A stretch of DNA of 64,000 nucleotides. Origin: Polyangiaceae bacterium. Its GTDB lineage: Bacteria; Myxococcota_A; Polyangia; Polyangiales; Polyangiaceae. Below the pieces are notes generated by a model that saw nothing but the letters and a program-made list of their open reading frames with translations, did not search any database and had not been told where the DNA came from. Of this stretch, positions 1 through 64,000 are shown one piece after another. The stretch spans positions 1 to 64,000 of the forward strand of contig JAKLKA010000012.1 of NCBI GenBank assembly GCA_023150915.1, in the 5' to 3' direction. The position numbers and the translations under genes were made by a program. Numbering within the stretch: the stretch's first letter is position 1; every line of letters begins with the position of its first letter.

Positions 1-1253
1 ATCGCGCGACGCCGCCGCGCTGCTCCAAAAACCAGCGCGGCGATCAGCCACGGTAACGCGGCCCCGCGGGATCGGCCGCTGGTGCTGCAGCCGCCATCGT
101 CACCGCTGTCGCCCTGGGTCTTGGTCTTCTGACCGCCGCCGCCTCCGCTGGCAGCGCCGCCCGCGCCACCGGACGCGCCGCTGCCCGCGCTGCCCGCCGC
201 ACCCGCCATGCCTCCGCCACCGGCCGCACCGGCCGCACCGGCCGCACCGGCCGCACCGCCGGCGCCTCCGGTTCCGCAGTTGCTCTGGGTGTCGCAGGCG
301 TCGCCTTTACCGTCCTGATCGCAGTCGGCCTGGCCCGGGTTCTTGGAGCTCGGGCAGTTGTCCTTCGCGTCCGCCACGCCGTCGCCGTCATCGTCGTCGT
401 CGCAGGCGTCACCCTGGCCGTCTTGGTCCTGGTCTTCTTGACCCGCGTTCTTCGCGTTCGGGCAGTTGTCCTTCGCGTCCGCCACACCGTCGCCATCGGC
501 GTCGGCCGGCTCGGCACAGGTCGAGCCCTTGGCAAAACCCTCGGTGGGGCTCTTGCCCAGGCGCGCGTCGGTGGCTGGCCCGAAATCGCCGTCCTCCGTG
601 ATCTTGTCTTCGGGGTGGTTCAGGTTCCACAGGCGCTGAAACGCGAGCACGTCTTTGCCCTTGAGGTCGACCGTGCCGCCACCCACGTAGGTGTAGTGGT
701 AGACGTCGCTCGAGCCGTACCACTGGAAGCCCTTGGCGGTGAGCGCGCTCTTCCACGCGGTGTAGTCGTTGGTGTCGAAGGCCGTGCCGCCTTCGTGATT
801 CGAGTTGCCCGGGGTGGCGGCCAGCGGGATGCCGCATTTGCCCGCCTTGTACCAGTGATAGAGCAGCCACTGCTGGGGCAGCGTGCGCAGCATGCTGCTG
901 ATGTTCAGCTTCATGCCAGGGTTGGCGTCCACGGCTTTCACCAGTGCGTCCACCGCAGCCGGCTGCATGTACATGAAAACGTGGCTGTAGGCCTTCACCA
1001 GGTTCGGACGAGAGGGCACGGCCTTCATCGCCTTGGGATTGATGCAGTTCATCTCGGCGATGATCTGCTTGCTGAGCCCCTCGACCACCGAAGTGGAGCA
1101 GCCGCCGGAAAGCGCCTGCGACACGCTGAGACCGCTCTGGACGGTCGCGACCTCTTCGTGCGGCTCGGGACCGTCGGGCTCGCCGTCCGGCAACTCCGCG
1201 GCGCAGCCCGCGAGCGCGATCACACCCAGGACCGAGACCGCCCGACGCACCAT
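1..1253 (-). CDS. Secreted M15 (VanY-like) D-Ala-D-Ala carboxypeptidase with TSP3 repeats and MYXO-CTERM; 3' end cut by window
   Basis: Predicted zinc peptidase acting on D-alanyl-D-alanine ends of peptidoglycan. I translated it from the sequence because the ORF track omits it (no stop inside the window). From the N-terminus it shows a lipoprotein-like leader (VIALAGC), an M15 core with NHEGGTAFD near residue 150 followed by SDVYHYTY, a peptidoglycan-binding-like stretch (AFQRLWNLN, then [11 protein letters not shown]), two TSP3 units ([13 protein letters not shown]), a Gly/Ala linker and a MYXO-CTERM signal (GCSTSGR, hydrophobic helix, ARRRRA). The ATG shares its A with the TGA of the upstream SpoIID gene (TGATG), so the two wall enzymes are probably translationally coupled. 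Only the last few residues should be missing. TSP3 repeats bind calcium in known proteins; MYXO-CTERM proteins are processed by a sorting protease and reach the cell surface. Confidence 0.85.
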
Positions 1254-2665
1254 CACTGCATTCTCCGCCGGCGGGCCGCGAACGCAAGCAGAGCGAGTGC
1301 GCCGACCAGCCCGACCGGGGCTCCAGCAGGCCGACCGCTGGTGCTGCACCCACCCTCGTCACCGCCGTCGTCCACCAGCTTGGTCTGCTGCCCCGCACTG
1401 CCGCCGGTGCTCTTCCCGCCCGAGCCGCCCGAGCCCGATCCACTGGAACCGCCCGAGCCCGCGCTGCCGCCGGTGCCGCTCGACCCGCCGCTGCCGCTGG
1501 TGCCGCCGGTGCCGCTCGAGCTGTCGCAGGCGTCTCCGATGCCGTCGTCATCGCCATCGGCCTGATCCGCGTTCGACTTCTCGGGGCAGTTGTCCTTGTC
1601 GTCCGCAACGCCGTCGCCGTCGTCGTCGGTCTCGCAGGCGTCTCCCTTGCCGTCCTGGTCAAGGTCCTTCTGATCGGCGTTCTTGGCGCTGGGGCAGTTG
1701 TCCTTGTCGTCCGCAACGCCGTCGCCGTCGTCGTCGGTCTCGCAGGCGTCGCCCTTGCCGTCCTTGTCCGTGTCGGTCTGGGCCTTGTTGGCCACCAGCG
1801 GGCAGTTGTCCGTGCCGTCTGCCACGCCGTCGCCGTCGTCGTCGGTGTCGCAGGCGTCGCCCTTGCCGTCCTGGTCCGAGTCCTTCTGATCGGCGTTCTT
1901 GGCGCTGGGGCAGTTGTCCTTGTCGTCGGTCACCCCGTCGCCGTCACCGTCGGCCGGGCCCACACACGAGCCGGTGGCGGTGAGCAGCTTGATGTCCGCG
2001 CCGTAATAGAACTGCAAGATTTGCTTGTAGTCGTAGCTCTTGTTCGCCTCGAGGCAGCGCGCACCCCACTGGCTCATGCAGCCGCGGTTCTGGCCGTAGC
2101 CGGGCGGGCCGATGTAGCCGAGCGAGGTCTGCTTCACGCTGGTCCCGCTGAGCCCCTGGTTGTAAGTGACGTACTTCTCCATCGGGTGGCTCGAGCTGCC
2201 CTTGCAACTCGGCGCCGAAGTGTTGTTGTCGCCGCTCACGTAGAAGCCGTAGGTGAGCATCCCGCCGAACGAGAGGTAGATCCCCGCGGTCTCTTTCACC
2301 GCCTGATAGGCCTTGGCGGACGGCTTCGCTCCGCACGAGTAGACCTGGCAGCCTTGCCCGTCGCAGATCGAGCCTTTGGTGGCCATCGCGTAGTAGGCGA
2401 CGGACCGCGCGGCGATGGCCTGCGCCTTCAGCGCCTGGAGGTTCGCGCCGCCGTTCTCGCAGGTGATCACGTGGGGGAGGTAGTCGTCCTCCATGCTCTT
2501 GGTGCCGGCGCCGGTGACCGGGATGGTGCAATAGGCCTTGGCGAGCGGTGCGCTGACGTCTTGTTGCACCTCGAGGATCGGCTCTTCGTTTCCGATTGGA
2601 CCCGCCTGGCAGGCGAGCGCGAAGAGAGCGACCAGCAAGCACCCGAAGCGAGCCCAATGCGCCAT
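1253..2665 (-). CDS. SpoIID/LytB-domain protein with TSP3 repeats and MYXO-CTERM
   Basis: 470 residues. SpoIID/LytB proteins are peptidoglycan lytic transglycosylases or amidase enhancers. A leader ends at Cys ([10 protein letters not shown]), then comes the SpoIID core with [14 protein letters not shown] and [16 protein letters not shown], which is the family's conserved centre. After it lie four 36-residue TSP3 units ([40 protein letters not shown]), a Ser/Gly linker and a MYXO-CTERM tail ([11 protein letters not shown], helix, ARRRRMQ). It is the upstream partner of the M15 peptidase and overlaps it by one base. No clear ribosome binding site precedes the ATG. The pair suggests a calcium-associated surface wall-remodelling unit; substrate is inference. 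Confidence 0.87.
1545..1950 (-). repeat. Four TSP3 repeat units inside the SpoIID gene
   Basis: Tandem units of about 108 bases (36 residues) rich in Asp codons, each with a DNCP core. They are coding repeats, nearly identical between units one and three. Confidence 0.8.
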
Positions 2666-2865
2666 GCGGGATGTATGTGCAAGGGCGAGTCCATGACCCG
2701 ACGGCGTGATTTCGTGCGGTTAGGCCGCGCGCGCGGAGGCAGTGCCGACTCCGCCTGCCAACCGGCGGTTGGCGGGGGTGCGGAGTGGGGCTCGCCATCG
2801 GCTGTCCCGCAAAAGTGTCCGCGCGAGTCCATTTTTTGCTAAAAACGGGAGTCGTGTATGCCCGA

Positions 2866-4035
2866 ATGATCCAGCCGCCGCACCAACAGAGCTTCTTCTT
2901 GTTCGGCCCGCGTGGAACGGGCAAGTCGAGCTGGGTCCGCGCGCATTACCCCGACGCAGCGTACGTCGATCTCCTCGATGACGAGACCTATCGGCGGCTC
3001 CTCGCGCGCCCCTCGACGCTGACCGAGCTCCTCGAGCCACCCCGCCGAGGCGTGCCCCGCGGGTCCAGGCGTGGTCAGAGAGGCCAGGTGGTCGTGATCG
3101 ACGAGGTCCAGAAGGTGCCAGCGCTTCTGGACGAGGTACACCGGCAGATCGAGGCGCGCGGCACTCAGTTCGTGCTCACGGGGTCGAGCGCGCGCAAGCT
3201 TCGCAAGCAGGGGACGAATCTCCTTGCCGGCCGCGCCTTCACGTACTCCCTGTTTCCGCTGACGGCCCGCGAGTTGGGCGACGACTTCGACCTTGCCCGT
3301 GCGCTTCGGTTCGGCACCTTGCCCATGGCTGTCACCTCCCGAGCGCCCGCCCGTTACCTCTCGTCCTACGCCAGGACTTACCTCAGGGAGGAAGTCGAGC
3401 AGGAGGGCCTGACGCGACAGATCGGCAGCTTCGCGCGATTCCTGGAGACTGCGAGCTTCTCGCAGGCGGCATGCCTGTCGGTGGCCCAAGTCGCCACTGA
3501 CGCCCAGGTTCATCGCAAGGTGGTCGAGGACTACTTCGGTATCCTGCGCGACCTGCTTCTATCCCACGAGCTGCCGGTGTTCTCGCGTCGCGCAAAGCGC
3601 GAGCTCATGACCAAGCGGAAGTTCTACTTCTTCGACGTGGGGCTCTACCGGACGCTTCGGCCTCGAGGCCCACTGGACAGCGAAGCGGAGCTGAATGGTC
3701 CCGCATTCGAGACGCTCTGTCTCCAAGAGCTGATGGCGTTGAACCATTACCTGGAAGCGGGGTTCGACTTCTTTCACTGGCGCACGCGAAAGCACGAGGA
3801 GGTCGATCTGGTCCTCTACGGCGAGAAGGGGCTCTTGGCGTTCGAGCTCAAGGCCGGCAGCCGGCTGCGCGAAGCGGACTTCAGGGCGCTGGAGCTCTTC
3901 GGTGGGGACTACCCGGAAGCACGCCTCATCCTGGTCTACACGGGGACTCGAGCGGAGCGGCGCAAAGGTATCGAGCTCATCCCCGCCGATCGCTTCTTCG
4001 CCACGGCGGGCGACATTCTGCTCGGAGACGTCTGA
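2866..4035 (+). CDS. AAA ATPase with C-terminal DUF4143 domain
   Basis: 389 residues from the ATG at 2866; the track start at 2785 adds an unlikely 27-residue leader, and an in-frame GTG lies at 2854. The protein has Walker A (FGPRGTGKS), Walker B (VVVIDEVQKVP), a sensor-like LTGSSARKLR segment, and a C-terminal DUF4143 region with a nuclease-like pattern (EEVDLVLYG then LLAFELKAG). Such proteins are widespread single-gene ATPases of unknown physiological role, frequently in variable parts of genomes. It stands alone on the plus strand between two minus-strand secreted-protein clusters, consistent with an acquired gene. No partner gene is adjacent. Confidence 0.85.
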   Translation: MIQPPHQQSFFLFGPRGTGKSSWVRAHYPDAAYVDLLDDETYRRLLARPSTLTELLEPPRRGVPRGSRRGQRGQVVVIDEVQKVPALLDEVHRQIEARGTQFVLTGSSARKLRKQGTNLLAGRAFTYSLFPLTARELGDDFDLARALRFGTLPMAVTSRAPARYLSSYARTYLREEVEQEGLTRQIGSFARFLETASFSQAACLSVAQVATDAQVHRKVVEDYFGILRDLLLSHELPVFSRRAKRELMTKRKFYFFDVGLYRTLRPRGPLDSEAELNGPAFETLCLQELMALNHYLEAGFDFFHWRTRKHEEVDLVLYGEKGLLAFELKAGSRLREADFRALELFGGDYPEARLILVYTGTRAERRKGIELIPADRFFATAGDILLGDV

Positions 4036-4123
4036 GCGACGACCTTCGCGTGCCAAGCGCGCCAGGGAAGAAGTGCGGCATCACGGTGGTCGCGACCTGA
4101 ACGCGAGCGCGCGGCGCGACCGG

Positions 4124-5173
4124 TCACTTCCCGCCGCACGCACGCGCCGGCATCAATCCCGTGTCACTGACGCCCCCTGCTTGGACGACGAGCGTCGTCT
4201 CGCGCACGCACAGTCGCGGAGCGTGCCGATGGGCTCGCACAACGTACTTTCCGGGTGGCACGTCGAAGAATCCGCCCTTCCCGGAGTGAGTCGTCACGTT
4301 TCCGGAGACCGCCTCGAAGACGCTGTAGAGACGCTGCACGCGGCGGCATCCGGGATCTGGCAGCGCGCCTGGTGACACACGGCCGGCTCGGAGCAGGGTC
4401 CGCCGAACGGGTAGAGTCGCTTGTCCGTCACCGACGAGCTGAAGTCGAAGCACACCGAGCGATCCGGAACGGCAGGCACGCACAGCCCCTTCCCTGGATC
4501 CTCCGCGGCGCGGCAGCGAAGGCCAAACCCGCACAGCGCAACGCGGCCACCCACCTCGCCACACGCCGAACCCTCGCCTTGGACCAGGAAGCGTTCACAG
4601 ACCTTAGGCCCTGGACTGCAGACCAACTCGACAGGCCAGAGCTGGCACTCGTCGCCACCGGGCACGCACGGCTGGCCCTCCGCGCGGCGCTCCGCGCACG
4701 CGCCCTCGCGACACGCGAGGTGCGGTAGGCACGGTCGATCGGGACCCGAAAGCGATGATCTGACCGTCGCGCGCAGCAGCCCCCAGCATCGCGCGTGGTG
4801 TGACGAGCGACTCTACACGTCTCCAGTGATTGGTGCGCGGGTCGTACACCTCGACGTCGCCGATCTCCTGCAGCGCGGTCGCACCGTACGCCCCGCCAAT
4901 GCAGTAGATCCGCCCATCGTGGCCTTTGACCAAAGCATGACCCTGCCGCGGTTGGTTGAGACTGCCCGGGCTCGTGCAGGCGCTGGCGAAACAGCCCACG
5001 CCGGTGGGGCAGACGCGCCCACACTGCCCGCAGTTTCCGATGTCGGTCGTCGTGTCGACGCACTCGCCGCCGCAGCGCGTCCCTCCGCTGGGGCACGGTT
5101 GGTCCTCCGCGGGAGCAGAGTTGCTGCACGCCCACGGGAGGCAGGTCACCGCGAACACCCCCCACTTCGTCAT
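4124..5173 (-). pseudogene. Collapsed paralogous copy of the kelch / Cys-rich / large-lipoprotein cassette
   Basis: Three gene fragments lie in the same order and strand as the intact genes at 8931-10031, 7948-8934 and 6158-7951. From 5173 an N-terminal kelch lipoprotein is readable (MTKWGVFAVTCLPWACS, GNCGQCGRVCPTGVGCF, then QIIAFGS); it breaks near 4742. Directly after, in another frame, the C-terminal half of the Cys-rich protein follows (DRPCLPHLAC, ECQLWPVELVC, YPFGGPC). Near 4330 a further frame change leads into the last domain of the large protein (GKGGFFDVPPGKYVVRAHR, ending ARACGGK). The fragment start lies two bases past the stop of the TPR/PEGA gene, so it was once the next part of the same operon. 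The fused ORFs are unlikely to be functional. Confidence 0.8.
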
Positions 5174-5174
5174 C

Positions 5175-6161
5175 TCAGAAACTCCCCCGAACCCCCGCAC
5201 CCCTCGGCCCCAGCGACAGCCCCACGCTTGGGCGCTCAGGCGCGCTGAGAACCAGATACGTGCCGAGCCCCAGCGTAGCGATCCCGAAACCGAAGCTCGC
5301 GGTGGACCAGTCGGCGAACGTCGTCGCCTCCCGCGAGAGCTCCGACCCGCGCACGGTGCAGCCGTGCTTGCAGAGCGCCTCGCTCTCGTCCTTCTTCGAG
5401 AGCGCGCGCACGCCGAGGTAGGTGCCGGCGCCGACTCCGATCACGCCGACACCGCCGACGATGAAGCCCCAGGTGCGCTGAGCATCGCTGTGCGGGCGGT
5501 TGCGCGGCGGACGGTCTGGCACCGGTGCGACCACCGGAGCAACTATCACGCTGCGGGGCGGCTCTGCGCGCGGTTCGGCCTCGAGCCGCGGCACGACCAA
5601 CGTTTGCTTGTCAGACTCCGGCTTGACCTCCACGGTCGCGCGCCAGGTGCGATAGCCAGGCGCCGCAACCACCACCTCGTGCGGCCCGCCATCGACGGGC
5701 ATCGCGGAGCCCCAAGCCGCGCGCGCGACCTCGGAGCCGTCGCGCGTCACGCTCATCCCCGCGAGCGCCAGCCCTGGCGGCACCTCGATGATCAGGCGCG
5801 AGAGCCGCGGCTCCACGGAGGCGAGGTGCTCGGTGGCAATGGTGATGCGATCGTCGCGATCGTCGCGACGCGCCATCGCGAGCGCGTCGTTGAAGGCGCT
5901 GTAGGCGCTGGCGAGCTTGCCGATGGCTTCGTAGCACAGGCCCAGGTTGAGGACCGTGCCGCCGCCGGGATCGAGGCGGTGGCTCTCGGCGAGCTTCGGG
6001 CAGGCTTCGTGGGCCTTGCCGGCCGCCATCAGCTCCCTGCCCTGGTTGAAGAGCTCGGTGGCGAGGGCGCTGTCTTCGGGAGTGGGAGCCGCTGCAGCCG
6101 AAACGGTTGCGCCGAGGATGCCGGACAGGAGCAGCACTGCGCGCATCGCGTTGGGGTTCAC
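5175..6161 (-). CDS. TPR/PEGA-type membrane-associated protein
   Basis: 328 residues from a GTG at 6161 preceded by a strong GGAGGT at good spacing; the GTG overlaps the upstream stop as GTGA. (ATG 6146 is the alternative.) A signal peptide (LLLSGILGATVSAAAA) is followed by a tetratricopeptide-like region (FNQGRELMAAGKAHEACPK, LGLCYEAIGKLASAY), a PEGA-like beta-sandwich (PGLALAGMSVTRDG, VDGGPHEVVVAAPGY), a Pro/Arg linker, and two hydrophobic helices (FIVGGVGVIGVGAG and FGIATLGLGTYLVL). This architecture is very common in myxobacteria; no catalytic function is implied. It closes the intact part of the lipoprotein operon, and the decayed copy of that operon's first genes follows immediately. 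Confidence 0.8.
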   Translation of the reverse strand: MNPNAMRAVLLLSGILGATVSAAAAPTPEDSALATELFNQGRELMAAGKAHEACPKLAESHRLDPGGGTVLNLGLCYEAIGKLASAYSAFNDALAMARRDDRDDRITIATEHLASVEPRLSRLIIEVPPGLALAGMSVTRDGSEVARAAWGSAMPVDGGPHEVVVAAPGYRTWRATVEVKPESDKQTLVVPRLEAEPRAEPPRSVIVAPVVAPVPDRPPRNRPHSDAQRTWGFIVGGVGVIGVGAGTYLGVRALSKKDESEALCKHGCTVRGSELSREATTFADWSTASFGFGIATLGLGTYLVLSAPERPSVGLSLGPRGAGVRGSF

Positions 6162-7951
6162 GATCCACCTCCGCCCGGGGCACCGTCCGAGCACAATCCG
6201 AGCGTGCCCACGGCAGGCTGGAACGCCAGGCACGCCGCGCCTCCGCAGTCGGAGTCAGTGCAGCAGAATTTCCGGCAGAGCCCGAGGTCGAAGTTTGGCG
6301 CGGTGTCGCAGGTGAGCCCGCCCGCGCAGTAAGTGTTCTTCGCGGGAAGGCACAATAGACCGGCGGTTTGGGTATTCCCGTCGGCAAAGCACGCGAACCC
6401 AGCACCGTCGAAGTCGCAGCTCTCCGTGGAGCCACATCCCAGATTCGTCACCGGGTTGCACATCGCGAGGTAAGTTGGGTCGGCGATGCACCCGGCGGGG
6501 AGCGGTGCGGTGGTGCACTCCGCTGCGAAGTCCGCGCAGCAGTCGCCGTACGTGGCGCAGGCCCCATCGCACCAGCATTCACCGGGAAAGGTGGGCGGTC
6601 CGAGGCACCGGTTGGCGCAGCTCCCAGGCAGGCTTCGCGGCTTCTCGTCCAGCGGCAGGCAGCCCCCAGCGGACAGGGTCACCTGGGTCTCGGTTCCAGC
6701 TCGCACGACGATCTCGCGTCGGGCCACGCACTCGCCGGTTTCCCTGCGCGTGGCCACGAGCGTGTGCTTGCCGGGTGAGACGTTGAGGAAACCGCCGTTC
6801 GCCGGAAAGCCGGTCGCGGTCGCATCGAGCTCGCCGATCAGGCCGTAGTACCCGGCCGCCCCCCCGTCATGCGGGTCCAGCTCGACGCTCACGCCGGGCA
6901 TGAAGAAACCGCGGCAGTCCAGGACTTCGTAGAAGACATGCCCCTTCTGTTCCAAGACCGGCACCTTGTGCGCCATGACAGCTCTGAAGTCGGCCACGGA
7001 GTAGCCCGCCGCCCCCAAGTAGGTTGTTCGCTCTCGCTTGCTGGGGCCCCCCGCGGCGGGTCGTGGCCGTAGGTAGTGAATCGTCGGTGCCTCTCCTTCG
7101 AGCCACAAGTAGCCCTTGCTGCCGTGCTGAACCCCCAATCGCACGATGCCTAGCTCGTCAGTCGTGCCTTCCGCCATCGGCTGGAGACAGGCGACGTCGC
7201 CGGGTTCGCAGAGCCGCACAATGGCCCCCGGGTGCGGGCGCGTTCCGCCGGTCAGCACGATCACTCGCGCCTCGACCTCGACGCCCAAGCCGTGAATCGG
7301 AGCCGGCCACACCGAGTGATGTGAACAGCTCAGGTCCGGCGGCAGGTACCCGCATTCGCCAGGGCACTTCTGGAGCAGGCACTCGGTGAAGCGGAGGGCC
7401 GACATGACACCGCTCGAATGAGCACGCTCGCAGTCGAGGTGGCATGCGGTGTCGATCGAACTGCAGTTCTGCTTGCAATACAGCAGTGCGAGGCACCCGG
7501 CGCTCTCGCCGCAGGCCGTGGCAGCGGTGCAGCACTCGCTGTTGCCACACTTCGCGCACTCGGCCCTCCAATAAGTGAACCCCCCGCACTCGACGCCGCA
7601 CTCGCTGGCACAGGAACGAGCGCGGCAGCTCGACAGCGCAGCGTACTCGCCGCGGAAAGCGCCCTCGTGCTCCTGCCGGCAGTCCGAGAACCCGGCCTCG
7701 GTACTGCTCTGAACGCAGGCGTCGATGGCAGCGCACTCCGAGTGGCCCCGACAGGCGATCGCCGCGTCGCAGCAAGCGCCACGCAAGCAGGCCGCGCACC
7801 CGGGAGCTGCAGTCAGATCCTCGCAGTGTCCTCGCTCTTCGACCCCGCCGAGCTGCCGACAGCTCCAGAGCGGTGTGCTGGCGACGCCGAGCAAGATCAC
7901 GGTAACGATCCGACGCCGAGCGCGGCTGGGGATGCGGCTACGCTGTCTCAT
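6158..7951 (-). CDS. Large Cys-rich lipoprotein with beta-sandwich and somatomedin-B-like modules
   Basis: 597 residues from ATG 7951, which overlaps the previous stop as ATGA; the track's extra 71 residues are a shadow. The lipobox region reads LLGVASTPLWSC. The first third is rich in paired Cys. Two carboxypeptidase-regulatory-like beta-sandwich segments follow (VEARVIVLTGG; GGFLNVSPGKHTLVA). A segment matching the eight-Cys spacing of somatomedin B comes next (SCANRCLGPP, ECWCDGACATYGDCC). The C-terminal Cys module (CAGGLTCDT, RKFCCTDSDCGGAAC) recurs in the lipoprotein at 12757. Likely outer surface, perhaps adhesive; no enzyme motif is visible. Confidence 0.75.
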   Translation of the reverse strand: MRQRSRIPSRARRRIVTVILLGVASTPLWSCRQLGGVEERGHCEDLTAAPGCAACLRGACCDAAIACRGHSECAAIDACVQSSTEAGFSDCRQEHEGAFRGEYAALSSCRARSCASECGVECGGFTYWRAECAKCGNSECCTAATACGESAGCLALLYCKQNCSSIDTACHLDCERAHSSGVMSALRFTECLLQKCPGECGYLPPDLSCSHHSVWPAPIHGLGVEVEARVIVLTGGTRPHPGAIVRLCEPGDVACLQPMAEGTTDELGIVRLGVQHGSKGYLWLEGEAPTIHYLRPRPAAGGPSKRERTTYLGAAGYSVADFRAVMAHKVPVLEQKGHVFYEVLDCRGFFMPGVSVELDPHDGGAAGYYGLIGELDATATGFPANGGFLNVSPGKHTLVATRRETGECVARREIVVRAGTETQVTLSAGGCLPLDEKPRSLPGSCANRCLGPPTFPGECWCDGACATYGDCCADFAAECTTAPLPAGCIADPTYLAMCNPVTNLGCGSTESCDFDGAGFACFADGNTQTAGLLCLPAKNTYCAGGLTCDTAPNFDLGLCRKFCCTDSDCGGAACLAFQPAVGTLGLCSDGAPGGGGS

Positions 7952-8934
7952 TGGAACGGCGCTACCTCGCACATGGCGACGTCGAGAACCCCGCAACGGC
8001 CGGTGGTCGCGCACAAGGCCGGCGCGAGGCAGGGCCCGCCGAACGGGAAACGCTTGGGCAGAGCCTGCGGCTCTTGAACGCACCCGTAGCGGTCGGGCTT
8101 GGCGGCGACGCACACACCCCGGCGCGGTGTGTCGACCACTTCGCAGACCAAGCCGGGGGCACACAGCGTGACCGGACCTTGGTCGACCTCACCGCAGGCC
8201 TCGCCGGCGCCGGCCGAAGCGTAGCGCTCGCACCGGCCCGTGCCCGGGTTGCACACGAGCTGTTCGGGCCAGAGCTCGCAGCCGTCCGCCTGATCGCACG
8301 GCCCTCCCTCTTTCGCCCGCGGCACGCACTCGTGCGCGACGCACGCGAGCCACGGGAGGCAGGGTTTGTCCGCATCACACGCGCCCGTGGAGATGTAGGC
8401 GACGCACTTCCCCCCTGCGCTGCAGGCACGACCCGACGCGCAGTCGCCGTCTTCGAAGCAAAGGTCGCCCAACTCGGCGGGCGTCCGGCACGCACCGCAC
8501 GGACGGACGTGCGGGCTGCAGTGGCCTGTCTCGCACTGGCTCCCGAGCAGGCAGAGCGAACCTTGCTGGAGATGCCCCTTCTTGGTGCATGCCGCGGGTG
8601 CGTCGCGCATCCGCTCCCAGCGCAGCCATCGGGTACAGCGTGCGTCCAGATCCCCTTCCGAGAGCACCTGCCCGCAAGCACGGACATCGTCCGGAGTGAG
8701 CGTGCTGCCGGGGCCGAACCGCGAGCTCTCGCACTGGAGCGTCTGGCGCTCGACGCAGGTGTCCACGGCCTGGTACTCGCTGGCGAACTCCGCGGAGAGA
8801 CAAGACCGCTTCGACTCGCACCAGGACAGGGCAAAGGCCGCGCAGCTCGCGCGTACCGGGTCCACGGCCTCTGGCGCGGCGGAGGTGGAGCACGCGAGCA
8901 CGAAGGCCACCGCGCAGACGGCGGAGCCCCTCAC
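7948..8934 (-). CDS. Cys-rich lipoprotein (Dickkopf-like cysteine spacing)
   Basis: 328 residues when started at the GTG at 8934, which overlaps the kelch stop as GTGA and gives a compact leader (MRGSAVCAVAFVLAC). The protein carries many short C-x-G-x-C modules (CLLGSQCETGHCSPH, CFEDGDCASGRAC, CEVVDTPRRGVC) typical of secreted myxobacterial disulfide-rich proteins. The order kelch, this gene, large lipoprotein is conserved in the decayed copy at 4124-5173, indicating that the three act together. No catalytic residues recognised; function unknown. Confidence 0.75.
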   Translation of the reverse strand: MRGSAVCAVAFVLACSTSAAPEAVDPVRASCAAFALSWCESKRSCLSAEFASEYQAVDTCVERQTLQCESSRFGPGSTLTPDDVRACGQVLSEGDLDARCTRWLRWERMRDAPAACTKKGHLQQGSLCLLGSQCETGHCSPHVRPCGACRTPAELGDLCFEDGDCASGRACSAGGKCVAYISTGACDADKPCLPWLACVAHECVPRAKEGGPCDQADGCELWPEQLVCNPGTGRCERYASAGAGEACGEVDQGPVTLCAPGLVCEVVDTPRRGVCVAAKPDRYGCVQEPQALPKRFPFGGPCLAPALCATTGRCGVLDVAMCEVAPFQ

Positions 8935-10031
8935 AGCGCCCACCGGTCCGTCGCGGGGTCGTAGACCAGCGTCGAGTCCACTGCGAAGGGGAACACGTAT
9001 CCTCCCACCAGGTGGATGCGGCCGTCCGGCGCGACGGCAGCGGCGAAGTCCCTGCGCGGCTCGGGCATCACGGCGACGTCCTTCCAGAGCTTCTGCTTCG
9101 AGTCGTAAGCCTCGACGACCGCGCTCTCCATGCCGCTGACGTCAGTTCCGCCGAAGTAGAAGATGCGGCCGTCGGAAGCGAGCACCGCAGCTCCGCCGCA
9201 GTGGGGGTGGTTCATGTCGGGCGGGTCGCTCCACGCCTTCGTCTCGGGGTCGTACGCGTTCACGGTGCTCACCGCGTCGAACTCCAGGTTGTTGCAACCG
9301 CCGAGGAGATAGATGCGTGCGTCCGCTCCGCGCACGGCGACGGCACCCCAGCGGGGCTGCACGTGCGTCGGTGGCGCCGCGGGCTCGGTCGTCCACCGAT
9401 CGCCGTCGAACACCTCCACTGTTGGCACGACGGCTGGAGCCGGGTTTCCCTTGCTGTACCCCCAGAACGCGTAGATTCTCTCGTCGGCTCCGACCGCTAC
9501 GGCCGCCCGAGCGCGCTTCGTCTCGAGCTTGGCGGAGGGAGACCAGGTGCCCGCGCTCGGCTCCAAGATCTCGACGGTGTCCAGGGCTGGCCCTTCGATG
9601 CTCCACGCTTCGCCACCGATGGCGAGCAGTGCTCCCCGCACGTTGACCGCAGTGAACCAGGTCCGCGACGGGTCGAGGAGCGATGGCAAGAGCAGCCAGC
9701 GGTTGCTCTCGGGCGCGAAGCACTCCACGGACCCCGTCGCGGGCACAGCCTGATCGCCACCGACAGCGCAAACTCGCCCGTCCGGCCCGACCACCACGCC
9801 ATGACCAGCCCGTGGCGCCCGCATCGGCCGCGGCGCACGGCACGCCCCACCGAAGCACCCGGCGCCAACGCCGCAAACGCGGCCGCACGCGCCGCAGTGA
9901 CCCCAGTCGACTCGCAGATCGACGCACGCTTCCCCGCATCTGTCCTGCCCCGCCAGGCACTGCCCCGCGGTCTCGGCGCAGCCCAGAGAGACGAGCACCA
10001 CGACCCCGCAAACAGCGCCGACCCTCCTCAC
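8931..10031 (-). CDS. Kelch-repeat lipoprotein
   Basis: 366 residues from GTG 10031, which gives a clean lipoprotein leader (MRRVGAVCGVVVLVSLGC); the track's ATG at 10076 adds 15 residues. A short Cys module follows (CGEACVDLRVDWGHCGACG, then VCGVGAGCF) and then about six kelch blades with the usual pattern (GHGVVVGPDGRVCAVGG, AVRGADARIYLLGG, IHLVGGYVFPF). Kelch proteins fold as beta-propellers that bind ligands. It is first gene of the operon running down to the decayed copy; the divergent lipoprotein at 10191 shares the upstream region, which holds a CRP-like palindrome. Confidence 0.82.
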   Translation of the reverse strand: MRRVGAVCGVVVLVSLGCAETAGQCLAGQDRCGEACVDLRVDWGHCGACGRVCGVGAGCFGGACRAPRPMRAPRAGHGVVVGPDGRVCAVGGDQAVPATGSVECFAPESNRWLLLPSLLDPSRTWFTAVNVRGALLAIGGEAWSIEGPALDTVEILEPSAGTWSPSAKLETKRARAAVAVGADERIYAFWGYSKGNPAPAVVPTVEVFDGDRWTTEPAAPPTHVQPRWGAVAVRGADARIYLLGGCNNLEFDAVSTVNAYDPETKAWSDPPDMNHPHCGGAAVLASDGRIFYFGGTDVSGMESAVVEAYDSKQKLWKDVAVMPEPRRDFAAAVAPDGRIHLVGGYVFPFAVDSTLVYDPATDRWAL

Positions 10032-10110
10032 AGGGCCCAGGATACCCGCGTGCCTCGGGGGGCCAATAGGCATCATCGGCTCTGCCGAGGTTGGAAACCG
10101 GTCGAGCCAG

Positions 10111-10128
10111 ATGTGACGTCCTTCACAT
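10111..10128. promoter_or_regulatory. CRP/FNR-type palindrome (ATGTGA-N6-TCACAT)
   Basis: Perfect inverted repeat ATGTGA/TCACAT separated by six bases, the exact half-site layout bound by CRP-family regulators. It sits between the divergent kelch operon and the lipoprotein at 10191. The window also encodes a class III nucleotide cyclase at 27890. A regulatory role is inference. Confidence 0.5.
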
Positions 10129-10190
10129 TCCCCTGCTGCGGCTTCTGCCCGGGTGAGCGGTCAGCGTGACCGGCCGCCAGGAGCCCAGGA

Positions 10191-10724
10191 ATGACCAAGA
10201 ACATCTCGAATCTCTTGCTCGCGGCCGCACCGGCACTCCTCTTCTGCCTTGGGTGCACTGGCGCCGTCGAGCGCGACGACCGCGGGCCCGGGACCGTGAG
10301 CGGGCCTCCGGCCGCCACCGCCGAGCCGAGCGCCACGCCCGCGCCGTCGCATCGCGGCAGGGGCACCGGGCCACAGCTCGGGCGTGGGTCGCTCGTACCC
10401 ACCGGCGGCGAGGACGATCCCGCCACGCGCGAGTCGATCTGCGTGAGCGTCGGCGCCGACGGCAACATCGATCGGATCGACGAGGTGTCCTGCACCTTGG
10501 CGACGGAAATGCACGAGTGCGCGCCCAACGACTGCCCGTGGATCCGCTGCGGGGATTGCCTGATCCATGTCGACCGCCCGAGCGACTACCTCGACGACCC
10601 GACCGGGCGCAGCGGGCCGCCGTGGCTCCTGAACGCGACCTGGGGCGCCGGGACGTGCACCGCGTTCGCGGGAACCTATGAAGTGTACGCGGACGCGACC
10701 TGCCGGGTGCGCTCGGCGATGTAA
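10191..10724 (+). CDS. Small hypothetical lipoprotein
   Basis: 177 residues. AGGAG lies upstream of the ATG. Leader LLAAAPALLFCLGC fits a lipobox. The mature part starts with a low-complexity Pro/Ala/Thr stretch and then a Cys-containing domain (CTLATEMHECAPNDCPWIRC) with no family I recognise. Divergent from the kelch operon; its stop is eight bases from the convergent kinase gene. Confidence 0.7.
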   Translation: MTKNISNLLLAAAPALLFCLGCTGAVERDDRGPGTVSGPPAATAEPSATPAPSHRGRGTGPQLGRGSLVPTGGEDDPATRESICVSVGADGNIDRIDEVSCTLATEMHECAPNDCPWIRCGDCLIHVDRPSDYLDDPTGRSGPPWLLNATWGAGTCTAFAGTYEVYADATCRVRSAM

Positions 10725-10732
10725 CGTCAAGC

Positions 10733-12001
10733 TCACTTCTGCTCGCTCAACGGATCGCGCTTGGGCCTCGCGCTCGCGCTCGGCTTCGGCGCTGGCGCGC
10801 GAGTGATCCTCGCTGGCTTGGGTAGCGGCGCGGAGGCCATCGCGGGCGCGGAGGCCGTCGGCGAGGCGGCCGGCGCGGCGACGGGCGTGGAGGGAGCTGG
10901 TTCGGGCGCAACGGTTGGCATCGGGACCGCGCTTACAGCCGCAGGTGCCGACGGGCGGGTGAGCTGCCACGCGATCAGTGCAACCCCAAGCACCGCGCCT
11001 GCACCCAACGCGATCGGCAATCGGCTGCGGTCGGACGAGTCGTGCACCGCGGCAAGCGCTGCGATGAGCTCCTCGGCGGTCGCGAACCGCTGCGCGGGGT
11101 CCTTGGCGAGGCAGCGCAGCACGGTCCGCTCGAGCGCGCGCGGGACGCCCTCGAGCCGCGGAGGCGCGTCGCGATCCACCGCGATGAGGATGTCCATTGC
11201 GCTGTCCCCGGTGAAAGGACGCCGCCCGGAGAGCATCTCGTACAGGACCACGCCGAGGGAGAACAGGTCGCTCCGCGCGTCGACCTGTTTCCCCTTCGCC
11301 TGCTCCGGTGACATGTAGCTGGGCGTGCCGAGGATGCGCCCCTCGACGGTGGACAGCACCGTGACGGACTCGAGCGCCGGCCCGCGCGTTCCAACGGGCT
11401 TAGCGAGCCCGAAGTCCAGAACCTTCACGCCGCCGTCGACGTCGACCATGACATTGTCGGGCTTGAGGTCCCGGTGAACGATCCCAGCGGCGTGCGCCTT
11501 CGTGAGGGCGCTAGCCACCTCGCGCACGATGCGCACCGACTCGACCCGAGGCAGCAGAGCTCGCTCCATCAACTGCCGCACGGTCCGCCCCGCGACGTGC
11601 TCCATGGCGATGTAGACCGCACCTTCTGTTTCCCCCGCTTCGTACACGGCGGCGATGCTGGGGTGGGTGACGGCTGACGCCGCCTGCGCCTCACGCAGCA
11701 AGCGCTTCCGTCGTTCGGGATCGGCGGCAACGCTCGCCGGCAGGACCTTGAGCGCGACGCGGCGCCCGAGCCGCGTGTCCATGGCCGCGTAAACGATGCC
11801 CATGCCCCCGCGCCCGAGCTCCTTCTCGATCTCGAACTGCCCGAGCCTTTGGCCTTCGCGATCGGGTTCCTCCGTCGGCGGGCGCACTTCGTCGACGTGC
11901 GCGGCTGCACGCAGGAAGGCCTCGTCGCTGTCCGTCTCGACCTGCCCCGAGCTCAGCTCGAGATCGGAGTCGTCGCTCTCGACGAGGGCGCGCTTGCTCA
12001 C
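10733..12001 (-). CDS. Transmembrane Ser/Thr protein kinase (Pkn type)
   Basis: 422 residues. The GTG start overlaps the sigma factor's stop as GTGA. The kinase domain spans about residues 55-320 with the Gly loop LGRGGMGIVY, catalytic HRDLKPDNV, DFGLAKP and the PEQ segment (GTPSYMSPEQ), so all core residues are present. A single membrane helix follows (IALGAGAVLGVALIAW) and then a Pro/Ala-rich tail ending in basic residues. The acidic N-terminal 50 residues are unassigned. Coupling to a sigma factor gene suggests that the kinase and the sigma factor work in one signalling chain, a recurrent arrangement in myxobacteria. Confidence 0.9.
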   Translation of the reverse strand: MSKRALVESDDSDLELSSGQVETDSDEAFLRAAAHVDEVRPPTEEPDREGQRLGQFEIEKELGRGGMGIVYAAMDTRLGRRVALKVLPASVAADPERRKRLLREAQAASAVTHPSIAAVYEAGETEGAVYIAMEHVAGRTVRQLMERALLPRVESVRIVREVASALTKAHAAGIVHRDLKPDNVMVDVDGGVKVLDFGLAKPVGTRGPALESVTVLSTVEGRILGTPSYMSPEQAKGKQVDARSDLFSLGVVLYEMLSGRRPFTGDSAMDILIAVDRDAPPRLEGVPRALERTVLRCLAKDPAQRFATAEELIAALAAVHDSSDRSRLPIALGAGAVLGVALIAWQLTRPSAPAAVSAVPMPTVAPEPAPSTPVAAPAASPTASAPAMASAPLPKPARITRAPAPKPSASARPKRDPLSEQK

Positions 12002-12636
12002 GGCTCGGCGTCCCTCGCCCGGACCAGCCCCTCCCGCCGCGCTAGCTCGAGCAGCTTCTCCTTCGCGAGCTGGAAGCGCTTGCGCAACCGGGCCGCCTCT
12101 CGGCGCAGTGAAGCGTCGTCTAGCGGCTCCTCTCCCTCGTGGAGCACTTGCGCAAGCTCGTTCCAGGCGAGGCCCTTATCGATGCGCAGGATGAGCAACT
12201 CTTGGTCCTCGCGCGGGAGCGTCTCGCGCAGCGCCGCCGCCCTGGTCTTGTTCTCCGTCTTCAGGTGCTCGAGGGTGGCGCTGCGGATCTGAGCCGCAAC
12301 GACCGAGAGCTCCGAGCCTTGCGGCAACTGCGGCTGCCGGCGCACGCGCCGCCGCGTGTCGCGCTGGTACACCAGCGCTGCCCGGCGAGTCACCGCATAC
12401 GCCCATGTGCGGAACGACGACTGCCAGGCAAACCTCGGAAGGCCACGCCAGATGCGCTCACTGGCCTCGGAGAACACCTCGGACGCCATGGTCTCGTCGC
12501 GGTGGAACGCCATCAGAAACCCGAACAGCTCCGGCCCGTACCCGCGCAGGGCGATGGTCGCCGCTCCGGCCAGGTCCCCCACGTCGAAGCGCTGGCGGAT
12601 CTCCCGCTCCAGCTCGCTTGGCTCCGACCCGCCCAT
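11998..12636 (-). CDS. Sigma-70 family (ECF-like) RNA polymerase sigma factor
   Basis: 212 residues. Region 2 is recognisable (LFGFLMAFHRDETMASEVFSE, RFAWQSSFRTWAYAVTRRAA) and region 4 lies at LRETLPREDQELLILRIDKG. A 25-residue insertion near the region 4 helix (LHEGEEPLDDASLRREAARL) makes it longer than a minimal ECF factor. It is the first gene of a two-gene operon with the kinase. An extended -10 sequence lies just upstream. Confidence 0.85.
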   Translation of the reverse strand: MGGSEPSELEREIRQRFDVGDLAGAATIALRGYGPELFGFLMAFHRDETMASEVFSEASERIWRGLPRFAWQSSFRTWAYAVTRRAALVYQRDTRRRVRRQPQLPQGSELSVVAAQIRSATLEHLKTENKTRAAALRETLPREDQELLILRIDKGLAWNELAQVLHEGEEPLDDASLRREAARLRKRFQLAKEKLLELARREGLVRARDAEP

Positions 12637-12660
12637 CTGCCCTCGCCGATCCGACGGCCG

Positions 12661-12669
12661 ATTCTAGCA
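12661..12669 (-). promoter_or_regulatory. Candidate extended -10 element for the sigma/kinase operon
   Basis: TGCTAGAAT on the minus strand, 25 bases before the sigma gene ATG, fits an extended -10 (TGn-TAnAAT). No convincing -35 is visible. A GAGGG ribosome binding site follows. Confidence 0.35.
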
Positions 12670-12756
12670 TCGACGCGGTGCGCCACTTCCTGGATTGTTC
12701 GCGCGGGCCTTCACATCGCCGACGCGCGGTTTCTTCCCCCACCGAGGAGCCGAAGA

Positions 12757-13650
12757 ATGCCCGAAGTCAGCACCGTTCCCTACCAGGCCGTCGCGACCGC
12801 CCTGGCGCTCGCGGTCATCGCGTGCGGGGAGTCCACTCCGACTGACAACCCCGCCCCCGACGCTTCCGACGCTTCGACGGGCGTGGCAGGGCCGGACTCC
12901 GGCGCCGAAGCGGGCAGTGACGCGGGCCCGGACGCAGTGTCGGACGCGGCGGACGCTGGCCCAGACGCAATGTCGGACGCGGCGGACGCCGGAACCACCG
13001 AGAGTGGGGCCTGCGCCGACGCTTCGCCCAACTGCTACCAGAGCTGCTCGGAGATCCTCGACGACGTGCACAGCGGCGCGTGCACGAACGCCGGAAACGT
13101 CTGCCCAACGATCGGGCTGGGGAAGGATCTGCTGTACGATTTGCAAGCCTGTTGCTCGAAGAAGTGCGCCGGTGCCTGTCAGGGATGCCCGTTCTCGTCG
13201 CACCAGTTCTCGACGGCGTGCACGCAGTGCATCGGCTCCAGCTGTGTGCAAGAGACCGCGAACTGCACGGCCAACCAGTACGTGGAGTGCAACCCCGTGA
13301 GTGGCTCGCCTTGCGCGCTGCTGGCCGGCGCTACGTGCGACGTCGAATGGAAGGCGGGGGAGTTCGTTTGCTGGGGTGGGTCGAACCCCCAAGCTGAGTG
13401 CGCGGCCTGCGACTACGGCTGGCCAAAGGGCGGCACGTTCTGCGCAGGTGGGCTCACTTGCGTGGATGCGACCGGTCAGCCCACGCAGGGAGCGGGGACC
13501 TGCCGCCGCTACTGCTGCACCGACGCCGACTGCGGCGGCGCAGCGTGCCAGAAGGGCAAGTTCCCGTGGAAGCCCGAGGTCGGCCTGTGCACCGCGAGCT
13601 GCACCGGGCCGAAGCCGGCGCCGTCAGGCGGGAGTTGTGCCGCACCGTAG
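12757..13650 (+). CDS. Cys-rich lipoprotein with Asp/Ala linker
   Basis: 297 residues from ATG 12757 (GAGGAG seven bases upstream); the 503-residue track ORF begins far upstream inside the antisense sigma gene. Lipobox ALAVIAC. An Asp/Ala/Gly linker with an imperfect direct repeat (DAVSDAADAGPDAMSDAAD) precedes a Cys-rich domain (NCYQSCSEIL, CCSKKCAGACQGCPF) and a C-terminal module shared with the large lipoprotein at 6158 (CAGGLTCVD, CRRYCCTDADCGGAAC). Surface role, function unknown. Confidence 0.8.
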   Translation: MPEVSTVPYQAVATALALAVIACGESTPTDNPAPDASDASTGVAGPDSGAEAGSDAGPDAVSDAADAGPDAMSDAADAGTTESGACADASPNCYQSCSEILDDVHSGACTNAGNVCPTIGLGKDLLYDLQACCSKKCAGACQGCPFSSHQFSTACTQCIGSSCVQETANCTANQYVECNPVSGSPCALLAGATCDVEWKAGEFVCWGGSNPQAECAACDYGWPKGGTFCAGGLTCVDATGQPTQGAGTCRRYCCTDADCGGAACQKGKFPWKPEVGLCTASCTGPKPAPSGGSCAAP

Positions 13651-13688
13651 GCGTGAGGAGCCGCGCAAGGTGCTACATTCACCGGCAG

Positions 13689-14129
13689 GTGGAGCGTCCT
13701 CTCGACCCAGCGGCGCGCGAGCGCATCTGCCAGGCCCTGGCTCAGGTCCCCGGCATTGCGGCCGTGTGGGTGTTCGGATCGTTCGCGCGGGGCACGCCTC
13801 GGTCCGATAGCGACGTCGACTTCGGCGTCGTGCTGTCGAAGCGGGGCGCAGAGAAGCACGTCGAGCCTCGCTGGCTTGGCGACCTGGCCAGCCGGCTCGA
13901 GGATGCCGTTGGCCGAGAGGTCGACGTCGTGCTGCTCGACGCGCAGGGGCCGATGCTCCGGCACCAGGTGCTTCGCGAGGGTGTGCTGGTCTACGACGCG
14001 GACCCGGAGCGGCGCGTGGACTTCGAGTCCGAGACGCTCTCGCTCTACCTCGACTTCCGCCCCACCTTCGACCTGGCCGCCCGCTACGCGAAGCAGGGTT
14101 TCGCCGACTGGCTGGAGAAGCGCAAGTGA
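13689..14129 (+). CDS. MNT-type nucleotidyltransferase antitoxin (MntA-like)
   Basis: 146 residues from GTG 13689; a GTG at 13653, three bases past the lipoprotein stop, is the alternative. The minimal nucleotidyltransferase motif GSFARGTPRSDSDVD (GS-x10-DxD) lies at about residue 30, followed by the third acidic position in EVDVVLLDAQG. In type VII toxin-antitoxin systems MntA AMPylates and so silences the HEPN partner. The next gene overlaps as GTGA and encodes a HEPN/DUF86 protein, so the pair is recognisable. A TACATT sequence sits just before the start. Confidence 0.8.
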   Translation: MERPLDPAARERICQALAQVPGIAAVWVFGSFARGTPRSDSDVDFGVVLSKRGAEKHVEPRWLGDLASRLEDAVGREVDVVLLDAQGPMLRHQVLREGVLVYDADPERRVDFESETLSLYLDFRPTFDLAARYAKQGFADWLEKRK

Positions 14130-14542
14130 CCGAGGCCGAGATCGGCGGCAAGCTGGCGGTGCTGCGCGACAGCATGGACAAGCTCGCGCAGATCCCGCAA
14201 GGGTCCTACGAGGAGTTTGCCGCCGACTTCCGCAACGTCGACAGCGCGCTGCGACGCCTCCAGACCAGCATCCAAGCGCTCATCGACCTGGCGAGCCTCA
14301 CGAGCGCGCGACTCGGGCTGGGGACGTCTTCGACGAGCCGAGAGCTGCTCGAGCGGCTGGAAAGCGCGGGCGCGCTCCCCGCGGGGAGCGCCAACAGGTT
14401 CGGCCCGATCTTCGGGTTCAGCAACCGCATCGTTCACCTCTACGACCGAGTGGACGAACGCATCGTGTTCCGGGTGTTGACCGAAGAGCGCGCGGACCTC
14501 GACGCGCTGGCGCGATTGCTGGTGACGGCACTCCAGCGTTGA
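14126..14542 (+). CDS. HEPN (DUF86/HepT-like) toxin with altered catalytic motif
   Basis: 138 residues, GTG start in a GTGA overlap with the MNT gene. Helical HEPN fold with the family's C-terminal signature region FGFSNRIVHLYDRVDERIVF. HepT-type RNases need Arg-x4-His; here the Arg position is Ser99 (S-N-R-I-V-H, residues 99-104), while His104 and Tyr106 of the H-x-Y part remain and an Arg is displaced to position 101. Either RNase activity is weakened or Arg101 substitutes. The pairing with MntA is otherwise standard. Confidence 0.78.
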   Translation: MTEAEIGGKLAVLRDSMDKLAQIPQGSYEEFAADFRNVDSALRRLQTSIQALIDLASLTSARLGLGTSSTSRELLERLESAGALPAGSANRFGPIFGFSNRIVHLYDRVDERIVFRVLTEERADLDALARLLVTALQR

Positions 14543-14552
14543 CTCTGGCGCG

Positions 14553-16133
14553 CTACCTCGCGCGCCGCCGCGCGAGACCGATGAGCGCCAACACCGACAG
14601 AAGCCCCGCGAGCGGCTGACCACGGCTCGGACCAGGCAGCGTGCACGCGCAGCCGGCGTCGACCTCGTCTGCCTGCCCGCCCGCCCCGGGCTCCTCGAAG
14701 CCCAGATCGCCGCGATCGCCGCCGGAGCAGGCCTCACCCTTGTCGCCGATGCCGGCCTTCTGATCGGGGTTGACCACGGTCGGGCAGTTGTCGACGGCAT
14801 TGAAGACGCCGTCCCCGTCCAGATCGTCGTCGCAGGCGTCGCCCACGCCGTCCTCGTCCGCGTCGTCCTGGTTCTGCTCGGAAAGCTCCGGGCAGTTGTC
14901 GCTCGCGTTGGCGATGCCGTCGCCGTCTCGGTCGTCGTCGCACGCGTCGCCCTGACCGTCGCCGTCGGTGTCCGCCTGGGTGGGGTCGGGGTCTTCGGGG
15001 CACACGTCGGTGGCGTCCAGCACGCCGTCGCCGTCGTCGTCGTCGTCGCACGCGTCGCCCGTGCCGTCCTTGTCGGCGTCGGCTTGGTCGGCGTTGCCGT
15101 CGAGCTTGCAGTTGTCGTCGGCATCGGGGATGCCGTCCCCGTCGTCGTCGGTCTCGCAGGCGTCACCCTTGCCGTCTTTGTCGGTGTCGGTCTGGGTCGT
15201 GTTCTTCACCAGCGAGCAATTGTCCTGGGCGTCTGCCACGGTGTCGGCGTCGTCGTCGGTGTCGCACGCATCGCCCTTGCCGTCCTTGTCGGTGTCCAGC
15301 TGGCTCTTGTTGGCGGAAAGATCGCAGTTGTCCTTGGTGTCGGCGACCCCGTCCCCGTCGTCGTCGGTGTCGCAGGCGTCGCCCTTCTTGTCTTTGTCGG
15401 TGTCGGTCTGAGTCGCGTTCTTGGTGGTCGGGCAGTTGTCCTTGTCGTCCGCCACGCCGTCGCCGTCGTCGTCGGTGTCGCACGCATCGCCTTTGCCGTC
15501 CTTGTCGGCGTCGGCCTGGCTGGCGTTCTTGGTGCTCGGGCAGTTGTCCTTGCCGTCCGCCACGCCGTCGCCGTCCTTGTCGGCGAAGTCCTGGATGTTG
15601 TCGCGGCGGATCGCCTTGTAGCTCGAGCTCACCGAGCGACTGCCGCGAACGCAGCCGTAGCTGCACCCCTTGCACTCGATGGCGGTCACCCAGCCCCAAG
15701 GGTCCCCGCTCTCGTACAGGAAGATGTGCCCCGCGCCGTTCGAGTTGTACACGAAGGCGTCGGCCTTCTTGGCGCTGCCGCGCGAGATGGCGTTCCAGTG
15801 GTAGCTGTAGTTCTCGAAGTGGAAGGTCGAGTAGGGGTGCGAGTCCGTGGTCACGCTGATCGCGCTCGGCACCTGCCACGCCTTCGCCACGAAGCCCGAG
15901 CAGTCCGCGCCGTAAGACCCCGAGTGCGAGCAGCTGGGGCAGCTTCCCGAGCACGAGCCGTGCGACGTCGAGGTGGTGCTCCAGCGGCCGTGCCCCCACC
16001 AGTACGAGAACTTCACCACGCCCTTGCCACGCGCGATGATCTCGTCACGGGTCATGGCGGGCGGCGCGGCCAGCGCCGGCAACGCGACGGCGAGCGTGGC
16101 GCCCACCAGCGCCAGCTGAACGATGCGGCTCAT
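14553..16133 (-). CDS. NlpC/P60-like wall hydrolase with eight TSP3 repeats and MYXO-CTERM
   Basis: 526 residues. Signal peptide LALVGATLAVALPALA. The catalytic domain (about residues 30-190) shows the cysteine motif GADCSGFVAKAW and the His segment GAGHIFLYE expected of NlpC/P60 cysteine peptidases, with an extra Cys-rich insert (GSCSGSCPSCSHS). Eight 36-residue TSP3 units follow, then an acidic linker and a MYXO-CTERM tail (GCACTLPGPSRG, helix, ARRRAR). ATG overlaps the upstream beta-propeller-like gene's stop as ATGA. Probably a calcium-associated peptidoglycan endopeptidase at the surface. Confidence 0.85.
   Translation of the reverse strand: MSRIVQLALVGATLAVALPALAAPPAMTRDEIIARGKGVVKFSYWWGHGRWSTTSTSHGSCSGSCPSCSHSGSYGADCSGFVAKAWQVPSAISVTTDSHPYSTFHFENYSYHWNAISRGSAKKADAFVYNSNGAGHIFLYESGDPWGWVTAIECKGCSYGCVRGSRSVSSSYKAIRRDNIQDFADKDGDGVADGKDNCPSTKNASQADADKDGKGDACDTDDDGDGVADDKDNCPTTKNATQTDTDKDKKGDACDTDDDGDGVADTKDNCDLSANKSQLDTDKDGKGDACDTDDDADTVADAQDNCSLVKNTTQTDTDKDGKGDACETDDDGDGIPDADDNCKLDGNADQADADKDGTGDACDDDDDGDGVLDATDVCPEDPDPTQADTDGDGQGDACDDDRDGDGIANASDNCPELSEQNQDDADEDGVGDACDDDLDGDGVFNAVDNCPTVVNPDQKAGIGDKGEACSGGDRGDLGFEEPGAGGQADEVDAGCACTLPGPSRGQPLAGLLSVLALIGLARRRAR
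14745..15580 (-). repeat. Eight TSP3 repeat units
   Basis: Coding tandem repeat of about 108 bases per unit, each with DGDGVAD and a DNC core. In the last units DNCP becomes DVCP or the spacing changes. Confidence 0.8.
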
Positions 16134-17206
16134 AGCGACAGCCTCCTCATGGTTGCCCCGCGTTCATCCCAGGCCAGGTGATAGACGGTGCCGTCGGCGC
16201 CGACGCGGATGCGGCGAAAGCCCTCTTCGGCGCCCGTGCTGGCGGGCAGATCGAGCCGCCCCAGCTCGCTGCCGCGGGCGTCGAGCACCACCACGACCTC
16301 GCGGGCGTCCAGCACGTCGAACGGCGCCTGCGCGCGCTCGTCGAGCAAGCTGGCGCCGAGGAAGACTCGCCCCTTCGCGTCCGTCTCGAGCTCGAGCAGT
16401 TGCCAGACCGGGAGCGGGAAGTCGATCTTGGCCAGGGGCGCCACCCCACGCTCGGTCTTTTGCGCGACGAACGCCGAGCTGGTTCCAGACTTCGACGCCC
16501 TGAGCACGCTGCCGTCGGCACCGAAACGCCCCTGCGCGATGGTGCGCTCTTCGAGCGGCGCTCCGTCGGCGTCCGCGATCTTGACCAGGTTGGCGTGCTT
16601 CACCTCGACCCAGGTGCCGTCGGCTCGCTGAAACAGGCCGGTCACGTCGCCCGCCTCGGCAATGCCCTGGCCGACCAGCGCAACCTCGTGACTGACCTTG
16701 CCGCGGGCGTCGGCGAACGCCACGCTCTCTTTGCTCAGTCGGTCGAGCAGCACCAGGCCGTCGTCGTGGGTCAGCGCGACGTCTTGGTAGGTATCGGAGG
16801 GCACCGGAAGGCTGCGCGGAGCCCTTCCAGATTCGAACACCTGCACGCGCCCGTTCACCTGATCGAGTACGAAGGCTCGCCCGTGGGCGTCCACCGCGAA
16901 GCTGGCGGGGCCCTCGGGCGACGACTCGTTCCCGGCGCGACGGCCCAGCTCGCCCGGCGCAGAGCCCCAGCGCGCGTGGAACACCTGCTCGCTCTTCGCG
17001 GGCAGAGCGGGAGCCGGCGCGGCAGGGGTCGGCGCTGCGGGGCGCACGGGCGCAGGCGTCGCGGGGCGCCGAAGCTGCGGAATGGCCACGGACAGCGCCG
17101 CCTTGTTCAGCCTCGAGGGCGGGTGGTGATCGGCCCCCGCAGTGGCCACGAACATGGCCGCGACGACGGCGCCCCCGGCGATGAAGCGAGCGATGGGCTT
17201 TCGCAT
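16130..17206 (-). CDS. Secreted beta-propeller-like (NHL-type) protein
   Basis: 358 residues with a signal sequence (FIAGGAVVAAMFVATAGA), a Pro/Ala-rich spacer (residues 45-70), and repeated short strands of the type seen in NHL/SMP-30 propellers (GPASFAVDAHGRAFVLDQVN, DVALTHDDGLVLLDR, LLELETDAKGRVFLGAS). No catalytic motif. Overlaps the NlpC gene by four bases, so it may present or regulate that hydrolase; this is inference from context. Confidence 0.65.
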   Translation of the reverse strand: MRKPIARFIAGGAVVAAMFVATAGADHHPPSRLNKAALSVAIPQLRRPATPAPVRPAAPTPAAPAPALPAKSEQVFHARWGSAPGELGRRAGNESSPEGPASFAVDAHGRAFVLDQVNGRVQVFESGRAPRSLPVPSDTYQDVALTHDDGLVLLDRLSKESVAFADARGKVSHEVALVGQGIAEAGDVTGLFQRADGTWVEVKHANLVKIADADGAPLEERTIAQGRFGADGSVLRASKSGTSSAFVAQKTERGVAPLAKIDFPLPVWQLLELETDAKGRVFLGASLLDERAQAPFDVLDAREVVVVLDARGSELGRLDLPASTGAEEGFRRIRVGADGTVYHLAWDERGATMRRLSL

Positions 17207-17317
17207 GCAGGGTCCGGAGGTGCAAGTCCGAGGCCGAGCCCGGCGGGCCGCGATTTCGCGGGCTTTGGCGCGAGCGGCGCCAACCGGGCCTTGCCTGCGG
17301 AAACCGCGGGTTGGCGC

Positions 17318-17848
17318 TCAGGCGTGGCGATCGACGACCGACCAGTCGCGGCCGACCAGCGGGGGCAGCCCGAGGGCCTCCCAGGGGAACGCTTCGCGAA
17401 ATCGCCGTGGAAGCTCGTCGAGCTCGTAGCCCGAGACCTCGAACACCAGCTCGCCCTCCGACAGCTCGAAGCAAGCGCCCGACGCGCGAACCTTCGCGTG
17501 CTGCATCCGCGCGACCGCGTCGAGGCTCGCGCTGCCGCGCTGAAGCTCGTCGTCGGCGACGCCCTGCCGCGTGATCCAGTTGCCCGTGATGGCATAGCGA
17601 CCGGGGACGACGTCTTCCGATCGTGCAACTTCGACGCTGACCGGCATGCGCAGCGCGAGATCGCCGAGCCACGCGCGCGCCGACTCGGGTGTCACGCGCA
17701 CCGCGCAGACGTGGCGCTTCCACGGCAAGAGCTCGTAGCTGAACGCGAGCCCGTCTTCGGCTTGCAGCTGGCACTTGGCGGCGAACAGATCCTCGAGACG
17801 GTCGGCTCGAACGATGGCTGCGCTCTTGCGATAGGGCGCCATCGTCAT
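17318..17848 (-). CDS. Hypothetical cytoplasmic protein
   Basis: 176 residues. Starts MTMAPYRKSAAIV; its ATG shares a base with the stop of the upstream lipoprotein (TGATG). The 381-residue track ORF begins in the wrong frame of that gene. No signal peptide, no membrane helix and no family I recognise; the C-terminus is rich in aromatic residues (EAFPWEALGLPPLVGRDW). Co-expressed with the lipoproteins upstream. Confidence 0.65.
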   Translation of the reverse strand: MTMAPYRKSAAIVRADRLEDLFAAKCQLQAEDGLAFSYELLPWKRHVCAVRVTPESARAWLGDLALRMPVSVEVARSEDVVPGRYAITGNWITRQGVADDELQRGSASLDAVARMQHAKVRASGACFELSEGELVFEVSGYELDELPRRFREAFPWEALGLPPLVGRDWSVVDRHA

Positions 17849-18723
17849 CAATTGGGGCAGGCGGGGTCTTCGTAGTGAACCGTCAGCGAGATGGCGTCCA
17901 CGCGGGCCGTGGCCGCAGCGCTGGCCGCCACCGTCAGCAGCACGCCGAAATCTGCCGCCTGCACCTCTGCCAGAGTGATGGCCGTGGCACCCCAGAGCTC
18001 GGTGGCCGAACCATACTTCGCCGTGGCGTCGGTGGTGGGCCACGCGGTGCTCTTCGCGCCGTTGGTCGCGAGCGGCGCGCCCTTGACCAGCACGCGCACG
18101 TCTTTGTCGGTGAGCGCGCTGGCCGAGCCCTGGGCCGAGCGCTCGAGGCTCACCTCGACCCCCTTCACGACGGCGTTTGCCGGCAGCGCAAAGCCGAACG
18201 CCGACGCCTTGAGCTGGTTGCTGGTCTTGCCCGCGTCCAGGGCGGCGGTCGCCCACTTGTCGTCCGAGAGCGCTGCCTCGCCCACGCTGGCCCACGCCAC
18301 GCTGCCCGTGACCTTCGCCTCGAACACCGCGTCGGCCGAACGGGTCCGCGATTGCTTCTTGCTGCAGCCGCACTCTCCGGGCTTGGCGCCACCGCCGCAG
18401 GTGAACGGCCCCTGGCAGCCGCAGGTCAGCTGGTTGCCGCAGCCATCGTCCAGGTCGCCGCACTTCGGGGCAAGGGTGTCGCAGGTGGTGGGAAAGCAGC
18501 TGCCGTCACCGCCGCCGTCTTTGCCGCCGATGCCGCCGCTGCCGCCCGAGGCGGAAAGGGACTTGCGACAGCGGCCGTCCACGGCGCATCGCAGGCCGTC
18601 GGGGCACTCGCCGTCACCGCCGCTGGGGTCGCACAGGAACTGTGCGTCGTCGAAGCTCTCGTCGACGACGCAGCTCGCGGCCGAGGCGGCCACGGCGAAG
18701 AACGAGAATACGTAAGCGCGCAC
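17848..18723 (-). CDS. Cys-rich lipoprotein with C-terminal beta-sandwich
   Basis: 291 residues from GTG 18723 (or 18732); the track start is 66 codons upstream in non-coding sequence. Leader FSFFAVAASAASC fits a lipobox. A disulfide-rich region follows (CPDGLRCAVDGRC, TCGCQGPFTCGGG), then a roughly 135-residue domain with the pattern KWATAALDAGKTSNQL, FGFALPANAVVKGVEVS, ELWGATAITLAEVQAADFGV and a closing VDAISLTVHYE. I have seen this beta-rich module in many bacterial and phage surface proteins but cannot name a function. Confidence 0.68.
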   Translation of the reverse strand: MRAYVFSFFAVAASAASCVVDESFDDAQFLCDPSGGDGECPDGLRCAVDGRCRKSLSASGGSGGIGGKDGGGDGSCFPTTCDTLAPKCGDLDDGCGNQLTCGCQGPFTCGGGAKPGECGCSKKQSRTRSADAVFEAKVTGSVAWASVGEAALSDDKWATAALDAGKTSNQLKASAFGFALPANAVVKGVEVSLERSAQGSASALTDKDVRVLVKGAPLATNGAKSTAWPTTDATAKYGSATELWGATAITLAEVQAADFGVLLTVAASAAATARVDAISLTVHYEDPACPN

Positions 18724-18815
18724 GGGAGCCACGGGATGGTAGCAGAGCCAGCGGCGGAGGCGCGGGCGGCGTGATCTGCTGCAAGAACTGACGCCGCCCG
18801 AGCCGCGCGCGCACG

Positions 18816-19196
18816 CTACTCCTCTTTCGGGCACGGGGCCGCGGAGAGCGTCAGCGCGACCTTGACAGCGTCTTCTTCGATCGTCGCCGTCACCTCGCCC
18901 CAGAGCTCGCCGGCACTGCAAGCCCCGTTGCCGTCGCTGTCACCGATGGCACGCACCAGTACCTTCTCACCCGCCAGATCCACCTTCTCCGCGAAGGTGC
19001 CGTCCGAGCCGGCCTTGGCGGTGTGGACGCTGGTCTTCTCCGCGCCGTCGATGTCGAAGAACTCGAGCACCACGTCGCCCTGGGCGGACGCTCCGCTGAC
19101 GCTGCCCGTGACCTCGACCTCGCGCGACGCACTGCACCCCAGCGCCAGCGCACCCGCGCACAGACCCGTGACGATCGTGACCCATTTCTCGAGCAT
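18816..19196 (-). CDS. Small lipoprotein with transthyretin-like fold
   Basis: 126 residues. AGGAGG lies six bases before the ATG. Leader LCAGALALGC fits a lipobox. The rest resembles a single carboxypeptidase-regulatory/transthyretin-like sandwich (VEVTGSVSG, GDVVLEFFDIDG, KVLVRAIGDSDGNG). A strong sigma-54 type -24/-12 element lies 43 bases upstream of the ATG, so it heads the unit continuing to 17318. Confidence 0.72.
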   Translation of the reverse strand: MLEKWVTIVTGLCAGALALGCSASREVEVTGSVSGASAQGDVVLEFFDIDGAEKTSVHTAKAGSDGTFAEKVDLAGEKVLVRAIGDSDGNGACSAGELWGEVTATIEEDAVKVALTLSAAPCPKEE

Positions 19197-19238
19197 GTGG
19201 ACCTCCTGACGAGCGACTTCCGCTCAGGGCAGTCCCAT

Positions 19239-19254
19239 CGCAAGGCCCGTGCCG
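19239..19254 (-). promoter_or_regulatory. Sigma-54 -24/-12 promoter candidate
   Basis: CGGCACGGGCCTTGCG on the minus strand: GG and GC exactly ten bases apart, 14 of 16 matches to TGGCACGNNNNTTGCW. Expected start site near 19228 leaves a 32-base leader holding the AGGAGG of the lipoprotein at 19196. Confidence 0.6.
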
Positions 19255-19382
19255 TCGCGATCTGGCGGTGATTGCGCGCTACGGGACAGTTTCGTTGCGC
19301 CCGAGCAACAGCTCGCCCTCACACCTGGGCGACGCGAGCGACAGTAACTTCTTTCAGGTGGGGGCGGGCAGGCCTCGGTCAG

Positions 19383-22300
19383 TCACGGATACGGCGGACC
19401 CATGATCTGGTCGAGCTTGCCGCCGGTGGCGTCGAAGGGCGTCGCCTTGCGCGCGTCGCTCTTCGAGGCGTGACTGATGATGTCGGGCTTGATCGAGATG
19501 TCGAACTCTTTGCCGGTGGTGGGCCCGTGGCAGCCGCCGCAGAAGTTGTTGAACACCTCGCGCCGGAACGACAGCGTGAGCCACTCGCCGGGGTAATATT
19601 GCAGCTCTTCGCGCTGGTGGTGCAGCGTGGGCTTGCTCTCGCCCTTCAGCTGTTGCTCCACGGCCAGCACCACGGGCAGGCCGGCGGGCGCCTGGAACTT
19701 CACCGAGCCGTCGTCCTCGAGCGGCACCTCGCCGACCTTGACGCGCCGTGAGTAGACCTTTCCGAACTCGTCCTCGACGATGTACGGGCTGGGGTCGTTC
19801 AGGCTGGTCTCTTTGTCGGGCGGAAGGCTGGCCCAGGCCTCGAACGAGCGCATGTCTTCGTTGATGCGCCGGCCCGAGCGGGTGCTCTGGAAGAGCAGCG
19901 CGGCGAGCATGGGGAAGTCGACGATGGTGAGCTGGAAGCGGTCGACGCGCTTCTGGTCGTCGTCTTTGTCGTAGACCACACCGTGGAACACCGAGTCACC
20001 GCCGGGCGTGGTGCGGAACACCCCGCGGTCGACGCGACCGAAGACGGCCACCGGCCAGATCTCGTCGGAGGCCGGATCCGAGAGGCCGGCCAGCGGCGTG
20101 CGCTGCCCGGTGCTCGGGTCCACCGCGACCACGTCGAAGTTGCCGCTGAACTTCTCGAGGTTGACCACGTTGGCGGCGTAGCTGACCAGAATGTCGCCGT
20201 TCGGTAGCGGCGACGGGTTGCGGTAAGCGCCCTTGATGGTCTTGGCCACGCGGCCCGAGGCCGCCGGATCCACGAACGTGAGCGAGCGCTGGTAGAACGG
20301 GGTCTTGGCGTAATCCAGAGCGTCCGGATCCTCGGCGTAGTCTTCCGGGTTGTCGCTCACGTTGTCTTGGCCAATGCTGCGGTTGATCACCACCAGCGCG
20401 CCCGCCAGGTTGGCCGCGCCGCGATCACTGGCAATGCCCACGAAGTTCTGATCGAGCAGCTGCGAAGTCTCGGTGAGCTGCAGGTGCCCGAAGTGGGCGC
20501 GCTGGCCGAAGAGCGGGTGATAGTCGCCGCCGTCCAGGTTGATGCGCCGCGCGGCGAGCTGATAGAACCCGGGCTGCCGCTTCTCGGCGGTCATCAAGAG
20601 CTGCCCGTTGATCTTGAACGCCGGGTACATCTCCTGGTTCGAGAGGAAGGTCAGCTGGCGGATCTTGCCCTTCTCGAGCACGTACAGGTTCGCGTTGAGC
20701 TTGGCCGGGTCGGCTGCCGAGCGCTGCGGGCCAGGGAACATGTGACCCTGGGGGATGTTGCCGCGACTCGAGGTGAAAACCAGGCTGCCATCGGCCGCGA
20801 AGGCGGGGTCGAAGTTGTGGATCAGTGCCCCGTTGCTCGGCAACGGCGCGCCGCCACTGTCGGTCGGCGGCGCGTTGATCGTGGGCTCGGGGGCGCAGCC
20901 CGACCCGTCGGCGTTCATCACGTACACGCGGTAGGGCTCCGTGGCCGAGCTCCGCGCGCCGAACGCGATCTTCTTACCGTCCCACGAAGCCATGGGCCGG
21001 CGGACGTCGGCGCTGCTCGCGGTCAGCCCGCAGCCGCCGAGCAAGCTGGTGTCGCCGCCGGTGGTCGTGATGGCACCGGCCTGGTCGAGTGATGCGCCGA
21101 TGAACCGCAGGTCGGCGCCGGGCCGATACGTCTCCCAGTCTTGCATCGTCTCGGGCTGGGCAAGCGGCGCACGCTTGACGTAGACGATGCCCTGGAGCGG
21201 GAGCAGGTTCTTCATCCGCTCGGTGCGCTCTTTCTCGATCCACGCCACGACCACGCAGTAGGGCGACTGGTCGTCGAGCGGCCCGGTCTCGGCGGCCTTG
21301 AGGTCGCACGCGCTCGGATCCCCACCCAGGGCGAAGAGCGAGCCGCCGCGGTGCTTCATGCCCGGGCCCGCGGGCCCTTGCGGCAGGTTCTTGCGGATCA
21401 GGCGGCTGGCGTTGGGGTCGGGCGACTCGAGGGCGACTTGCTCGAGCACCTCGAGATAGTTGTGACGGCTGGTGGCGACACCGAAGTGACCGCCGCTGGG
21501 CGGGCGCGGGCGGAAGTCGTTGAACACCGGTGACGAGTGGCAACCGAGCAGCACGCAGCCGCGCTTGACCAGCATGGGTTGCACGCGCTTCGCGAACATC
21601 TCGAAGCCCGGGTCTTTCGGGATGTTCGTCGGGCCGCCGTGGGCGGTGGCCCACTCGAGCACCGCCTTGTAGCTGTCGTCGTCGGTCGACTCGATGAACC
21701 AACCGCCCGGGTGGTAGACGCCACCGTACGCGGGATTCAACGGTCGGGTCAGGATCTCGCTGAACTGCGGGTTGACCGCCACATAGTCGCTGGCCGAGAA
21801 GTAGTTCCAGCGCTTCTGCTCTTCGCTCTGCCCGCACGAGAGCGGGAACGCCGCTTCGTCCGTGCCGTGGCAGTTGCCACCGGCGCAGTTCGACACCAGC
21901 CACGGGTTCACCTTGTCCACGAACACCGCATAGTCGGGGTTCGGCGGATCCTTGCTCGGGTCGAAGAGCGCGTCTTTGCCGATGGCCTCGACGCAGGGGT
22001 CCCGTGCGATCTCGGGCTTCTTCGGTTGCGCGTTGTTCTCGGTCGCGCCGCGCTCGAGCCAGGTCAGAACGGTGCGGAACGCGGCCGAGCCACTGTCGAG
22101 CACGGTGCCGCCGGCGTGCGGGATGTCGGTCTGGATGTTGGTCTCGGTCCCGTCGTAGTGGTTCAGCTTCAGCGTCTGCTGCGAGCTGGCCTTGGCCAAG
22201 AGCGCCGGCATTCCGTACGGACCGAAGTTCGCGAGCAGGTCCTGCCGCTTCGCGATCATGTCGTAGCTGGTGACGTCCAGGTTACCCAGGGCGTTGCCGC

Positions 22301-22487
22301 GCTCGTCGGCGGTGACGTGACACGACGACCCGGTCGGGCTGGCCACGCACGAGGCCTGAAGGATGGGCCCGATCTTGCGGTCGAAGTAACTGCCTTCCGC
22401 TTCGACCTCGCGCTGGCTACAACTGGCGCTGGCCCAGAGGGTGAGGCCGAGGACCAAGGGCACCGCAATTGTACGATTTACCGACAT
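19383..22487 (-). CDS. Large lipoprotein with c-type heme motifs and PD40-like propeller (HzsA-related architecture)
   Basis: 1034 residues from ATG 22487, preceded by GGAGG at good spacing; the track start adds 33 residues. Leader LGLTLWASASC fits a lipobox. Possible heme sites are one canonical CGGCH near the C-terminus and two CX4CH sites (CAGGNCH, CVLLGCH); an N-terminal SCVASPTGSSCH is too long to be a usual site. The middle holds strands typical of PD40/TolB propellers (IAFGARSSATEPYRVYVMNA, FDPAFAADGSLVFTSSRG). This resembles proteins annotated as related to hydrazine synthase alpha, most of which do not make hydrazine. A role in periplasmic electron transfer or oxidation is plausible; substrate unknown. 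Confidence 0.72.
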   Translation of the reverse strand: MSVNRTIAVPLVLGLTLWASASCSQREVEAEGSYFDRKIGPILQASCVASPTGSSCHVTADERGNALGNLDVTSYDMIAKRQDLLANFGPYGMPALLAKASSQQTLKLNHYDGTETNIQTDIPHAGGTVLDSGSAAFRTVLTWLERGATENNAQPKKPEIARDPCVEAIGKDALFDPSKDPPNPDYAVFVDKVNPWLVSNCAGGNCHGTDEAAFPLSCGQSEEQKRWNYFSASDYVAVNPQFSEILTRPLNPAYGGVYHPGGWFIESTDDDSYKAVLEWATAHGGPTNIPKDPGFEMFAKRVQPMLVKRGCVLLGCHSSPVFNDFRPRPPSGGHFGVATSRHNYLEVLEQVALESPDPNASRLIRKNLPQGPAGPGMKHRGGSLFALGGDPSACDLKAAETGPLDDQSPYCVVVAWIEKERTERMKNLLPLQGIVYVKRAPLAQPETMQDWETYRPGADLRFIGASLDQAGAITTTGGDTSLLGGCGLTASSADVRRPMASWDGKKIAFGARSSATEPYRVYVMNADGSGCAPEPTINAPPTDSGGAPLPSNGALIHNFDPAFAADGSLVFTSSRGNIPQGHMFPGPQRSAADPAKLNANLYVLEKGKIRQLTFLSNQEMYPAFKINGQLLMTAEKRQPGFYQLAARRINLDGGDYHPLFGQRAHFGHLQLTETSQLLDQNFVGIASDRGAANLAGALVVINRSIGQDNVSDNPEDYAEDPDALDYAKTPFYQRSLTFVDPAASGRVAKTIKGAYRNPSPLPNGDILVSYAANVVNLEKFSGNFDVVAVDPSTGQRTPLAGLSDPASDEIWPVAVFGRVDRGVFRTTPGGDSVFHGVVYDKDDDQKRVDRFQLTIVDFPMLAALLFQSTRSGRRINEDMRSFEAWASLPPDKETSLNDPSPYIVEDEFGKVYSRRVKVGEVPLEDDGSVKFQAPAGLPVVLAVEQQLKGESKPTLHHQREELQYYPGEWLTLSFRREVFNNFCGGCHGPTTGKEFDISIKPDIISHASKSDARKATPFDATGGKLDQIMGPPYP

Positions 22488-22563
22488 CGCGCCATCCTCC
22501 GGACTTGGATCTTGGGTGGAACGGGAACAGTTCGCAATCCTCTGAACGCTCGTTTGGGGACCG

Positions 22564-24231
22564 ATGCAACTGATTTTCTGCAGCAATATCAGGACATTGT
22601 CCGGTCATTCGGGGGATGCCCTGGCGGTCGACGCTGGGCGGATCCGGGCCATCGGATCGCGGGCAGAGCTTGCCGCGCGCCATCCCGACGCGCCTTCAGT
22701 GGACCTCGGGGTCCGGACATTGGTCCCGGGCTTCATCGACCCGCACCACCACCTGTCCATGCGCTGCGCGCTCGAGACCGGCGTGGACTGTCGCCCGCGG
22801 GTCGCGCCGACCCTCGACGCGCTGCTCACCCGACTGCAGGACGCTTCCCACACGCTCGAGCCGGGGGCCTGGGTGGTTGGGTTCGGCTACGACGAGCTCG
22901 CGCTTGGCGAGCGACGCCATCCAACCCGCGACGATCTGGACGCGGCCTGCCCGAAGCACCCGGTCTTGCTGTTCCACTACAGCTGCCACGAGATCGTCGC
23001 CAGCTCCCTGGCGCTTTCGCTGGCGGGCATCGGCGAGACAACCCCGGAGCCGGCGGGCGGAAGTCACGCGCGGGATCGACGCGGGCGGCTGACGGGTCGC
23101 CTGGTCGAAGCGGCGCTGTGTCCCGTGGAGCGGCTGGGGGTGCCCGATCGCCTCGCGCGATCGGCCGAGGCGGTGCTGGCGCGTCTGGACGTGGTGCAAG
23201 ACGAGCTGCTCGCGGTCGGCATCACTCACCTCGCCGATCCGACGGTGCCGAGTGAGATGCACGAGCTCTACTGCCGCGCGCTGGCAGCGTCGGGCCTGCG
23301 CGTCGGGGTGACGGCGATGCCGGTGTCCGAGCTGGGCTACTTGCGACCGGGGTGGGACGCGGTGGAGCGCGGGCCGCGCACCGGTGAGGGCAGCGAGCTG
23401 TACCGCGCTGGGCCGCTCAAGCTGATCTTCGACGGCGCGAGCCGTTGCGCCATGTGCGCGTCGAGCGCCGAGATCGTGCGCATCTCATTGGCCGGCCTCG
23501 GCGGTGCGCTGCGCGCCCGTCGGCTGGACGGACTCCGGACGCTGACCGACACGCAGCCGCGGCGGGTCGACGGGCGGTGGAAGACGGGGATCTCGTTCCT
23601 GGAAGGGCGCGCCGCCCGCGAGCTGGTCGCCCGCGCCACGGATGCGGGCTTTTCCCTGGCAATGCACGCCATTGGCAATGCCGCGACCGACGAGGTGCTG
23701 GCGGCGGTGGTGGCCGCGCGCTCCAAGATCCGCGACGTTCCCCCGCCGCGCATCGAGCACGCCACGTTCTTGCGACCCGATCAGCCGCGGCGCATCGCCG
23801 ACGCGGGCATCGCGGTGGTGACCCAGCCGGGCTTCTTGCGCCTGCCGGCGTTCGACCTGGTACGCATGCCGGGCCCCTTCGCGACCTTGCCGCTGCGCAC
23901 GCTGATCGACGCGGGGGTGTGCGTGTCGGGCAGCTCGGATGCGCCGGTGATCGACTTCGACCCGCTGGCGGCCATGCGAAGCGCGGTCGACCGGCGCACG
24001 GCCAGCGGTGCGGTGCTCGACGCGTCGCAGGCCATCACCCCGCTCGAAGCCCTGCGGCTCTACACCGAGCACGCGGCCCGGGTGTGCGGTGAGCTCGAGC
24101 TTCGTGGGACGCTGGCGCCGGGCAAGCGCGCCGACTTCGTGGTGCTGTCGGCCGACCCGGTCACGCAGCTGGCCGACGCCCGCGTGGAGCAGACCTGGGT
24201 GGGCGGCGTGCGCGCGTTCAGCGCCGCCTGA
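22564..24231 (+). CDS. Metal-dependent amidohydrolase (YtcJ-like, amidohydrolase_3)
   Basis: 555 residues. GGGGA precedes the ATG. The amidohydrolase metal motif is PGFIDPHHHLS (about residue 60), with later ligands in AMHAIGN, RIEHATFL and SGSSDAPVIDFDPL, and the C-terminal beta-sandwich closure LAPGKRADFVVLSADP. No signal peptide, so cytoplasmic. Family members hydrolyse cyclic amides or related C-N bonds; the substrate cannot be told. Its 3' end overlaps the convergent kinase gene by 14 bases. Divergent from the heme-motif lipoprotein, sharing a 76-base region without an obvious promoter. Confidence 0.88.
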   Translation: MQLIFCSNIRTLSGHSGDALAVDAGRIRAIGSRAELAARHPDAPSVDLGVRTLVPGFIDPHHHLSMRCALETGVDCRPRVAPTLDALLTRLQDASHTLEPGAWVVGFGYDELALGERRHPTRDDLDAACPKHPVLLFHYSCHEIVASSLALSLAGIGETTPEPAGGSHARDRRGRLTGRLVEAALCPVERLGVPDRLARSAEAVLARLDVVQDELLAVGITHLADPTVPSEMHELYCRALAASGLRVGVTAMPVSELGYLRPGWDAVERGPRTGEGSELYRAGPLKLIFDGASRCAMCASSAEIVRISLAGLGGALRARRLDGLRTLTDTQPRRVDGRWKTGISFLEGRAARELVARATDAGFSLAMHAIGNAATDEVLAAVVAARSKIRDVPPPRIEHATFLRPDQPRRIADAGIAVVTQPGFLRLPAFDLVRMPGPFATLPLRTLIDAGVCVSGSSDAPVIDFDPLAAMRSAVDRRTASGAVLDASQAITPLEALRLYTEHAARVCGELELRGTLAPGKRADFVVLSADPVTQLADARVEQTWVGGVRAFSAA

Positions 24232-25633
24232 GCAGGCGCTTCACCTTGCGGGCCAGCACGTCGGCCGTGACGGGCGCGGCCATCACATCGGCGGCTCCAG
24301 CCTCGATCAGCTGGCGCATGGCGGCGGCATCGACGTGGTCGAGCACCGCGATCACGCGCGCCGCGGGGTTGGACCCGAGGGCCTGAACTGCGGCGGCGAC
24401 CGAGCTGCCGGCGTCATAGACCACGACGTCTGCACCAACGTCGACCTGCCGGCTGTGCGACGCCGCGAGCCCGTGCGCCGCGAGCCCGGCCAAGAGCGCC
24501 GGATCGGCCAAGAGCGAGCCAGCCCGCGGGACAATGGCCACGCTGCCGTGCACTGCGGGCGCATCTTCGGGGACCGCGCCGCTGTTCCAGCCCGGAACGC
24601 GATGCGCGCGGTCGCCGCCCGGCAGCTCGCCCTTCCGCGGCGGCAGGCGCGCCGCGCTGGCTTCGCGATCGACGGCCTCGAGCAGGCGCGCCTTGGCGCT
24701 CTTGGCATCGGGCGGGCGCTGGTGCGGGTGCTTGGCGAGAAGCTCGAGCCGCAGCGCTTCCAGCAGCGGCGGCACCGGCTCGCTGCCCTCGGGGCGTGCC
24801 AGAGGCGGCGGCGGCATGAACAGGTGCTGCGAAATCGTCTCGATGGCGTTCGGCGCCTCGAACGGAGGCTGCTTCTGCAAGAGGTCGGTGAGCAGGCAGC
24901 CGAAGGCGTAAAGATCCGTGCTTGGCCCGACCTGGAGCGAGCGGCTCTGCTCCGGGCTCATGTAGGCCGGGGTGCCCGCGATCATGTCCTTCTTGGTCAG
25001 GGTCGGCGCGTGCGTGTCCGGATCGTCGACGTGGGCCAGGCCAAAGTCGACCACCTTGGCCACGCGCCGCCCCTGGGAGTCTCGCGAGAGGATCACGTTC
25101 TCGGGCTTGAGATCACGGTGCACGATGCCGTGGCGATGGGCCGCGTCCAGCGCGTCGAGCACGTCCACCGAGATCGCCACGACGTCGGCCAGGGCGGGCA
25201 TGCCCGGACATTCCGCCAGCCACTCGTCGAGGGCTTTGCCCTCGATCATCTCCATGACCAAGAAGAAGGTCGCCTCGTGCTGCCCGAAGTCGATGACCCG
25301 CACCACGTTCGGGTGGCTGAGCATCAGCGCCGCGCGGGCCTCGCGCCGGAACCGCTCGACGTATTGAGGCTGCGCCGCCACCCACGCGTGCATGACCTTC
25401 ACGGCCACCGGCACACCCAGCTGCACCTGCTCGCCGACCCACACGCTGCCCATGCCGCCCTGCCCCAGAAAGCGCGTCAGCCGGTATTTCCCGGCCAGAA
25501 CACTGCCCACCCCCAGCGTGGAGGGCGGGATGCTGTCACCGGTCTGCGAGAGCTGCGTCTCGGCTTCTTGTGCGGCCTTCCGGGCAGCCGCCACGGGCCG
25601 AAAGCCGCCCTGGGGGTCGTCGTCGCCACTCAT
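24218..25633 (-). CDS. Ser/Thr protein kinase with degenerate receiver-like C-terminus
   Basis: 471 residues from ATG 25633, overlapping the previous stop as ATGA. Kinase at about residues 50-310 with LGQGGMGSVW, VAVKVMHAW, HRDLKPENV, DFGLAHV and TPAYMSPEQ, all intact. After a linker the last 85 residues look like a response-regulator fold (DVVVYDAGSS, VIAVLDHVDAAAMRQLIEAG, ADVMAAPVTADVLARKVKRL), but the conserved Lys before Pro is Ala, so phosphoryl-switching is doubtful. No membrane helix. Last gene of the OmpA / cyclase / FecR-like / kinase operon. Confidence 0.87.
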   Translation of the reverse strand: MSGDDDPQGGFRPVAAARKAAQEAETQLSQTGDSIPPSTLGVGSVLAGKYRLTRFLGQGGMGSVWVGEQVQLGVPVAVKVMHAWVAAQPQYVERFRREARAALMLSHPNVVRVIDFGQHEATFFLVMEMIEGKALDEWLAECPGMPALADVVAISVDVLDALDAAHRHGIVHRDLKPENVILSRDSQGRRVAKVVDFGLAHVDDPDTHAPTLTKKDMIAGTPAYMSPEQSRSLQVGPSTDLYAFGCLLTDLLQKQPPFEAPNAIETISQHLFMPPPPLARPEGSEPVPPLLEALRLELLAKHPHQRPPDAKSAKARLLEAVDREASAARLPPRKGELPGGDRAHRVPGWNSGAVPEDAPAVHGSVAIVPRAGSLLADPALLAGLAAHGLAASHSRQVDVGADVVVYDAGSSVAAAVQALGSNPAARVIAVLDHVDAAAMRQLIEAGAADVMAAPVTADVLARKVKRLLRRR

Positions 25634-27897
25634 GGGCGAGCCCTGAGACCGAGCGCGAGCTGACCCATCACATGACCCCCGGCGTCGCTCCACGGTGAGA
25701 GGCGAAGCGCCACGCCGGCGAACATCTGCTCGCCGAACTCGGCGCCAACTGCGAGCCCGCCACGCCCGGCCAGGTCGTCGTCGGCGGTGCTGAACGCGTG
25801 GGCGTCGCAGAGCGCGGTCATGCGCCAGAGGGCGTCTGCGTCCCAGCCCACGCCACCCAGCAAGAAGCCTTGCGCCTCGGGCGCCGGCCGGCGATCGACC
25901 GAGTATTCGAGGGGCGCGCGACCGCCCAGGTTCACCAGCCAGTGCAACCGATCGGCGAAGCCGCCTGCGGCGAAGCCGAGCCCGACGCGCGACCCCGGGC
26001 TGGTGCTGGTCATCGGCAGGCCAAGCTGAACCGCGGGGCCGAGCTCGACCTTCCCGGTGGTGATGGGACGCCAGCGCAGCGAAAGCCAGGCGCTGCCGTC
26101 GGCCGGTGCGCCGCCGAGCTCGCGGGTGGTGACCAGGCCGTCGAAGCCGAAGCTGCCGATGGCGCCGGCGGCGCGGGTCGCGAGCAGGCTACCCAGCTTC
26201 CCCCCCTCGGAATATCCCGTGGCGCTGACGGCAGCGCTGCTCTCGGCGGTGGGCGACCACCACGCCACGTTGGTCAGCGGCGAGGGCTGCACCAGGGCCG
26301 CGCTGGCGCCCAGCGTGCGGACGCGCGCGCGTTCGGACGGCCGCGCTGCGACGGGTGGAGAGGTGGGCGAGGTCTCGGCGAGCACGCGCCCGCGGGCGTC
26401 GACCACCTGCACGCGGGCCGGAGCGGCCGTGACGCCGTCGAAGCGCGCCACCCAGCGGGCACCGTCGGCCTTCAGCGGTTCGCGGTGCCACTTCCCCTGG
26501 TGCTCGAAGCGCGCGAAGGGCGCCATCCGACCGGCGACGTCCACGCCCTCGATCGACGACAGCTCGACCTGCACGGCGAGCACGCCCGGGAGCCAGCTGG
26601 CGTGGGCGACCGCCGTGGGCTCGCGATAGCGCAGCTGGTAGTGCGTGACCTGGGCGTCGCCCCGCGTGCGCAGCGCGAGGGACTTCGGGGCGGCGTGCAG
26701 CAGATCGATGCGCGGCGGCAGCTTGCCGAACGCCGAAGCGTCGAGGGACACCTCGAGCCCTTCCAGGGTGGAGACGACCAGCTCGGCGTAGGGGCTCACG
26801 TCGATCACGCCGGGCGCGATCGAACCCGAGCTGCCCTCCACCCGCGCGTCGACCAGCGCCACGCTTCGCGCGCCCGCGGCAAGGCCCAAGAAGTCGTCCT
26901 GATCGATGGCGCGCACCCGCAGGAAGTACGCGCCCGGCGGCAGGCGCTCGGCGCGGAACGCGCGCACGTCGGCCGGAACCTCTTCGCGCGCCACGAGCTC
27001 GGTGAACGCGGCGTCTTTCGCCAGCTCCACGCGGTAAAGCCGTGCTTTGTCGACCGCCTCCCACCCCGCCGTGAGCACGTTGGCCCCGGCGGCGCCGAGC
27101 TGCACACCCGCCGCGGTGGTGGCCAGCCACTTGGGCGCCGGCGGAAGTGGGCGCGGCGGCTCGGGCGGCTTGTTCTCGCTGAAGGCGGTGCCGTGCTGCG
27201 CGGGCACCTCGACCTTCTTGCCCGCCGACGCCACGCTGGCGTTGCCGTCGAACACGCTGACGGTGGCCCGCTTCTTCTGGGCGCGCACCGCGGTGTCGCG
27301 CGACTTGGCCGTGACCCGCCCGCCCTGCGTTGCCACGTCTATCGGTTTGCCCCGCAGGGCCGCGAGCCCGGCCTGCAGCTCGCCGCTGTCGAGCTCCACC
27401 GTGGGGGGGGTCTTGGTGACCGCGGTCTTCTTCGCCGTTCCGTAGATGATCACCAGGGTGTGCTCGGCCAAGAGCACACGCGTTCGATCGACGAACAGGA
27501 TGTCGGCTCGGGCTTTGTCGAGCGTGTTCACGCTGTGGTTCTTGTAGAGCGGCATGCCGGGCGCGGCCGCTTGCCAGCTGCCGCCGGGGGGTCGCGCCTT
27601 GACGTCGGGGTTCAAGCTGCGCAGGCGCGCGCTGGGCAGATCGGTGACCTGGGCGGGCACCACCAGAGTGAGCCCCTCGGGCAGCGGCTTGTCGGTGGCG
27701 CAGCTCAGCGAGTTGTAGCGCTCGAGCAGGGGCTTGTGCTTCGCCGCGCCATACAGCGCGCTGGCGATGTCGGCGCAGGTCTCTTTGTTCTTGGTGGTCC
27801 AGTGCAGCACGCGCTCCGGATAGCCCGGGGTGGCGTCTTCGGCCCGGGCGCTGCCAGCAGCCAGCACCAGAGCGAGCAGCAGGCGACGCTCACGCAT
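25630..27897 (-). CDS. FecR-domain secreted protein with LysM-like N-terminus
   Basis: 755 residues from ATG 27897, overlapping the cyclase stop by eight bases. Signal peptide LLLALVLAAGSARA. The N-terminal 70 mature residues resemble a LysM-type wall-binding unit (ETCADIASALYGAAKHKPL, LPEGLTLVVPAQ). A FecR-type region follows (ILFVDRTRVLLAEHTLVIIYG, ATVSVFDGNASVASAGKKVEV), then fibronectin-like strands and a C-terminal part with outer-membrane beta-barrel character (ELGPAVQLGLPM, MGQLALGLRARP). In myxobacteria such proteins often sit with cyclases and kinases. It may convey an envelope state to the cyclase/kinase pair; inference. Confidence 0.75.
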   Translation of the reverse strand: MRERRLLLALVLAAGSARAEDATPGYPERVLHWTTKNKETCADIASALYGAAKHKPLLERYNSLSCATDKPLPEGLTLVVPAQVTDLPSARLRSLNPDVKARPPGGSWQAAAPGMPLYKNHSVNTLDKARADILFVDRTRVLLAEHTLVIIYGTAKKTAVTKTPPTVELDSGELQAGLAALRGKPIDVATQGGRVTAKSRDTAVRAQKKRATVSVFDGNASVASAGKKVEVPAQHGTAFSENKPPEPPRPLPPAPKWLATTAAGVQLGAAGANVLTAGWEAVDKARLYRVELAKDAAFTELVAREEVPADVRAFRAERLPPGAYFLRVRAIDQDDFLGLAAGARSVALVDARVEGSSGSIAPGVIDVSPYAELVVSTLEGLEVSLDASAFGKLPPRIDLLHAAPKSLALRTRGDAQVTHYQLRYREPTAVAHASWLPGVLAVQVELSSIEGVDVAGRMAPFARFEHQGKWHREPLKADGARWVARFDGVTAAPARVQVVDARGRVLAETSPTSPPVAARPSERARVRTLGASAALVQPSPLTNVAWWSPTAESSAAVSATGYSEGGKLGSLLATRAAGAIGSFGFDGLVTTRELGGAPADGSAWLSLRWRPITTGKVELGPAVQLGLPMTSTSPGSRVGLGFAAGGFADRLHWLVNLGGRAPLEYSVDRRPAPEAQGFLLGGVGWDADALWRMTALCDAHAFSTADDDLAGRGGLAVGAEFGEQMFAGVALRLSPWSDAGGHVMGQLALGLRARP

Positions 27898-29656
27898 CGG
27901 ACACGTCCATTCCCAGCTCGAAGACCTCGGCCCTTGCCGCACGACCGGTGAGCTGGTGCGGACCGAGCGAGCGCAGCTCGAAGCCTTGCCCCGCGAGCTG
28001 GGCGGTGCGCTGGCCCACCAAGATCTGGTTCGGCTTGGCCACCGCTTCGAGGCGCGCGGCCACGTTCACCACGTCACCGACCACGGTGTACTCCATGCGC
28101 TTGTCGGAGCCGATGTTGCCCACGATGGCCTCGCCCGAGTTCACCCCGATGGCCAATCGCAGCTCGACGCCGTATTGCTCTTTCCAGCCCTGATTCGCGG
28201 TCTCTAGGAAGCGCAGCATGTCTTCGGCGGCCGCCAGCGCGCGCCGCGCGTGGTCCGGCGTGGCCACGGGCGCGCCCCACACCGCCATGATGCAGTCGCC
28301 CACGAACTTGTCGACGGTGCCGTGATGGCGGAAGACGACCTCGCTGAGCAGCGAGAACAGCTCGTTGAGCAGTGTGACCACTTCTTCGGCGGGGCGGCTC
28401 TCGGCCAGCGGGGTGAAGGCCACCACGTCGGCAAACACCACGGAGATCTCGGTGCGAGCCCCGCCCAGCGCCAGCGAGTGCTCGCCGCGCACGATGGCGT
28501 CGACCAGCTCTTTGCTCATGAAGCGGCTCAGGTCGCCGCGCAGCTTGGCCTGCTTCTCGATCTCGGCTTCGCCGGCCTCGAGGTCCCGCGCCATGGTGCC
28601 CATGCTGCGCGTCAGGTCGCCGATCTCGTCCTTGCGCGTCGACGTTGCCCCGACCTCGCGCCAGCGCCGCTCGCCGATCAGCGCCGCCTGCTTCGCCAGG
28701 AACAGCACCGGGCGGGTGACGCGATCGCCCGCCGCGAACCCCACCACCAGCGCGCCCAAGAGCGCAATGGCCAGCACCCAGGTGCTCTGGCGTTGCATGT
28801 CGAAGACCGTGGCGTACGCCACACGCTCGGGCCGCCACAGCGCCACGGCCCAGCCCAGCCCCTCGACGCTCTCGATGCCGCCCACGTACGCCACCGAGCC
28901 AGCACTGAACCCGCTGACCACGGCCACGCGCTCGGCCCAGCTGGCGCCCCGCGGGATCACGTTCCAGATCGGCAGCGTGCCGGCGTCACCCCCCGAGGCG
29001 AGGGTGTCGTCGCCGTGCGCCACGACCACCCGCCGCGCGCCGTCGACCACCAAGAACGTGACGCCGCCGCCGGTGAAGCGAGTCTCGGCCAGATCGCGCA
29101 GCTGATCGGCGACCGCACCCAGATCCGCGCGCACGGTGACGTAGCCGCTGGGCGCCTTGGGATCGGACTTTGCGATCGGCACCACCACCGTGCCCGTGCG
29201 GGGCCCGCTCATCGCGAACGAGACGCCGCGCTGATCGGCGACCTGCCGCGACTCGGCCGTGGAGCGCGGGGCCTCGCCCGATTCGGCGCCCTGCTTCTTC
29301 ACCACCAGGTCGACCCGGGCGCTGGGCACCTCGAAGCGGATGGCGTCGATGGTGGTGCGCGTGGCCACCACCGAGCGCACGGCGTCTTCGGCGCTGACGC
29401 CGGCGTCGGGTCGCGCCGCGGCCAGTGCCAGGGCCGTGGCCACCACCCGCGCGTCGTCTTCCACCGCGCGCACCCGCGCCACCACCGACGCCGCCACCTC
29501 GGCCAGCACCGACGCCTGCAGGTGCCGCTCGCTGGTCTCGACCGCGCCGCGGTTGATGCCGGTCAGGCGCAAGGCCACGGCCGCCGCCGGCAGCGCGGCG
29601 ATCAGCACCAGCAGCGCGGCGGCCTTGATGCGGATCGAGACGCGCAGCTCACTCAT
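27890..29656 (-). CDS. Membrane class III adenylate/guanylate cyclase with periplasmic sensor and HAMP
   Basis: 588 residues. Membrane helix at 10-30, periplasmic Cache-like sensor 31-290, second helix 291-309, HAMP-like linker to about 365, catalytic domain 395-565. Metal-binding Asp residues lie in VVFADVVAFT (Asp410) and VGDCIMAVWG (Asp454); the purine and transition-state segment KRMEYTVVGDVVNVAARLE keeps the Thr, Asn and Arg typical of active bacterial adenylate cyclases. Start ATG overlaps the OmpA stop by eight bases. Product is probably cAMP; a CRP-like palindrome is present at 10111. Confidence 0.9.
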   Translation of the reverse strand: MSELRVSIRIKAAALLVLIAALPAAAVALRLTGINRGAVETSERHLQASVLAEVAASVVARVRAVEDDARVVATALALAAARPDAGVSAEDAVRSVVATRTTIDAIRFEVPSARVDLVVKKQGAESGEAPRSTAESRQVADQRGVSFAMSGPRTGTVVVPIAKSDPKAPSGYVTVRADLGAVADQLRDLAETRFTGGGVTFLVVDGARRVVVAHGDDTLASGGDAGTLPIWNVIPRGASWAERVAVVSGFSAGSVAYVGGIESVEGLGWAVALWRPERVAYATVFDMQRQSTWVLAIALLGALVVGFAAGDRVTRPVLFLAKQAALIGERRWREVGATSTRKDEIGDLTRSMGTMARDLEAGEAEIEKQAKLRGDLSRFMSKELVDAIVRGEHSLALGGARTEISVVFADVVAFTPLAESRPAEEVVTLLNELFSLLSEVVFRHHGTVDKFVGDCIMAVWGAPVATPDHARRALAAAEDMLRFLETANQGWKEQYGVELRLAIGVNSGEAIVGNIGSDKRMEYTVVGDVVNVAARLEAVAKPNQILVGQRTAQLAGQGFELRSLGPHQLTGRAARAEVFELGMDVSDA

Positions 29657-31310
29657 CGACGGCCCCGTCTTTCCAGCCCCGGGGCCCGAGCTCGGTCTTC
29701 TTCAGGATCTGGAACTCGACGCGGCGGTTCTTGGCGCGCCCTTCGGCGGTCTTGGTGTCGGCAATGGGACGGCGCGGGCCGAAGCCGCGCGCCTCGAGCC
29801 GGCGCTCGTCGACGCCCCGCGCCACCAGCCAGCGCACCACCGCGATGGCCCGGCGGCGTGAGAGCGCCAGGTTGGCCTTCTCTTGGCCGACATTGTCGGT
29901 GTGCCCGTCGACGGCAACGCGCGCGATCTCTGGGTGCTGCTCCAGCACGGCCGCGACCTGTTCGAGCACCGCCGAGCTCTCGGGCGCGAGCACGTCGCGG
30001 CCGGTCGCGAAGTTGACCTGATCGGTGATCACGATCTGCTGGCCGACCACGCGCACCGCCACGGGGCAGCCCTGGGTCTTGGCTTCGCCCTTCTCGTCGG
30101 GGCAAGCGTCGGTGGCGTCGCTGATGCCGTCACCGTCGCGATCGGGCGGGCAGCCGTGCAGCTTTGGATCGGCGCTGGCCACCCCAGGCAGGGTCGGGCA
30201 GGCGTCCGCCGCATCGGCGACGCCGTCGGCGTCGAGATCGCGCGGACAGCCCGGCCGCGGCGCGTCGGGATCGCCTGCCCGGTCGGGACACTGATCCCGT
30301 GCGTCGCTCACGCCGTCGCGATCGCGATCGGATTCGGGTGCTGGGGAAACCGCGGGGGGCTCGGTCGAAGCGCCGGTTGCCGCGCCGCTGCCCCGAGCAG
30401 CGCCGCGCCGCTCGGCGTGCGCCAGCTCGAAGCTGGCCCCAAGCCCGACGATCACCCGAAACGCAGGCGTGCCTGCGCCGCGCCCGATGCCGGGGCCCGC
30501 GCCGACGAAGGCCGAGACCGGCGACAGCGCGAACTTCGCCGAGGCCAGCGCTTCGAGGTGCGTGGTGTTGCGCCCGAACCAGCCCGCGCCGGCGTCCATG
30601 CCCGTGGCGCCGATCAGCTCGGCGCCCAGCTGCGCCCGCCCCAGGCGGTAGCCAAGACCGAACGACCCCAGCGCTTCGCTGCCGAACACCCCCGCGTAGA
30701 CAGCGTCGGCCTCGCGGTGCCGCGCGCCGACGTGCAGGCGCCAGAAGAAGCGGTCGTAGTCGCTGCCGAAGACCACCCCTGCGCCCGCGCGGGTGGTGGG
30801 CGAACCTGCGTAGCGCCCGGTGGCCGTGGGAAACCAGACGGTGGTGGTGAACGCGGCCCCGGGGATGTGGTCGCGCGGGGCGAGCAGCGCAAGGCGCGAC
30901 GACAGCCGCAGATCGCCCACGTCGGACCCGCTCGGCCCGCCGAGCTCGAACGAGCCTGCGCGGCCCGTGTCGCCGCCCTGACTCAGCACGCTGGGCAGCG
31001 CTGCGTCGATGACGAACGCGTGCGAGAGCGCCAGCGAGGCCTGCAGGTGACCGACCAGCTGGTGATCCACCAGCACGGTGCGCTGCGAATCCATGGCCAG
31101 CACCAGCGGCTGGTGCGCGTACGAGAGCACCGCCGCCAGGCTGAGCCGACGCGCGCCGCGGGCGTCGACGTCGGGCGTGGACAAGAGCGCGTCGCCGGCC
31201 GGCACCGGCTCGAACCGATCGAGCGCGACCTCGGGATCGGCGTGCGCGCGCGTCGCGGTCGCCAGCGCGACCGAAGCTGCGAGGACCAGGTGCAGCGCGT
31301 GGAGCCGCAA
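29649..31310 (-). CDS. OmpA-family outer membrane protein with TSP3-type linker
   Basis: 553 residues if started at TTG 31310, which gives a good signal peptide (LHLVLAASVALATATRAHA); the track's upstream start would run through the divergent activator gene. An N-terminal beta-barrel-like region (to about residue 340), three short Asp repeats (DRDRDGVSDARDQCPD, DLDADGVADAADACP, DRDGDGISDATDACP) and a C-terminal OmpA peptidoglycan-binding domain (VAVDGHTDNVGQEKANLALS, RRVEFQILKK). It is a paralog of the protein at 35779. First gene of the cyclase operon and only 20 bases from the divergent sigma-54 activator. Confidence 0.83.
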   Translation of the reverse strand: MRLHALHLVLAASVALATATRAHADPEVALDRFEPVPAGDALLSTPDVDARGARRLSLAAVLSYAHQPLVLAMDSQRTVLVDHQLVGHLQASLALSHAFVIDAALPSVLSQGGDTGRAGSFELGGPSGSDVGDLRLSSRLALLAPRDHIPGAAFTTTVWFPTATGRYAGSPTTRAGAGVVFGSDYDRFFWRLHVGARHREADAVYAGVFGSEALGSFGLGYRLGRAQLGAELIGATGMDAGAGWFGRNTTHLEALASAKFALSPVSAFVGAGPGIGRGAGTPAFRVIVGLGASFELAHAERRGAARGSGAATGASTEPPAVSPAPESDRDRDGVSDARDQCPDRAGDPDAPRPGCPRDLDADGVADAADACPTLPGVASADPKLHGCPPDRDGDGISDATDACPDEKGEAKTQGCPVAVRVVGQQIVITDQVNFATGRDVLAPESSAVLEQVAAVLEQHPEIARVAVDGHTDNVGQEKANLALSRRRAIAVVRWLVARGVDERRLEARGFGPRRPIADTKTAEGRAKNRRVEFQILKKTELGPRGWKDGAVDE

Positions 31311-31330
31311 GGCCGTGGTATACCCGCCCG

Positions 31331-32656
31331 GTGCCGTCGATCGCAACGTCGCCCATCTCGCTGGGGCAGTCGCGCGTGCCGGTCCGCACGCTGGCGATCG
31401 AGGTGGTCTCGGGCCCCGGGGCCGGGCTGCGGGCCGAGGCCGACAGCGAACGGATGACGCTGGGGACGGCCGCGGGCAACACCGTGGTGCTGACGGATCC
31501 CACCGTTTCACGTTTTCACCTCGAGCTGGCCCGCACCGAGGGCGGGGTCGAGGTCACCGACCTCGAGTCGACCAACGGGACGTTCGCCGGGGCGCTGCGG
31601 CTCAGCCGCGCCGTGGTGCCGCCCGAGACCCAGCTCACGCTGGGGCGCAGCGTGTTGCGGGTGTTCGACGGCGCCGGAACCACGGTCGAGGTGCACGAGG
31701 GCGATCGCGTCGGCGACCTCTTGGGCGCCAGCCCCTCGATGCGCCGGCTGATGGCCCAGGTCACGCGGGTGGCCGGTGTGCCGGTCCCGGTGCTGTTGAT
31801 CGGCGAGTCGGGCACCGGCAAAGAGCTGGTGGCCCGCGCGCTGCACGAGCACAGCCCGCGCAAGGGCGGGCCGCTGGTGGTGGTGGACTCGGGCGCGCTG
31901 GCGCCCGGCGTGGTGATGAGCGAGCTGTTCGGGCACGAGCGCGGGTCGTTCACCGGCGCCGACCGCACCCACATCGGCGCGTTCGAGCGGGCCCACGGCG
32001 GCACGCTGTTCCTGGACGAGATCGGTGAGCTGCCGGCCGAGCTGCAACCGCAGCTGCTCGGCGCGCTCGAGCGCCGTCAATTCCGGCGCGTGGGCGGGCA
32101 GGCCGACATCAACGTGGACGTGCGCGTGATCGCCGCCACCAATCGTGATCTTCGGGCCGAGGTGAACTCGGGGAAGTTCCGGCTCGACCTCTACCATCGG
32201 TTGGCAGTGGTCGAGATGCGCCTTCCGCCCCTGCGCGAGCGCGTCGAAGACATCCCGCTCTTGGTGCGCCACTTCTTGACCGAGTGCGGCCACGACGGCC
32301 CGACCGAAGCGGTGATTTCTCAGACCGAGCTGGACGCCCTCTGCACCTATCGCTGGCCGGGCAACATCCGCGAGCTGCGCAACTGGGTCGAGGCAACGGT
32401 GGCCATGGGCGAGACCCCGGCGCTCTCGGACGACGGCAAGCCCAGCGCGCGCGCCGACGGCGAGACCGACGCGCACCTGGCGCTGCCCTACAAAGACGCG
32501 CGCAACACGGTGCTCGAGCGCTTCGAGCACAAGTACCTGTCGCGGCTGATTGCCCAGACGGAAGGCAACGTCAGCGAGGCCGCTCGCCGCGCGAAGATGG
32601 ACCGCAGCTATCTGATCAAGCTCTTGCAACGCCATGGGCTGCGCGGCGAGGGCTGA
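31331..32656 (+). CDS. FHA-domain sigma-54-dependent transcriptional activator
   Basis: 441 residues from GTG 31331 (GTG 31376 is possible). The FHA domain (about residues 20-110; [20 protein letters not shown]) reads phosphothreonine signals. The AAA+ domain follows with Walker [15 protein letters not shown], the sigma-54 contact loop GSFTGAD, Walker [13 protein letters not shown] and arginine-finger region. The C-terminal Fis-type helix-turn-helix is [20 protein letters not shown]. Ser/Thr kinases encoded nearby are plausible partners. A sigma-54 promoter candidate lies upstream of the OmpA gene at 37512, which this regulator may control. Confidence 0.92.
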
Positions 32657-32677
32657 GCCCCCGCCGCTCTCGGTGGC

Positions 32678-35764
<3,087 letters not shown>

Positions 35765-35778
35765 GGTCGTCCTCTTCG

Positions 35779-37512
35779 TCACTTCGTCTTGACCGTGGTC
35801 GAACCCTCGTTCGACTGGATGTGGAACTCGACTCGGCGGTTCTTCTGCCGGCCTTCTTCGGTGTCGTTGGTGTCGAGCGGGCGCTCGAGCCCGAACCCGA
35901 CCGACGACAGGCGCTTCTGATCGATGCCCTTGTCGGTCAGCCACTTGACCACGCTGGCAGCGCGCCGCTTGCTCAAGTCCTTGTTGTAGCCCTTGCCGCC
36001 GCGGTTGTCGGTGTGACCCTCGACGCTGACTTTGGTGATCTCGGGGTGGGCCTTCAAGATCTCGAGGACGGCGCCGAGCACGGCGTCGCTGGCGGGCAGG
36101 ATCTTGGCGCTCTTGGTGGCGAACTGCACCTGCTCGATGATCTTGATCTGGCCCGCGTCGATCTGGGCCTTCGGGCAGCCGTGCTTCTTGGGATCGGGAT
36201 CGGCGACCCCGGCCTTGTCGGGACAGGCATCTTCGGCGTCCACGATGCCGTCGCCGTCGGTGTCCTTGGACGGCGGGCAGCCGTGCTTCGCCGGGTCCAC
36301 GTGGGACACGCCCTTCTCCTTCGGGCAGGCGTCCACGTCGTCGGTGATGCCGTCGCCGTCGGTGTCCTTTGGCGCCGGGCAGCCGTGCTTCTTGGGGTCG
36401 TCACTCTTCACGCCCGGCTCTTCGGGGCAGGCGTCGTCGGCGTCCACGATGCCGTCGTGGTCCCGATCGGACGGCGCAGCCGCGGGCGGGCAACCGTTGG
36501 TCTTCGGATCGTCGGTGCGCACGCCGGGCGTGTCCGGGCAGGCGTCGTCGGCGTCCACGATACCGTCCTTGTCGCGGTCCGAGGGCGCTGCGGGCTTTTC
36601 GACCGCCGGGAACCACTCGACGCTGGCCAAGACGCGCACCGCCGGCGCGCCCACGCCGCGGGTGAGCCCGGGCCCCACCGCCGCGCCCACGCGCCAGTCG
36701 GGGGTCACCGCGTATTTGCCCCCGATCACCACCTCGAGGGGCGTCGTGCGCTTCTTGAACGCGCCGTCCCCGCCGTCGCTCACCACCGTGGAGCCGAACA
36801 CCTCGGGCCCCACGATCAGCTTCTTGTCCAGGGCGCGCAGGCCCACCGCGGCCGAGAAGGTCAGCTCGCTGCCGAACGCATCGCCGCCCAGGTTGTCGCC
36901 CTTGGCGCGATAGTTGAAGCCGGTCTGGGCGGCGTAGGCCAGATCGCCCAGGTCACCGGCCAGCATCAAGCGTGGCCGGATCCGTACCTTGCCGTCGCTG
37001 GCGAACGCCTTGTCGTTGCCGACGGGGATGAAGCCCTGCACGCCGAACGCCAGCGTCGCCGCGCCACCGTACTCGCCGAGCATGCGCACGTCGGCGCTGA
37101 GCCGCGGATCGCCGATGCCGGCCTTGTCGCTGCTCGAGAACGAGCTGTTCGCGACGTTCGTCCCCTCGCCCTTGCTGTACGCAAGGAGCGGCAGGTTCGC
37201 GCCGAGGCGCAGGCGATCGAACAGCACCACCGCGCCGCCCAGGTGAACGAAGAGCTGGTGCTCGACCACGGCGGCTTGCTCGTCACCGTTCGCGTCGTAC
37301 CAGACCAGCGGCTTGTAGGCGTAGTCGCCGATGGCGCCGAGCGCGAAGCGACCGTTGCCCCGCAGGTCGAGGGACTCGTTGGCGAACCAGTCGCTGCCCC
37401 GCTCCGAGGGTTCGTAGCGATCGAGCGCGAAGCCGCCTTCGTCGGCGGCGAGCGCGGGGGCGGCGAACGAGAGCGTGAGCGCGGAGAGCGTCAGGGTAGA
37501 GAGAAGTCGCAT
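35779..37512 (-). CDS. OmpA-family outer membrane protein with TSP3-type repeats
   Basis: 577 residues from ATG 37512; upstream track residues are shadow. Signal peptide LTLSALTLSFAAPALA. An N-terminal barrel-like part similar to the protein at 29649 (shared LDR.EP, YAYKPLV, VEHQLFVHLGGAV), five short Asp repeats each ending KKHGCP or similar, and an OmpA domain (VSVEGHTDNRGGKGYNKDLS, RRVEFHIQSNE). A strong sigma-54 -24/-12 element gives an 18-base leader. Likely anchors the outer membrane to peptidoglycan and may export or hold the following MYXO-CTERM protein. Confidence 0.85.
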   Translation of the reverse strand: MRLLSTLTLSALTLSFAAPALAADEGGFALDRYEPSERGSDWFANESLDLRGNGRFALGAIGDYAYKPLVWYDANGDEQAAVVEHQLFVHLGGAVVLFDRLRLGANLPLLAYSKGEGTNVANSSFSSSDKAGIGDPRLSADVRMLGEYGGAATLAFGVQGFIPVGNDKAFASDGKVRIRPRLMLAGDLGDLAYAAQTGFNYRAKGDNLGGDAFGSELTFSAAVGLRALDKKLIVGPEVFGSTVVSDGGDGAFKKRTTPLEVVIGGKYAVTPDWRVGAAVGPGLTRGVGAPAVRVLASVEWFPAVEKPAAPSDRDKDGIVDADDACPDTPGVRTDDPKTNGCPPAAAPSDRDHDGIVDADDACPEEPGVKSDDPKKHGCPAPKDTDGDGITDDVDACPKEKGVSHVDPAKHGCPPSKDTDGDGIVDAEDACPDKAGVADPDPKKHGCPKAQIDAGQIKIIEQVQFATKSAKILPASDAVLGAVLEILKAHPEITKVSVEGHTDNRGGKGYNKDLSKRRAASVVKWLTDKGIDQKRLSSVGFGLERPLDTNDTEEGRQKNRRVEFHIQSNEGSTTVKTK

Positions 37513-37540
37513 GTGGATCACCCGGTGGTCGGCGCATCGG

Positions 37541-37556
37541 AGCAACCGGCGTGCCG
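37541..37556 (-). promoter_or_regulatory. Sigma-54 -24/-12 promoter candidate for the OmpA/DUF11 operon
   Basis: CGGCACGCCGGTTGCT on the minus strand matches TGGCACGNNNNTTGCW at 15 of 16 positions with the required ten-base GG-GC spacing. Predicted start near 37530. A tandem CCTGCAG pair at 37636-37649 lies about 110 bases upstream and could be an activator site. Confidence 0.65.
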
Positions 37557-37700
37557 ATGCGTAGAGCGCGCGGAAGCATGCGTCATCTGGGCGCCGAAGT
37601 GCAGGCTCTAGACCGCAGTCCGGTCCCGATTGTCGCCTGCAGCCTGCAGCGGGCGGGCGGCCCCCCGCCCCGGGGCTCCGGCCCGAGCGCCCGGGGGAAT

Positions 37701-37734
37701 CGTATATACAGCGAGGACAGTTGACGTATATACA
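37701..37734. promoter_or_regulatory. Twin GTATATAC operator-like repeats
   Basis: CGTATATACA occurs at 37701-37710 and again at 37725-37734, 24 bases apart; the inner GTATATAC is a perfect palindrome. The second copy overlaps a TTGACG -35-like hexamer at 37721. Spacing by about two helical turns suits dimers of the ribbon-helix-helix-type protein encoded at 38230. Confidence 0.5.
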
Positions 37735-37756
37735 CTTCGCGGCGTAGCCTCGTAGG

Positions 37757-38233
37757 GTGCTGAGCGAAGTCGCTGCGTTGCTCGACGCATGGATCATCGA
37801 CCAGAACGTGGGGCTCCGGCGCGAAGGGCTACCCACCTACCAGCCCTGCCAGATCCAGGTGCTGGGTCAAACCGCGCTGCTCGAGGCGGGGCTGGCTCTG
37901 CAACTGGTTGCCACGAAGGACGTGGACGTTCGGGCGAACTACGAGCAGGCGGTGGAGGCCGAGTTCCACCGCCTGCTGCGCGCACGGGGGCGGGAGCTCG
38001 ACCCGGTTGGACACGAGGCATGGATGCCCAAGGAAACGACGTATGCGCCGCTCTATGCGGGACGGTTCGTCACGCTGCTGCTCGCGGACGCCGATGCCGT
38101 GCTCGTCTCCAAGGCGCTGAAGGCGCCCGCGAAGAACCGCTCCCTGCTCACCGAATACCTGGCCAAGGGCGCTTCGCCGCGGTTCCTGCAGCTGTCCAAG
38201 CGCTACGGTATCGACCTGGAGCAGTTCGTTTGA
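37757..38233 (+). CDS. Nucleotidyltransferase-like protein (DUF6036-like), possible toxin
   Basis: 158 residues, GTG start. The segment LGQTALLEAGLALQLVATKDVDV resembles the sugar-like GG-x-AL and T-x-D-x-D pattern of AbiEii/DUF6036 nucleotidyltransferases, but the Gly pair is not perfect. The C-terminus (ADAVLVSKALKAPAKNRSLL) matches the usual 'KLLA.R.KD' region only loosely. A possible TAGCCT -10 ends seven bases before the GTG, so the mRNA may be leaderless. Overlaps the next gene as TTGA. Assignment is tentative. Confidence 0.5.
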   Translation: MLSEVAALLDAWIIDQNVGLRREGLPTYQPCQIQVLGQTALLEAGLALQLVATKDVDVRANYEQAVEAEFHRLLRARGRELDPVGHEAWMPKETTYAPLYAGRFVTLLLADADAVLVSKALKAPAKNRSLLTEYLAKGASPRFLQLSKRYGIDLEQFV

Positions 38234-38766
38234 CGTACACGGCACGAGAGCTCCGCGCGCGTGCCCAGCGACGCCTGGCTCGACTCGAGCGCGGGCGTCG
38301 TGACCCGCGCTACGCGCGCGTCGTGGGGCGGCTGCGTGCTCTGGGGCTGCTCGTCACCAACTTCGAGGCCGAGGACCCCGCGGGGCCGATTCGCATTTCC
38401 GACGCGCTCTGGGCGGGGAGCCTCGAGCCGCGTGTTCTGGAACTCTTGCCTGCGCTCGTGCTCAAGGCGCCGGCAACCTTCGAGAGCGTGCGCGACCTGC
38501 CAGCGGATCTGCACCTCGCCGTCCGCGCGCTGCGGCGCGGAGAGACGCCGGACGACTTCCGCGGCATCCCCGGTGAGGCCTTGGCCCGGTGGCCCCCGCG
38601 GGTGGGGCGCAAACAGAAGCTGCCGAGCTGCATGAAGACCTTCCGGCTCACGCAAGACGACCTGAAGCTGCTCCGGCAACTGGCGTCGTCCCTGGGTTTG
38701 ACCGAGGCAGACGTGGTCCGCCGCGGGCTCCGCGCACTCGCAGCCGCCGAGCTCTTGGGCGCCTGA
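38230..38766 (+). CDS. Hypothetical protein with C-terminal ribbon-helix-helix-like segment
   Basis: 178 residues from TTG 38230 (TTGA overlap); the longer track ORF is an out-of-frame extension. N-terminal two thirds unassigned. The C-terminus CMKTFRLTQDDLKLLRQLA followed by SLGLTEADVVRRGLRALA reads like a strand-helix-helix DNA-binding unit of CopG/RHH type. With the upstream nucleotidyltransferase-like gene and the palindromes before it, this looks like an autoregulated two-gene toxin-antitoxin module, not a known named family. Confidence 0.55.
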   Translation: MTYTARELRARAQRRLARLERGRRDPRYARVVGRLRALGLLVTNFEAEDPAGPIRISDALWAGSLEPRVLELLPALVLKAPATFESVRDLPADLHLAVRALRRGETPDDFRGIPGEALARWPPRVGRKQKLPSCMKTFRLTQDDLKLLRQLASSLGLTEADVVRRGLRALAAAELLGA

Positions 38767-38825
38767 GGGTCCGGCACGCCGTGCCCGCCCGCAATCAGCC
38801 GGCGTGGGCTCGACTCCACCTTGGC

Positions 38826-39272
38826 CTAGCCTCGAGAGCCCTCGACCAGCGGGTTCGCCGTCTTGATCGCGGCGAAGCGGTTGAAGTCACGGTCGGCAGT
38901 CCAGAGCTCTGCCACGCCGTGCGCGATGCACAGCGCCGCAATGCGTGCGTCGTGGACCTTGGCCCCCGTGACCTGCGATGAGCGGAGCAGAGCGGCCAGG
39001 GCGTCCCAGTAACCTTCCTCTTCGGCGAGAAGTCGGACCGCCGGCGAGCCCAGCCACTGACTGGTTTGTTGGACCGCGAGCTCGAGAGGTGTCGGTGCCT
39101 TGTAGATCCGAGCGTTGGTGACGTTGGCCACGAACTCGTGGATACACGGCCACGGCAGCGCCCAGCGCGTTCCACCCTCGACCAGCTGCCGCACCACACG
39201 TTCGGCTCGATCGTGGAACGGTGAATCGCTTCGGTGCGAGTACACCAGGATGTTCGTATCAACCGCGATCAC
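38826..39272 (-). CDS. PIN-domain RNase toxin (VapC-like)
   Basis: 148 residues from GTG 39272, overlapping the antitoxin stop as GTGA. PIN acidic residues are visible in VIAVDTNILVYSHR, IHEFVANVTN, and VHDARIAALCIAHG with TADRDFNRF. VapC toxins cleave tRNA or rRNA; target unknown here. Convergent with the preceding pair, leaving 59 bases between stops. Confidence 0.85.
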   Translation of the reverse strand: MIAVDTNILVYSHRSDSPFHDRAERVVRQLVEGGTRWALPWPCIHEFVANVTNARIYKAPTPLELAVQQTSQWLGSPAVRLLAEEEGYWDALAALLRSSQVTGAKVHDARIAALCIAHGVAELWTADRDFNRFAAIKTANPLVEGSRG

Positions 39273-39526
39273 GCGCCTCGGCCTTCGTACGTCAGGTCGC
39301 GCAACCGATCGCTGTCGGTCCATTCGAGCCCCTCGACGAGGCCCCCGGCACCGAACGAGCAGTCCTTCATTTGGTACCGGGTGGCCGCCGGCCGCTCGCG
39401 TTGAAGGATCTCGCTGAGCCCCTCGAGCAAGAGCGCGCGAAGCGAGGTCTTGCGCTCGTGCGCTAGCTTCTTGGCACGTCGGAACAGGCTGTCGGGGATG
39501 TCGATCGACGTCCGCATTATGCTCAT
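39269..39526 (-). CDS. VapB-like antitoxin
   Basis: 85 residues from ATG 39526 (ATG 39517 possible). N-terminal ribbon-helix-helix (MRTSIDIPDSLFRRAKK, SLRALLLEGLSEIL) and a C-terminal toxin-binding tail with acidic and aromatic residues (GLEWTDSDRLRDLTYEG). The start codon lies directly against a perfect palindrome, as expected for autorepression. Confidence 0.82.
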   Translation of the reverse strand: MSIMRTSIDIPDSLFRRAKKLAHERKTSLRALLLEGLSEILQRERPAATRYQMKDCSFGAGGLVEGLEWTDSDRLRDLTYEGRGA

Positions 39527-39544
39527 GCATATCCCATAATATGC
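39527..39544. promoter_or_regulatory. VapB operator palindrome
   Basis: GCATAT, six bases, ATATGC: a perfect 6-bp inverted repeat immediately upstream of the antitoxin ATG. A third half-site GTATGC follows at 39547-39552. The AT content contrasts with the GC-rich surroundings. Confidence 0.6.
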
Positions 39545-39577
39545 CTGTATGCAAGACAGCTGGGCGCGGGGCTCGCA

Positions 39578-41050
39578 ATGAGCCTGGACTACGCTGCCGC
39601 GATGCGCTTCCTCCACCCCGAGCACGACGAAGAGCTCGAGCTCTCCACCGATGACGTCTTCCTGAATCCCGGCTTCTACGAGGGTACGTCCCGCCTCGAG
39701 ACGGATCTTTCCCCTTCCGACTTCCCCGGCTGCTCGCACCCGATCGTGTCGGCGAACATGAACGCCGTCACCGGCAAGCGCATGGCCGAGACGATGGCCC
39801 GATTCGGTGGGCTCGGTGTGCTGCCGCAGGACATGGACATCGACACCGTCGCCCGCATCGTGGCGCACATACACTCGTCCGATCCGCGCTACGACACGGC
39901 GCTGTCCGTCTCACCACGCGCCACGTTGCGCGACGTGCAGGGCATCATCCGCAAGCGGTCGCACGACCTGGTCGTCGTGGTCGACGACGAGCGGAGGCCG
40001 CTGGGCATCATCACCCACGCCGACCTGCGCGACCGCGACCAGTTCACGCCGGCATCGGCCATCATGTCGAAGCGCCTGGTCACCTTGCCGGTGGGGATCA
40101 CGAACCGCGATGCGTTCCTGTGCATGGAAGACGCGCGCGTGAAGGCGGCGCCGGTGCTGGACGCAGACGGACGCCTGGTCGGCATCCTGGGGCGCGACGA
40201 CGCCGTGCGCCTCGAGCTTCTGCGCCCGGCGCTGGGCCCGAAAGGCGAGCTGATGGTCGGTGCGGCCATCGGCATCTCGGGTGATGCGCCGGCCCTGGCC
40301 GGGCGGCTCGTCGAGCTCGGCGTTGCCGCCATCGTCGTCGACACGGCCCACGGCCACCAGCGGCGCATGCTCGAGACGCTGCGCGCGGTCTCGAGCGTCG
40401 TGGGCGGTCGCGTGCCGGTCGTCGCGGGGAACGTGTGCACTGCCGAGGGCACGCGCGCGCTGCTCGAGGCGGGCGCCGACGTGGCCAAGGTCAACGTGGG
40501 CCCCGGCGCAATGTGCACGACGCGCATGCAGACCGGCGCGGGACGCCCCACCTTCACTTCCGTGCAGGTCTGCGCGCGCGAGGCGCGGGCACTGGGCAGG
40601 CACGTGTGGGCCGACGGCGGCGTCCGCCACCCGCGTGACGTCGCGCTCTACCTCGCTGCCGGCGCGACGCGCGTCATGGTGGGTACCGCGCTCGCCGGCA
40701 CGTACGAGAGCCCGGGCGACGTCAAAGAGGACAGGGACGGCGCGCTCTACAAGGAGAACTACGGGATGGCCAGCGCACGCGCGGTGAGCGACCGCGCCGC
40801 CGATCAGGACGCCTTCGACCGGGCAAAGAAGGGGTTTTTCCGAGAGGGCATCTCCACCTCCCGCATCTACATCCGCGAAGGCCACGAGAGCGTCGGAGCC
40901 ATCGTCGTGGACATGATCACCGGCGTCCAGTCGGCGTTCACCTACGCGGGGGCAAGGTCCATCGACGAGCTTTTCGCGAAGGCGGTGATCGGTGTCCAGA
41001 GCCCCGCCGGGTACCTCGAGGGCACGCCGCACGGAGCCCTCCGGCGCTAG
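39578..41050 (+). CDS. guaB1: GuaB1-type GMP reductase (IMPDH/GMPR family with CBS domains)
   Basis: 490 residues. TIM barrel interrupted by tandem CBS domains (about residues 105-220; ALSVSPRATLRDVQGIIRK, DEERRPLGIITHADL). The catalytic cysteine loop is VNVGPGAMCTTRMQTGAGRP, and HVWADGGVRHPRDVAL and GTYESPGDVKEDRDG are as in actinobacterial GuaB1, which works as a GMP reductase (GMP to IMP) regulated through its CBS domains, not as the essential IMP dehydrogenase. In canonical GuaB the loop has GSICTTR. Monocistronic as far as visible; starts 34 bases from the divergent VapBC operator. Confidence 0.85.
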   Translation: MSLDYAAAMRFLHPEHDEELELSTDDVFLNPGFYEGTSRLETDLSPSDFPGCSHPIVSANMNAVTGKRMAETMARFGGLGVLPQDMDIDTVARIVAHIHSSDPRYDTALSVSPRATLRDVQGIIRKRSHDLVVVVDDERRPLGIITHADLRDRDQFTPASAIMSKRLVTLPVGITNRDAFLCMEDARVKAAPVLDADGRLVGILGRDDAVRLELLRPALGPKGELMVGAAIGISGDAPALAGRLVELGVAAIVVDTAHGHQRRMLETLRAVSSVVGGRVPVVAGNVCTAEGTRALLEAGADVAKVNVGPGAMCTTRMQTGAGRPTFTSVQVCAREARALGRHVWADGGVRHPRDVALYLAAGATRVMVGTALAGTYESPGDVKEDRDGALYKENYGMASARAVSDRAADQDAFDRAKKGFFREGISTSRIYIREGHESVGAIVVDMITGVQSAFTYAGARSIDELFAKAVIGVQSPAGYLEGTPHGALRR

Positions 41051-41164
41051 CTCGATCGTGCAGCCAAAGCCCGCCGAAGCACCGTGACGCGGCAGGCGGC
41101 CAGGTCCGGAACGAGACCTGCGCCCCGCCCGTCGGGGCTGATCTCTCTCGCCGGCCCGGCCGAC

Positions 41165-41178
41165 GAGTTACCGGTAAC
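41165..41178. promoter_or_regulatory. GAGTTACCGGTAAC motif, candidate enhancer site
   Basis: Contains the perfect 12-bp palindrome GTTACCGGTAAC. It lies about 85 bases upstream of the predicted sigma-54 start site of the operon at 41282. Two near-identical motifs occur at 45936-45974 before the sigma-54 activator gene. Confidence 0.5.
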
Positions 41179-41229
41179 CCGCTGCACCGGCAACCACCTC
41201 CAACTATCAGCGATCACTCGGGTTTGCCG

Positions 41230-41245
41230 TGGCCCGGGGGTTGCT
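41230..41245 (+). promoter_or_regulatory. Sigma-54 -24/-12 promoter candidate for the lipid operon
   Basis: TGGCCCGGGGGTTGCT matches the consensus at 15 of 16 positions with correct spacing; start expected near 41256, 26 bases before the ATG and upstream of a GGAGG. Its first eight bases also pair with CCGGGCCA at 41250-41257, so a terminator-like hairpin for guaB1 is an alternative reading. Confidence 0.6.
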
Positions 41246-41281
41246 CTTACCGGGCCATCTTCTGATGGAGGTGTTTGGAAA

Positions 41282-42121
41282 ATGAGATTGAGAAATGTGC
41301 TTCCGACCCTGTTCGCGTTCGGCCTCGTGCTGGCCGCGAACGAGGCGCGCGCCAGTTATCCGGCGGGCGTCTGGGTCAAGGTGAAGAAGGTGGTGTTCGA
41401 GCCCGACGCGACGACGCCCACCAAGATCCAAATCCACGGCGCTGCGATGCTCTACGACAAGAGCACCGGCACGAGCTACGCGGGCTACAGCGAGCCGGCG
41501 TTCGGCTTCCTCTATTACAGCTGCCCAGCTGGAAAAGAGAAGACGTGCGTCAGCGAGTGGGCTGACGTCGAGAAGAACATCAAGGCGACCGACGACGTCT
41601 GCGTGGGGCTCGGTGATCAGAGCCTGCCCACCGGCACGCTGCGCGCACCGAACGCAACGCCCGGAACACCCGATGCCTATCCGATCGCGATGGGCGTGCT
41701 CACCGGCTACACGCCGTGTCTGGCCATCGAGAAGTTCTTGAAGAGCCAGCCCGACGGCGGCACCGGTGGGAGCGGCGGCACCGGCGGCTCCGGCGGCGCC
41801 GACGGCGGGAGCACCGGAGGGTCGACCAGCACCGGAGGGTCGACCAGCACCGGAGGGTCGGCCGGCTCGGGAAGCGGCGGCAGCGCCGGAAGCGCCGGCG
41901 GCGCCGCAGGGTCGGGAAGCGGCGGGGCCTCCAGCGGCGGGGCCTCGGCCGGCGGCGGCGCGCCGAGCGGCGGCACGTCGGGCGGTGGAGCGAAGTCGGG
42001 CGACGACTCGAGTGACGACGGCGGCTGCTCCGTCTCGGCGCCGAGCTCGGTCGCGGGCCTGGGGTGGCTGCTCGCGGGCCTGGGCGCGGTTTTCGCCCTG
42101 CGGCGAGGAAAGCGAGGCTGA
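41282..42121 (+). CDS. Secreted MYXO-CTERM protein
   Basis: 279 residues from ATG 41282 with GGAGG upstream; the track start lies 66 codons too early. Signal peptide LFAFGLVLAANEARA, a compact domain of about 140 residues with few Cys (FGFLYYSCPAGKEKTCVSEW), a long Gly/Ser/Ala linker with an 18-base repeat coding STGGST, and a MYXO-CTERM tail (DDGGCSVSAPSS, helix, RRGKRG). Family of the folded domain not recognised. First gene of the desaturase/decarboxylase operon; three bases separate it from the next gene. Confidence 0.78.
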   Translation: MRLRNVLPTLFAFGLVLAANEARASYPAGVWVKVKKVVFEPDATTPTKIQIHGAAMLYDKSTGTSYAGYSEPAFGFLYYSCPAGKEKTCVSEWADVEKNIKATDDVCVGLGDQSLPTGTLRAPNATPGTPDAYPIAMGVLTGYTPCLAIEKFLKSQPDGGTGGSGGTGGSGGADGGSTGGSTSTGGSTSTGGSAGSGSGGSAGSAGGAAGSGSGGASSGGASAGGGAPSGGTSGGGAKSGDDSSDDGGCSVSAPSSVAGLGWLLAGLGAVFALRRGKRG

Positions 42122-42124
42122 CCC

Positions 42125-43342
42125 ATGGCGATGCCCGCGGAGTGGTGGTCCCTCGAAAGCGCGCGTCGATCGCGCGCACTGTTCCGCCACTCCGCGCGCG
42201 ACGCCTGGCTGGTCGCCGCGACGTGGGCCCAGGCCGGAGTGACGCTGCTGGCCTTCGGCGGCGCGGCCCGCAGCGAAGGCGGCTTGGTGCTCGCCGCGGC
42301 GCTGTTCGGCGTCGGCATCTGCTGGTGCTCGAACACCGTGTCGCACAACCATCTGCACAACGCGCTGTTCACGTCGAGAACGCTCAATCGTGCCTTCGAT
42401 CTGTGGCTGACCCTGCTGGTGGGCGTGCCGCAGTCCCTGTGGAAGGCGCGTCACCTGTGGCACCACGCCGGCGAGCCCGCGGGCGCGCGGCTGTCCGCCA
42501 AGCGGCACGAGCTCTGGGCGATCGGGGCGCTCTGGGCAGTGCTGTTGGCGGTGGCGCCCAAGGTGTTCCTGTTCGCCTACGTGCCGGGTTACCTGCTGGG
42601 CCTTGCGCTCTGTCGCCTGCAAGGCAGCATGGAGCACGCGCGCGCCGAGTCTCCCGAAGCGGGCGTCAGCCACTACGGGCGCCTCTACAACTTCTTCTGG
42701 TTCAACGACGGCCATCACGCCGAGCATCACCAGTTCCCGAGCGAGCACTGGACGCGCCTGCCCGCGCGGCGCGCCGAGGTGGCCTTCGCCGAGAGCGCAC
42801 TGCCGCCGCACCTGCGCTGGCTCGAGCGCGCCACGATGGGCGAGCTCAAGGGCCTGTTTTTGTGCGCCCTGGAGCGGATCGCGCTGGGCTCGTTCGCGCT
42901 GCAACGCTTCATGCTGTGGACCCACGCCCGGGCCATGGCGCCGCTGGTTCTGGCCTTGCCCCGGCGGCCGGTGCGGGTGGCGATCGTCGGCGGCGGGCTC
43001 TTCCCGCGAAGTCTGCTGGTGCTGGCGAAGCTCTTGCCCGAGGCACGCTTCGAGGTGGTCGATCGCTCGGTCAGCAGCGTGTCGTGCGCCGTCGACTTCT
43101 TGAAGCGCCACGGCTTCCCGCTCCAGCGCGTGCGCTTTCGCATCGAGAGCTTCGACCCGCAGCGCCACGCGGACCACGATCTGATCGTCACGCCCCTGGG
43201 CTTCGTCGGCCAGGAAGAGACGCTGTGCGAGGCCGCGCGCCGCACCAGCATCTTGCGCCACGACTGGCTGTGGGTACGCCCCGGCGGCACGTCGCGCGTC
43301 GTCTCGTGGCTGCTGCTCAAGCGGGTGACCCTGGTGCCATGA
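42125..43342 (+). CDS. Fatty-acid desaturase fused to a nicotianamine-synthase-like Rossmann domain
   Basis: 405 residues. The first 280 are a membrane desaturase-type di-iron domain with His boxes SHNHLHN, HLWHH and GHHAEHHQFP and hydrophobic helices between them. The last 120 start PVRVAIVGGGLFPRSLLVLA, with FEVVDRSVSSVSCAVDFL, and resemble the SAM-binding core of nicotianamine synthase-like transferases. The stop overlaps the phosphatidylserine decarboxylase ATG (ATGA). I infer that it modifies a membrane lipid or polar headgroup; the pairing of the two domains in one chain is unusual. Confidence 0.78.
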   Translation: MAMPAEWWSLESARRSRALFRHSARDAWLVAATWAQAGVTLLAFGGAARSEGGLVLAAALFGVGICWCSNTVSHNHLHNALFTSRTLNRAFDLWLTLLVGVPQSLWKARHLWHHAGEPAGARLSAKRHELWAIGALWAVLLAVAPKVFLFAYVPGYLLGLALCRLQGSMEHARAESPEAGVSHYGRLYNFFWFNDGHHAEHHQFPSEHWTRLPARRAEVAFAESALPPHLRWLERATMGELKGLFLCALERIALGSFALQRFMLWTHARAMAPLVLALPRRPVRVAIVGGGLFPRSLLVLAKLLPEARFEVVDRSVSSVSCAVDFLKRHGFPLQRVRFRIESFDPQRHADHDLIVTPLGFVGQEETLCEAARRTSILRHDWLWVRPGGTSRVVSWLLLKRVTLVP

Positions 43343-44166
43343 CCGCCCTGCACCGCACCGAGGCGTTCCTGCGCTGCTACGCGTTCTTGCCGCACCGCCT
43401 GCTGAACCGGGCCACGCAGGCGGTGACCTCTGCCCAGCGACCCGCGTGGGCGGTGGATCGCGCCGTGGACTACTGGGCGCGGCGCGACGGAATCGATCGC
43501 AGCGAGTTCGAGGCGCGCCGCTTCACCTCGCTGGACGACTTCTTCCTGCGCCGCCTGGCGCCCGGTGCGCGCCCCCTCGAGCCCGGCTTCGTGGCGCCCT
43601 GCGACGGGAACCTGATCGCGTCCGGCGCCATCGATCTGCGCCGCCCGATGGTGGTCAAGCAGCAGCGATTGAGCGTCGATCGCGTGGTCAGCGGCGGGGT
43701 CTACGACCAGGACTTGTCGGACTTCGACGGCGGCACGTACGCGGTCATCTTCCTCACGCCGCGCGGCTACCACCGGGTGCACATGCCGGTGGCGGGCACG
43801 CTCGAGTCGGTGCGCTGGATCCCGGGGCGGTACTTCCCCCAGAACGAGGACGCGCTGCGGGTGGTCCCGCGGGTCTACGAGCGCAACGAGCGCGCCACGC
43901 TCTCGTGTCGTGACGCGCAGGGGCGCCGGTTCTTGATGGTGATGGTGGGCGCCAGCTTGATCGGTGGCATCCATCTCGAGGGCGCCTTGCGCCGTGAGTG
44001 GGCCCAGACCAAGCCGCACGCGCTGGGTCGCACGCTGCAACGCGGCGACGAGGTCGGGCACTTTGCCTTCGGCTCGACGGTGGTCGTGCTCTTGCCGCGG
44101 GGCTACGCCTCGGGTGTGATCGGGCGCCCCGAGGTGCGGATGGGGCAGACGCTGCTGCACTCGTGA
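43339..44166 (+). CDS. psd: Phosphatidylserine decarboxylase
   Basis: 275 residues. Converts phosphatidylserine to phosphatidylethanolamine at the membrane. Recognisable features are FDDFFLRRL-type start (SLDDFFLRRLAPGARP), APCDGNLIASG, YHRVHMPVAG, VMVGASLIGG and the self-cleavage site FGSTVVVLLP, where the Ser becomes the pyruvoyl group. The E. coli motif is LGST; FGST is a common variant. Coupled translation with the desaturase fusion suggests that phosphatidylethanolamine is produced for the same lipid programme. Gene symbol given for the function; a second copy elsewhere cannot be excluded. Confidence 0.9.
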   Translation: MTALHRTEAFLRCYAFLPHRLLNRATQAVTSAQRPAWAVDRAVDYWARRDGIDRSEFEARRFTSLDDFFLRRLAPGARPLEPGFVAPCDGNLIASGAIDLRRPMVVKQQRLSVDRVVSGGVYDQDLSDFDGGTYAVIFLTPRGYHRVHMPVAGTLESVRWIPGRYFPQNEDALRVVPRVYERNERATLSCRDAQGRRFLMVMVGASLIGGIHLEGALRREWAQTKPHALGRTLQRGDEVGHFAFGSTVVVLLPRGYASGVIGRPEVRMGQTLLHS

Positions 44167-44193
44167 CGTGGGCGCTGCCCGTGCCCCGAGACG

Positions 44194-45939
44194 TCACGGC
44201 CCCAGAGCCGCCCGCCGCGACGCCGACCACGCGAGCAGGTGCGCACGATAGCGCTCGGCGCGCTCCGGGTGGGACCGGGCCAGGTCGTGCTGCTCGCCCG
44301 GATCGCTGGCCAGGTCGAACAGCCGGGTGCGATCGTGCTCACTGGAATACACGGCCTTGAACCGACCCTGCCTCAGACCCAAGAGCAGCGGCCCGTGATC
44401 GGTGAAGAAGCGCGCCACGCGGGGTTCGGGCGCGAGCAGCGAGCGGCCTTCGTGCCGCGGATCGGGCGCCAAGCCGAGCAGGGCCAGCGTGGTCGGCCCA
44501 AGGTCGATGGTGCTGGCGATCTGCGGCACGCGCACTCTCCCCACGGTGAGGCCGGGGGCGCTCACGATCAGCGGCACGCGCACGTTCTCGTCGAACAGCT
44601 GAAGGGTGTGCGCGAAGTTGCCCTCGTGCTGCCCGAAAGCTTCGCCGTGGTCGCCGACGATCACGTACAGCGTGCGCTCGTGCAGTCCGCGTGCGCGAAG
44701 GCCGTCGATCAGCGCGCCGAAGGCGGCGTCGCCGGCGAAGAGATCGTTCAGATAGTGTTCCTTCTCGCTCTTCGCCGGGAACGGGCGCGGGCCGTCGCCG
44801 GGTGACTTGTACGGGTGGTGGCCAGAAATGGGCGAGTACACCGCGAAGAAGCGCTGGCCGCCCAGCTGATCCACGTGACTCAGCAGGCGCTGCACGGTCG
44901 AGGCGTCGTCGGTGCCGAAGCTCGAGGCGTGTCTGCCTCCGATGGTCTCCGCGTCGTACGCCGCGTCGAACCCGCGGCCGTCGACGATGCCTTGCATGCC
45001 CAGGTAGCGGAAGCGCCCGGAGTGGAAGAACGCGCGGTGGTAGCCGGCAGAAGCCAGCGAGCTTGCCACCGAGCCGCAGGGCGCGACGTAGTCCTTCGCG
45101 GTGGTCTGGGCGGCGGGCGACGCGCCGCACAGCATGGACCAGAGCCCCTTGATGCTCTCGGGGTAGGCGCTGTACGCCGCGTCGAACACCAGCGCGTCGC
45201 GGCTCACGCGGGTGAGATGCGGCGTCGGATCCTGCGCTGCGCCGTAGGCGCCCAGGTACTGGGCCGCGGTCGACTCGAGGATGACCCAGACCACGTTGCG
45301 GCCCCTGGCCGCGCCGGCGAACTGTGCCAGATCCAGCGCCGGCCCCTCGGGCGGAAGCGCGCTCACCGACTGGACCCGGGGCGCCGGCGCGAGGCGCGCA
45401 AGCGCGGTGCTGCCGAGCGCGAAGGCCGCGTTGCGGTGCAGGCCCAGCGTCTCGACACGAGCCGCAGCCCGCGAGCCCCCGAGCCCCACGACCAGCAGCG
45501 CAACGCCGACGGCCGCCGCGCGCCGCAGCGTGATGAAAGAGCGGATCCGCGTGGTCGCCGCGGCCACGAGCACCACGAACGCCATGGCGCCCAGGTTCGA
45601 TGCCGTGACGTGCAGTGCAATCGAGTCGCTGAGCGCGCCCCCGGTCGCGCCGATCATCGAGATGGTGAGCGGTGTCGAGAACACCCGTGCCACGGCCACG
45701 TTGAACGCGCCGTAGACGATCAAGAGCCACGCCAGCCCCCAGAGCCCCCGCGGAGTGCGGCGAGCAAGGGCAAGCTCCGCGAGCAGGAAGGCGGCCACCA
45801 CCAGCGCGTCTTGGTGGAGCATCGCGAGCGGCGCGAGGGCGTCGAGCAGGCTGGCGCCCCCGCCGTCGGCCACCCGCAGCACGACCAGGCAAAGCTTGCA
45901 GGCGGTCAGGCCGGCGGCCAGGGCCAGGCTGCGACTCAC
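44194..45939 (-). CDS. Membrane alkaline-phosphatase-superfamily transferase (LtaS/EptA/sulfatase-like)
   Basis: 581 residues from GTG 45939; ATG 45999 would add 20 residues, but that stretch holds a rare TTA codon and duplicate regulatory motifs. Four to five N-terminal membrane helices precede an extracytoplasmic catalytic domain from about residue 190. Metal-ligand segments WVILESTAAQYLGAYG and VIVGDHGEAFGQHEGN and a possible Ser nucleophile in YPESIKGLWSM are visible; there is no sulfatase C-x-P-S-R. This pattern is closer to lipoteichoic-acid synthase or phosphoethanolamine transferase families than to true sulfatases. It converges with the psd operon. Confidence 0.75.
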   Translation of the reverse strand: MSRSLALAAGLTACKLCLVVLRVADGGGASLLDALAPLAMLHQDALVVAAFLLAELALARRTPRGLWGLAWLLIVYGAFNVAVARVFSTPLTISMIGATGGALSDSIALHVTASNLGAMAFVVLVAAATTRIRSFITLRRAAAVGVALLVVGLGGSRAAARVETLGLHRNAAFALGSTALARLAPAPRVQSVSALPPEGPALDLAQFAGAARGRNVVWVILESTAAQYLGAYGAAQDPTPHLTRVSRDALVFDAAYSAYPESIKGLWSMLCGASPAAQTTAKDYVAPCGSVASSLASAGYHRAFFHSGRFRYLGMQGIVDGRGFDAAYDAETIGGRHASSFGTDDASTVQRLLSHVDQLGGQRFFAVYSPISGHHPYKSPGDGPRPFPAKSEKEHYLNDLFAGDAAFGALIDGLRARGLHERTLYVIVGDHGEAFGQHEGNFAHTLQLFDENVRVPLIVSAPGLTVGRVRVPQIASTIDLGPTTLALLGLAPDPRHEGRSLLAPEPRVARFFTDHGPLLLGLRQGRFKAVYSSEHDRTRLFDLASDPGEQHDLARSHPERAERYRAHLLAWSASRRAALGP

Positions 45940-45974
45940 TGGTAACTCGGTGTCCGGCCGGTTACCGGTGACTC
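45936..45974. promoter_or_regulatory. Two GAGTYACCRGTRA motifs, candidate enhancer pair
   Basis: On the minus strand GAGTTACCAGTGA (45948 to 45936) and GAGTCACCGGTAAC (45974 to 45961), about 25 bases apart; together they also form an 11-bp inverted repeat with one mismatch. They lie roughly 80 and 107 bases before the predicted sigma-54 start of the 46063 gene and resemble the site at 41165. Confidence 0.5.
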
Positions 45975-46022
45975 GAAACCATCCGTCGCTGTAGTCCATC
46001 GTTTTGCTGCTTTTTTTCGGGG

Positions 46023-46038
46023 TGGATCGCCCCCTGCT
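46023..46038 (+). promoter_or_regulatory. Sigma-54-like -24/-12 element for the 46063 activator
   Basis: TGGATCGCCCCCTGCT keeps GG and GC ten bases apart and matches 13 of 16 consensus positions. Start near 46049 leaves a 14-base leader. Weaker than the other candidates. Confidence 0.4.
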
Positions 46039-46062
46039 TTCAAGGACCGTACCCTCCACGCC

Positions 46063-49000
46063 ATGAGCCTCTTCGCGCACCCCCGCTACCAGCCTGGACC
46101 CGTCCTGGGGCGGGGTGGCCAGGCCGTGGTGCTGCGGGTCACCGATCGCGAAGCGCCCGCGCGCGCGCTGGTGGCCAAGCTCTGGCAACCCGGCGCCTTC
46201 GACGAAGCGCTGCTGCGCGGCGAGTTCGCGCTGCTCTCGCGCCTGCATGTGCCGGGCCTGGTGCGCGCGCACGATCTGGGTCGCGACGAACGGACCGGCG
46301 CGCCGTTCTTGGTCGAAGACTTCATCGACGGACCGGACGCGCGCGCGTGGTTGGCCAAGGCCGCCAGCGATCGCGCCCGCTCGGAGCGGCTGGCCCGTGT
46401 GCTGGGCGAGGTCACCGCCACCCTGGCGGTGCTCCACGACAGCGGCTTCTTGCACGGCGACCTCAAGCCCGCTCACGTGCGCGTGCCCGACGACGGGCGC
46501 GCCACCCTGCTGGATCTGGGCGCGGCGGTGGCGCGGGCTCGGGCCGATCTCGGACCACATGCCGTGACGCCGGGCTACACCGCCCCCGAGCTGCAGGCCG
46601 GCGCGCGCCCCAGCCCGCGCACCGATCTGTTCGCCCTGGGTGCGCTGGCGCTGTGCGCGGCCACGGGGAAGTCGCCCGAGACCACGCAGCCGGTACGCGA
46701 GCTAGCGCCGTGGCTGCCGCCCAGCCTGGGCGACCTGATCGATCGGCTGCGCGCCGGCCACCCGGAAGATCGCCCGGCCGGCGCCCGCGAGGTGCTGGCG
46801 CTGCTGGGCCAGAGGGTGGCGAGCGGCGCCCCGCGCCCGGTGCGTTCGCTGCGCAGCGGCTCGGCTGAGCGCTCGGTGCGCGAGGCCCAGCTCGCCGAGC
46901 TCGATCTCCTTGCCCCGGGTGTGACCTACCTGACGGGCGCTGCCGGCATGGGCAAGAGCCACCTGCTCTCGGAGTGGGTGACGCGGGCGCTTCTGGCGGG
47001 AAAAGCAGCTCGGTGGCTGCGGTTTCCCCAGGTCGACGCGGGCGCCTTGTCGCAGTTGATCGCGTGGCTGCGCGGCTCCGAGCACGCACGCCCCTTCGCG
47101 CCCGGGCCGTTATCGCTGGCCCTCGACGACGTCCACTCTGCACCGTCCGAAGTGCGCGTCGCGCTCGAGGCCTTTCGCTGTCGGCGACGCGACCCGGACG
47201 ACGTCACGCTGATCGCTGCGTTGCGCTCCGCGCCCGGCGATGCCCCCAGCGTGGCGCTGGGGCCCTTGGATCTGCTGGGCGTGCGCGGGCTGTGCGCAGA
47301 GCTGGGCGTCGAGACCCAGCGCGCGGAAGAGCTCTTCAAGGCGAGCGAAGGCAGCCCCGGGTTCGTGGCTGCCCTGGCGGGCAAGGCCCCGCTCACGGGC
47401 GCGGCGGTGCTGGCGCGCGCGAAGCAGCTGAGCGCCGACGCGGCCAAGGCGCTGGGCGCGTTGGCGGCGGTCGGTGGCAGCGCCAGCGATTCGCTGCTGG
47501 GCGCGCTGTTCGGCGAGCAGCGCTCGCCCCGCGCCTGCGCCGAGCTGGCGGCGGCCGGGTTGGTCGAGCGCCGATCGGGCTCGGTGTGGGCGCTGGCGCA
47601 CGCCGAGATCCGTGACGATCTCGCCGGCGCCCTCGCCACCTTCGACCTGGTCGAAGCGGTGGCCGGCGTGGCCCTTGGCTCGCGCGCTCCCCTTGGCCCC
47701 GCGCAGCTCTTGTCACTGGCGCGTTCGCCCGCACCGCCCAGCACGCGCGCCGAGCTGCTGACGCTCGCTGCAGAGCGAGCGCGAGCAACCGGGCTGCGCT
47801 CGATCGAGACCGAGGCGCTGCTCGACCTGGCCGCCGATCCCGCGACACGCACGCCCGAGGTGCTGACCGCCCTCGACCGATCCACGCGGGGCGGCGGGAG
47901 CGCCGGGCTCCACCCCGAGCTGATCGAGTGGCTGGAGACGTGCCCCCCGCTCGGCGTTCTGGCGCAACGGCGGCGCGCCGAGCAGACGGCGCGCTCGGGG
48001 GATCACGCGCGGGCCGCGGAGCTGGCAGAGCGCGCACTGGCGCTCGCCGAGTCGCCTTCCGACCAGGTGCTGGCCCTCTCGACCTTGGCCTCGACCGCGC
48101 TCTATCGCGCCGACTGGACGAGCGCCGAGGCTGCGCTGTCGCGAGCCACGGCGGCGCTCGGCACCGCCGCGATCGACGACACGGAAGAGCTGGCGCGCCT
48201 CGACCACAACCGCGGCGTGGTCGCGCTGTATCGAGGGCGACTGGACGAGGCGCGCGACGCGTTCGAGCGATCACTGCGCGCCAAGCGCGCCATGGGTGAT
48301 CGCGGCGGCACCTGGGCGTGCCTGCTGAACCTGGCGCTGGCACAAGGGCAGCTGGGCCAGTTCGCGCCCGCCGAAGAGGCGCTGGTGGAGGCGGTTGCGA
48401 CCTGTCGCGCGCTGGGGCAACTGTCGGGCGCGGGCTGGTGCCTGGCTGCGCTCGCCGACGTGGCGCTGCGGCGCGGGGACCCTGTGGCGGCCGAGCGCTG
48501 GGTGGCCGAGGCCGAGCACCTGGGCGACGTGGTGCCGAAGCCGGTGCACGCCGATCTGGCGCTGCTGCGCAGCGAGCTGGCGCTGACAGCAGGCGACGGG
48601 CAGCGGGCCCTGGGCGCGCTCGCGGCCGTGGACCCCGACCTCTTGGCTCAGGACCCCTTGCTCGACGCGCGCGCTCTGACGCTGCGTGCGCGAGCACACC
48701 TGTGCACGCTCCCGGCCGATCGCAAGCTTGCCGCGCGCACCGCCGTGCGGGCCGCGCGCCGCGCGCGACGCGCGGGCTTGCCGGAGCCCGAACGACGCGC
48801 GCTCGGGGTTTTCTCCGCGGCGCGACGCCGCTTCACTTCGGCGCCACCCACCAGCTACGCTCGCGCCCCGGTGGCAGGGGACGAACAGCTCTGGGCCTTC
48901 TTGGCCACGGCCAGCACGGCGGAGAGCCGCGAGGCGGCCGTGCTCTCGCTGTGTCGCTGGGTGGTCGAGGCCAGCGGCGCCGAGCGCGCGTTCGTGTTCT

Positions 49001-50358
49001 CCGGCGGCCAAGGCTTCGGGGTCGACGTCGACGGGGTGCCCATCCCCGACGCGAGCGCGCGGGTTCCCGGCGAGGTGGTGCAGGCCGCGCTTGGCGCCGG
49101 CGGGGTCGCGAGCCACCCCACGGTGTCGACCCGGGGGGGCGCTGGCTCGCGCCTGACCGCCGTGGGCCCCGAGACCGCGCGCGGCGGGCGTGCGCTGCTC
49201 TTGCTCGAGCACCGCTTCGTGCCCAACGCGTTCGAGTCGCTCGATCGCCAGCTGGTCGAGCGCTGGGCCGTCTGCGCCACGCTGGCGCTGGCGCTGGGCG
49301 GCGAGCACGAAGCGGTCGTCGTGCACTCCGCGGCGCCCCCGCCCGAGCTGGCGGCGCTGTCGATGCACGAGCCGAGCACCGTGCTGCCCTCGCGCCGCGG
49401 TCGACGCGCTTTCCCTGGCATCGTGGGCGAGAGCCCCGCCTTGAGCCGCGCCCTCCGCCGGCTCGACACCGCGGTGGACAGCGAGCTGCCGGTGCTGATC
49501 ACGGGCGAGACGGGCGTGGGCAAAGAGCTGTTTGCGCGGGCGTTGCACGACAGCGGTCCGCGCGCGCGGGCGCCGTTCGTGGCCATCAACTGCGGAGCCG
49601 TGCCCGATTCGCTCTTCGAGGCCGAGCTGTTCGGTCACGCTCGCGGCAGCTTCACCGGCGCCGATCGTGCGCGCGCCGGCCTGATCGCGCGCGCCGAGGG
49701 CGGCACCTTGTTCCTGGACGAGATCGGCGAGCTGCCGTTGATGCGTCAGGCAACCCTGCTGCGGGTGCTGGCCGAGCGCCGCTATCGGCCGGTGGGCAGC
49801 GACGAAGAGAAGCCGTTCGACGTCCGCGTGATAGCGGCCACCAATCGCGACCTCGAGCGCGAGGTCGAAGCAGGGACCTTCCGGCGGGATCTGCTGTATC
49901 GCCTCAACGTGCTCGAGGTTCGCGTGCCGCCCCTGCGCGAGCGCCCGGAAGACATCTTGGTCATCGCCGAGCACGTGCTCTTGGGCACGGGTACCAGCGC
50001 CGTGCTGTCACAGCGCGCGGCGCGTGCACTGATGTCACACCGCTGGCCCGGAAACGTCCGCGAGCTCGAGCACCAGATCCAGCGCGTGGCGGCGCTGGGT
50101 GTGGCACGCATCGAGCTCGAGCACCTGTCACGAGAAGTGCGCGCTGCGTTCAAAGGCGACCCAACACCCAAGCTGACCTTGCCGCCCAGCAAGAAGCCCA
50201 GCGGCCCGGATGCCGAGCGGGAAGAGGTGCGTGCGGCGCTGGAGCGCGAGGGCGGAAACATCACGCGGGCCGCCGAGCGCTTGCGCCTGACCCGCCATGG
50301 CCTCAAGAAGAAGATGGTTCGCTTGGGGCTCCGCGAGCCGAAGGCCTCGGGAGGGTGA
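46063..50358 (+). CDS. Giant sigma-54 activator: kinase-like, NTPase, TPR, GAF, AAA+ and Fis HTH
   Basis: 1431 residues. An N-terminal protein-kinase-like domain (10-250) has GRGGQAVVL, LVAKLW, then HGDLKPAH where HRDLKPEN is usual, and DLG for DFG; the catalytic Asp residues remain but Arg and the metal-binding Asn are lost. An STAND/AAA-type NTPase follows (Walker A GAAGMGKSHLL near 291), TPR-like helices (about 640-865), a GAF-like domain (about 940-1090), the sigma-54 AAA+ domain (GETGVGKE near 1147, GSFTGAD near 1196, [12 protein letters not shown]) and a Fis-type helix-turn-helix (GNITRAAERLRLTRHGLKKK). It couples several signal inputs to sigma-54 transcription. Confidence 0.9.
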   Translation: MSLFAHPRYQPGPVLGRGGQAVVLRVTDREAPARALVAKLWQPGAFDEALLRGEFALLSRLHVPGLVRAHDLGRDERTGAPFLVEDFIDGPDARAWLAKAASDRARSERLARVLGEVTATLAVLHDSGFLHGDLKPAHVRVPDDGRATLLDLGAAVARARADLGPHAVTPGYTAPELQAGARPSPRTDLFALGALALCAATGKSPETTQPVRELAPWLPPSLGDLIDRLRAGHPEDRPAGAREVLALLGQRVASGAPRPVRSLRSGSAERSVREAQLAELDLLAPGVTYLTGAAGMGKSHLLSEWVTRALLAGKAARWLRFPQVDAGALSQLIAWLRGSEHARPFAPGPLSLALDDVHSAPSEVRVALEAFRCRRRDPDDVTLIAALRSAPGDAPSVALGPLDLLGVRGLCAELGVETQRAEELFKASEGSPGFVAALAGKAPLTGAAVLARAKQLSADAAKALGALAAVGGSASDSLLGALFGEQRSPRACAELAAAGLVERRSGSVWALAHAEIRDDLAGALATFDLVEAVAGVALGSRAPLGPAQLLSLARSPAPPSTRAELLTLAAERARATGLRSIETEALLDLAADPATRTPEVLTALDRSTRGGGSAGLHPELIEWLETCPPLGVLAQRRRAEQTARSGDHARAAELAERALALAESPSDQVLALSTLASTALYRADWTSAEAALSRATAALGTAAIDDTEELARLDHNRGVVALYRGRLDEARDAFERSLRAKRAMGDRGGTWACLLNLALAQGQLGQFAPAEEALVEAVATCRALGQLSGAGWCLAALADVALRRGDPVAAERWVAEAEHLGDVVPKPVHADLALLRSELALTAGDGQRALGALAAVDPDLLAQDPLLDARALTLRARAHLCTLPADRKLAARTAVRAARRARRAGLPEPERRALGVFSAARRRFTSAPPTSYARAPVAGDEQLWAFLATASTAESREAAVLSLCRWVVEASGAERAFVFSGGQGFGVDVDGVPIPDASARVPGEVVQAALGAGGVASHPTVSTRGGAGSRLTAVGPETARGGRALLLLEHRFVPNAFESLDRQLVERWAVCATLALALGGEHEAVVVHSAAPPPELAALSMHEPSTVLPSRRGRRAFPGIVGESPALSRALRRLDTAVDSELPVLITGETGVGKELFARALHDSGPRARAPFVAINCGAVPDSLFEAELFGHARGSFTGADRARAGLIARAEGGTLFLDEIGELPLMRQATLLRVLAERRYRPVGSDEEKPFDVRVIAATNRDLEREVEAGTFRRDLLYRLNVLEVRVPPLRERPEDILVIAEHVLLGTGTSAVLSQRAARALMSHRWPGNVRELEHQIQRVAALGVARIELEHLSREVRAAFKGDPTPKLTLPPSKKPSGPDAEREEVRAALEREGGNITRAAERLRLTRHGLKKKMVRLGLREPKASGG

Positions 50359-50359
50359 G

Positions 50360-51529
50360 ATGCGTCGCTGGTTGATTTCGCTCTGTGCGGTGTGCGCGCT
50401 GTCGTGCGGGTCGGAAGACTCGGGGCAGGCCGCGGCCAGTGGGGGCGCGGCGGGCGCGGGCGGCAGCGCCACCGGGGGCACTGGCGGCAGCGCCACCGGC
50501 GGCACTGGCGGCAGCGCCACCGGTGGCAGCGGCGGCAGCGCCACCGGCGGCAGCGGTGGCACGGTCGATTGCCTTTCACAGGTGGCGGGCGTCGAGGTGG
50601 CGGACGTCGATCTCGACGGCTTCCCTTCCTACAGCGTCGATGGCTGTCAGCTGGCGTACGTGTCGGCCAAGACGGGGGAGCTGCGGCTGCGGGATCTGAC
50701 CACCGGCAAAGAGAGCGTGATCGACGACGGCGCCGAAGGCCCGCGGCGCCCCAGCCTGGCGGGCGACGTCTTGGCGTGGGAGTCGGCCAAGCACCTGGTG
50801 CGCGTGCGGCACGGTGGCACGATCACGATCGTGAGCGGCAGCTTCAACCTGGCAGGCGAGCCCCGCGCCACCAGCGACGCGGTGGTGTTCACCGGCTGGC
50901 TCGGCGCAGACACCGGCTCGGACTCCGACGTCTTCCTGTATCAGGTGAGCAAGGGCACCAGCACGGCCGTGGCCGCCGGCCCTGGCCAGCAACGCTTCGC
51001 CGACGTCTCGGCCACGCACGTGGCCGTCAGCGACTTCTCGGAAGATCCGGGCGGGGTGTACACGGGTGACGGCGCCTCGCAGGCCGACATCATCGTGTTC
51101 GATCGGGCAACGCTCACCCCGACCGTCCGCAGTGCGCCCGGCAAGCAGGCGTTCCCCATGCTGGGCTCGAGCGGCACCCTGAGCTACCTCGAGTGGGTCG
51201 TGGTCCACCCCATCCCCAAGCTGCAGGAATACACCCTGCGCGCCGTGCCGCTGGCGACGCCCGCGGCCAGCGGCGTCAAGATCGCCGATGTGCAGTCGGA
51301 CCAGGCGGTGCGCCCCACGGCCCGCGCCGGCGTGGCCGAGTGGGTGGTGCGCTGGCAAGGGGTGAGCTCACTCTACCGCGCGGCGCTCGACGGCTCGACG
51401 GCCCCCCAGAAGCAAGATCTGGGCGGCGCGGCGGTGCTGCACGCGCCCAGCTCGTCCAGCAGCATGACCGTGCTCGCCGTGCGGCAGACCACCGCCAGCA
51501 CGCCGGCGCTGGTGGCGATCCCGCGCTGA
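50360..51529 (+). CDS. Lipoprotein with TolB-like propeller strands
   Basis: 389 residues from ATG 50360, one base after the activator's stop, with GGGAGG upstream; the track start lies inside the activator gene. Leader LCAVCALSC fits a lipobox. A Ser/Ala/Thr/Gly linker made of four 24-base repeats is followed by strands of propeller type (CQLAYVSAKTGELRLRDL, ADIIVFDRATLTPTVRS). No catalytic site visible. Co-transcription suggests a surface partner or target of the activator. Confidence 0.7.
   Translation: MRRWLISLCAVCALSCGSEDSGQAAASGGAAGAGGSATGGTGGSATGGTGGSATGGSGGSATGGSGGTVDCLSQVAGVEVADVDLDGFPSYSVDGCQLAYVSAKTGELRLRDLTTGKESVIDDGAEGPRRPSLAGDVLAWESAKHLVRVRHGGTITIVSGSFNLAGEPRATSDAVVFTGWLGADTGSDSDVFLYQVSKGTSTAVAAGPGQQRFADVSATHVAVSDFSEDPGGVYTGDGASQADIIVFDRATLTPTVRSAPGKQAFPMLGSSGTLSYLEWVVVHPIPKLQEYTLRAVPLATPAASGVKIADVQSDQAVRPTARAGVAEWVVRWQGVSSLYRAALDGSTAPQKQDLGGAAVLHAPSSSSSMTVLAVRQTTASTPALVAIPR
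50462..50557 (+). repeat. Four 24-bp tandem repeats
   Basis: GGCAGCGCCACCGGNGGCA plus five bases, four times in frame, coding SATGG-T/S-GG. Likely length-variable linker. Confidence 0.85.
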
Positions 51530-51532
51530 GGT

Positions 51533-52339
51533 TCAATACGGCTCGTGGCAGTCGCCCCAGACCTTGGTGGTGGTGAAGCTCCATTTGTTCTCGACCGGAC
51601 CGGTCTTGAAGGGCAGCGACGCGCCGGCGGGCCAGGCGTTCTTCACGTCCCACTCGGTCAGACCCGCGCGCGTGTCGACGATCTTGCCGCCGGCGTCGTA
51701 GAAGGCGATCACGGCCTCGGGGTTCGAGCAGGGCTTTCCCGCGTTCTTCACGGTGCCGCTGATCCGCCAGTACTCGGTCTTGCCGATGCTCTCTTTGTCG
51801 GTTTTCACGTCGGCTACCGTGGCGTCGAAGCTGCCGTCGGCGGGGAAGGCCTTGGGCTCGAGCTTGTGCGATGCGTAGGGCCGCGCCAGCTTCTTGATGT
51901 CGCGGACGTAGTGGAACGGGCTGACCTCACCCGGCGGCACGTTGTGGCGCATGCCCAGCGCGCTCTCGCCAAAGCCTTCGGCGGCCGCGATCGAGTCCAC
52001 ACCGATGGGCTTGCCCTGCGCGTCCATCAGCACCACGGCCACCTTCGGCGACTCGATCCACTTCGACGTGTCGTTGCGGATCTCGCCGATGATGTGCAGG
52101 AAGCCGGTGTCCTCCACTCCCGAGCGGCCTTCGATCACGCTCAGCGCCAGGGTGCCGCCCTTGCTCGACGACGCGGGCACGGCGGCGCTCGCAGCGCGGT
52201 CCGCGGATTCGGCTTTGCTCTCGCCGCGGGGCGCTGTGCCCTCGGCGGCGGGCCCCGAGCCCTCGGCGCGGGAGCCGCCCTTGCAGGCGAGCAGGGCGAG
52301 CAGAACGGGTGCAATCATCCAGGTCGAAGAGCGGATCAT
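51533..52339 (-). CDS. FxLYD-like lipoprotein
   Basis: 268 residues from ATG 52339 (AAGGAG six bases upstream). Leader IAPVLLALLAC fits a lipobox; an Ala/Ser/Glu linker follows. Two copies of a beta-sandwich unit resemble the FxLYD fold: HIIGEIRNDTSKWIESPKVA and WRISGTVKNAGKPCSNPEAV, each with a following strand (VVLMDAQGKPIG; IAFYDAGGKIV). Such domains occur in extracytoplasmic proteins of unknown role. A sigma-54 candidate promoter lies upstream. Convergent with the propeller lipoprotein, four bases between the stops. Confidence 0.72.
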   Translation of the reverse strand: MIRSSTWMIAPVLLALLACKGGSRAEGSGPAAEGTAPRGESKAESADRAASAAVPASSSKGGTLALSVIEGRSGVEDTGFLHIIGEIRNDTSKWIESPKVAVVLMDAQGKPIGVDSIAAAEGFGESALGMRHNVPPGEVSPFHYVRDIKKLARPYASHKLEPKAFPADGSFDATVADVKTDKESIGKTEYWRISGTVKNAGKPCSNPEAVIAFYDAGGKIVDTRAGLTEWDVKNAWPAGASLPFKTGPVENKWSFTTTKVWGDCHEPY

Positions 52340-52371
52340 CGAGTCTCCTTTTCGGGGCCCGGGCGTGGAAG

Positions 52372-52387
52372 AGCAAGCGCCGGACCA
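52372..52387 (-). promoter_or_regulatory. Sigma-54 -24/-12 promoter candidate
   Basis: TGGTCCGGCGCTTGCT on the minus strand, 14 of 16 consensus matches and correct spacing. Start near 52361 leaves a 22-base leader containing AAGGAG. Confidence 0.55.
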
Positions 52388-52476
52388 GGCAAAGATCGGC
52401 CGCACTTCCCCCATAGGGGCCCGCCGGCATGCAGCTTCGGCGTGCCATTCCTGCACGACGCGGCTATGCCCGCCGG

Positions 52477-53505
52477 GTGAAGAAGGTCGTGGTTCACCGC
52501 GCTGGCTCGTACGATCGGCTGTGCGTCGAAGCGCACGCCGATCTCGAGCCGGGTCCGGGCCAGGTGCTGATCGAGGTCGAGGCGATGGGCGTGAACTACG
52601 CCGACTGTATCGTACGCATGGGGCTGTACTCGTCGGCGAAGAAGTATGTCGGCTGGCCCATCACCCCCGGCTTCGAGGTGGCGGGTCGGGTGAAGGCCCT
52701 GGGCCCAGGCGCCGCCGCCCCCGCGGTGGGCACCCAGGTGATTGGTCTGACCCGCTTCGACGGCTACGCCACGCAGGTGGTCGTGCCGCAGAACCAGGTC
52801 TTCGAGCGGCCGCCAGAGATGAGCGCGACGGTGGCGGCGGGGTTTCCGGCGGTGTTCCTCACCGCACACTTCGCGCTGATCGAGCTGTGCAAGCTACGGC
52901 CCGGCATGAAGGTGCTGGTGCACTCGGCCGCCGGTGGGGTCGGCGGCGCGCTCACCCAGATCGCGCGCCTGCACGGCTGCGAGGTGGCCGGTGTGGTGGG
53001 CAGCGCCCACAAGGTCGAGGCGGCGCGCGGTCACGGCGCAAGCCTGGTGATCGACAAGAGCCACGAAGACCTGTGGCGCGCAGCCGAGCGCTTCGCGCCC
53101 AAGGGCTTCGACGTGGTGCTCGACGCCAACGGCGTCGAGACCCTGGCCGACAGCTACGCCCACGTGCGACCCACCGGTCGGCTGGTGATCTACGGCTTTC
53201 ACACCATGATGCCCAAGAGCGGTGGCAAGCCGCACTATGGCAAGCTGGCAGTCGACTGGCTGCGCACGCCGCGCTTCAACCCGCTGAAGCTCACCGAAGA
53301 GAACCGCAGCGTGATGGGCTTCAACCTGTCGTACCTGTTCGACCGGCCGGAGCTCTTGGTCGAGGGCATGCGGGACCTCTTGGGGTGGCTGGGCAAGCTC
53401 CGCCCCCACGCGGTGCGCGTGTTCCCGCTCTCGCGGGTGGGCGAGGCGCACGCCGCCATCGAGTCCGGAACGACCACCGGCAAGCTGGTGCTCGTGCCGG
53501 ACTGA
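52477..53505 (+). CDS. MDR-family quinone/alcohol oxidoreductase (VAT1-like)
   Basis: 342 residues from GTG 52477, which begins MKKVVVHRAGSYDRL as usual for the family; the track ATG at 52429 adds 16 residues. GroES-like N-terminal half (GVNYADCIVRMG, PGFEVAGRVKALG) and a Rossmann half with the NADPH motif HSAAGGVGGALTQIA. Zinc-binding Cys residues of alcohol dehydrogenases are absent, so it is zinc-free, of the quinone oxidoreductase/VAT-1 type. Cytoplasmic; substrate unknown. Divergent from the FxLYD lipoprotein. Confidence 0.85.
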   Translation: MKKVVVHRAGSYDRLCVEAHADLEPGPGQVLIEVEAMGVNYADCIVRMGLYSSAKKYVGWPITPGFEVAGRVKALGPGAAAPAVGTQVIGLTRFDGYATQVVVPQNQVFERPPEMSATVAAGFPAVFLTAHFALIELCKLRPGMKVLVHSAAGGVGGALTQIARLHGCEVAGVVGSAHKVEAARGHGASLVIDKSHEDLWRAAERFAPKGFDVVLDANGVETLADSYAHVRPTGRLVIYGFHTMMPKSGGKPHYGKLAVDWLRTPRFNPLKLTEENRSVMGFNLSYLFDRPELLVEGMRDLLGWLGKLRPHAVRVFPLSRVGEAHAAIESGTTTGKLVLVPD

Positions 53506-53508
53506 ACG

Positions 53509-54474
53509 TCAGGGCCGACACACGCCGAGCCAGGCGGGGCTCGAGTAGGCCTTGCAGGACTGGCCCGACGGGCAGCCGCCGTTGCCGGGCGTGCCGCCCA
53601 CGGCGCCCGCGTCCGGCGCGCCCGCGGTGCTGGCCTTGCAGAGCCAGCGACACACGCCGCTGCCGCTGGCAAAGTCGCACTGCTGCGAGTCCTGGCAGTC
53701 GTTCAAGAACTGGCACGCCATGCCCAGGGTCGAGCCGCCGTCCACGGTGTAGTTCGGGAAGCTGCACTTGAGCTTGTTGTTCGCGCCCACGTGGCAGTCC
53801 GACTCGGGCCCGGCCGGGCAGTCTTTGGCCCAGGGCGTGCACGCGGCAGAGAAGGTGCAGACCTGCACGAACGAGCTGCCATAGCTGATTTTCATGTCGC
53901 ACGAGCCCGCACTGCCGCATTGCGCGTCGCTGCAGCATGGGTGCGTGCACTTGCCCAGCGCGCAGCTCAGCTTCGGCTCGCACTCTTTGTGAGCCGAGCA
54001 CGACTCGCCCATCTTCTTCACCCCGGTGCCCAGCACGATGCACGCGGTGGTGTAGCCGCCGGCGTCCATCTGCTCGACGCGGCAGGTCTGACCTGCGGGG
54101 CAGTTCTGCAGCACCAGATCGCAGGCACCGGTCACGTTGGTCGCGGTGCCGGGCGCGCAGGTGCCGGCGTCGCCTGCCGACCCGCCCGAGCCGCCGCTTC
54201 CGCCGCCGCCCGCGTTGCCACTGCCGCCACTGGCGGTGCCGGCGCCACCCCCGCTGCCGGCGCTGCCGCCGCCGCCCGAGCCGGCGCTGGCGTCGTCACC
54301 CGCGTCGCCGCACTGGCAGGCGCCGAAGCCACTGCCGTCGCTCAGGCACTTCTGAACGCCCTTGCCGCTCATGCAAGCGCACTCCACCTGCCGACCCGGC
54401 TCGCACGTCTTCGACTCGTCGTCGGAAGAGGAACACCCCAGTGCCAGCGCCGCGAGCAAGAACGCGAATCGCAT
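53509..54474 (-). CDS. Cys-rich lipoprotein with Gly/Ser linker
   Basis: 321 residues from ATG 54474; the longer track ORF extends into non-coding sequence. Leader FLLAALALGC fits a lipobox. A short Cys module (CEPGRQVECACMSG), a Gly/Ser/Ala linker of about 45 residues, and a C-terminal Cys-rich part with about 20 Cys (CDLVLQNCPAGQTC, CCSDAQCGSAGSC, CQDSQQCDF). Related in style to the lipoproteins at 6158-8934. Function unknown. Convergent with the MDR gene, three bases between the stops. Confidence 0.75.
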   Translation of the reverse strand: MRFAFLLAALALGCSSSDDESKTCEPGRQVECACMSGKGVQKCLSDGSGFGACQCGDAGDDASAGSGGGGSAGSGGGAGTASGGSGNAGGGGSGGSGGSAGDAGTCAPGTATNVTGACDLVLQNCPAGQTCRVEQMDAGGYTTACIVLGTGVKKMGESCSAHKECEPKLSCALGKCTHPCCSDAQCGSAGSCDMKISYGSSFVQVCTFSAACTPWAKDCPAGPESDCHVGANNKLKCSFPNYTVDGGSTLGMACQFLNDCQDSQQCDFASGSGVCRWLCKASTAGAPDAGAVGGTPGNGGCPSGQSCKAYSSPAWLGVCRP

Positions 54475-54778
54475 TGGCGGATGATAGCTACTTCCAGCTC
54501 GTGAGGCGAGCCTCGGCAGCCCTGCAAGGCGCAGCCGGTCCTGACGACGGCGCCCAGCCGGCGCCGGGACTGGCGGTGAGCCTCTGGCCAAGCCAAGGTC
54601 GCTGGGCCATGCGCAAACCCGTCCCCGGCGGGCGCCCCAGCGCGCGTTCGGCGCTCTCGAGGGCAAGCGGGTCGTCGACGACTCGTCTTTCGATCCCCTC
54701 TCCGAAGCCGCGCTCGCGGCGTGGCCATGCCGAGCCGCACCGGGATTCGGTGTCTCGCAGCGCTGGTGATCACGCGGG
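54475..54778. other. Gene-free stretch with a duplicated arsR 3' end
   Basis: About 300 bases without a believable gene; ORFs here are short and of mixed frame. It starts with a 39-base segment (54487-54525) that repeats the 3' end of the arsR gene (54778-54816), 32 of 39 bases identical, including the TAG stop. Nothing else recognised. Confidence 0.6.
54487..54525 (-). repeat. 39-bp partial copy of arsR 3' end
   Basis: Minus-strand reading RAAEARLTSWK-stop parallels RKDAEARIASLK-stop of arsR. The similarity stops abruptly upstream. Confidence 0.55.
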
Positions 54779-55123
54779 CTACTTCAAGCTCGCGATGCGA
54801 GCCTCGGCGTCTTTGCGCAGCTTTCCGCAGACCAGATCGCAGAGCTCGAAGATCATCGGCTCGGTGATCGAATAGCGAACGTTCGAGCCGTCGCGCTCGC
54901 GACCGACCAGCCCGGCCTGGCTCAAGATGCCGAGCTGCTTCGAGACGTTGGCCTGCTTCATCTCCAGGGTCGACACGATCTCCGACACGCTGAGCGGGCC
55001 CTCGCCGAGCAGCTGGAGGATCTGCAAGCGGGTCGGCTCGCTGAGCACCGAGAACACCCCGGCCACGCTGCTCAGAATCGGCCCTTCCAGCCGGCGAACC
55101 CGTGTGCGACGCGACATTGACAT
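54779..55123 (-). CDS. ArsR-family transcriptional repressor
   Basis: 114 residues from ATG 55123 (55117 possible). Winged helix with VFSVLSEPTRLQILQLLGEG, recognition helix KQANVSKQLGILSQAGLV and the wing GRERDGSNVRYSI. Two Cys in the last helix (FELCDLVCGK, C-x3-C) could sense a metal or thiol stress; family members use Cys there. A near-perfect AT-rich palindrome overlaps its start codon, and a divergent RND efflux operon starts 64 bases away, so it probably represses both directions. Confidence 0.88.
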   Translation of the reverse strand: MSMSRRTRVRRLEGPILSSVAGVFSVLSEPTRLQILQLLGEGPLSVSEIVSTLEMKQANVSKQLGILSQAGLVGRERDGSNVRYSITEPMIFELCDLVCGKLRKDAEARIASLK

Positions 55124-55143
55124 ATTACTATATAGTGATATGT
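55120..55143. promoter_or_regulatory. ArsR operator palindrome
   Basis: 24-base inverted repeat with 11 of 12 pairs matching; core ACTATATAGT and outer arms ACATAT/ATATGT. It covers the arsR start codon and faces the efflux operon. Confidence 0.65.
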
Positions 55144-55187
55144 TCCAACCATCACAAGGCTAACGCCCCGGAAAGGGCCTCGCAACC

Positions 55188-56201
55188 ATGACCCGTCTCA
55201 TCGTGCTCTCTGCCCTGCCGCTGGTCGCGGCCTGTCACCGCGAGCCCCCGACCCCTGCCCAGAGCGTCGTCGAGAAGGCCACCGTGTCCGTCGCGGCGGC
55301 GCGGCGCGCCGACAGCAGTGTGGTGCAAGAGGTGGTCGGCACCGTGCGCCCGAAGCTCAGCGCCAGCATCGCGCCGAGCGTGGCGGGCACGGTGAAGAGG
55401 CTCGAGGTGACGCTTGGCAGCCGGGTGCGCGCGGGCGACGTCTTGGTGCGGCTGCGGGCCGGCGAGCTCGACGCCAAGGCACGCCAGACGTCGGCGGTGC
55501 TCGATCAGGCCAAGATCGAGCTCGCCCGCGCCAAGAGCCTGGAGCAGCGCGGCGTGATATCGAAGTCCGAGCTCGACGCCACCACGTCCCGCTTCCGGGT
55601 GGCCGAGGCCTCGCACGGCGAGGCGCGGGTGATGCAAGGGTACACCGCGATCCGCGCGCCCTTCGCCGGCATCGTGACCGCCAAGCTGACCGAGATCGGT
55701 GACCAGGCGCTGCCGGGTCGCCCGCTCTTGGTGCTCGAGGATCCCGCGGCCCTTCGCCTGGAGGCGTCGGTGCCCGAAGTGATGACGGCCGGGCTGCGCG
55801 CCGGGCAGAAGCTCGCCGTTCGCCTGGACGCGGTGCCCGACGAGCTCGAGGCCAGCGTGGCCGAGATCAGCCCGAGCGCCGAGGCCAGCACCCGCACCGT
55901 GCTGGTCAAGCTGGACCTTCCAGAGAAGCCCGGCCTGCGTGCGGGCATGTTCGGTCGGGTGAAGCTCACCACCGGTGAACGGCGCGCGCTCGAGGTGCCC
56001 GCCGCCGCGCTGGTTTCTCGCGGACAAATCGAGATGGTGTTCGTCGCGCAGGCCGACAGGGCGGCGCTCCGACTGGTCCGCAGCGGCCGCTCGCGGGCCG
56101 GCGCCGTCGAGATCCTGAGCGGCCTGGACGAGGCAGAGCGAGTGGTGGTCACCCACCCGAGTCAGCTCACCGACGGGCAAGTGATCGAGGTGAGGCAATG
56201 A
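55188..56201 (+). CDS. RND efflux periplasmic adaptor (membrane fusion) lipoprotein
   Basis: 337 residues. Leader [10 protein letters not shown] fits a lipobox. Barrel-sandwich ([26 protein letters not shown]), a short helical hairpin ([19 protein letters not shown]), second lipoyl half ([22 protein letters not shown]) and membrane-proximal domain. The hairpin is short compared with AcrA, suggesting that the outer-membrane partner is contacted differently or is supplied in trans. Overlaps the permease start as ATGA. Confidence 0.88.
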
Positions 56202-59200
56202 GCGCGTCGCGGCTCGGGCCGGCCGGCGCCATCGCGCGGGCCTTCGTGCACTCGAAGCTCACGCCGCTGTTCATCGTCGCCTCGGTGCTGCTGGGCGTGT
56301 TCGCCACGCTGCTCTTGCCGCGGGAAGAAGAGCCGCAGATCAAGGTGCCGATGGTGGACGTGATGGTGGCCATGCCGGGCGCCAGCGCGAAAGAGGTCGA
56401 GAGCCGCGTCTCGGCTCCCATCGAGCGCCTGCTCTGGGAAATTCCGGGTGTGGAGTACGTCTACACCACCAGTCAGCCGGGCCGCTCGCTGGCGGTGGTC
56501 CGCTTCCGCGTGGGTGAAGACGTCGAGCGCTCGGTGGTGAAGCTGGATGCCAAGCTGGCGGCCAACCACGATCGCATTCCAAGCGGGGTCTCGCAGCCGC
56601 TGGTGAAGGTGCGTTCGATCGACGACGTTCCGATCTTGGCGCTGACGTTCCACGCCAAGAACCACGACCACCTGACCTTGCGTCGGCTGGCGGCCCAGGT
56701 CGCCGACGAGGTCAAGCGCATCCCCGAGGTCAGCGAGACCCAGCTGATCGGCGGACTGCGCCGGCAGGTGCGGGCGTCGCTGGACCCAGCGCTGCTCGCG
56801 TCGCGCGGCCTGGGCCTGGCACAGGTCGCCGGGGCGCTCAGGAGCGCCAACCAGCAGAGCTCGGCCGGCTCGCTGACCACCGACGATCGCGACGTGGTGG
56901 TGCAGACCGGCGGCTTCTTCGCCAGCGCCGACGACGTGGGCGCGGTGGTGGTCGGCGTGCACCAGGGCGCGCCAGTCTACGTGCGCGACGTGGCAAAGGT
57001 CTCTGACGCCAGCGAAGAGCCGGCGCAATACGTGCTGTTCGGCAGCGGTGCGGCCCGCTCGAACGCTGCGGACGAACAGCCCGCCGTCACGCTCTCGGTG
57101 GCCAAGCGACCGGGAACCAACGCGATCGACGTGGCGCAGGGCGTGCTGGCGCAGCTCGACGGCCTGAAGGGCACGCTCATCCCCAGCAGCATGGATGTGA
57201 CCGTCACGCGGCACTACGGCGAGACCTCGGCCGAGAAGTCCAACGAGCTCTTGTTCCACATGGCGGTGGCGGTGATCAGCGTGTCGCTGTTGATCCTGTT
57301 CATGCTCGGCTTCCGCGAGTCGCTGGTGGTGGCGGTGGCCATTCCCTCGACCCTGGCCCTCACGCTCTTGGTCTTCCACCTGACCGGATACACGCTCAAT
57401 CGCATCACGCTGTTCGCGTTGATCTTCTCCATCGGGATCTTGGTCGACGACGCCATCGTGGTGGTCGAGAACATCGTGCGCCATCGCGACTTGCCCGAGA
57501 ACGCCGGGCGGACGCTGGGCGACGTGGCGATTGCCGCGGTGGCCGAGGTGGGCAACCCGACCATCTTGGCCACGCTGGCGGTGATCGCGGCGATCGTGCC
57601 CATGGCGTTCGTCGGCGGAATGATGGGCCCTTACATGCGGCCCATTCCGGTGGGCGCGACGGCGGCCATGCTGTTCTCGCTGGTGGTGGCCTTCATGGTC
57701 ACGCCCTGGGCCGCAGCGCGCCTGCTCGGCCGCGGCAAGAAGCACGGGGCGCATGCCCACGGCGACGATCGCCTGACCCGCGCCTATCGCTGGTTGATGT
57801 CGCGCTTCGTCGGCCGCACGCCGTGGCGGTGGGGCTTCTTGACGGTGGTGGCGGCAATGCTGGTCGGCGCCATGGCCTTCGTGCCCGCAGGGCTGGTACG
57901 GGTGAAGATGCTGCCGTTCGACAACAAGAGCGAGCTTCAGCTGGTGCTGAACATGCCCGAGGGCAGCTCGCTCGAGCGCACCGCGCGCGTGGCCCGCGAG
58001 ATCGCGGCTGCCGTGCGCGTGGAGCCCGAGGTGGTCGACTATCAGGTGTACGCCGGAGCGGCCGCGCCCTTCAACTTCAACGGCCTGGTGCGGCACTATT
58101 ACCTGCGCTCGGGCCCGAGCGTGGCCGACGTGCAGGTGAACCTGTTGCCGAAGCACGAGCGCAAAGCCCAGAGTCACGACATTGCCAAGCGCATCCGGCC
58201 CCGCGTGGCCGAGATCGCCGCGCGCTACGACGCGCGCGTGTCGGTGGCCGAGGTTCCACCCGGCCCCCCGGTGCTGCAGACCCTGGTGGCCGAGGTCTAT
58301 GGCCCCGACGCCGACTCGCGCCGCCGACTGGCGGAAGAAGTACGCGGCCTGTTCAAGCGCACGCCGGGCGTGGTGGACGTGGATTGGTACGCCGAAGAGC
58401 CCCACGAGAAGCATCGCCTGGTGGTCGACAAAGAGAAGGCGGCGCTTCACGGCATCAGCTCTGACGCCATCGCGGCCGCAGTGCGCGTCGCCGTGGGCGG
58501 CGAGACCCTGGGCCTGGTGCACATGCCCGGCGAGCAAGAAGACGTGCCGGTGGTGCTGGACCTGCCCCGCGCGCATCGTTCGGACACCGACACCTTGCTG
58601 GCGCTGAGCATGCCGGCGCACGGGGGTGGCCTGGTGCCGCTGCGCGAGCTGACGCGGGTGGAGCGCACACCCGAGGACCAGAGCATCTATCACAAGAACC
58701 TGGTGCCGGTGGTGTACGTGACGGGAGACGTGGCAGGCGGCGCCGAGAGCTCGGCCTATGCCGTCTTGGCGATGAACGACGAACTGGCCAAGCTGGACGC
58801 GACGCGGTTCGGCGGCCAGAGCGGGAAGCTGGCGATCTACGACCTGAAGCAGCCGGCGAACGACGCGAAGCCCGCGGTGAAGTGGGACGGCGAGTGGCAC
58901 GTCACCCTCGAGGTGTTCCGCGACCTGGGCGTGGCCTTCGGGGCCGTGCTGATCTTGATCTACGCGCTTCTGGTCGGCTGGTTCCGGTCGTTCTCGACCC
59001 CGCTGGTGGTGATGGCGGCCATTCCGTTCTCGCTCATCGGCATCTTGCCCGCGCACGCCGCCATGGGCGCGTTCTTCACGGCCACCAGCATGATCGGCTT
59101 CATGGCCGGCGCGGGCATCGTGGTGCGCAACTCGATCATCTTGGTGGACTTTGCCGAGGCGCGCATCGCCGAGGGCATGCCGGTCGAGGCGGCGGTGGTC

Positions 59201-59461
59201 GAGGCCGGCGCGGTGCGCTTCCGCCCCATGCTCTTGACCGCGCTGGCGGTGGTGCTGGGCGCTGCGGTGATCCTGTTCGATCCCATCTTCCAGGGTCTGG
59301 CCATCGCGCTCATGGCCGGCGAGATCGCGTCACTGTTCGTGAGCCGCGCCGCGGTGCCGGTGCTGTACGCCATGGCGGCGCGACGGCGCGAGCGCCAGCA
59401 GAGCTCGACGGTCGACGGGAGAACCCTGCCCGATCACTCCAGCTTGCCGTCGGCGGCGTAG
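56198..59461 (+). CDS. RND-family efflux permease
   Basis: 1087 residues, proton-driven inner membrane exporter of the AcrB superfamily. Landmarks are the N-terminal [20 protein letters not shown] helix, the porter domain start ([20 protein letters not shown]), the paired Asp of the proton relay in [18 protein letters not shown], and the second helix bundle ([20 protein letters not shown]). No TolC-type gene is adjacent. The last residues ([12 protein letters not shown]) and the TAG stop fall inside a 44-base repeat whose second copy ends the lipoprotein gene at 60158, so the native C-terminus may have been altered. Substrate unknown; ArsR control hints at metals or reactive compounds. Confidence 0.92.
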
Positions 59462-59473
59462 GTCCGCGAGCCG
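59430..59473. repeat. 44-bp direct repeat, left copy
   Basis: Identical to 60154-60197 except one base (G/A at 59456). It contains the permease stop and, on the minus strand, a copy of the last codons of the lipoprotein at 60158 ([11 protein letters not shown]-stop). Flanking bases on both sides differ between copies. Confidence 0.85.
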
Positions 59474-59563
59474 GCGCCCCCGGAACGCCCCTGGGGCGCT
59501 CGCCGCACGGTCTTGGCTGACGCTGAAGACGCCTCGCGACCTCGAGGGAGCTATACTGGGGGC

Positions 59564-60133
59564 GTGTCCACCGCCCGGGAGCTCCGCTACTCATACGACG
59601 ACTACCTCCGGGCGCTGGAGGCGAGCCCGTTCAAGCTCGAGTATTCCGCCGGCGTCATCTACGCCATGGCGGGCGGCACGCTGGCGCACGGGGAGCTGGG
59701 CGCTCGGGTGACCTCGCTTTTGGCTCCGCAGCTCGGCGACAAGTGTCGCGCGTACAGCTCGGACGTGAAGGTACGCGTCGACTCCAGCGACTTCGCGGCA
59801 TTCCCGGATCTGTCGGTAGCTTGCGGTCAGCGCGAGACGTCGCGAGTCGATTCCAATGCCCTCACGAACCCCAGCGTCCTGGTCGAGATCACGTCCAGGT
59901 CGACCGAAGCGTACGACCGCGGCGAGAAGCTGACTCACTACCAGCTCATTCCGACTCTGAGCGCGGTGGTCTTCGTGTCGCACCGCGAGCCCAGGATCAC
60001 GCTGGTGTCGAGGACCGCCGAGGGCTGGACGACACGAGACTTCGTACCTGGCGAGCGTCTCGTCCTCCAAGCGGTTCCGATGACGCTCGACGTCGATCGC
60101 GTCTACGCCGACATCCAGCTCGATCCTGCGTGA
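59564..60133 (+). CDS. Uma2-family putative endonuclease
   Basis: 189 residues from GTG 59564; the track start (TTG 59513) lies upstream of a TATACT sequence that could be the -10 of a leaderless mRNA. PD-(D/E)XK-type residues are visible in FAAFPDLSV, LVEITSRSTEAYDRGEKL. N-terminus typical for Uma2 (SYDDYLRALEASPFKLEYSAG, GGTLAHGELGARV). Uma2 genes are highly amplified in some bacteria, with unknown function. This copy is bracketed by 44-bp direct repeats. Confidence 0.85.
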   Translation: MSTARELRYSYDDYLRALEASPFKLEYSAGVIYAMAGGTLAHGELGARVTSLLAPQLGDKCRAYSSDVKVRVDSSDFAAFPDLSVACGQRETSRVDSNALTNPSVLVEITSRSTEAYDRGEKLTHYQLIPTLSAVVFVSHREPRITLVSRTAEGWTTRDFVPGERLVLQAVPMTLDVDRVYADIQLDPA

Positions 60134-60153
60134 GCCTCCGGGCGCGGCCTCGT

Positions 60154-60197
60154 CCGATCACTCCAGCTTGCCGTCGGCGACGTAGGTCCGCGAGCCG
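60154..60197. repeat. 44-bp direct repeat, right copy
   Basis: Forms the 3' end of the lipoprotein gene at 60158 (SRTYVADGKLE-stop). Distance between repeat starts is 724 bases. Confidence 0.85.
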
Positions 60198-60667
60198 TAC
60201 ATCGCGCCGCACCACCAGTACTCAGAGTGCGTGAAGGTTCCGCTGACGGCATCGTGCGCGGTTTGCTTCAGCTTCAGCACGTCGCTGTAGCCCTGGGGTT
60301 CGCCCTCGTCTTCGTAGCTGATCCCCGAGGTCACAGTCAGGGTGCAGCCGTCGTCCGAGAAGCTCGCGTCGACCGGCACCAGGCCAGAGCCCGAGGGCGT
60401 CCAGACCGAGGCGCCATCGACCACGATGCGGGTTGGCATCGGGGGCAGCCAGCACCCGGGCTCTTCCGCCGCCTTGATGGTCAGCTCCCACGACCCGGCG
60501 AGGTCGCACGGGCCGGCGAACGACGGGGTCGGGGTGGGCGTTGGGGTCGGGGTCTTCGGCTCCGTCTCTTGATCGGCGTCGCCGACCGGGGTGTCGCTGC
60601 CGACCTGCCCGGCGCACGCAGGAAGCGAAAGGGCGAGCAGTGCCAGCGCGATCAGGGTCCTAGACAT
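60158..60667 (-). CDS. Small hypothetical lipoprotein
   Basis: 169 residues from ATG 60667; the track start lies 63 codons upstream in the antisense of the cytochrome gene. Leader LALLALSLPAC fits a lipobox; a Thr-Pro repeat (TPTPTPTPTP) links it to a beta-rich domain (LAGSWELTIKAAEEPGCW, CTLTVTSGISYEDEG, GTFTHSEYWWCG) of a type seen in many myxobacterial lipoproteins. Its last twelve codons are inside the right 44-bp repeat. No ribosome binding site is visible; a sigma-54-like element sits 13 bases before the ATG. Confidence 0.7.
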   Translation of the reverse strand: MSRTLIALALLALSLPACAGQVGSDTPVGDADQETEPKTPTPTPTPTPSFAGPCDLAGSWELTIKAAEEPGCWLPPMPTRIVVDGASVWTPSGSGLVPVDASFSDDGCTLTVTSGISYEDEGEPQGYSDVLKLKQTAHDAVSGTFTHSEYWWCGAMYGSRTYVADGKLE

Positions 60668-60679
60668 GCTTTGGGGCAG

Positions 60680-60695
60680 AGCAACCGCCGTGCCG
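60680..60695 (-). promoter_or_regulatory. Sigma-54-like -24/-12 element
   Basis: CGGCACGGCGGTTGCT on the minus strand, 15 of 16 matches. The implied start at about 60669 would leave only two bases before the ATG, so either the mRNA is nearly leaderless or the match is chance. Confidence 0.4.
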
Positions 60696-60770
60696 TGCCA
60701 AGTTGTGCCGAAAGCCTGTCCACCCCCGGGGCTCCGGTGGTACCAAGGCAGGTTAGAGGAGGTGCGGGAC

Positions 60771-61685
60771 ATGAAGCGATGGCTGAAGCGCGTGGGCGCA
60801 GGCTTGGGTGGGCTGGTGCTCTTGCTGGGGGTCGGGGGCGGGGCGTACGCGACCATGAAGTCGTCGGCCTACGAGCAGAGCATGTCGAAGGTGTACGACG
60901 TGCCGCTGCCCGCGGTCGCGCGCTCGACCGACCCGGCGGTGATCGCCCGGGGCAAGCACCTGGTCGAGGCCACCACGGGCTGCGTGTCGGCGGACTGCCA
61001 CGGCGCGGACTTGAGCGGCGGCAAGCCGCTGGCGATGGGGCCGGTCGCCACCATCACCGGACCGAACGTCACGCCGGGTGGCGTGGCCGGAACGTACAGC
61101 GACGGCGAGCTCGCACGCGTGGTCCGAAACGGCATCAAGAAGGACGGTCGCAGCGTGCGCTTCATGCCATCGCAGGACTTCTCGTGGCTGTCGGATGGCG
61201 ACCTCGGCGCCATCGTGTCCTACCTGCGCACCGTGCCCCCGGTGCAGCGCGAGAACGGGGTGATCGAGATCGGGCTCTTGGGCAAGGTGCTCGACCAGCG
61301 TGGCGAGTTCGTGATCGACGTGGCGCGTCGCATCGACCACGCCAAGAAAGAGGCCGCCGGCCCGCCCGAGCCCACCGCGGCGTACGGCAAGTACCTGGCT
61401 CGCGGCTGCCAGGGTTGTCACGGCGAGGGGTTCTCGGGGGGGCCCATCCCCGGCGCGCCGTCGTCGATCCCGATCCCCAGCAACATCACGACGCACGCGA
61501 CCGGCATCCAGGGCTGGACCTACGAGGACTTCGACAAGCTGCTCACCCAGGGCGTCCGGAAGAACGGCGCCAAGCTGAACCCCTTCATGCCCATCGAATC
61601 GTTCGGCAAGATGGATGAGATCGAGAAGAAGGCGCTGTACGCGTTCTTGATGTCGGTGCCGCCGAGACCCTTCGGGCAGCGTTGA
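60771..61685 (+). CDS. Membrane-anchored diheme cytochrome c
   Basis: 304 residues from ATG 60771 with GGAGG eight bases upstream; the track start is too early. An N-terminal anchor helix (LGGLVLLLGVGGGAYA) is followed by two cytochrome c units. The first heme site is CX4CH (TGCVSADCHGADLSGG), the second canonical (CQGCHGEGFSGG). Distal Met candidates are in RFMPSQDF and NPFMPIESF. Acts in periplasmic electron transfer; partner unknown. The unusual CX4CH spacing also occurs in the lipoprotein at 19383. Confidence 0.85.
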   Translation: MKRWLKRVGAGLGGLVLLLGVGGGAYATMKSSAYEQSMSKVYDVPLPAVARSTDPAVIARGKHLVEATTGCVSADCHGADLSGGKPLAMGPVATITGPNVTPGGVAGTYSDGELARVVRNGIKKDGRSVRFMPSQDFSWLSDGDLGAIVSYLRTVPPVQRENGVIEIGLLGKVLDQRGEFVIDVARRIDHAKKEAAGPPEPTAAYGKYLARGCQGCHGEGFSGGPIPGAPSSIPIPSNITTHATGIQGWTYEDFDKLLTQGVRKNGAKLNPFMPIESFGKMDEIEKKALYAFLMSVPPRPFGQR

Positions 61686-61710
61686 TCGGAGCCGAATCGG
61701 GTTCCTTTGC

Positions 61711-61737
61711 CCCGCCCCGTTCTGCTAAAAGGGCGGG
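61711..61737 (+). other. Hairpin directly before a start codon
   Basis: CCCGCCC and GGGCGGG form a perfect 7-bp stem with a 13-base loop, ending three bases before the ATG at 61741. No T-run follows, so it is not a classical terminator; it would cover the ribosome binding region. Confidence 0.45.
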
Positions 61738-61740
61738 TTC

Positions 61741-62886
61741 ATGTCGAACTCGAAGATTGCTCGCACGCTCTCGGCCAGCGCCGCTGTCCTGTTCTTGGCT
61801 CTGCTCGCCTGTAAGAAAGAGTCGCCCGCCGCCGGGTCGTCGGCCACCGCGGCGGGCAGCGTCGCGCCCGCGCCCAGCGCCGTCGGCAGCGCGGCCCCCA
61901 AGGCCTCGTTCGAAGAGCTGGTGGCGCAGAGCAAGCCGCTCACCCTGTCGCCGGTCGCGCAGAGCGTGGGCGGCAAGAAGCTCGAGGCCACGCTGTGCAA
62001 GCTTCCGGGGGCCGGTTTCCTGGCGCCCAGCGCCTCGAGCGTGATTCGCGCCCTCGAGGTGGTGGGCGATCAGCTGCTGGTCGCGGATCACGAAGGCGTG
62101 CTGCACGGCTTCAAGGTCTCGACGGCCGGCGGGTGCCAGCTCAGCGTGGATGCTTCTTTCGGCGACGGTGGCAAGCTGAAGCTGCCGAACAAGATCGAGC
62201 ACCTCTCGAAGGCCGACTCGGGCTTGGTGATGGCCGCATCCGGCATCTTCGATACCTATGCGCTGCAGGGCGGAAAGAAGCTGTACGACTGCAAGGCCAC
62301 GGGGCACTTCGCGCTGGCCGAGAGCGGCAAGTGGGGCATCGTGCCCTGGGTCAACTCGACGGTCGAGATCGCGGAGCTCAGCAAGGACTCGTGCCAGCGC
62401 AAGGACTGGGTGCTGCAAGATCTGAGCGACAAGGCCAAGCGCAAGGGGCCGTTCACCATGGTGAACACCTCGGCGGTGATCAAAGACAAGATCTACATCG
62501 GCGGCATCCAGGCCGAGAAGGTCGACGGGCGCGAGCCGCGCATCGTGGTGATCTTCGACAAGGCGGGCAAAGAGCTGGGGCGCTTCGGCTCGACCGGGAA
62601 AGACTTCGGTGATGACTCGTTCGGCTGGGTGCACGGCATCAGCGCCTGCGGCGGCAACGTGTGCGTGGTCGACTCGAACTTCCGCCGGATGAGCGTGTGG
62701 AGCGCGGACGGAAAGAAATTCGTCGGCGCCGTCAAGCTCACCACCCTGTTCGGCGTGCCGGGCAGCGTGGCCTGGATCAACGACGTGACCCAGGCGAAAG
62801 ACGGTGCGATGTGGCTGCCCGCCGGCGTCGACCGCGAGGGCGGCAAGGTGGCCGAGGGCCTGGTGTACCGCGTGACGGGGATCTGA
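61741..62886 (+). CDS. Lipoprotein with beta-propeller-like repeats
   Basis: 381 residues. Leader LFLALLAC fits a lipobox; an Ala/Ser-rich linker to about residue 55. Repeated strands with small hydrophobic clusters (VVGDQLLVADHEGVLHGFKV, DKIYIGGIQAEKVDG, GKELGRFGSTGKDFGDD, DVTQAKDGAMWLPAG) suggest an NHL-type propeller. Four Cys in pairs may form disulfides. Follows the cytochrome gene by 55 bases. Function unknown. Confidence 0.72.
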   Translation: MSNSKIARTLSASAAVLFLALLACKKESPAAGSSATAAGSVAPAPSAVGSAAPKASFEELVAQSKPLTLSPVAQSVGGKKLEATLCKLPGAGFLAPSASSVIRALEVVGDQLLVADHEGVLHGFKVSTAGGCQLSVDASFGDGGKLKLPNKIEHLSKADSGLVMAASGIFDTYALQGGKKLYDCKATGHFALAESGKWGIVPWVNSTVEIAELSKDSCQRKDWVLQDLSDKAKRKGPFTMVNTSAVIKDKIYIGGIQAEKVDGREPRIVVIFDKAGKELGRFGSTGKDFGDDSFGWVHGISACGGNVCVVDSNFRRMSVWSADGKKFVGAVKLTTLFGVPGSVAWINDVTQAKDGAMWLPAGVDREGGKVAEGLVYRVTGI

Positions 62887-62941
62887 GCGCGTCGCGGCGC
62901 GGTCGCGGCCGCTCGGATTGTCGCGTAGCCTTCTGGGGCCC

Positions 62942-63682
62942 ATGCGCTCGATCCCCTGGCTGCCGCTGGTGCTCGTGCTGGGCGCGTGCCAGCGCGCGCC
63001 CAAGTGCGACGGCGAGCCCGAGGACCACGACCTCGAGCGGATGCGCGACCTGATCGAGTCTGGCAAGGAGCCGTGCCCCGAACACTTGCGACCCCAGATC
63101 GTGCTCGACCGGAGCGCGCTCACGTTGAACGGCAAGCGCTTGATGGCGCGCGAAGCGATCGCGCCGGGGCGTATCGCTCCCCTGTTCTCTGCCCTGAAAC
63201 AGAACCGCGAGACCTGGAAGATGACCCATCCGGGGCGCTCGTTCGACGCCCGACCCAAGCTCTCGATCGATCCCGAAACCGAGACCTGGCTCGCTGCCAG
63301 CGTGATGGCCAGCACCGCCTTCGCCGGCTATCCGGATCAGCAACTGCGCGTGGGCAAGCTCGACCTCTTCGTGCCGTACGCGCTCCCCGGTCCGCCTCAG
63401 CCCGACGCCCCTCCGGCGGTGGAGCTTCACCTGGAACGACGCGAGAGTGGGGCGCTGGGCGCTCGCTTTTTGGTAGCGAAGATGGTGCGCGAGAGCTCGC
63501 CCGATCTCGAAGGGTTCGCTCCGCTGGCAGAGTGGGTCGCCAGTCGCTGCGTCGCCACGCCGCAGCCCTGCGCCAGCGCCATCGTTCTCAGCGTGCGAGG
63601 TCCGTTCATCGGCGCCCTCGAGCTTCTGCGGGCCGTGCAAGCCCGGGCGCCGCTCTCGGGGGTCGCGGTGAAGTTCGGGTGA
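62942..63682 (+). CDS. Hypothetical lipoprotein
   Basis: 246 residues from ATG 62942. Leader WLPLVLVLGAC fits a lipobox. A possible ExbD/TolR-like strand pattern (IVLDRSALTLNGKRLM, PKLSIDPETETWLAASVMAS) is present twice in weak form, but the membrane helix of ExbD is missing, so I leave it unnamed. Followed 58 bases later by another lipoprotein gene. Confidence 0.65.
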   Translation: MRSIPWLPLVLVLGACQRAPKCDGEPEDHDLERMRDLIESGKEPCPEHLRPQIVLDRSALTLNGKRLMAREAIAPGRIAPLFSALKQNRETWKMTHPGRSFDARPKLSIDPETETWLAASVMASTAFAGYPDQQLRVGKLDLFVPYALPGPPQPDAPPAVELHLERRESGALGARFLVAKMVRESSPDLEGFAPLAEWVASRCVATPQPCASAIVLSVRGPFIGALELLRAVQARAPLSGVAVKFG

Positions 63683-63740
63683 TGTCCCGTGCGTGAACTT
63701 TGAGCGCGACGCGCGCCAAGCGTCGTGCTTGATCTTCGCC

Positions 63741-64000
63741 ATGCGCATCGGGCTCTTGCTCTTGGCGGCACTGGCTTGGGGCTGCAGCGGCGACGGCGAC
63801 TCCGGAACCGGTGCGACCGGCGGCGGGGGCGCGGCCGGCAGCGCCGGCGGGGGCACGGGCGGCAGCGGTGGTGCGGGCGGCAGCGGTGCGATCGCTGGCG
63901 CCGGCGGAACCGGTGCGATCGCTGGCACGGGCGGCAGCGGTGCGATCGGCGGCTCGGGCGGCGGTGGTGCGATCGGCGGCTCGGGCGGAGCCGGCGGGGG
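63741..64000 (+). CDS. Lipoprotein with Gly/Ala repeat linker; 3' end outside window
   Basis: Starts MRIGLLLLAALAWGC, a good lipobox, then a long Gly-rich region with repeated GGSGAI and GGTGAI units. The DNA repeat core is GGTGCGATCG, occurring five times. Cut by the window end, so the folded domain is not visible and the ORF track does not list it. Confidence 0.65.
   Translation, partial: MRIGLLLLAALAWGCSGDGDSGTGATGGGGAAGSAGGGTGGSGGAGGSGAIAGAGGTGAIAGTGGSGAIGGSGGGGAIGGSGGAGG

Follow-up and report, generated by a model that had tools for sequence, protein, structure and literature searches.

Results

A collapsed gene set beside an intact lipoprotein cassette

The window, by which we mean the whole 64,000-nucleotide stretch of Polyangiaceae DNA analysed, carries an intact cassette of kelch, Cys-rich and large lipoprotein genes (the A cassette). 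A remnant of the same three genes lies at 4124-5173. Percentages in the list refer to G001, a genome of the same genus that holds two related loci, A and B.

4124..4348, minus strand: remnant of the large lipoprotein, second beta-sandwich (CnaB/transthyretin-like) domain (HMM 1.1e-7; fold model of intact homologue)
4318..4336: deletion joint 2; the end of Cys with its stop, the start of large and the greater part of large are gone, about 1.05-1.12 kb
4297..4740, minus strand: remnant of the Cys-rich protein, C-terminus (HMM 5.8e-40; 16/16 invariant Cys present)
4740..4746: deletion joint 1; kelch C-terminal and Cys N-terminal parts gone, about 1.24-1.28 kb
4736..5173, minus strand: remnant of the kelch lipoprotein, N-terminus, 146 codons (tblastn, HMM, Pfam Kelch_1 and Stig1, alignment with three intact copies)
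5174..5177, minus strand: TPR/PEGA stop TGA, one base, kelch ATG
5175..6233, minus strand: TPR/PEGA protein gene, directly upstream of the remnant (Pfam PEGA, TPR_2; G001 homologues 65-68%)
6158..7951, minus strand: large lipoprotein of the A cassette, intact (short large fused to a somatomedin-B (SMB) and a C-terminal Cys domain)
7948..8943, minus strand: Cys-rich lipoprotein of the A cassette, intact
8931..10076, minus strand: kelch lipoprotein of the A cassette, intact
10191..10724, plus strand: small lipoprotein (67% to G001 locus A, 39% to locus B)
10733..12001, minus strand: Ser/Thr kinase (Pfam Pkinase)
11998..12636, minus strand: ECF-type sigma factor (Sigma70_r2, sigma70-ECF)

The gene order is thus sigma factor, kinase, small lipoprotein, A cassette, TPR/PEGA and remnant, and the A-cassette kelch gene does not lie directly downstream of TPR/PEGA. 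Lipobox-like N-termini were recognised by eye in the kelch, Cys-rich and large proteins.

Three further observations concern the surroundings. A Cys-rich gene at 12757-13647 (plus strand) adjoins the sigma factor and is 52% identical to L031:8164-9042, which in G001 locus B lies between the small gene and TPR/PEGA, so the locus has been rearranged between the species. An AAA_14/DUF4143 ATPase gene at 2785-4035 (plus strand) is convergent to the remnant; G001 locus B has an SMB gene in that place, and synteny with locus B breaks at 2785-4035. Segments 73-505 and 1332-1953 are 72-83% alike, with 108-bp repeat units and DxDxDG-rich (thrombospondin type 3-like) segments, and probably represent a pair of paralogous secreted proteins.

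The remnant consists of three colinear pieces joined at two deletions

We traced the cassette proteins by tblastn and by profile searches over all 1029 stop-to-stop frames of the window, using profiles made from the intact kelch, Cys-rich and large proteins. For each profile the best match was the intact cassette, followed by the remnant (kelch, 7.1e-38; Cys, 5.8e-40; large, 1.1e-7). The remnant pieces are colinear on the minus strand in the order kelch, Cys-rich, large, with gaps of a few bases at most, as the earlier note had read them. The large piece is weak when taken alone (about 30% identity over about 70 aa); each of the three nevertheless has significant homology to an intact gene, and their order and homology are far beyond chance resemblance, which we rejected as an explanation.

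The kelch piece is the N-terminal third of the protein and comprises a signal peptide with the lipobox LPWAC, a STIG1-like Cys domain and the first kelch blades. Its homology stops at about 4745 (...IIAFGS), and the frame stays open to a stop at 4604, giving 189 aa that end in a 46-codon out-of-frame tail. The Cys piece corresponds to profile positions 190-332 of 335, with about 136 native codons between 4740 and about 4333; homology begins at DRPCLPHLAC (about 4740-4746) and finishes at ...DAAACS (about 4320-4335). Homology to the large protein runs from about 4330 (around YSVFEAV) to a stop at 4126-4124. These breaks agree with the joints near 4742 and 4330 that had been proposed earlier. 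The three pieces had also been placed in three different frames, which we correct here: the frames are 0/1/0, the kelch and large pieces agreeing (coordinates 5173 and 4348 are both 1 mod 3) and only the Cys piece differing.

Every gene of the remnant lacks a large part and the frames are broken. Measured against the G001 B cassette the deletions amount to 1280 and 1049 bp, and against the window's own A cassette to 1241 and 1115 bp. Both cross a gene boundary. The shortfall of about 1.28 and 1.05 kb relative to the intact G001 operon supports two boundary-spanning deletions, and the earlier claim of decay by two internal deletions holds. At joint 2 an 8-bp repeat, CAGCGTCT, occurs at 4336-4329 and 4325-4318. 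The lost Cys and large parts turned up at no other place in the 98.8% complete genome: in a genome-wide search of the assembly's contigs, Cys matches were confined to the A cassette and the remnant, and the large_B query matched the A cassette only.

Intact cassettes in related genomes

The two G001 loci, A (L030) and B (L031), lie 1.23 Mb apart. Locus B comprises the sigma factor, kinase, small protein, an extra Cys-rich gene, TPR/PEGA, kelch, Cys and large, all intact. Locus A has the sigma factor, kinase, small protein and TPR/PEGA, followed by an inverted cassette. The kelch-Cys-large set is thus intact in three copies, with constant order and neighbouring genes overlapping or abutting by a few bases, whereas its place relative to TPR/PEGA varies: in the window the set precedes TPR/PEGA, at G001 A it follows in inverted orientation and at G001 B it follows directly. 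These findings bear out the view that the cassette is an evolutionary unit.

In the A cassettes the large protein includes the SMB and C-terminal Cys part by fusion, whereas G001 B encodes this part as a separate convergent gene; the window's 6158-6660 part and the separate gene L031:13593-14228 thus record a gene fusion (or fission) that took place in this genus. The remnant-type domain is internal in the intact large protein of the window, where the somatomedin-B domain and then a further Cys-rich domain follow it. The description of the remnant's last piece as the final domain of the large protein therefore applies to the short B-type protein of G001 and not to the window's intact one.

A third genome of the genus, G002, lacks Cys homologues altogether. 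The distant relative G043 likewise has a short large protein (L071), and a Cys-large pair occurs there without kelch. Kelch plus Cys appear to be an addition within this genus. A profile search of genome contigs with the Cys alignment gave no match, and one of contigs with the sigma-factor alignment gave distant relatives only, in which the cassette was absent. A literature search on this gene set returned nothing.

The remnant groups with cassette B of the related species

We compared the remnant (R), G001 B (B1), the window's A cassette (A0) and G001 A (A1) in a quartet test over the 350 columns retained by the remnant. The only arrangement not rejected was (R,B1 / A0,A1), the alternatives having AU p = 0.0004-0.0005. 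When outgroups were added, A0 and A1 were kept apart from the remnant with support of 95, and a rooted Cys tree did not join R and B1 exclusively, at a weak node (61). The remnant and B1 are far apart, at about 1.5 substitutions per site versus about 0.7 for the pair of A cassettes, so that B1 is at most a putative strict orthologue. At such a distance synonymous sites are expected to be saturated. Two further characters are of B type. The terminus of the remnant's large piece matches the short large_B (...AAGKCP, then the stop), before the SMB part of large_A, and the TGA-N-start coupling between TPR/PEGA and kelch, with a G-rich ribosome-binding-like stretch, resembles that of G001 locus B. 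Given the quartet, the short-form large end and this junction, the remnant is best read as the positional counterpart of G001 cassette B and not as a copy of its neighbour.

How A and B came to lie side by side in the window is a separate matter, which concerns origin and not decay. An old tandem duplication, prior to the species split, is possible. It is somewhat short of an even chance that both cassettes already sat together in the common ancestor, as in the window, that G001 duplicated this locus and kept one cassette per copy, and that the window's lineage retained A and lost B. The sigma and kinase trees lean towards A1+B1 (UFBoot 89 and 86), a pairing expected if the locus duplicated once the species had separated, the cassettes being much older than that. 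However, AU tests on both genes still allow the window and locus A as sisters, the TPR tree leans towards window+B1 with A1+B1 nearly excluded (AU p 0.02), and the small lipoprotein resembles its counterpart at G001 locus A much more than that at locus B. Sigma factor and kinase therefore lean towards a locus duplication in the G001 lineage and TPR/PEGA towards the opposite.

The collapse appears recent

The remaining 350 codons of the remnant contain no stop, which under neutral change would be improbable (5%) past about 0.08 substitutions per site. None of the 25 invariant Cys is lost (9/9 present in the kelch piece, 16/16 in the Cys piece). Conserved sites in these two pieces are retained about as often as in the intact B1, and those of the large piece slightly less. 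The stop-free codons and conserved Cys argue for a collapse that is recent relative to the remnant's branch length of about 0.7-0.8 substitutions per site.

Preservation could also mean that the truncated 189-aa kelch lipoprotein, with its lipobox and STIG1-like Cys domain, continues to be produced and retains some residual role. The gene still has its start codon, a Shine-Dalgarno-like stretch and the coupling to TPR/PEGA, and its nine conserved Cys are all present. We consider such a role unlikely, since the protein would carry the out-of-frame tail and an incomplete beta-propeller, and the downstream pieces, which are untranslatable as secreted proteins, are comparably well preserved. Preservation thus reflects recency.

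Three other accounts of the remnant are improbable. According to the earlier note, it arose as a tandem duplicate of the adjacent cassette (6158-10076), placed after TPR/PEGA and then decayed. The genes and their order are the same and the intact cassette lies 1 kb away, but a recent duplication is very unlikely. The DNA alignment with the adjacent cassette that had been proposed as a check produced no more than brief stretches of similarity (36 bp at 86%, 43 bp at 79%), and the comparison was therefore moved to proteins. In kelch and Cys the remnant is 40-49% identical to the A cassettes, whereas the A cassettes of the two species share 51-57% over whole proteins. Grouping the remnant with the adjacent cassette is rejected (R+A0, AU p = 0.0004), and the TPR/PEGA junction is of the G001 locus B type.

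A chimeric or collapsed contig, with an intact cassette in the true genome, is improbable to a similar degree: the assembly is a draft in 295 contigs, yet the joints have no long repeats able to cause a mis-join, the missing parts are on no other contig and two independent joins would be required.

A functional fused, recoded or frameshifted gene is the least probable account and was rejected for 4124-5173; all pieces have coding-like GC3 (78-82% in the correct frames) without internal stops, but stops separate the kelch and large pieces in their common frame, the kelch propeller is cut after its first blades, the Cys and large pieces lack a start and signal peptide, and no intact fused gene of this arrangement, which the earlier note had named as the finding that would speak against decay by deletion, occurs in any genome examined.

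Large lipoproteins near kinase and TPR/PEGA genes

AlphaFold modelling of the domain pair of an intact large homologue (18 sequences) gave two beta-sandwiches with a pLDDT of 83, while the whole large protein with 3 sequences reached a pLDDT of 39. The remnant retains the second of the two modelled sandwiches.

Of nine large homologues outside the cassette, five have a TPR/PEGA gene at a distance of up to about 6 kb (7% expected, p 0.0002) and eight a kinase gene (37% expected, p 0.002). The expectations are approximate, since they were derived from gene densities in a single genome and the loci came from the best matches. These neighbourhoods suggest a wider conserved module of kinase, TPR/PEGA and large lipoprotein, to which the kelch and Cys genes are additions.

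Large homologues recurrently neighbouring TPR/PEGA and Ser/Thr kinase genes were seen across L132, L134, L135, L137, L130, L133, L136 and L071 (other genomes of the order, and G001 C2).

Discussion

We conclude that 4124-5173 is very probably a recently collapsed B-type operon shaped by two deletions rather than a recent copy of the A cassette next to it. The homology, order and joints of the pieces, the absence of the missing parts from the assembly, the quartet topology and the TPR-kelch junction were observed directly. The course of events was very probably as follows. The split of the A lineage from that of B and the remnant predates the divergence of the two species' A cassettes. A B-type copy of the TPR/PEGA-kelch-Cys-large operon then collapsed recently, when two deletions, one per gene boundary, took about 2.3 of 3.4 kb and brought the N-terminus of kelch, the C-terminus of the Cys-rich protein and the last large-protein domain side by side. 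An intact operon, with the same order and TPR/PEGA-kelch junction, persists in the sister species G001 at locus B. The remnant itself is presumably non-functional. A truncated 189-aa kelch lipoprotein may be translated after TPR/PEGA, and the function would be covered by the surviving A cassette. Judged from domains and gene context, the intact unit is most likely a surface or periplasmic lipoprotein assembly under the control of the linked ECF sigma factor and Ser/Thr kinase.

More tentatively, and with less than an even chance of being right, the remnant may testify to rapid turnover within a surface-signalling module of this order, as yet undescribed. Such a module would have as its core a Ser/Thr kinase, in many cases accompanied by an ECF sigma factor, together with TPR/PEGA and a double beta-sandwich lipoprotein, while Cys-rich and kelch lipoproteins would be added, duplicated, inverted, SMB-fused and lost between species. 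Whatever its wider setting, the locus shows that the kelch, Cys-rich and large lipoprotein genes move and vanish as a block, and it yields a loss that can be located between two congeneric species. It also directs attention to the conserved neighbourhood of kinase, TPR/PEGA and large lipoprotein, which has no assigned function.

The closest counterpart of the remnant is G001 locus B (L031:9057-13588), which is alike in gene order, in the TGA-N-start coupling, in a short large protein without SMB and in B-type residues such as CHQ-ARCQIPDAAACS / CFQ-NRCQIPDTAACS. It differs in being complete, in having a convergent SMB gene downstream, in lying 1.23 Mb from an A cassette and in a protein identity of 30-47%. 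The A cassettes (window 6158-10076; G001 L030:7967-11936) share the remnant's three genes, their order and their overlapping or abutting ends, but belong to the A clade and have the large protein fused to SMB and the C-terminal Cys domain.

Among known families, the N-terminus of the intact kelch protein matches the MXAN_6577-like Cys-rich family (NF041328, 1.4e-10; NCBIfam score 41 versus a cut-off of 100), and Stig1 matches both intact and remnant kelch N-termini. Unlike MXAN_6577-like and STIG1-like proteins, the kelch lipoproteins join the Cys-rich domain to kelch repeats. The domain pair of the large protein resembles the tandem beta-sandwiches of CnaB and carboxypeptidase-regulatory proteins (SpaA pilin, 5j4m; metallocarboxypeptidase D, 3mn8), with low whole-length TM-scores (about 0.2-0.5) that limit this to a single-domain fold resemblance; no Pfam family was assigned to the beta-sandwich query.

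Bacterial operon pseudogenes formed by deletion ordinarily have truncated gene ends joined out of frame and intact homologues in relatives. A decayed operon is in itself an ordinary outcome of this common process of gene loss. The remnant is the same in kind and an unusually well documented example, differing in how clear its joints and its intact counterpart are.

Follow-up and report, generated by a model that had tools for sequence, protein, structure and literature searches.

The window, that is the whole stretch of 64 kb analysed here, corresponds to contig C184 in the 8.0-Mb draft genome of a Polyangiaceae bacterium and harbours a set of four genes, termed X, DES, psd and SULF (Table 1). 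X, DES and psd form one tight operon: only 3 bases separate the stop codon of X from the start of DES, and the DES stop overlaps the psd start in an ATGA (43339-43342). SULF is convergent to psd. The first-pass annotation had described a set of three genes, namely DES, psd and SULF; these genes are real and all the sequence features it named are present, including the translational coupling of psd to the desaturase, but the fourth gene, X, had been overlooked although it is part of the same tight operon. The signal is genuine and far above chance, as 16 homologs could be aligned with invariant motifs and the gene order is kept across families.

Table 1. Genes and conserved features of the four-gene set; positions are counted from the first base of the window.
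Feature	Position	Strand	Basis
X: signal peptide, domain of ~120 aa with four cysteines, linker rich in Gly/Ser, Cys-TM-Arg MYXO-CTERM tag	41282..42121	+	
MYXO-CTERM sorting tag of X	42017..42106	+	TIGR03901 23.6 bits, cut-off 20 (genome scan)
DES (405 aa): membrane di-iron desaturase with a fused class I SAM-fold domain	42125..43342	+	
His box 1 (H74, H78; HxxxH)	42344..42358	+	invariant in alignment
His box 2 (H110, H113, H114; HxxHH)	42452..42466	+	invariant in alignment
Extra His (H171)	42635..42637	+	invariant in alignment
His box 3 (H198, H201, H202; HxxHH)	42716..42730	+	invariant in alignment
C-terminal SAM-fold domain, residues 280-405 (GGGxFPR, D313, PL, HxW, K399)	42962..43339	+	Foldseek; invariants
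Psd (275 aa): phosphatidylserine decarboxylase paralog whose start overlaps the DES stop (ATGA)	43339..44166	+	
FGST self-cleavage (pyruvoyl) site of Psd	44068..44079	+	kept in 19/19 cassette Psd examined
SULF: N-terminal membrane helices and periplasmic alkaline-phosphatase-superfamily phosphotransferase domain, LtaS/EptA type	44194..45999	-	
Codon of the predicted SULF nucleophile, Ser (PES-IKG)	45154..45156	-	Ser, Thr in L036, in alignment

With 62.6 bits against PF00487 (cut-off 29.7) the N-terminal part of DES falls into the membrane fatty acid desaturase family, and from its sequence the protein is predicted to be a desaturase or hydroxylase. Nine histidines are invariant across 21 DES sequences (17 plus four from outside the class), and their arrangement is as in membrane di-iron desaturases and hydroxylases. 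The three di-iron His boxes claimed before were recovered, together with a ninth invariant histidine (H171). A profile search of the desaturase part against the PDB gave no match. The search among plasmids returned only rhizobial desaturases; these closest plasmid-borne relatives are unfused and 25-30% identical to DES.

The C-terminal domain of DES, which opens with PVRVAIVGGGLFPRS, is modelled well by AlphaFold2 (pLDDT 81.6), and Foldseek assigns to it many class I methyltransferases (E 4e-5, probability 1.00). The Rossmann domain proposed for residues 280-405 is accordingly of the SAM type and not another fold. In the 21 sequences the glycine loop GGG is invariant and the acid after strand 2 (D313) is replaced only once, by Glu; R295, H379, W381 and K399 do not vary between classes. 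Methyl transfer by this domain is not assured, because it has GGGxFP in place of the full GxGxG motif, whose third Gly is missing, and because strand 5 is not followed by the helix that is usual there. Stand-alone copies of the domain with a strong score were not found in 379 genomes of the phylum.

The description of this domain as nicotianamine-synthase-like did not hold. It has the SAM-type Rossmann fold and a similar glycine loop in common with nicotianamine synthase (NAS; PF03059; MtNAS 3o31/3fpe), but it reaches only 15.3 bits against PF03059 (cut-off 27.1) and matches only part of the profile, and in 189 phylum genomes no member exceeds this cut-off. Hhalign gave a probability of 40.6% for MtNAS versus 95.4% for a generic myxobacterial methyltransferase, a rough control, since the targets were single sequences and the same profile had served to find the methyltransferase. 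By these two comparisons the identity as nicotianamine synthase is ruled out. Six of 15 members match PF03059 weakly, and the Pfam matches of individual members comprise Methyltransf_25 and _31 as well as NAS. The label SAM-methyltransferase-fold domain is warranted for the DES C-terminus, the label nicotianamine synthase is not.

Psd scores 156 bits against PF02666 and passes the TIGR00163 cut-off (119.8 versus 111.75 bits). Since another Psd is encoded elsewhere in all 15 tested class genomes which hold the cassette Psd, the latter is a dedicated paralog; at least one further copy is also present in G408 and G350. The copy outside the cassette is usually the higher-scoring one, and six out of seven cassette-free genomes have one Psd copy. 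G019 possesses X, DES and SULF and a single Psd copy, the cassette Psd being missing, which suggests that ordinary phosphatidylethanolamine (PE) synthesis can substitute for it.

SULF, starting with the ATG at 45999 on the minus strand, has about five N-terminal hydrophobic stretches ahead of an alkaline-phosphatase-superfamily domain (PF00884, 127 bits). Conserved are E240, the predicted nucleophile S280/T and the Asp-His metal ligands D448 and H449, as well as a Cys pair at 289 and 306 (numbers of the alignment reference; add 2 to count from the ATG). A formylglycine sulfatase is ruled out, as Ser/Thr is found where a sulfatase has Cys and the CxPxR signature is absent, PESIKG lacking its P and R. 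No transferase equivalog cut-off is passed (LtaS 41.9 bits, cut-off 970; EptA 16.5, cut-off 561), and the best transferase-type structures in profile searches are 3lxq and LtaS/LtaP. The nucleophile, the metal ligands and the membrane helices are in agreement with the LtaS/EptA/sulfatase-like enzyme suggested before, and SULF is predicted to be an LtaS/EptA-type phosphotransferase. The gene is usually convergent to psd; at two loci (L047, L051) it is co-directional and overlaps psd.

X, whose longest ORF opens at 41084, has no match in a Pfam scan, and its AF2 model (pLDDT 89.3) no confident match among PDB folds. The four cysteines of the ~120-aa domain are conserved and the linker is of low complexity. 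In the protein scan the C-terminal tag stays at 18.9 bits against TIGR03901 (cut-off 20), and the homolog at L043 reaches 24.1; Cys, TM helix and Arg-rich tail are present in 15 X proteins at DES loci and in that of G408. Proteins with this tag are believed to receive a lipid on the Cys, from an enzyme not yet identified, and to be cut by myxosortase for surface display (PMC11980579). X is one of about 66 MYXO-CTERM matches in the genome scan, and most of the cassette genomes tested encode MrtX-like CPBP proteins that do not reach the MrtX cut-off. Because the tag is that common and the cassette is found in only ~6% of the class genomes, the cassette can not be the general MYXO-CTERM lipidation machinery.

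The DES fusion is present in 18 of 290 class genomes and in four genomes outside the class, most of the genomes surveyed being drafts. Its neighbours recur with it, and the gene order, found in many genomes and across families, is therefore not unique to this genome. Within the 290 class genomes, cassette-type SULF (E<1e-200) occurs in exactly the 18 DES genomes, the next best match having 1e-108. X is found in 17 of them; the one without it (G112) is an 88%-complete draft with DES at a contig edge. G279 holds a weak, untagged relative of X. DES and psd are adjacent at 16 of the 18 class loci, and this pair mostly has X and SULF next to it. X, usually first in the operon, adjoins DES at 15 loci; of the remaining three, two (G073, G169) have X on other contigs and one is cut by the contig end.

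The cassette is found in seven families or more, its flanks differ, and its genes are sometimes unlinked. In three genera (g14, g89, g139) genomes with the set stand beside genomes that lack all of it. In G125 a distance of 2.3 Mb separates SULF from DES, in G115 the two are on different contigs, and in two genomes of other classes (G408, G450) all components are present with X unlinked. DES is not strictly dependent on X, because in G350 and G517, both outside the class, DES and Psd are present but no X can be detected. The distance matrices of X, DES, Psd and SULF correlate with each other (Mantel r 0.74-0.89; 0-2 of 2000 permutations). Co-occurrence gives a naive hypergeometric P of ~1e-25 or less, a value which ignores phylogeny and so overstates the significance; the within-genus contrasts and the retention of unlinked partners are the stronger argument. 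X, DES, Psd and SULF almost certainly are one co-inherited system, be it by vertical descent or by joint transfer. Related records in a contig search with a single protein were labelled only Myxococcota, Myxococcales and, once, Deltaproteobacteria, which is a weak test of absence beyond Myxococcota.

A literature search retrieved no description of an X-DES-Psd-SULF set. The four-part set was previously unrecognised and resembles a pathway devoted to making or using a special cell-surface lipid, and the MYXO-CTERM protein X may be the point of the whole system. That the genes act jointly, as the first-pass annotation had assumed, is supported. Its idea of a route to an unusual lipid fits the cassette as well, with the exception of the ether part, since the cassette contains no ether-lipid gene and no PF10520 match.

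As a tentative proposal, which has a real chance of being right as a whole, the cassette would represent a dedicated pathway that remodels an aminophospholipid and transfers headgroups in the service of the outer surface, X being its probable client or partner. DES would oxidise, that is desaturate or hydroxylate, a lipid chain at the inner membrane, its SAM domain might modify the same lipid, and the dedicated Psd would supply the PE form of that lipid. On the periplasmic side SULF might then use the modified lipid as phospho-headgroup donor by means of its Ser nucleophile, with X or its lipid anchor as acceptor. Such a pathway would join two known principles, a dedicated lipid supply for anchoring as with PssA/PssD and archaeosortase in archaea, and a transfer of phosphoethanolamine to protein as by PptA. 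The support for the system itself is good, whereas we infer its chemistry, its acceptor and the activity of the SAM domain. Among the single parts, a PE-type lipid is a probable intermediate, and X as acceptor is doubtful. In its most specific form, in which DES and the private Psd build a special aminophospholipid whose headgroup SULF joins to X, giving X an anchor or modification of its own unlike other MYXO-CTERM proteins, the proposal is unlikely.

It is quite possible, if less than probable, that the cassette makes a special bulk lipid, desaturated or hydroxylated and perhaps methylated or capped with phosphoethanolamine, that SULF acts on lipid A or another glycolipid, and that X only binds or senses the lipid and stays unmodified. 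Lipid A is the usual target of EptA-type enzymes, and both the genomes with DES and Psd but no detectable X and those with an unlinked X are in line with this. However, the presence of X in 17 of 18 class genomes, mostly as first gene of the operon, is a closer association than a loose partner should show. That the four genes are neighbours merely by chance or shared ancestry is hardly credible: related myxobacterial genomes do have long syntenic stretches in common, but the different flanks in at least seven families, the co-varying presence and absence within three genera and the retention of unlinked partners already contradict it.

Two further explanations concern the SAM-fold domain. It might be no enzyme but a part of the desaturase that binds a ligand or has a regulatory function, in a system that only desaturates lipids. 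The truncated fold, the atypical motif I and the lack of a recognised catalytic motif would agree with this, but R295, H379, W381 and K399 are conserved across classes beyond the needs of the fold, and we regard it as quite improbable. Alternatively, it could put the 3-amino-3-carboxypropyl group of SAM on a lipid, like nicotianamine synthase or BtaA, and the Psd paralog could decarboxylate the new amino-acid headgroup. The resemblance of motif I to that of NAS (GGGLFPRT versus GGGPLPLT), the weak PF03059 matches and the presence of a second Psd speak for such a reaction, which is nevertheless very improbable: hhalign favours a generic methyltransferase, the cassette Psd lies above the TIGR00163 cut-off, and G019 does without it, as if the housekeeping Psd were enough.

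Comparing the cassette with known systems, DES has the di-iron His boxes and the helical membrane core in common with the PF00487 desaturases, from which it differs by the C-terminal SAM-fold domain found in every strong complete match; the recurrence of this fusion suggests an uncatalogued lipid modification. CarF/PEDS1 is a His-rich membrane desaturase of myxobacteria, too, and acts on PE-type lipids (PMC9131029), but it belongs to a different Pfam family. There is no PF10520 match at E<=1 and the cassette contains no ElbD-like gene, which rules out that DES is the plasmalogen desaturase CarF. SULF resembles PptA, EptA and LtaS in its alkaline-phosphatase-superfamily domain, its Ser/Thr nucleophile and its membrane helices. 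The EptB-related PptA puts phosphoethanolamine on pilin (PMC4010543) and thus modifies a surface protein. SULF differs in staying below all equivalog cut-offs of this type.

In archaea the substrates of archaeosortase get their lipid anchor only if PssA and PssD are present (PMC7157517). In this PssA/PssD-ArtA system, as is proposed for the cassette, phospholipid headgroup synthesis serves C-terminally tagged surface proteins. Unlike that system, the cassette comprises neither a sortase nor PssA, its tag is the bacterial MYXO-CTERM, and it adds the desaturase-SAM fusion and the phosphotransferase. X carries the Cys-TM-Arg tag of MYXO-CTERM/myxosortase sorting (PMC11980579), yet in contrast to this general pathway the cassette is restricted to a small part of the class. 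How MYXO-CTERM proteins are lipidated has yet to be worked out (PMC11980579), and a small, patchily distributed group of co-inherited lipid enzymes together with one tagged surface protein offers a tractable entry point to this chemistry.

Besides the one on X, the MYXO-CTERM surface protein gene at the head of the cassette, the window has four more MYXO-CTERM tags, all on the reverse strand. In genome G073 three X-type matches were found, each on its own contig (L109, L112 and G073:C283), and one of the three is broken by a TGA. Upstream of X, the PIN-domain gene adjoins the CBS-containing IMP-dehydrogenase-like gene.

Features of the window and of compared loci
Feature	Position	Strand	Remark
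MYXO-CTERM tag	6-98	-	
MYXO-CTERM tag	1262-1354	-	
MYXO-CTERM tag	14556-14660	-	
MYXO-CTERM tag	32681-32785	-	
PIN-domain protein	38826-39578	-	
IMP-dehydrogenase-like gene	39578-41050		CBS-containing
Hybrid regulator	46063-50358		1431 aa; divergent from SULF
Second SULF-like ORF	L036:298-3024		upstream of SULF relative
SULF relative	L036:3078-5879		C-terminal extension of ~330 aa
Desaturase relative	L023:1477-2571	-	unfused
Second (housekeeping) psd	G000:C65:14927-15547		
MrtX-like CPBP protease	G000:C65:28611-28955		

At locus L036 the relative of SULF, the LtaS/EptA-type protein, is followed on the same strand by DES-psd (the genes of the desaturase–SAM-domain fusion and of the decarboxylase). 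The L023 desaturase, adjoined by an NAD-epimerase-like gene, lacks the SAM domain and is an example of a desaturase outgroup. Some 13 kb separate the housekeeping psd from the MrtX-like protease in G000, and both are likewise close (12-17 kb) in G111, G176, G171 and G121.

The hybrid regulator joins a Ser/Thr kinase, TPR, a sigma-54 activator and a Fis-type HTH in a single chain. Homologs lie near several cassette loci and are probably paralogs of a type common in myxobacteria.
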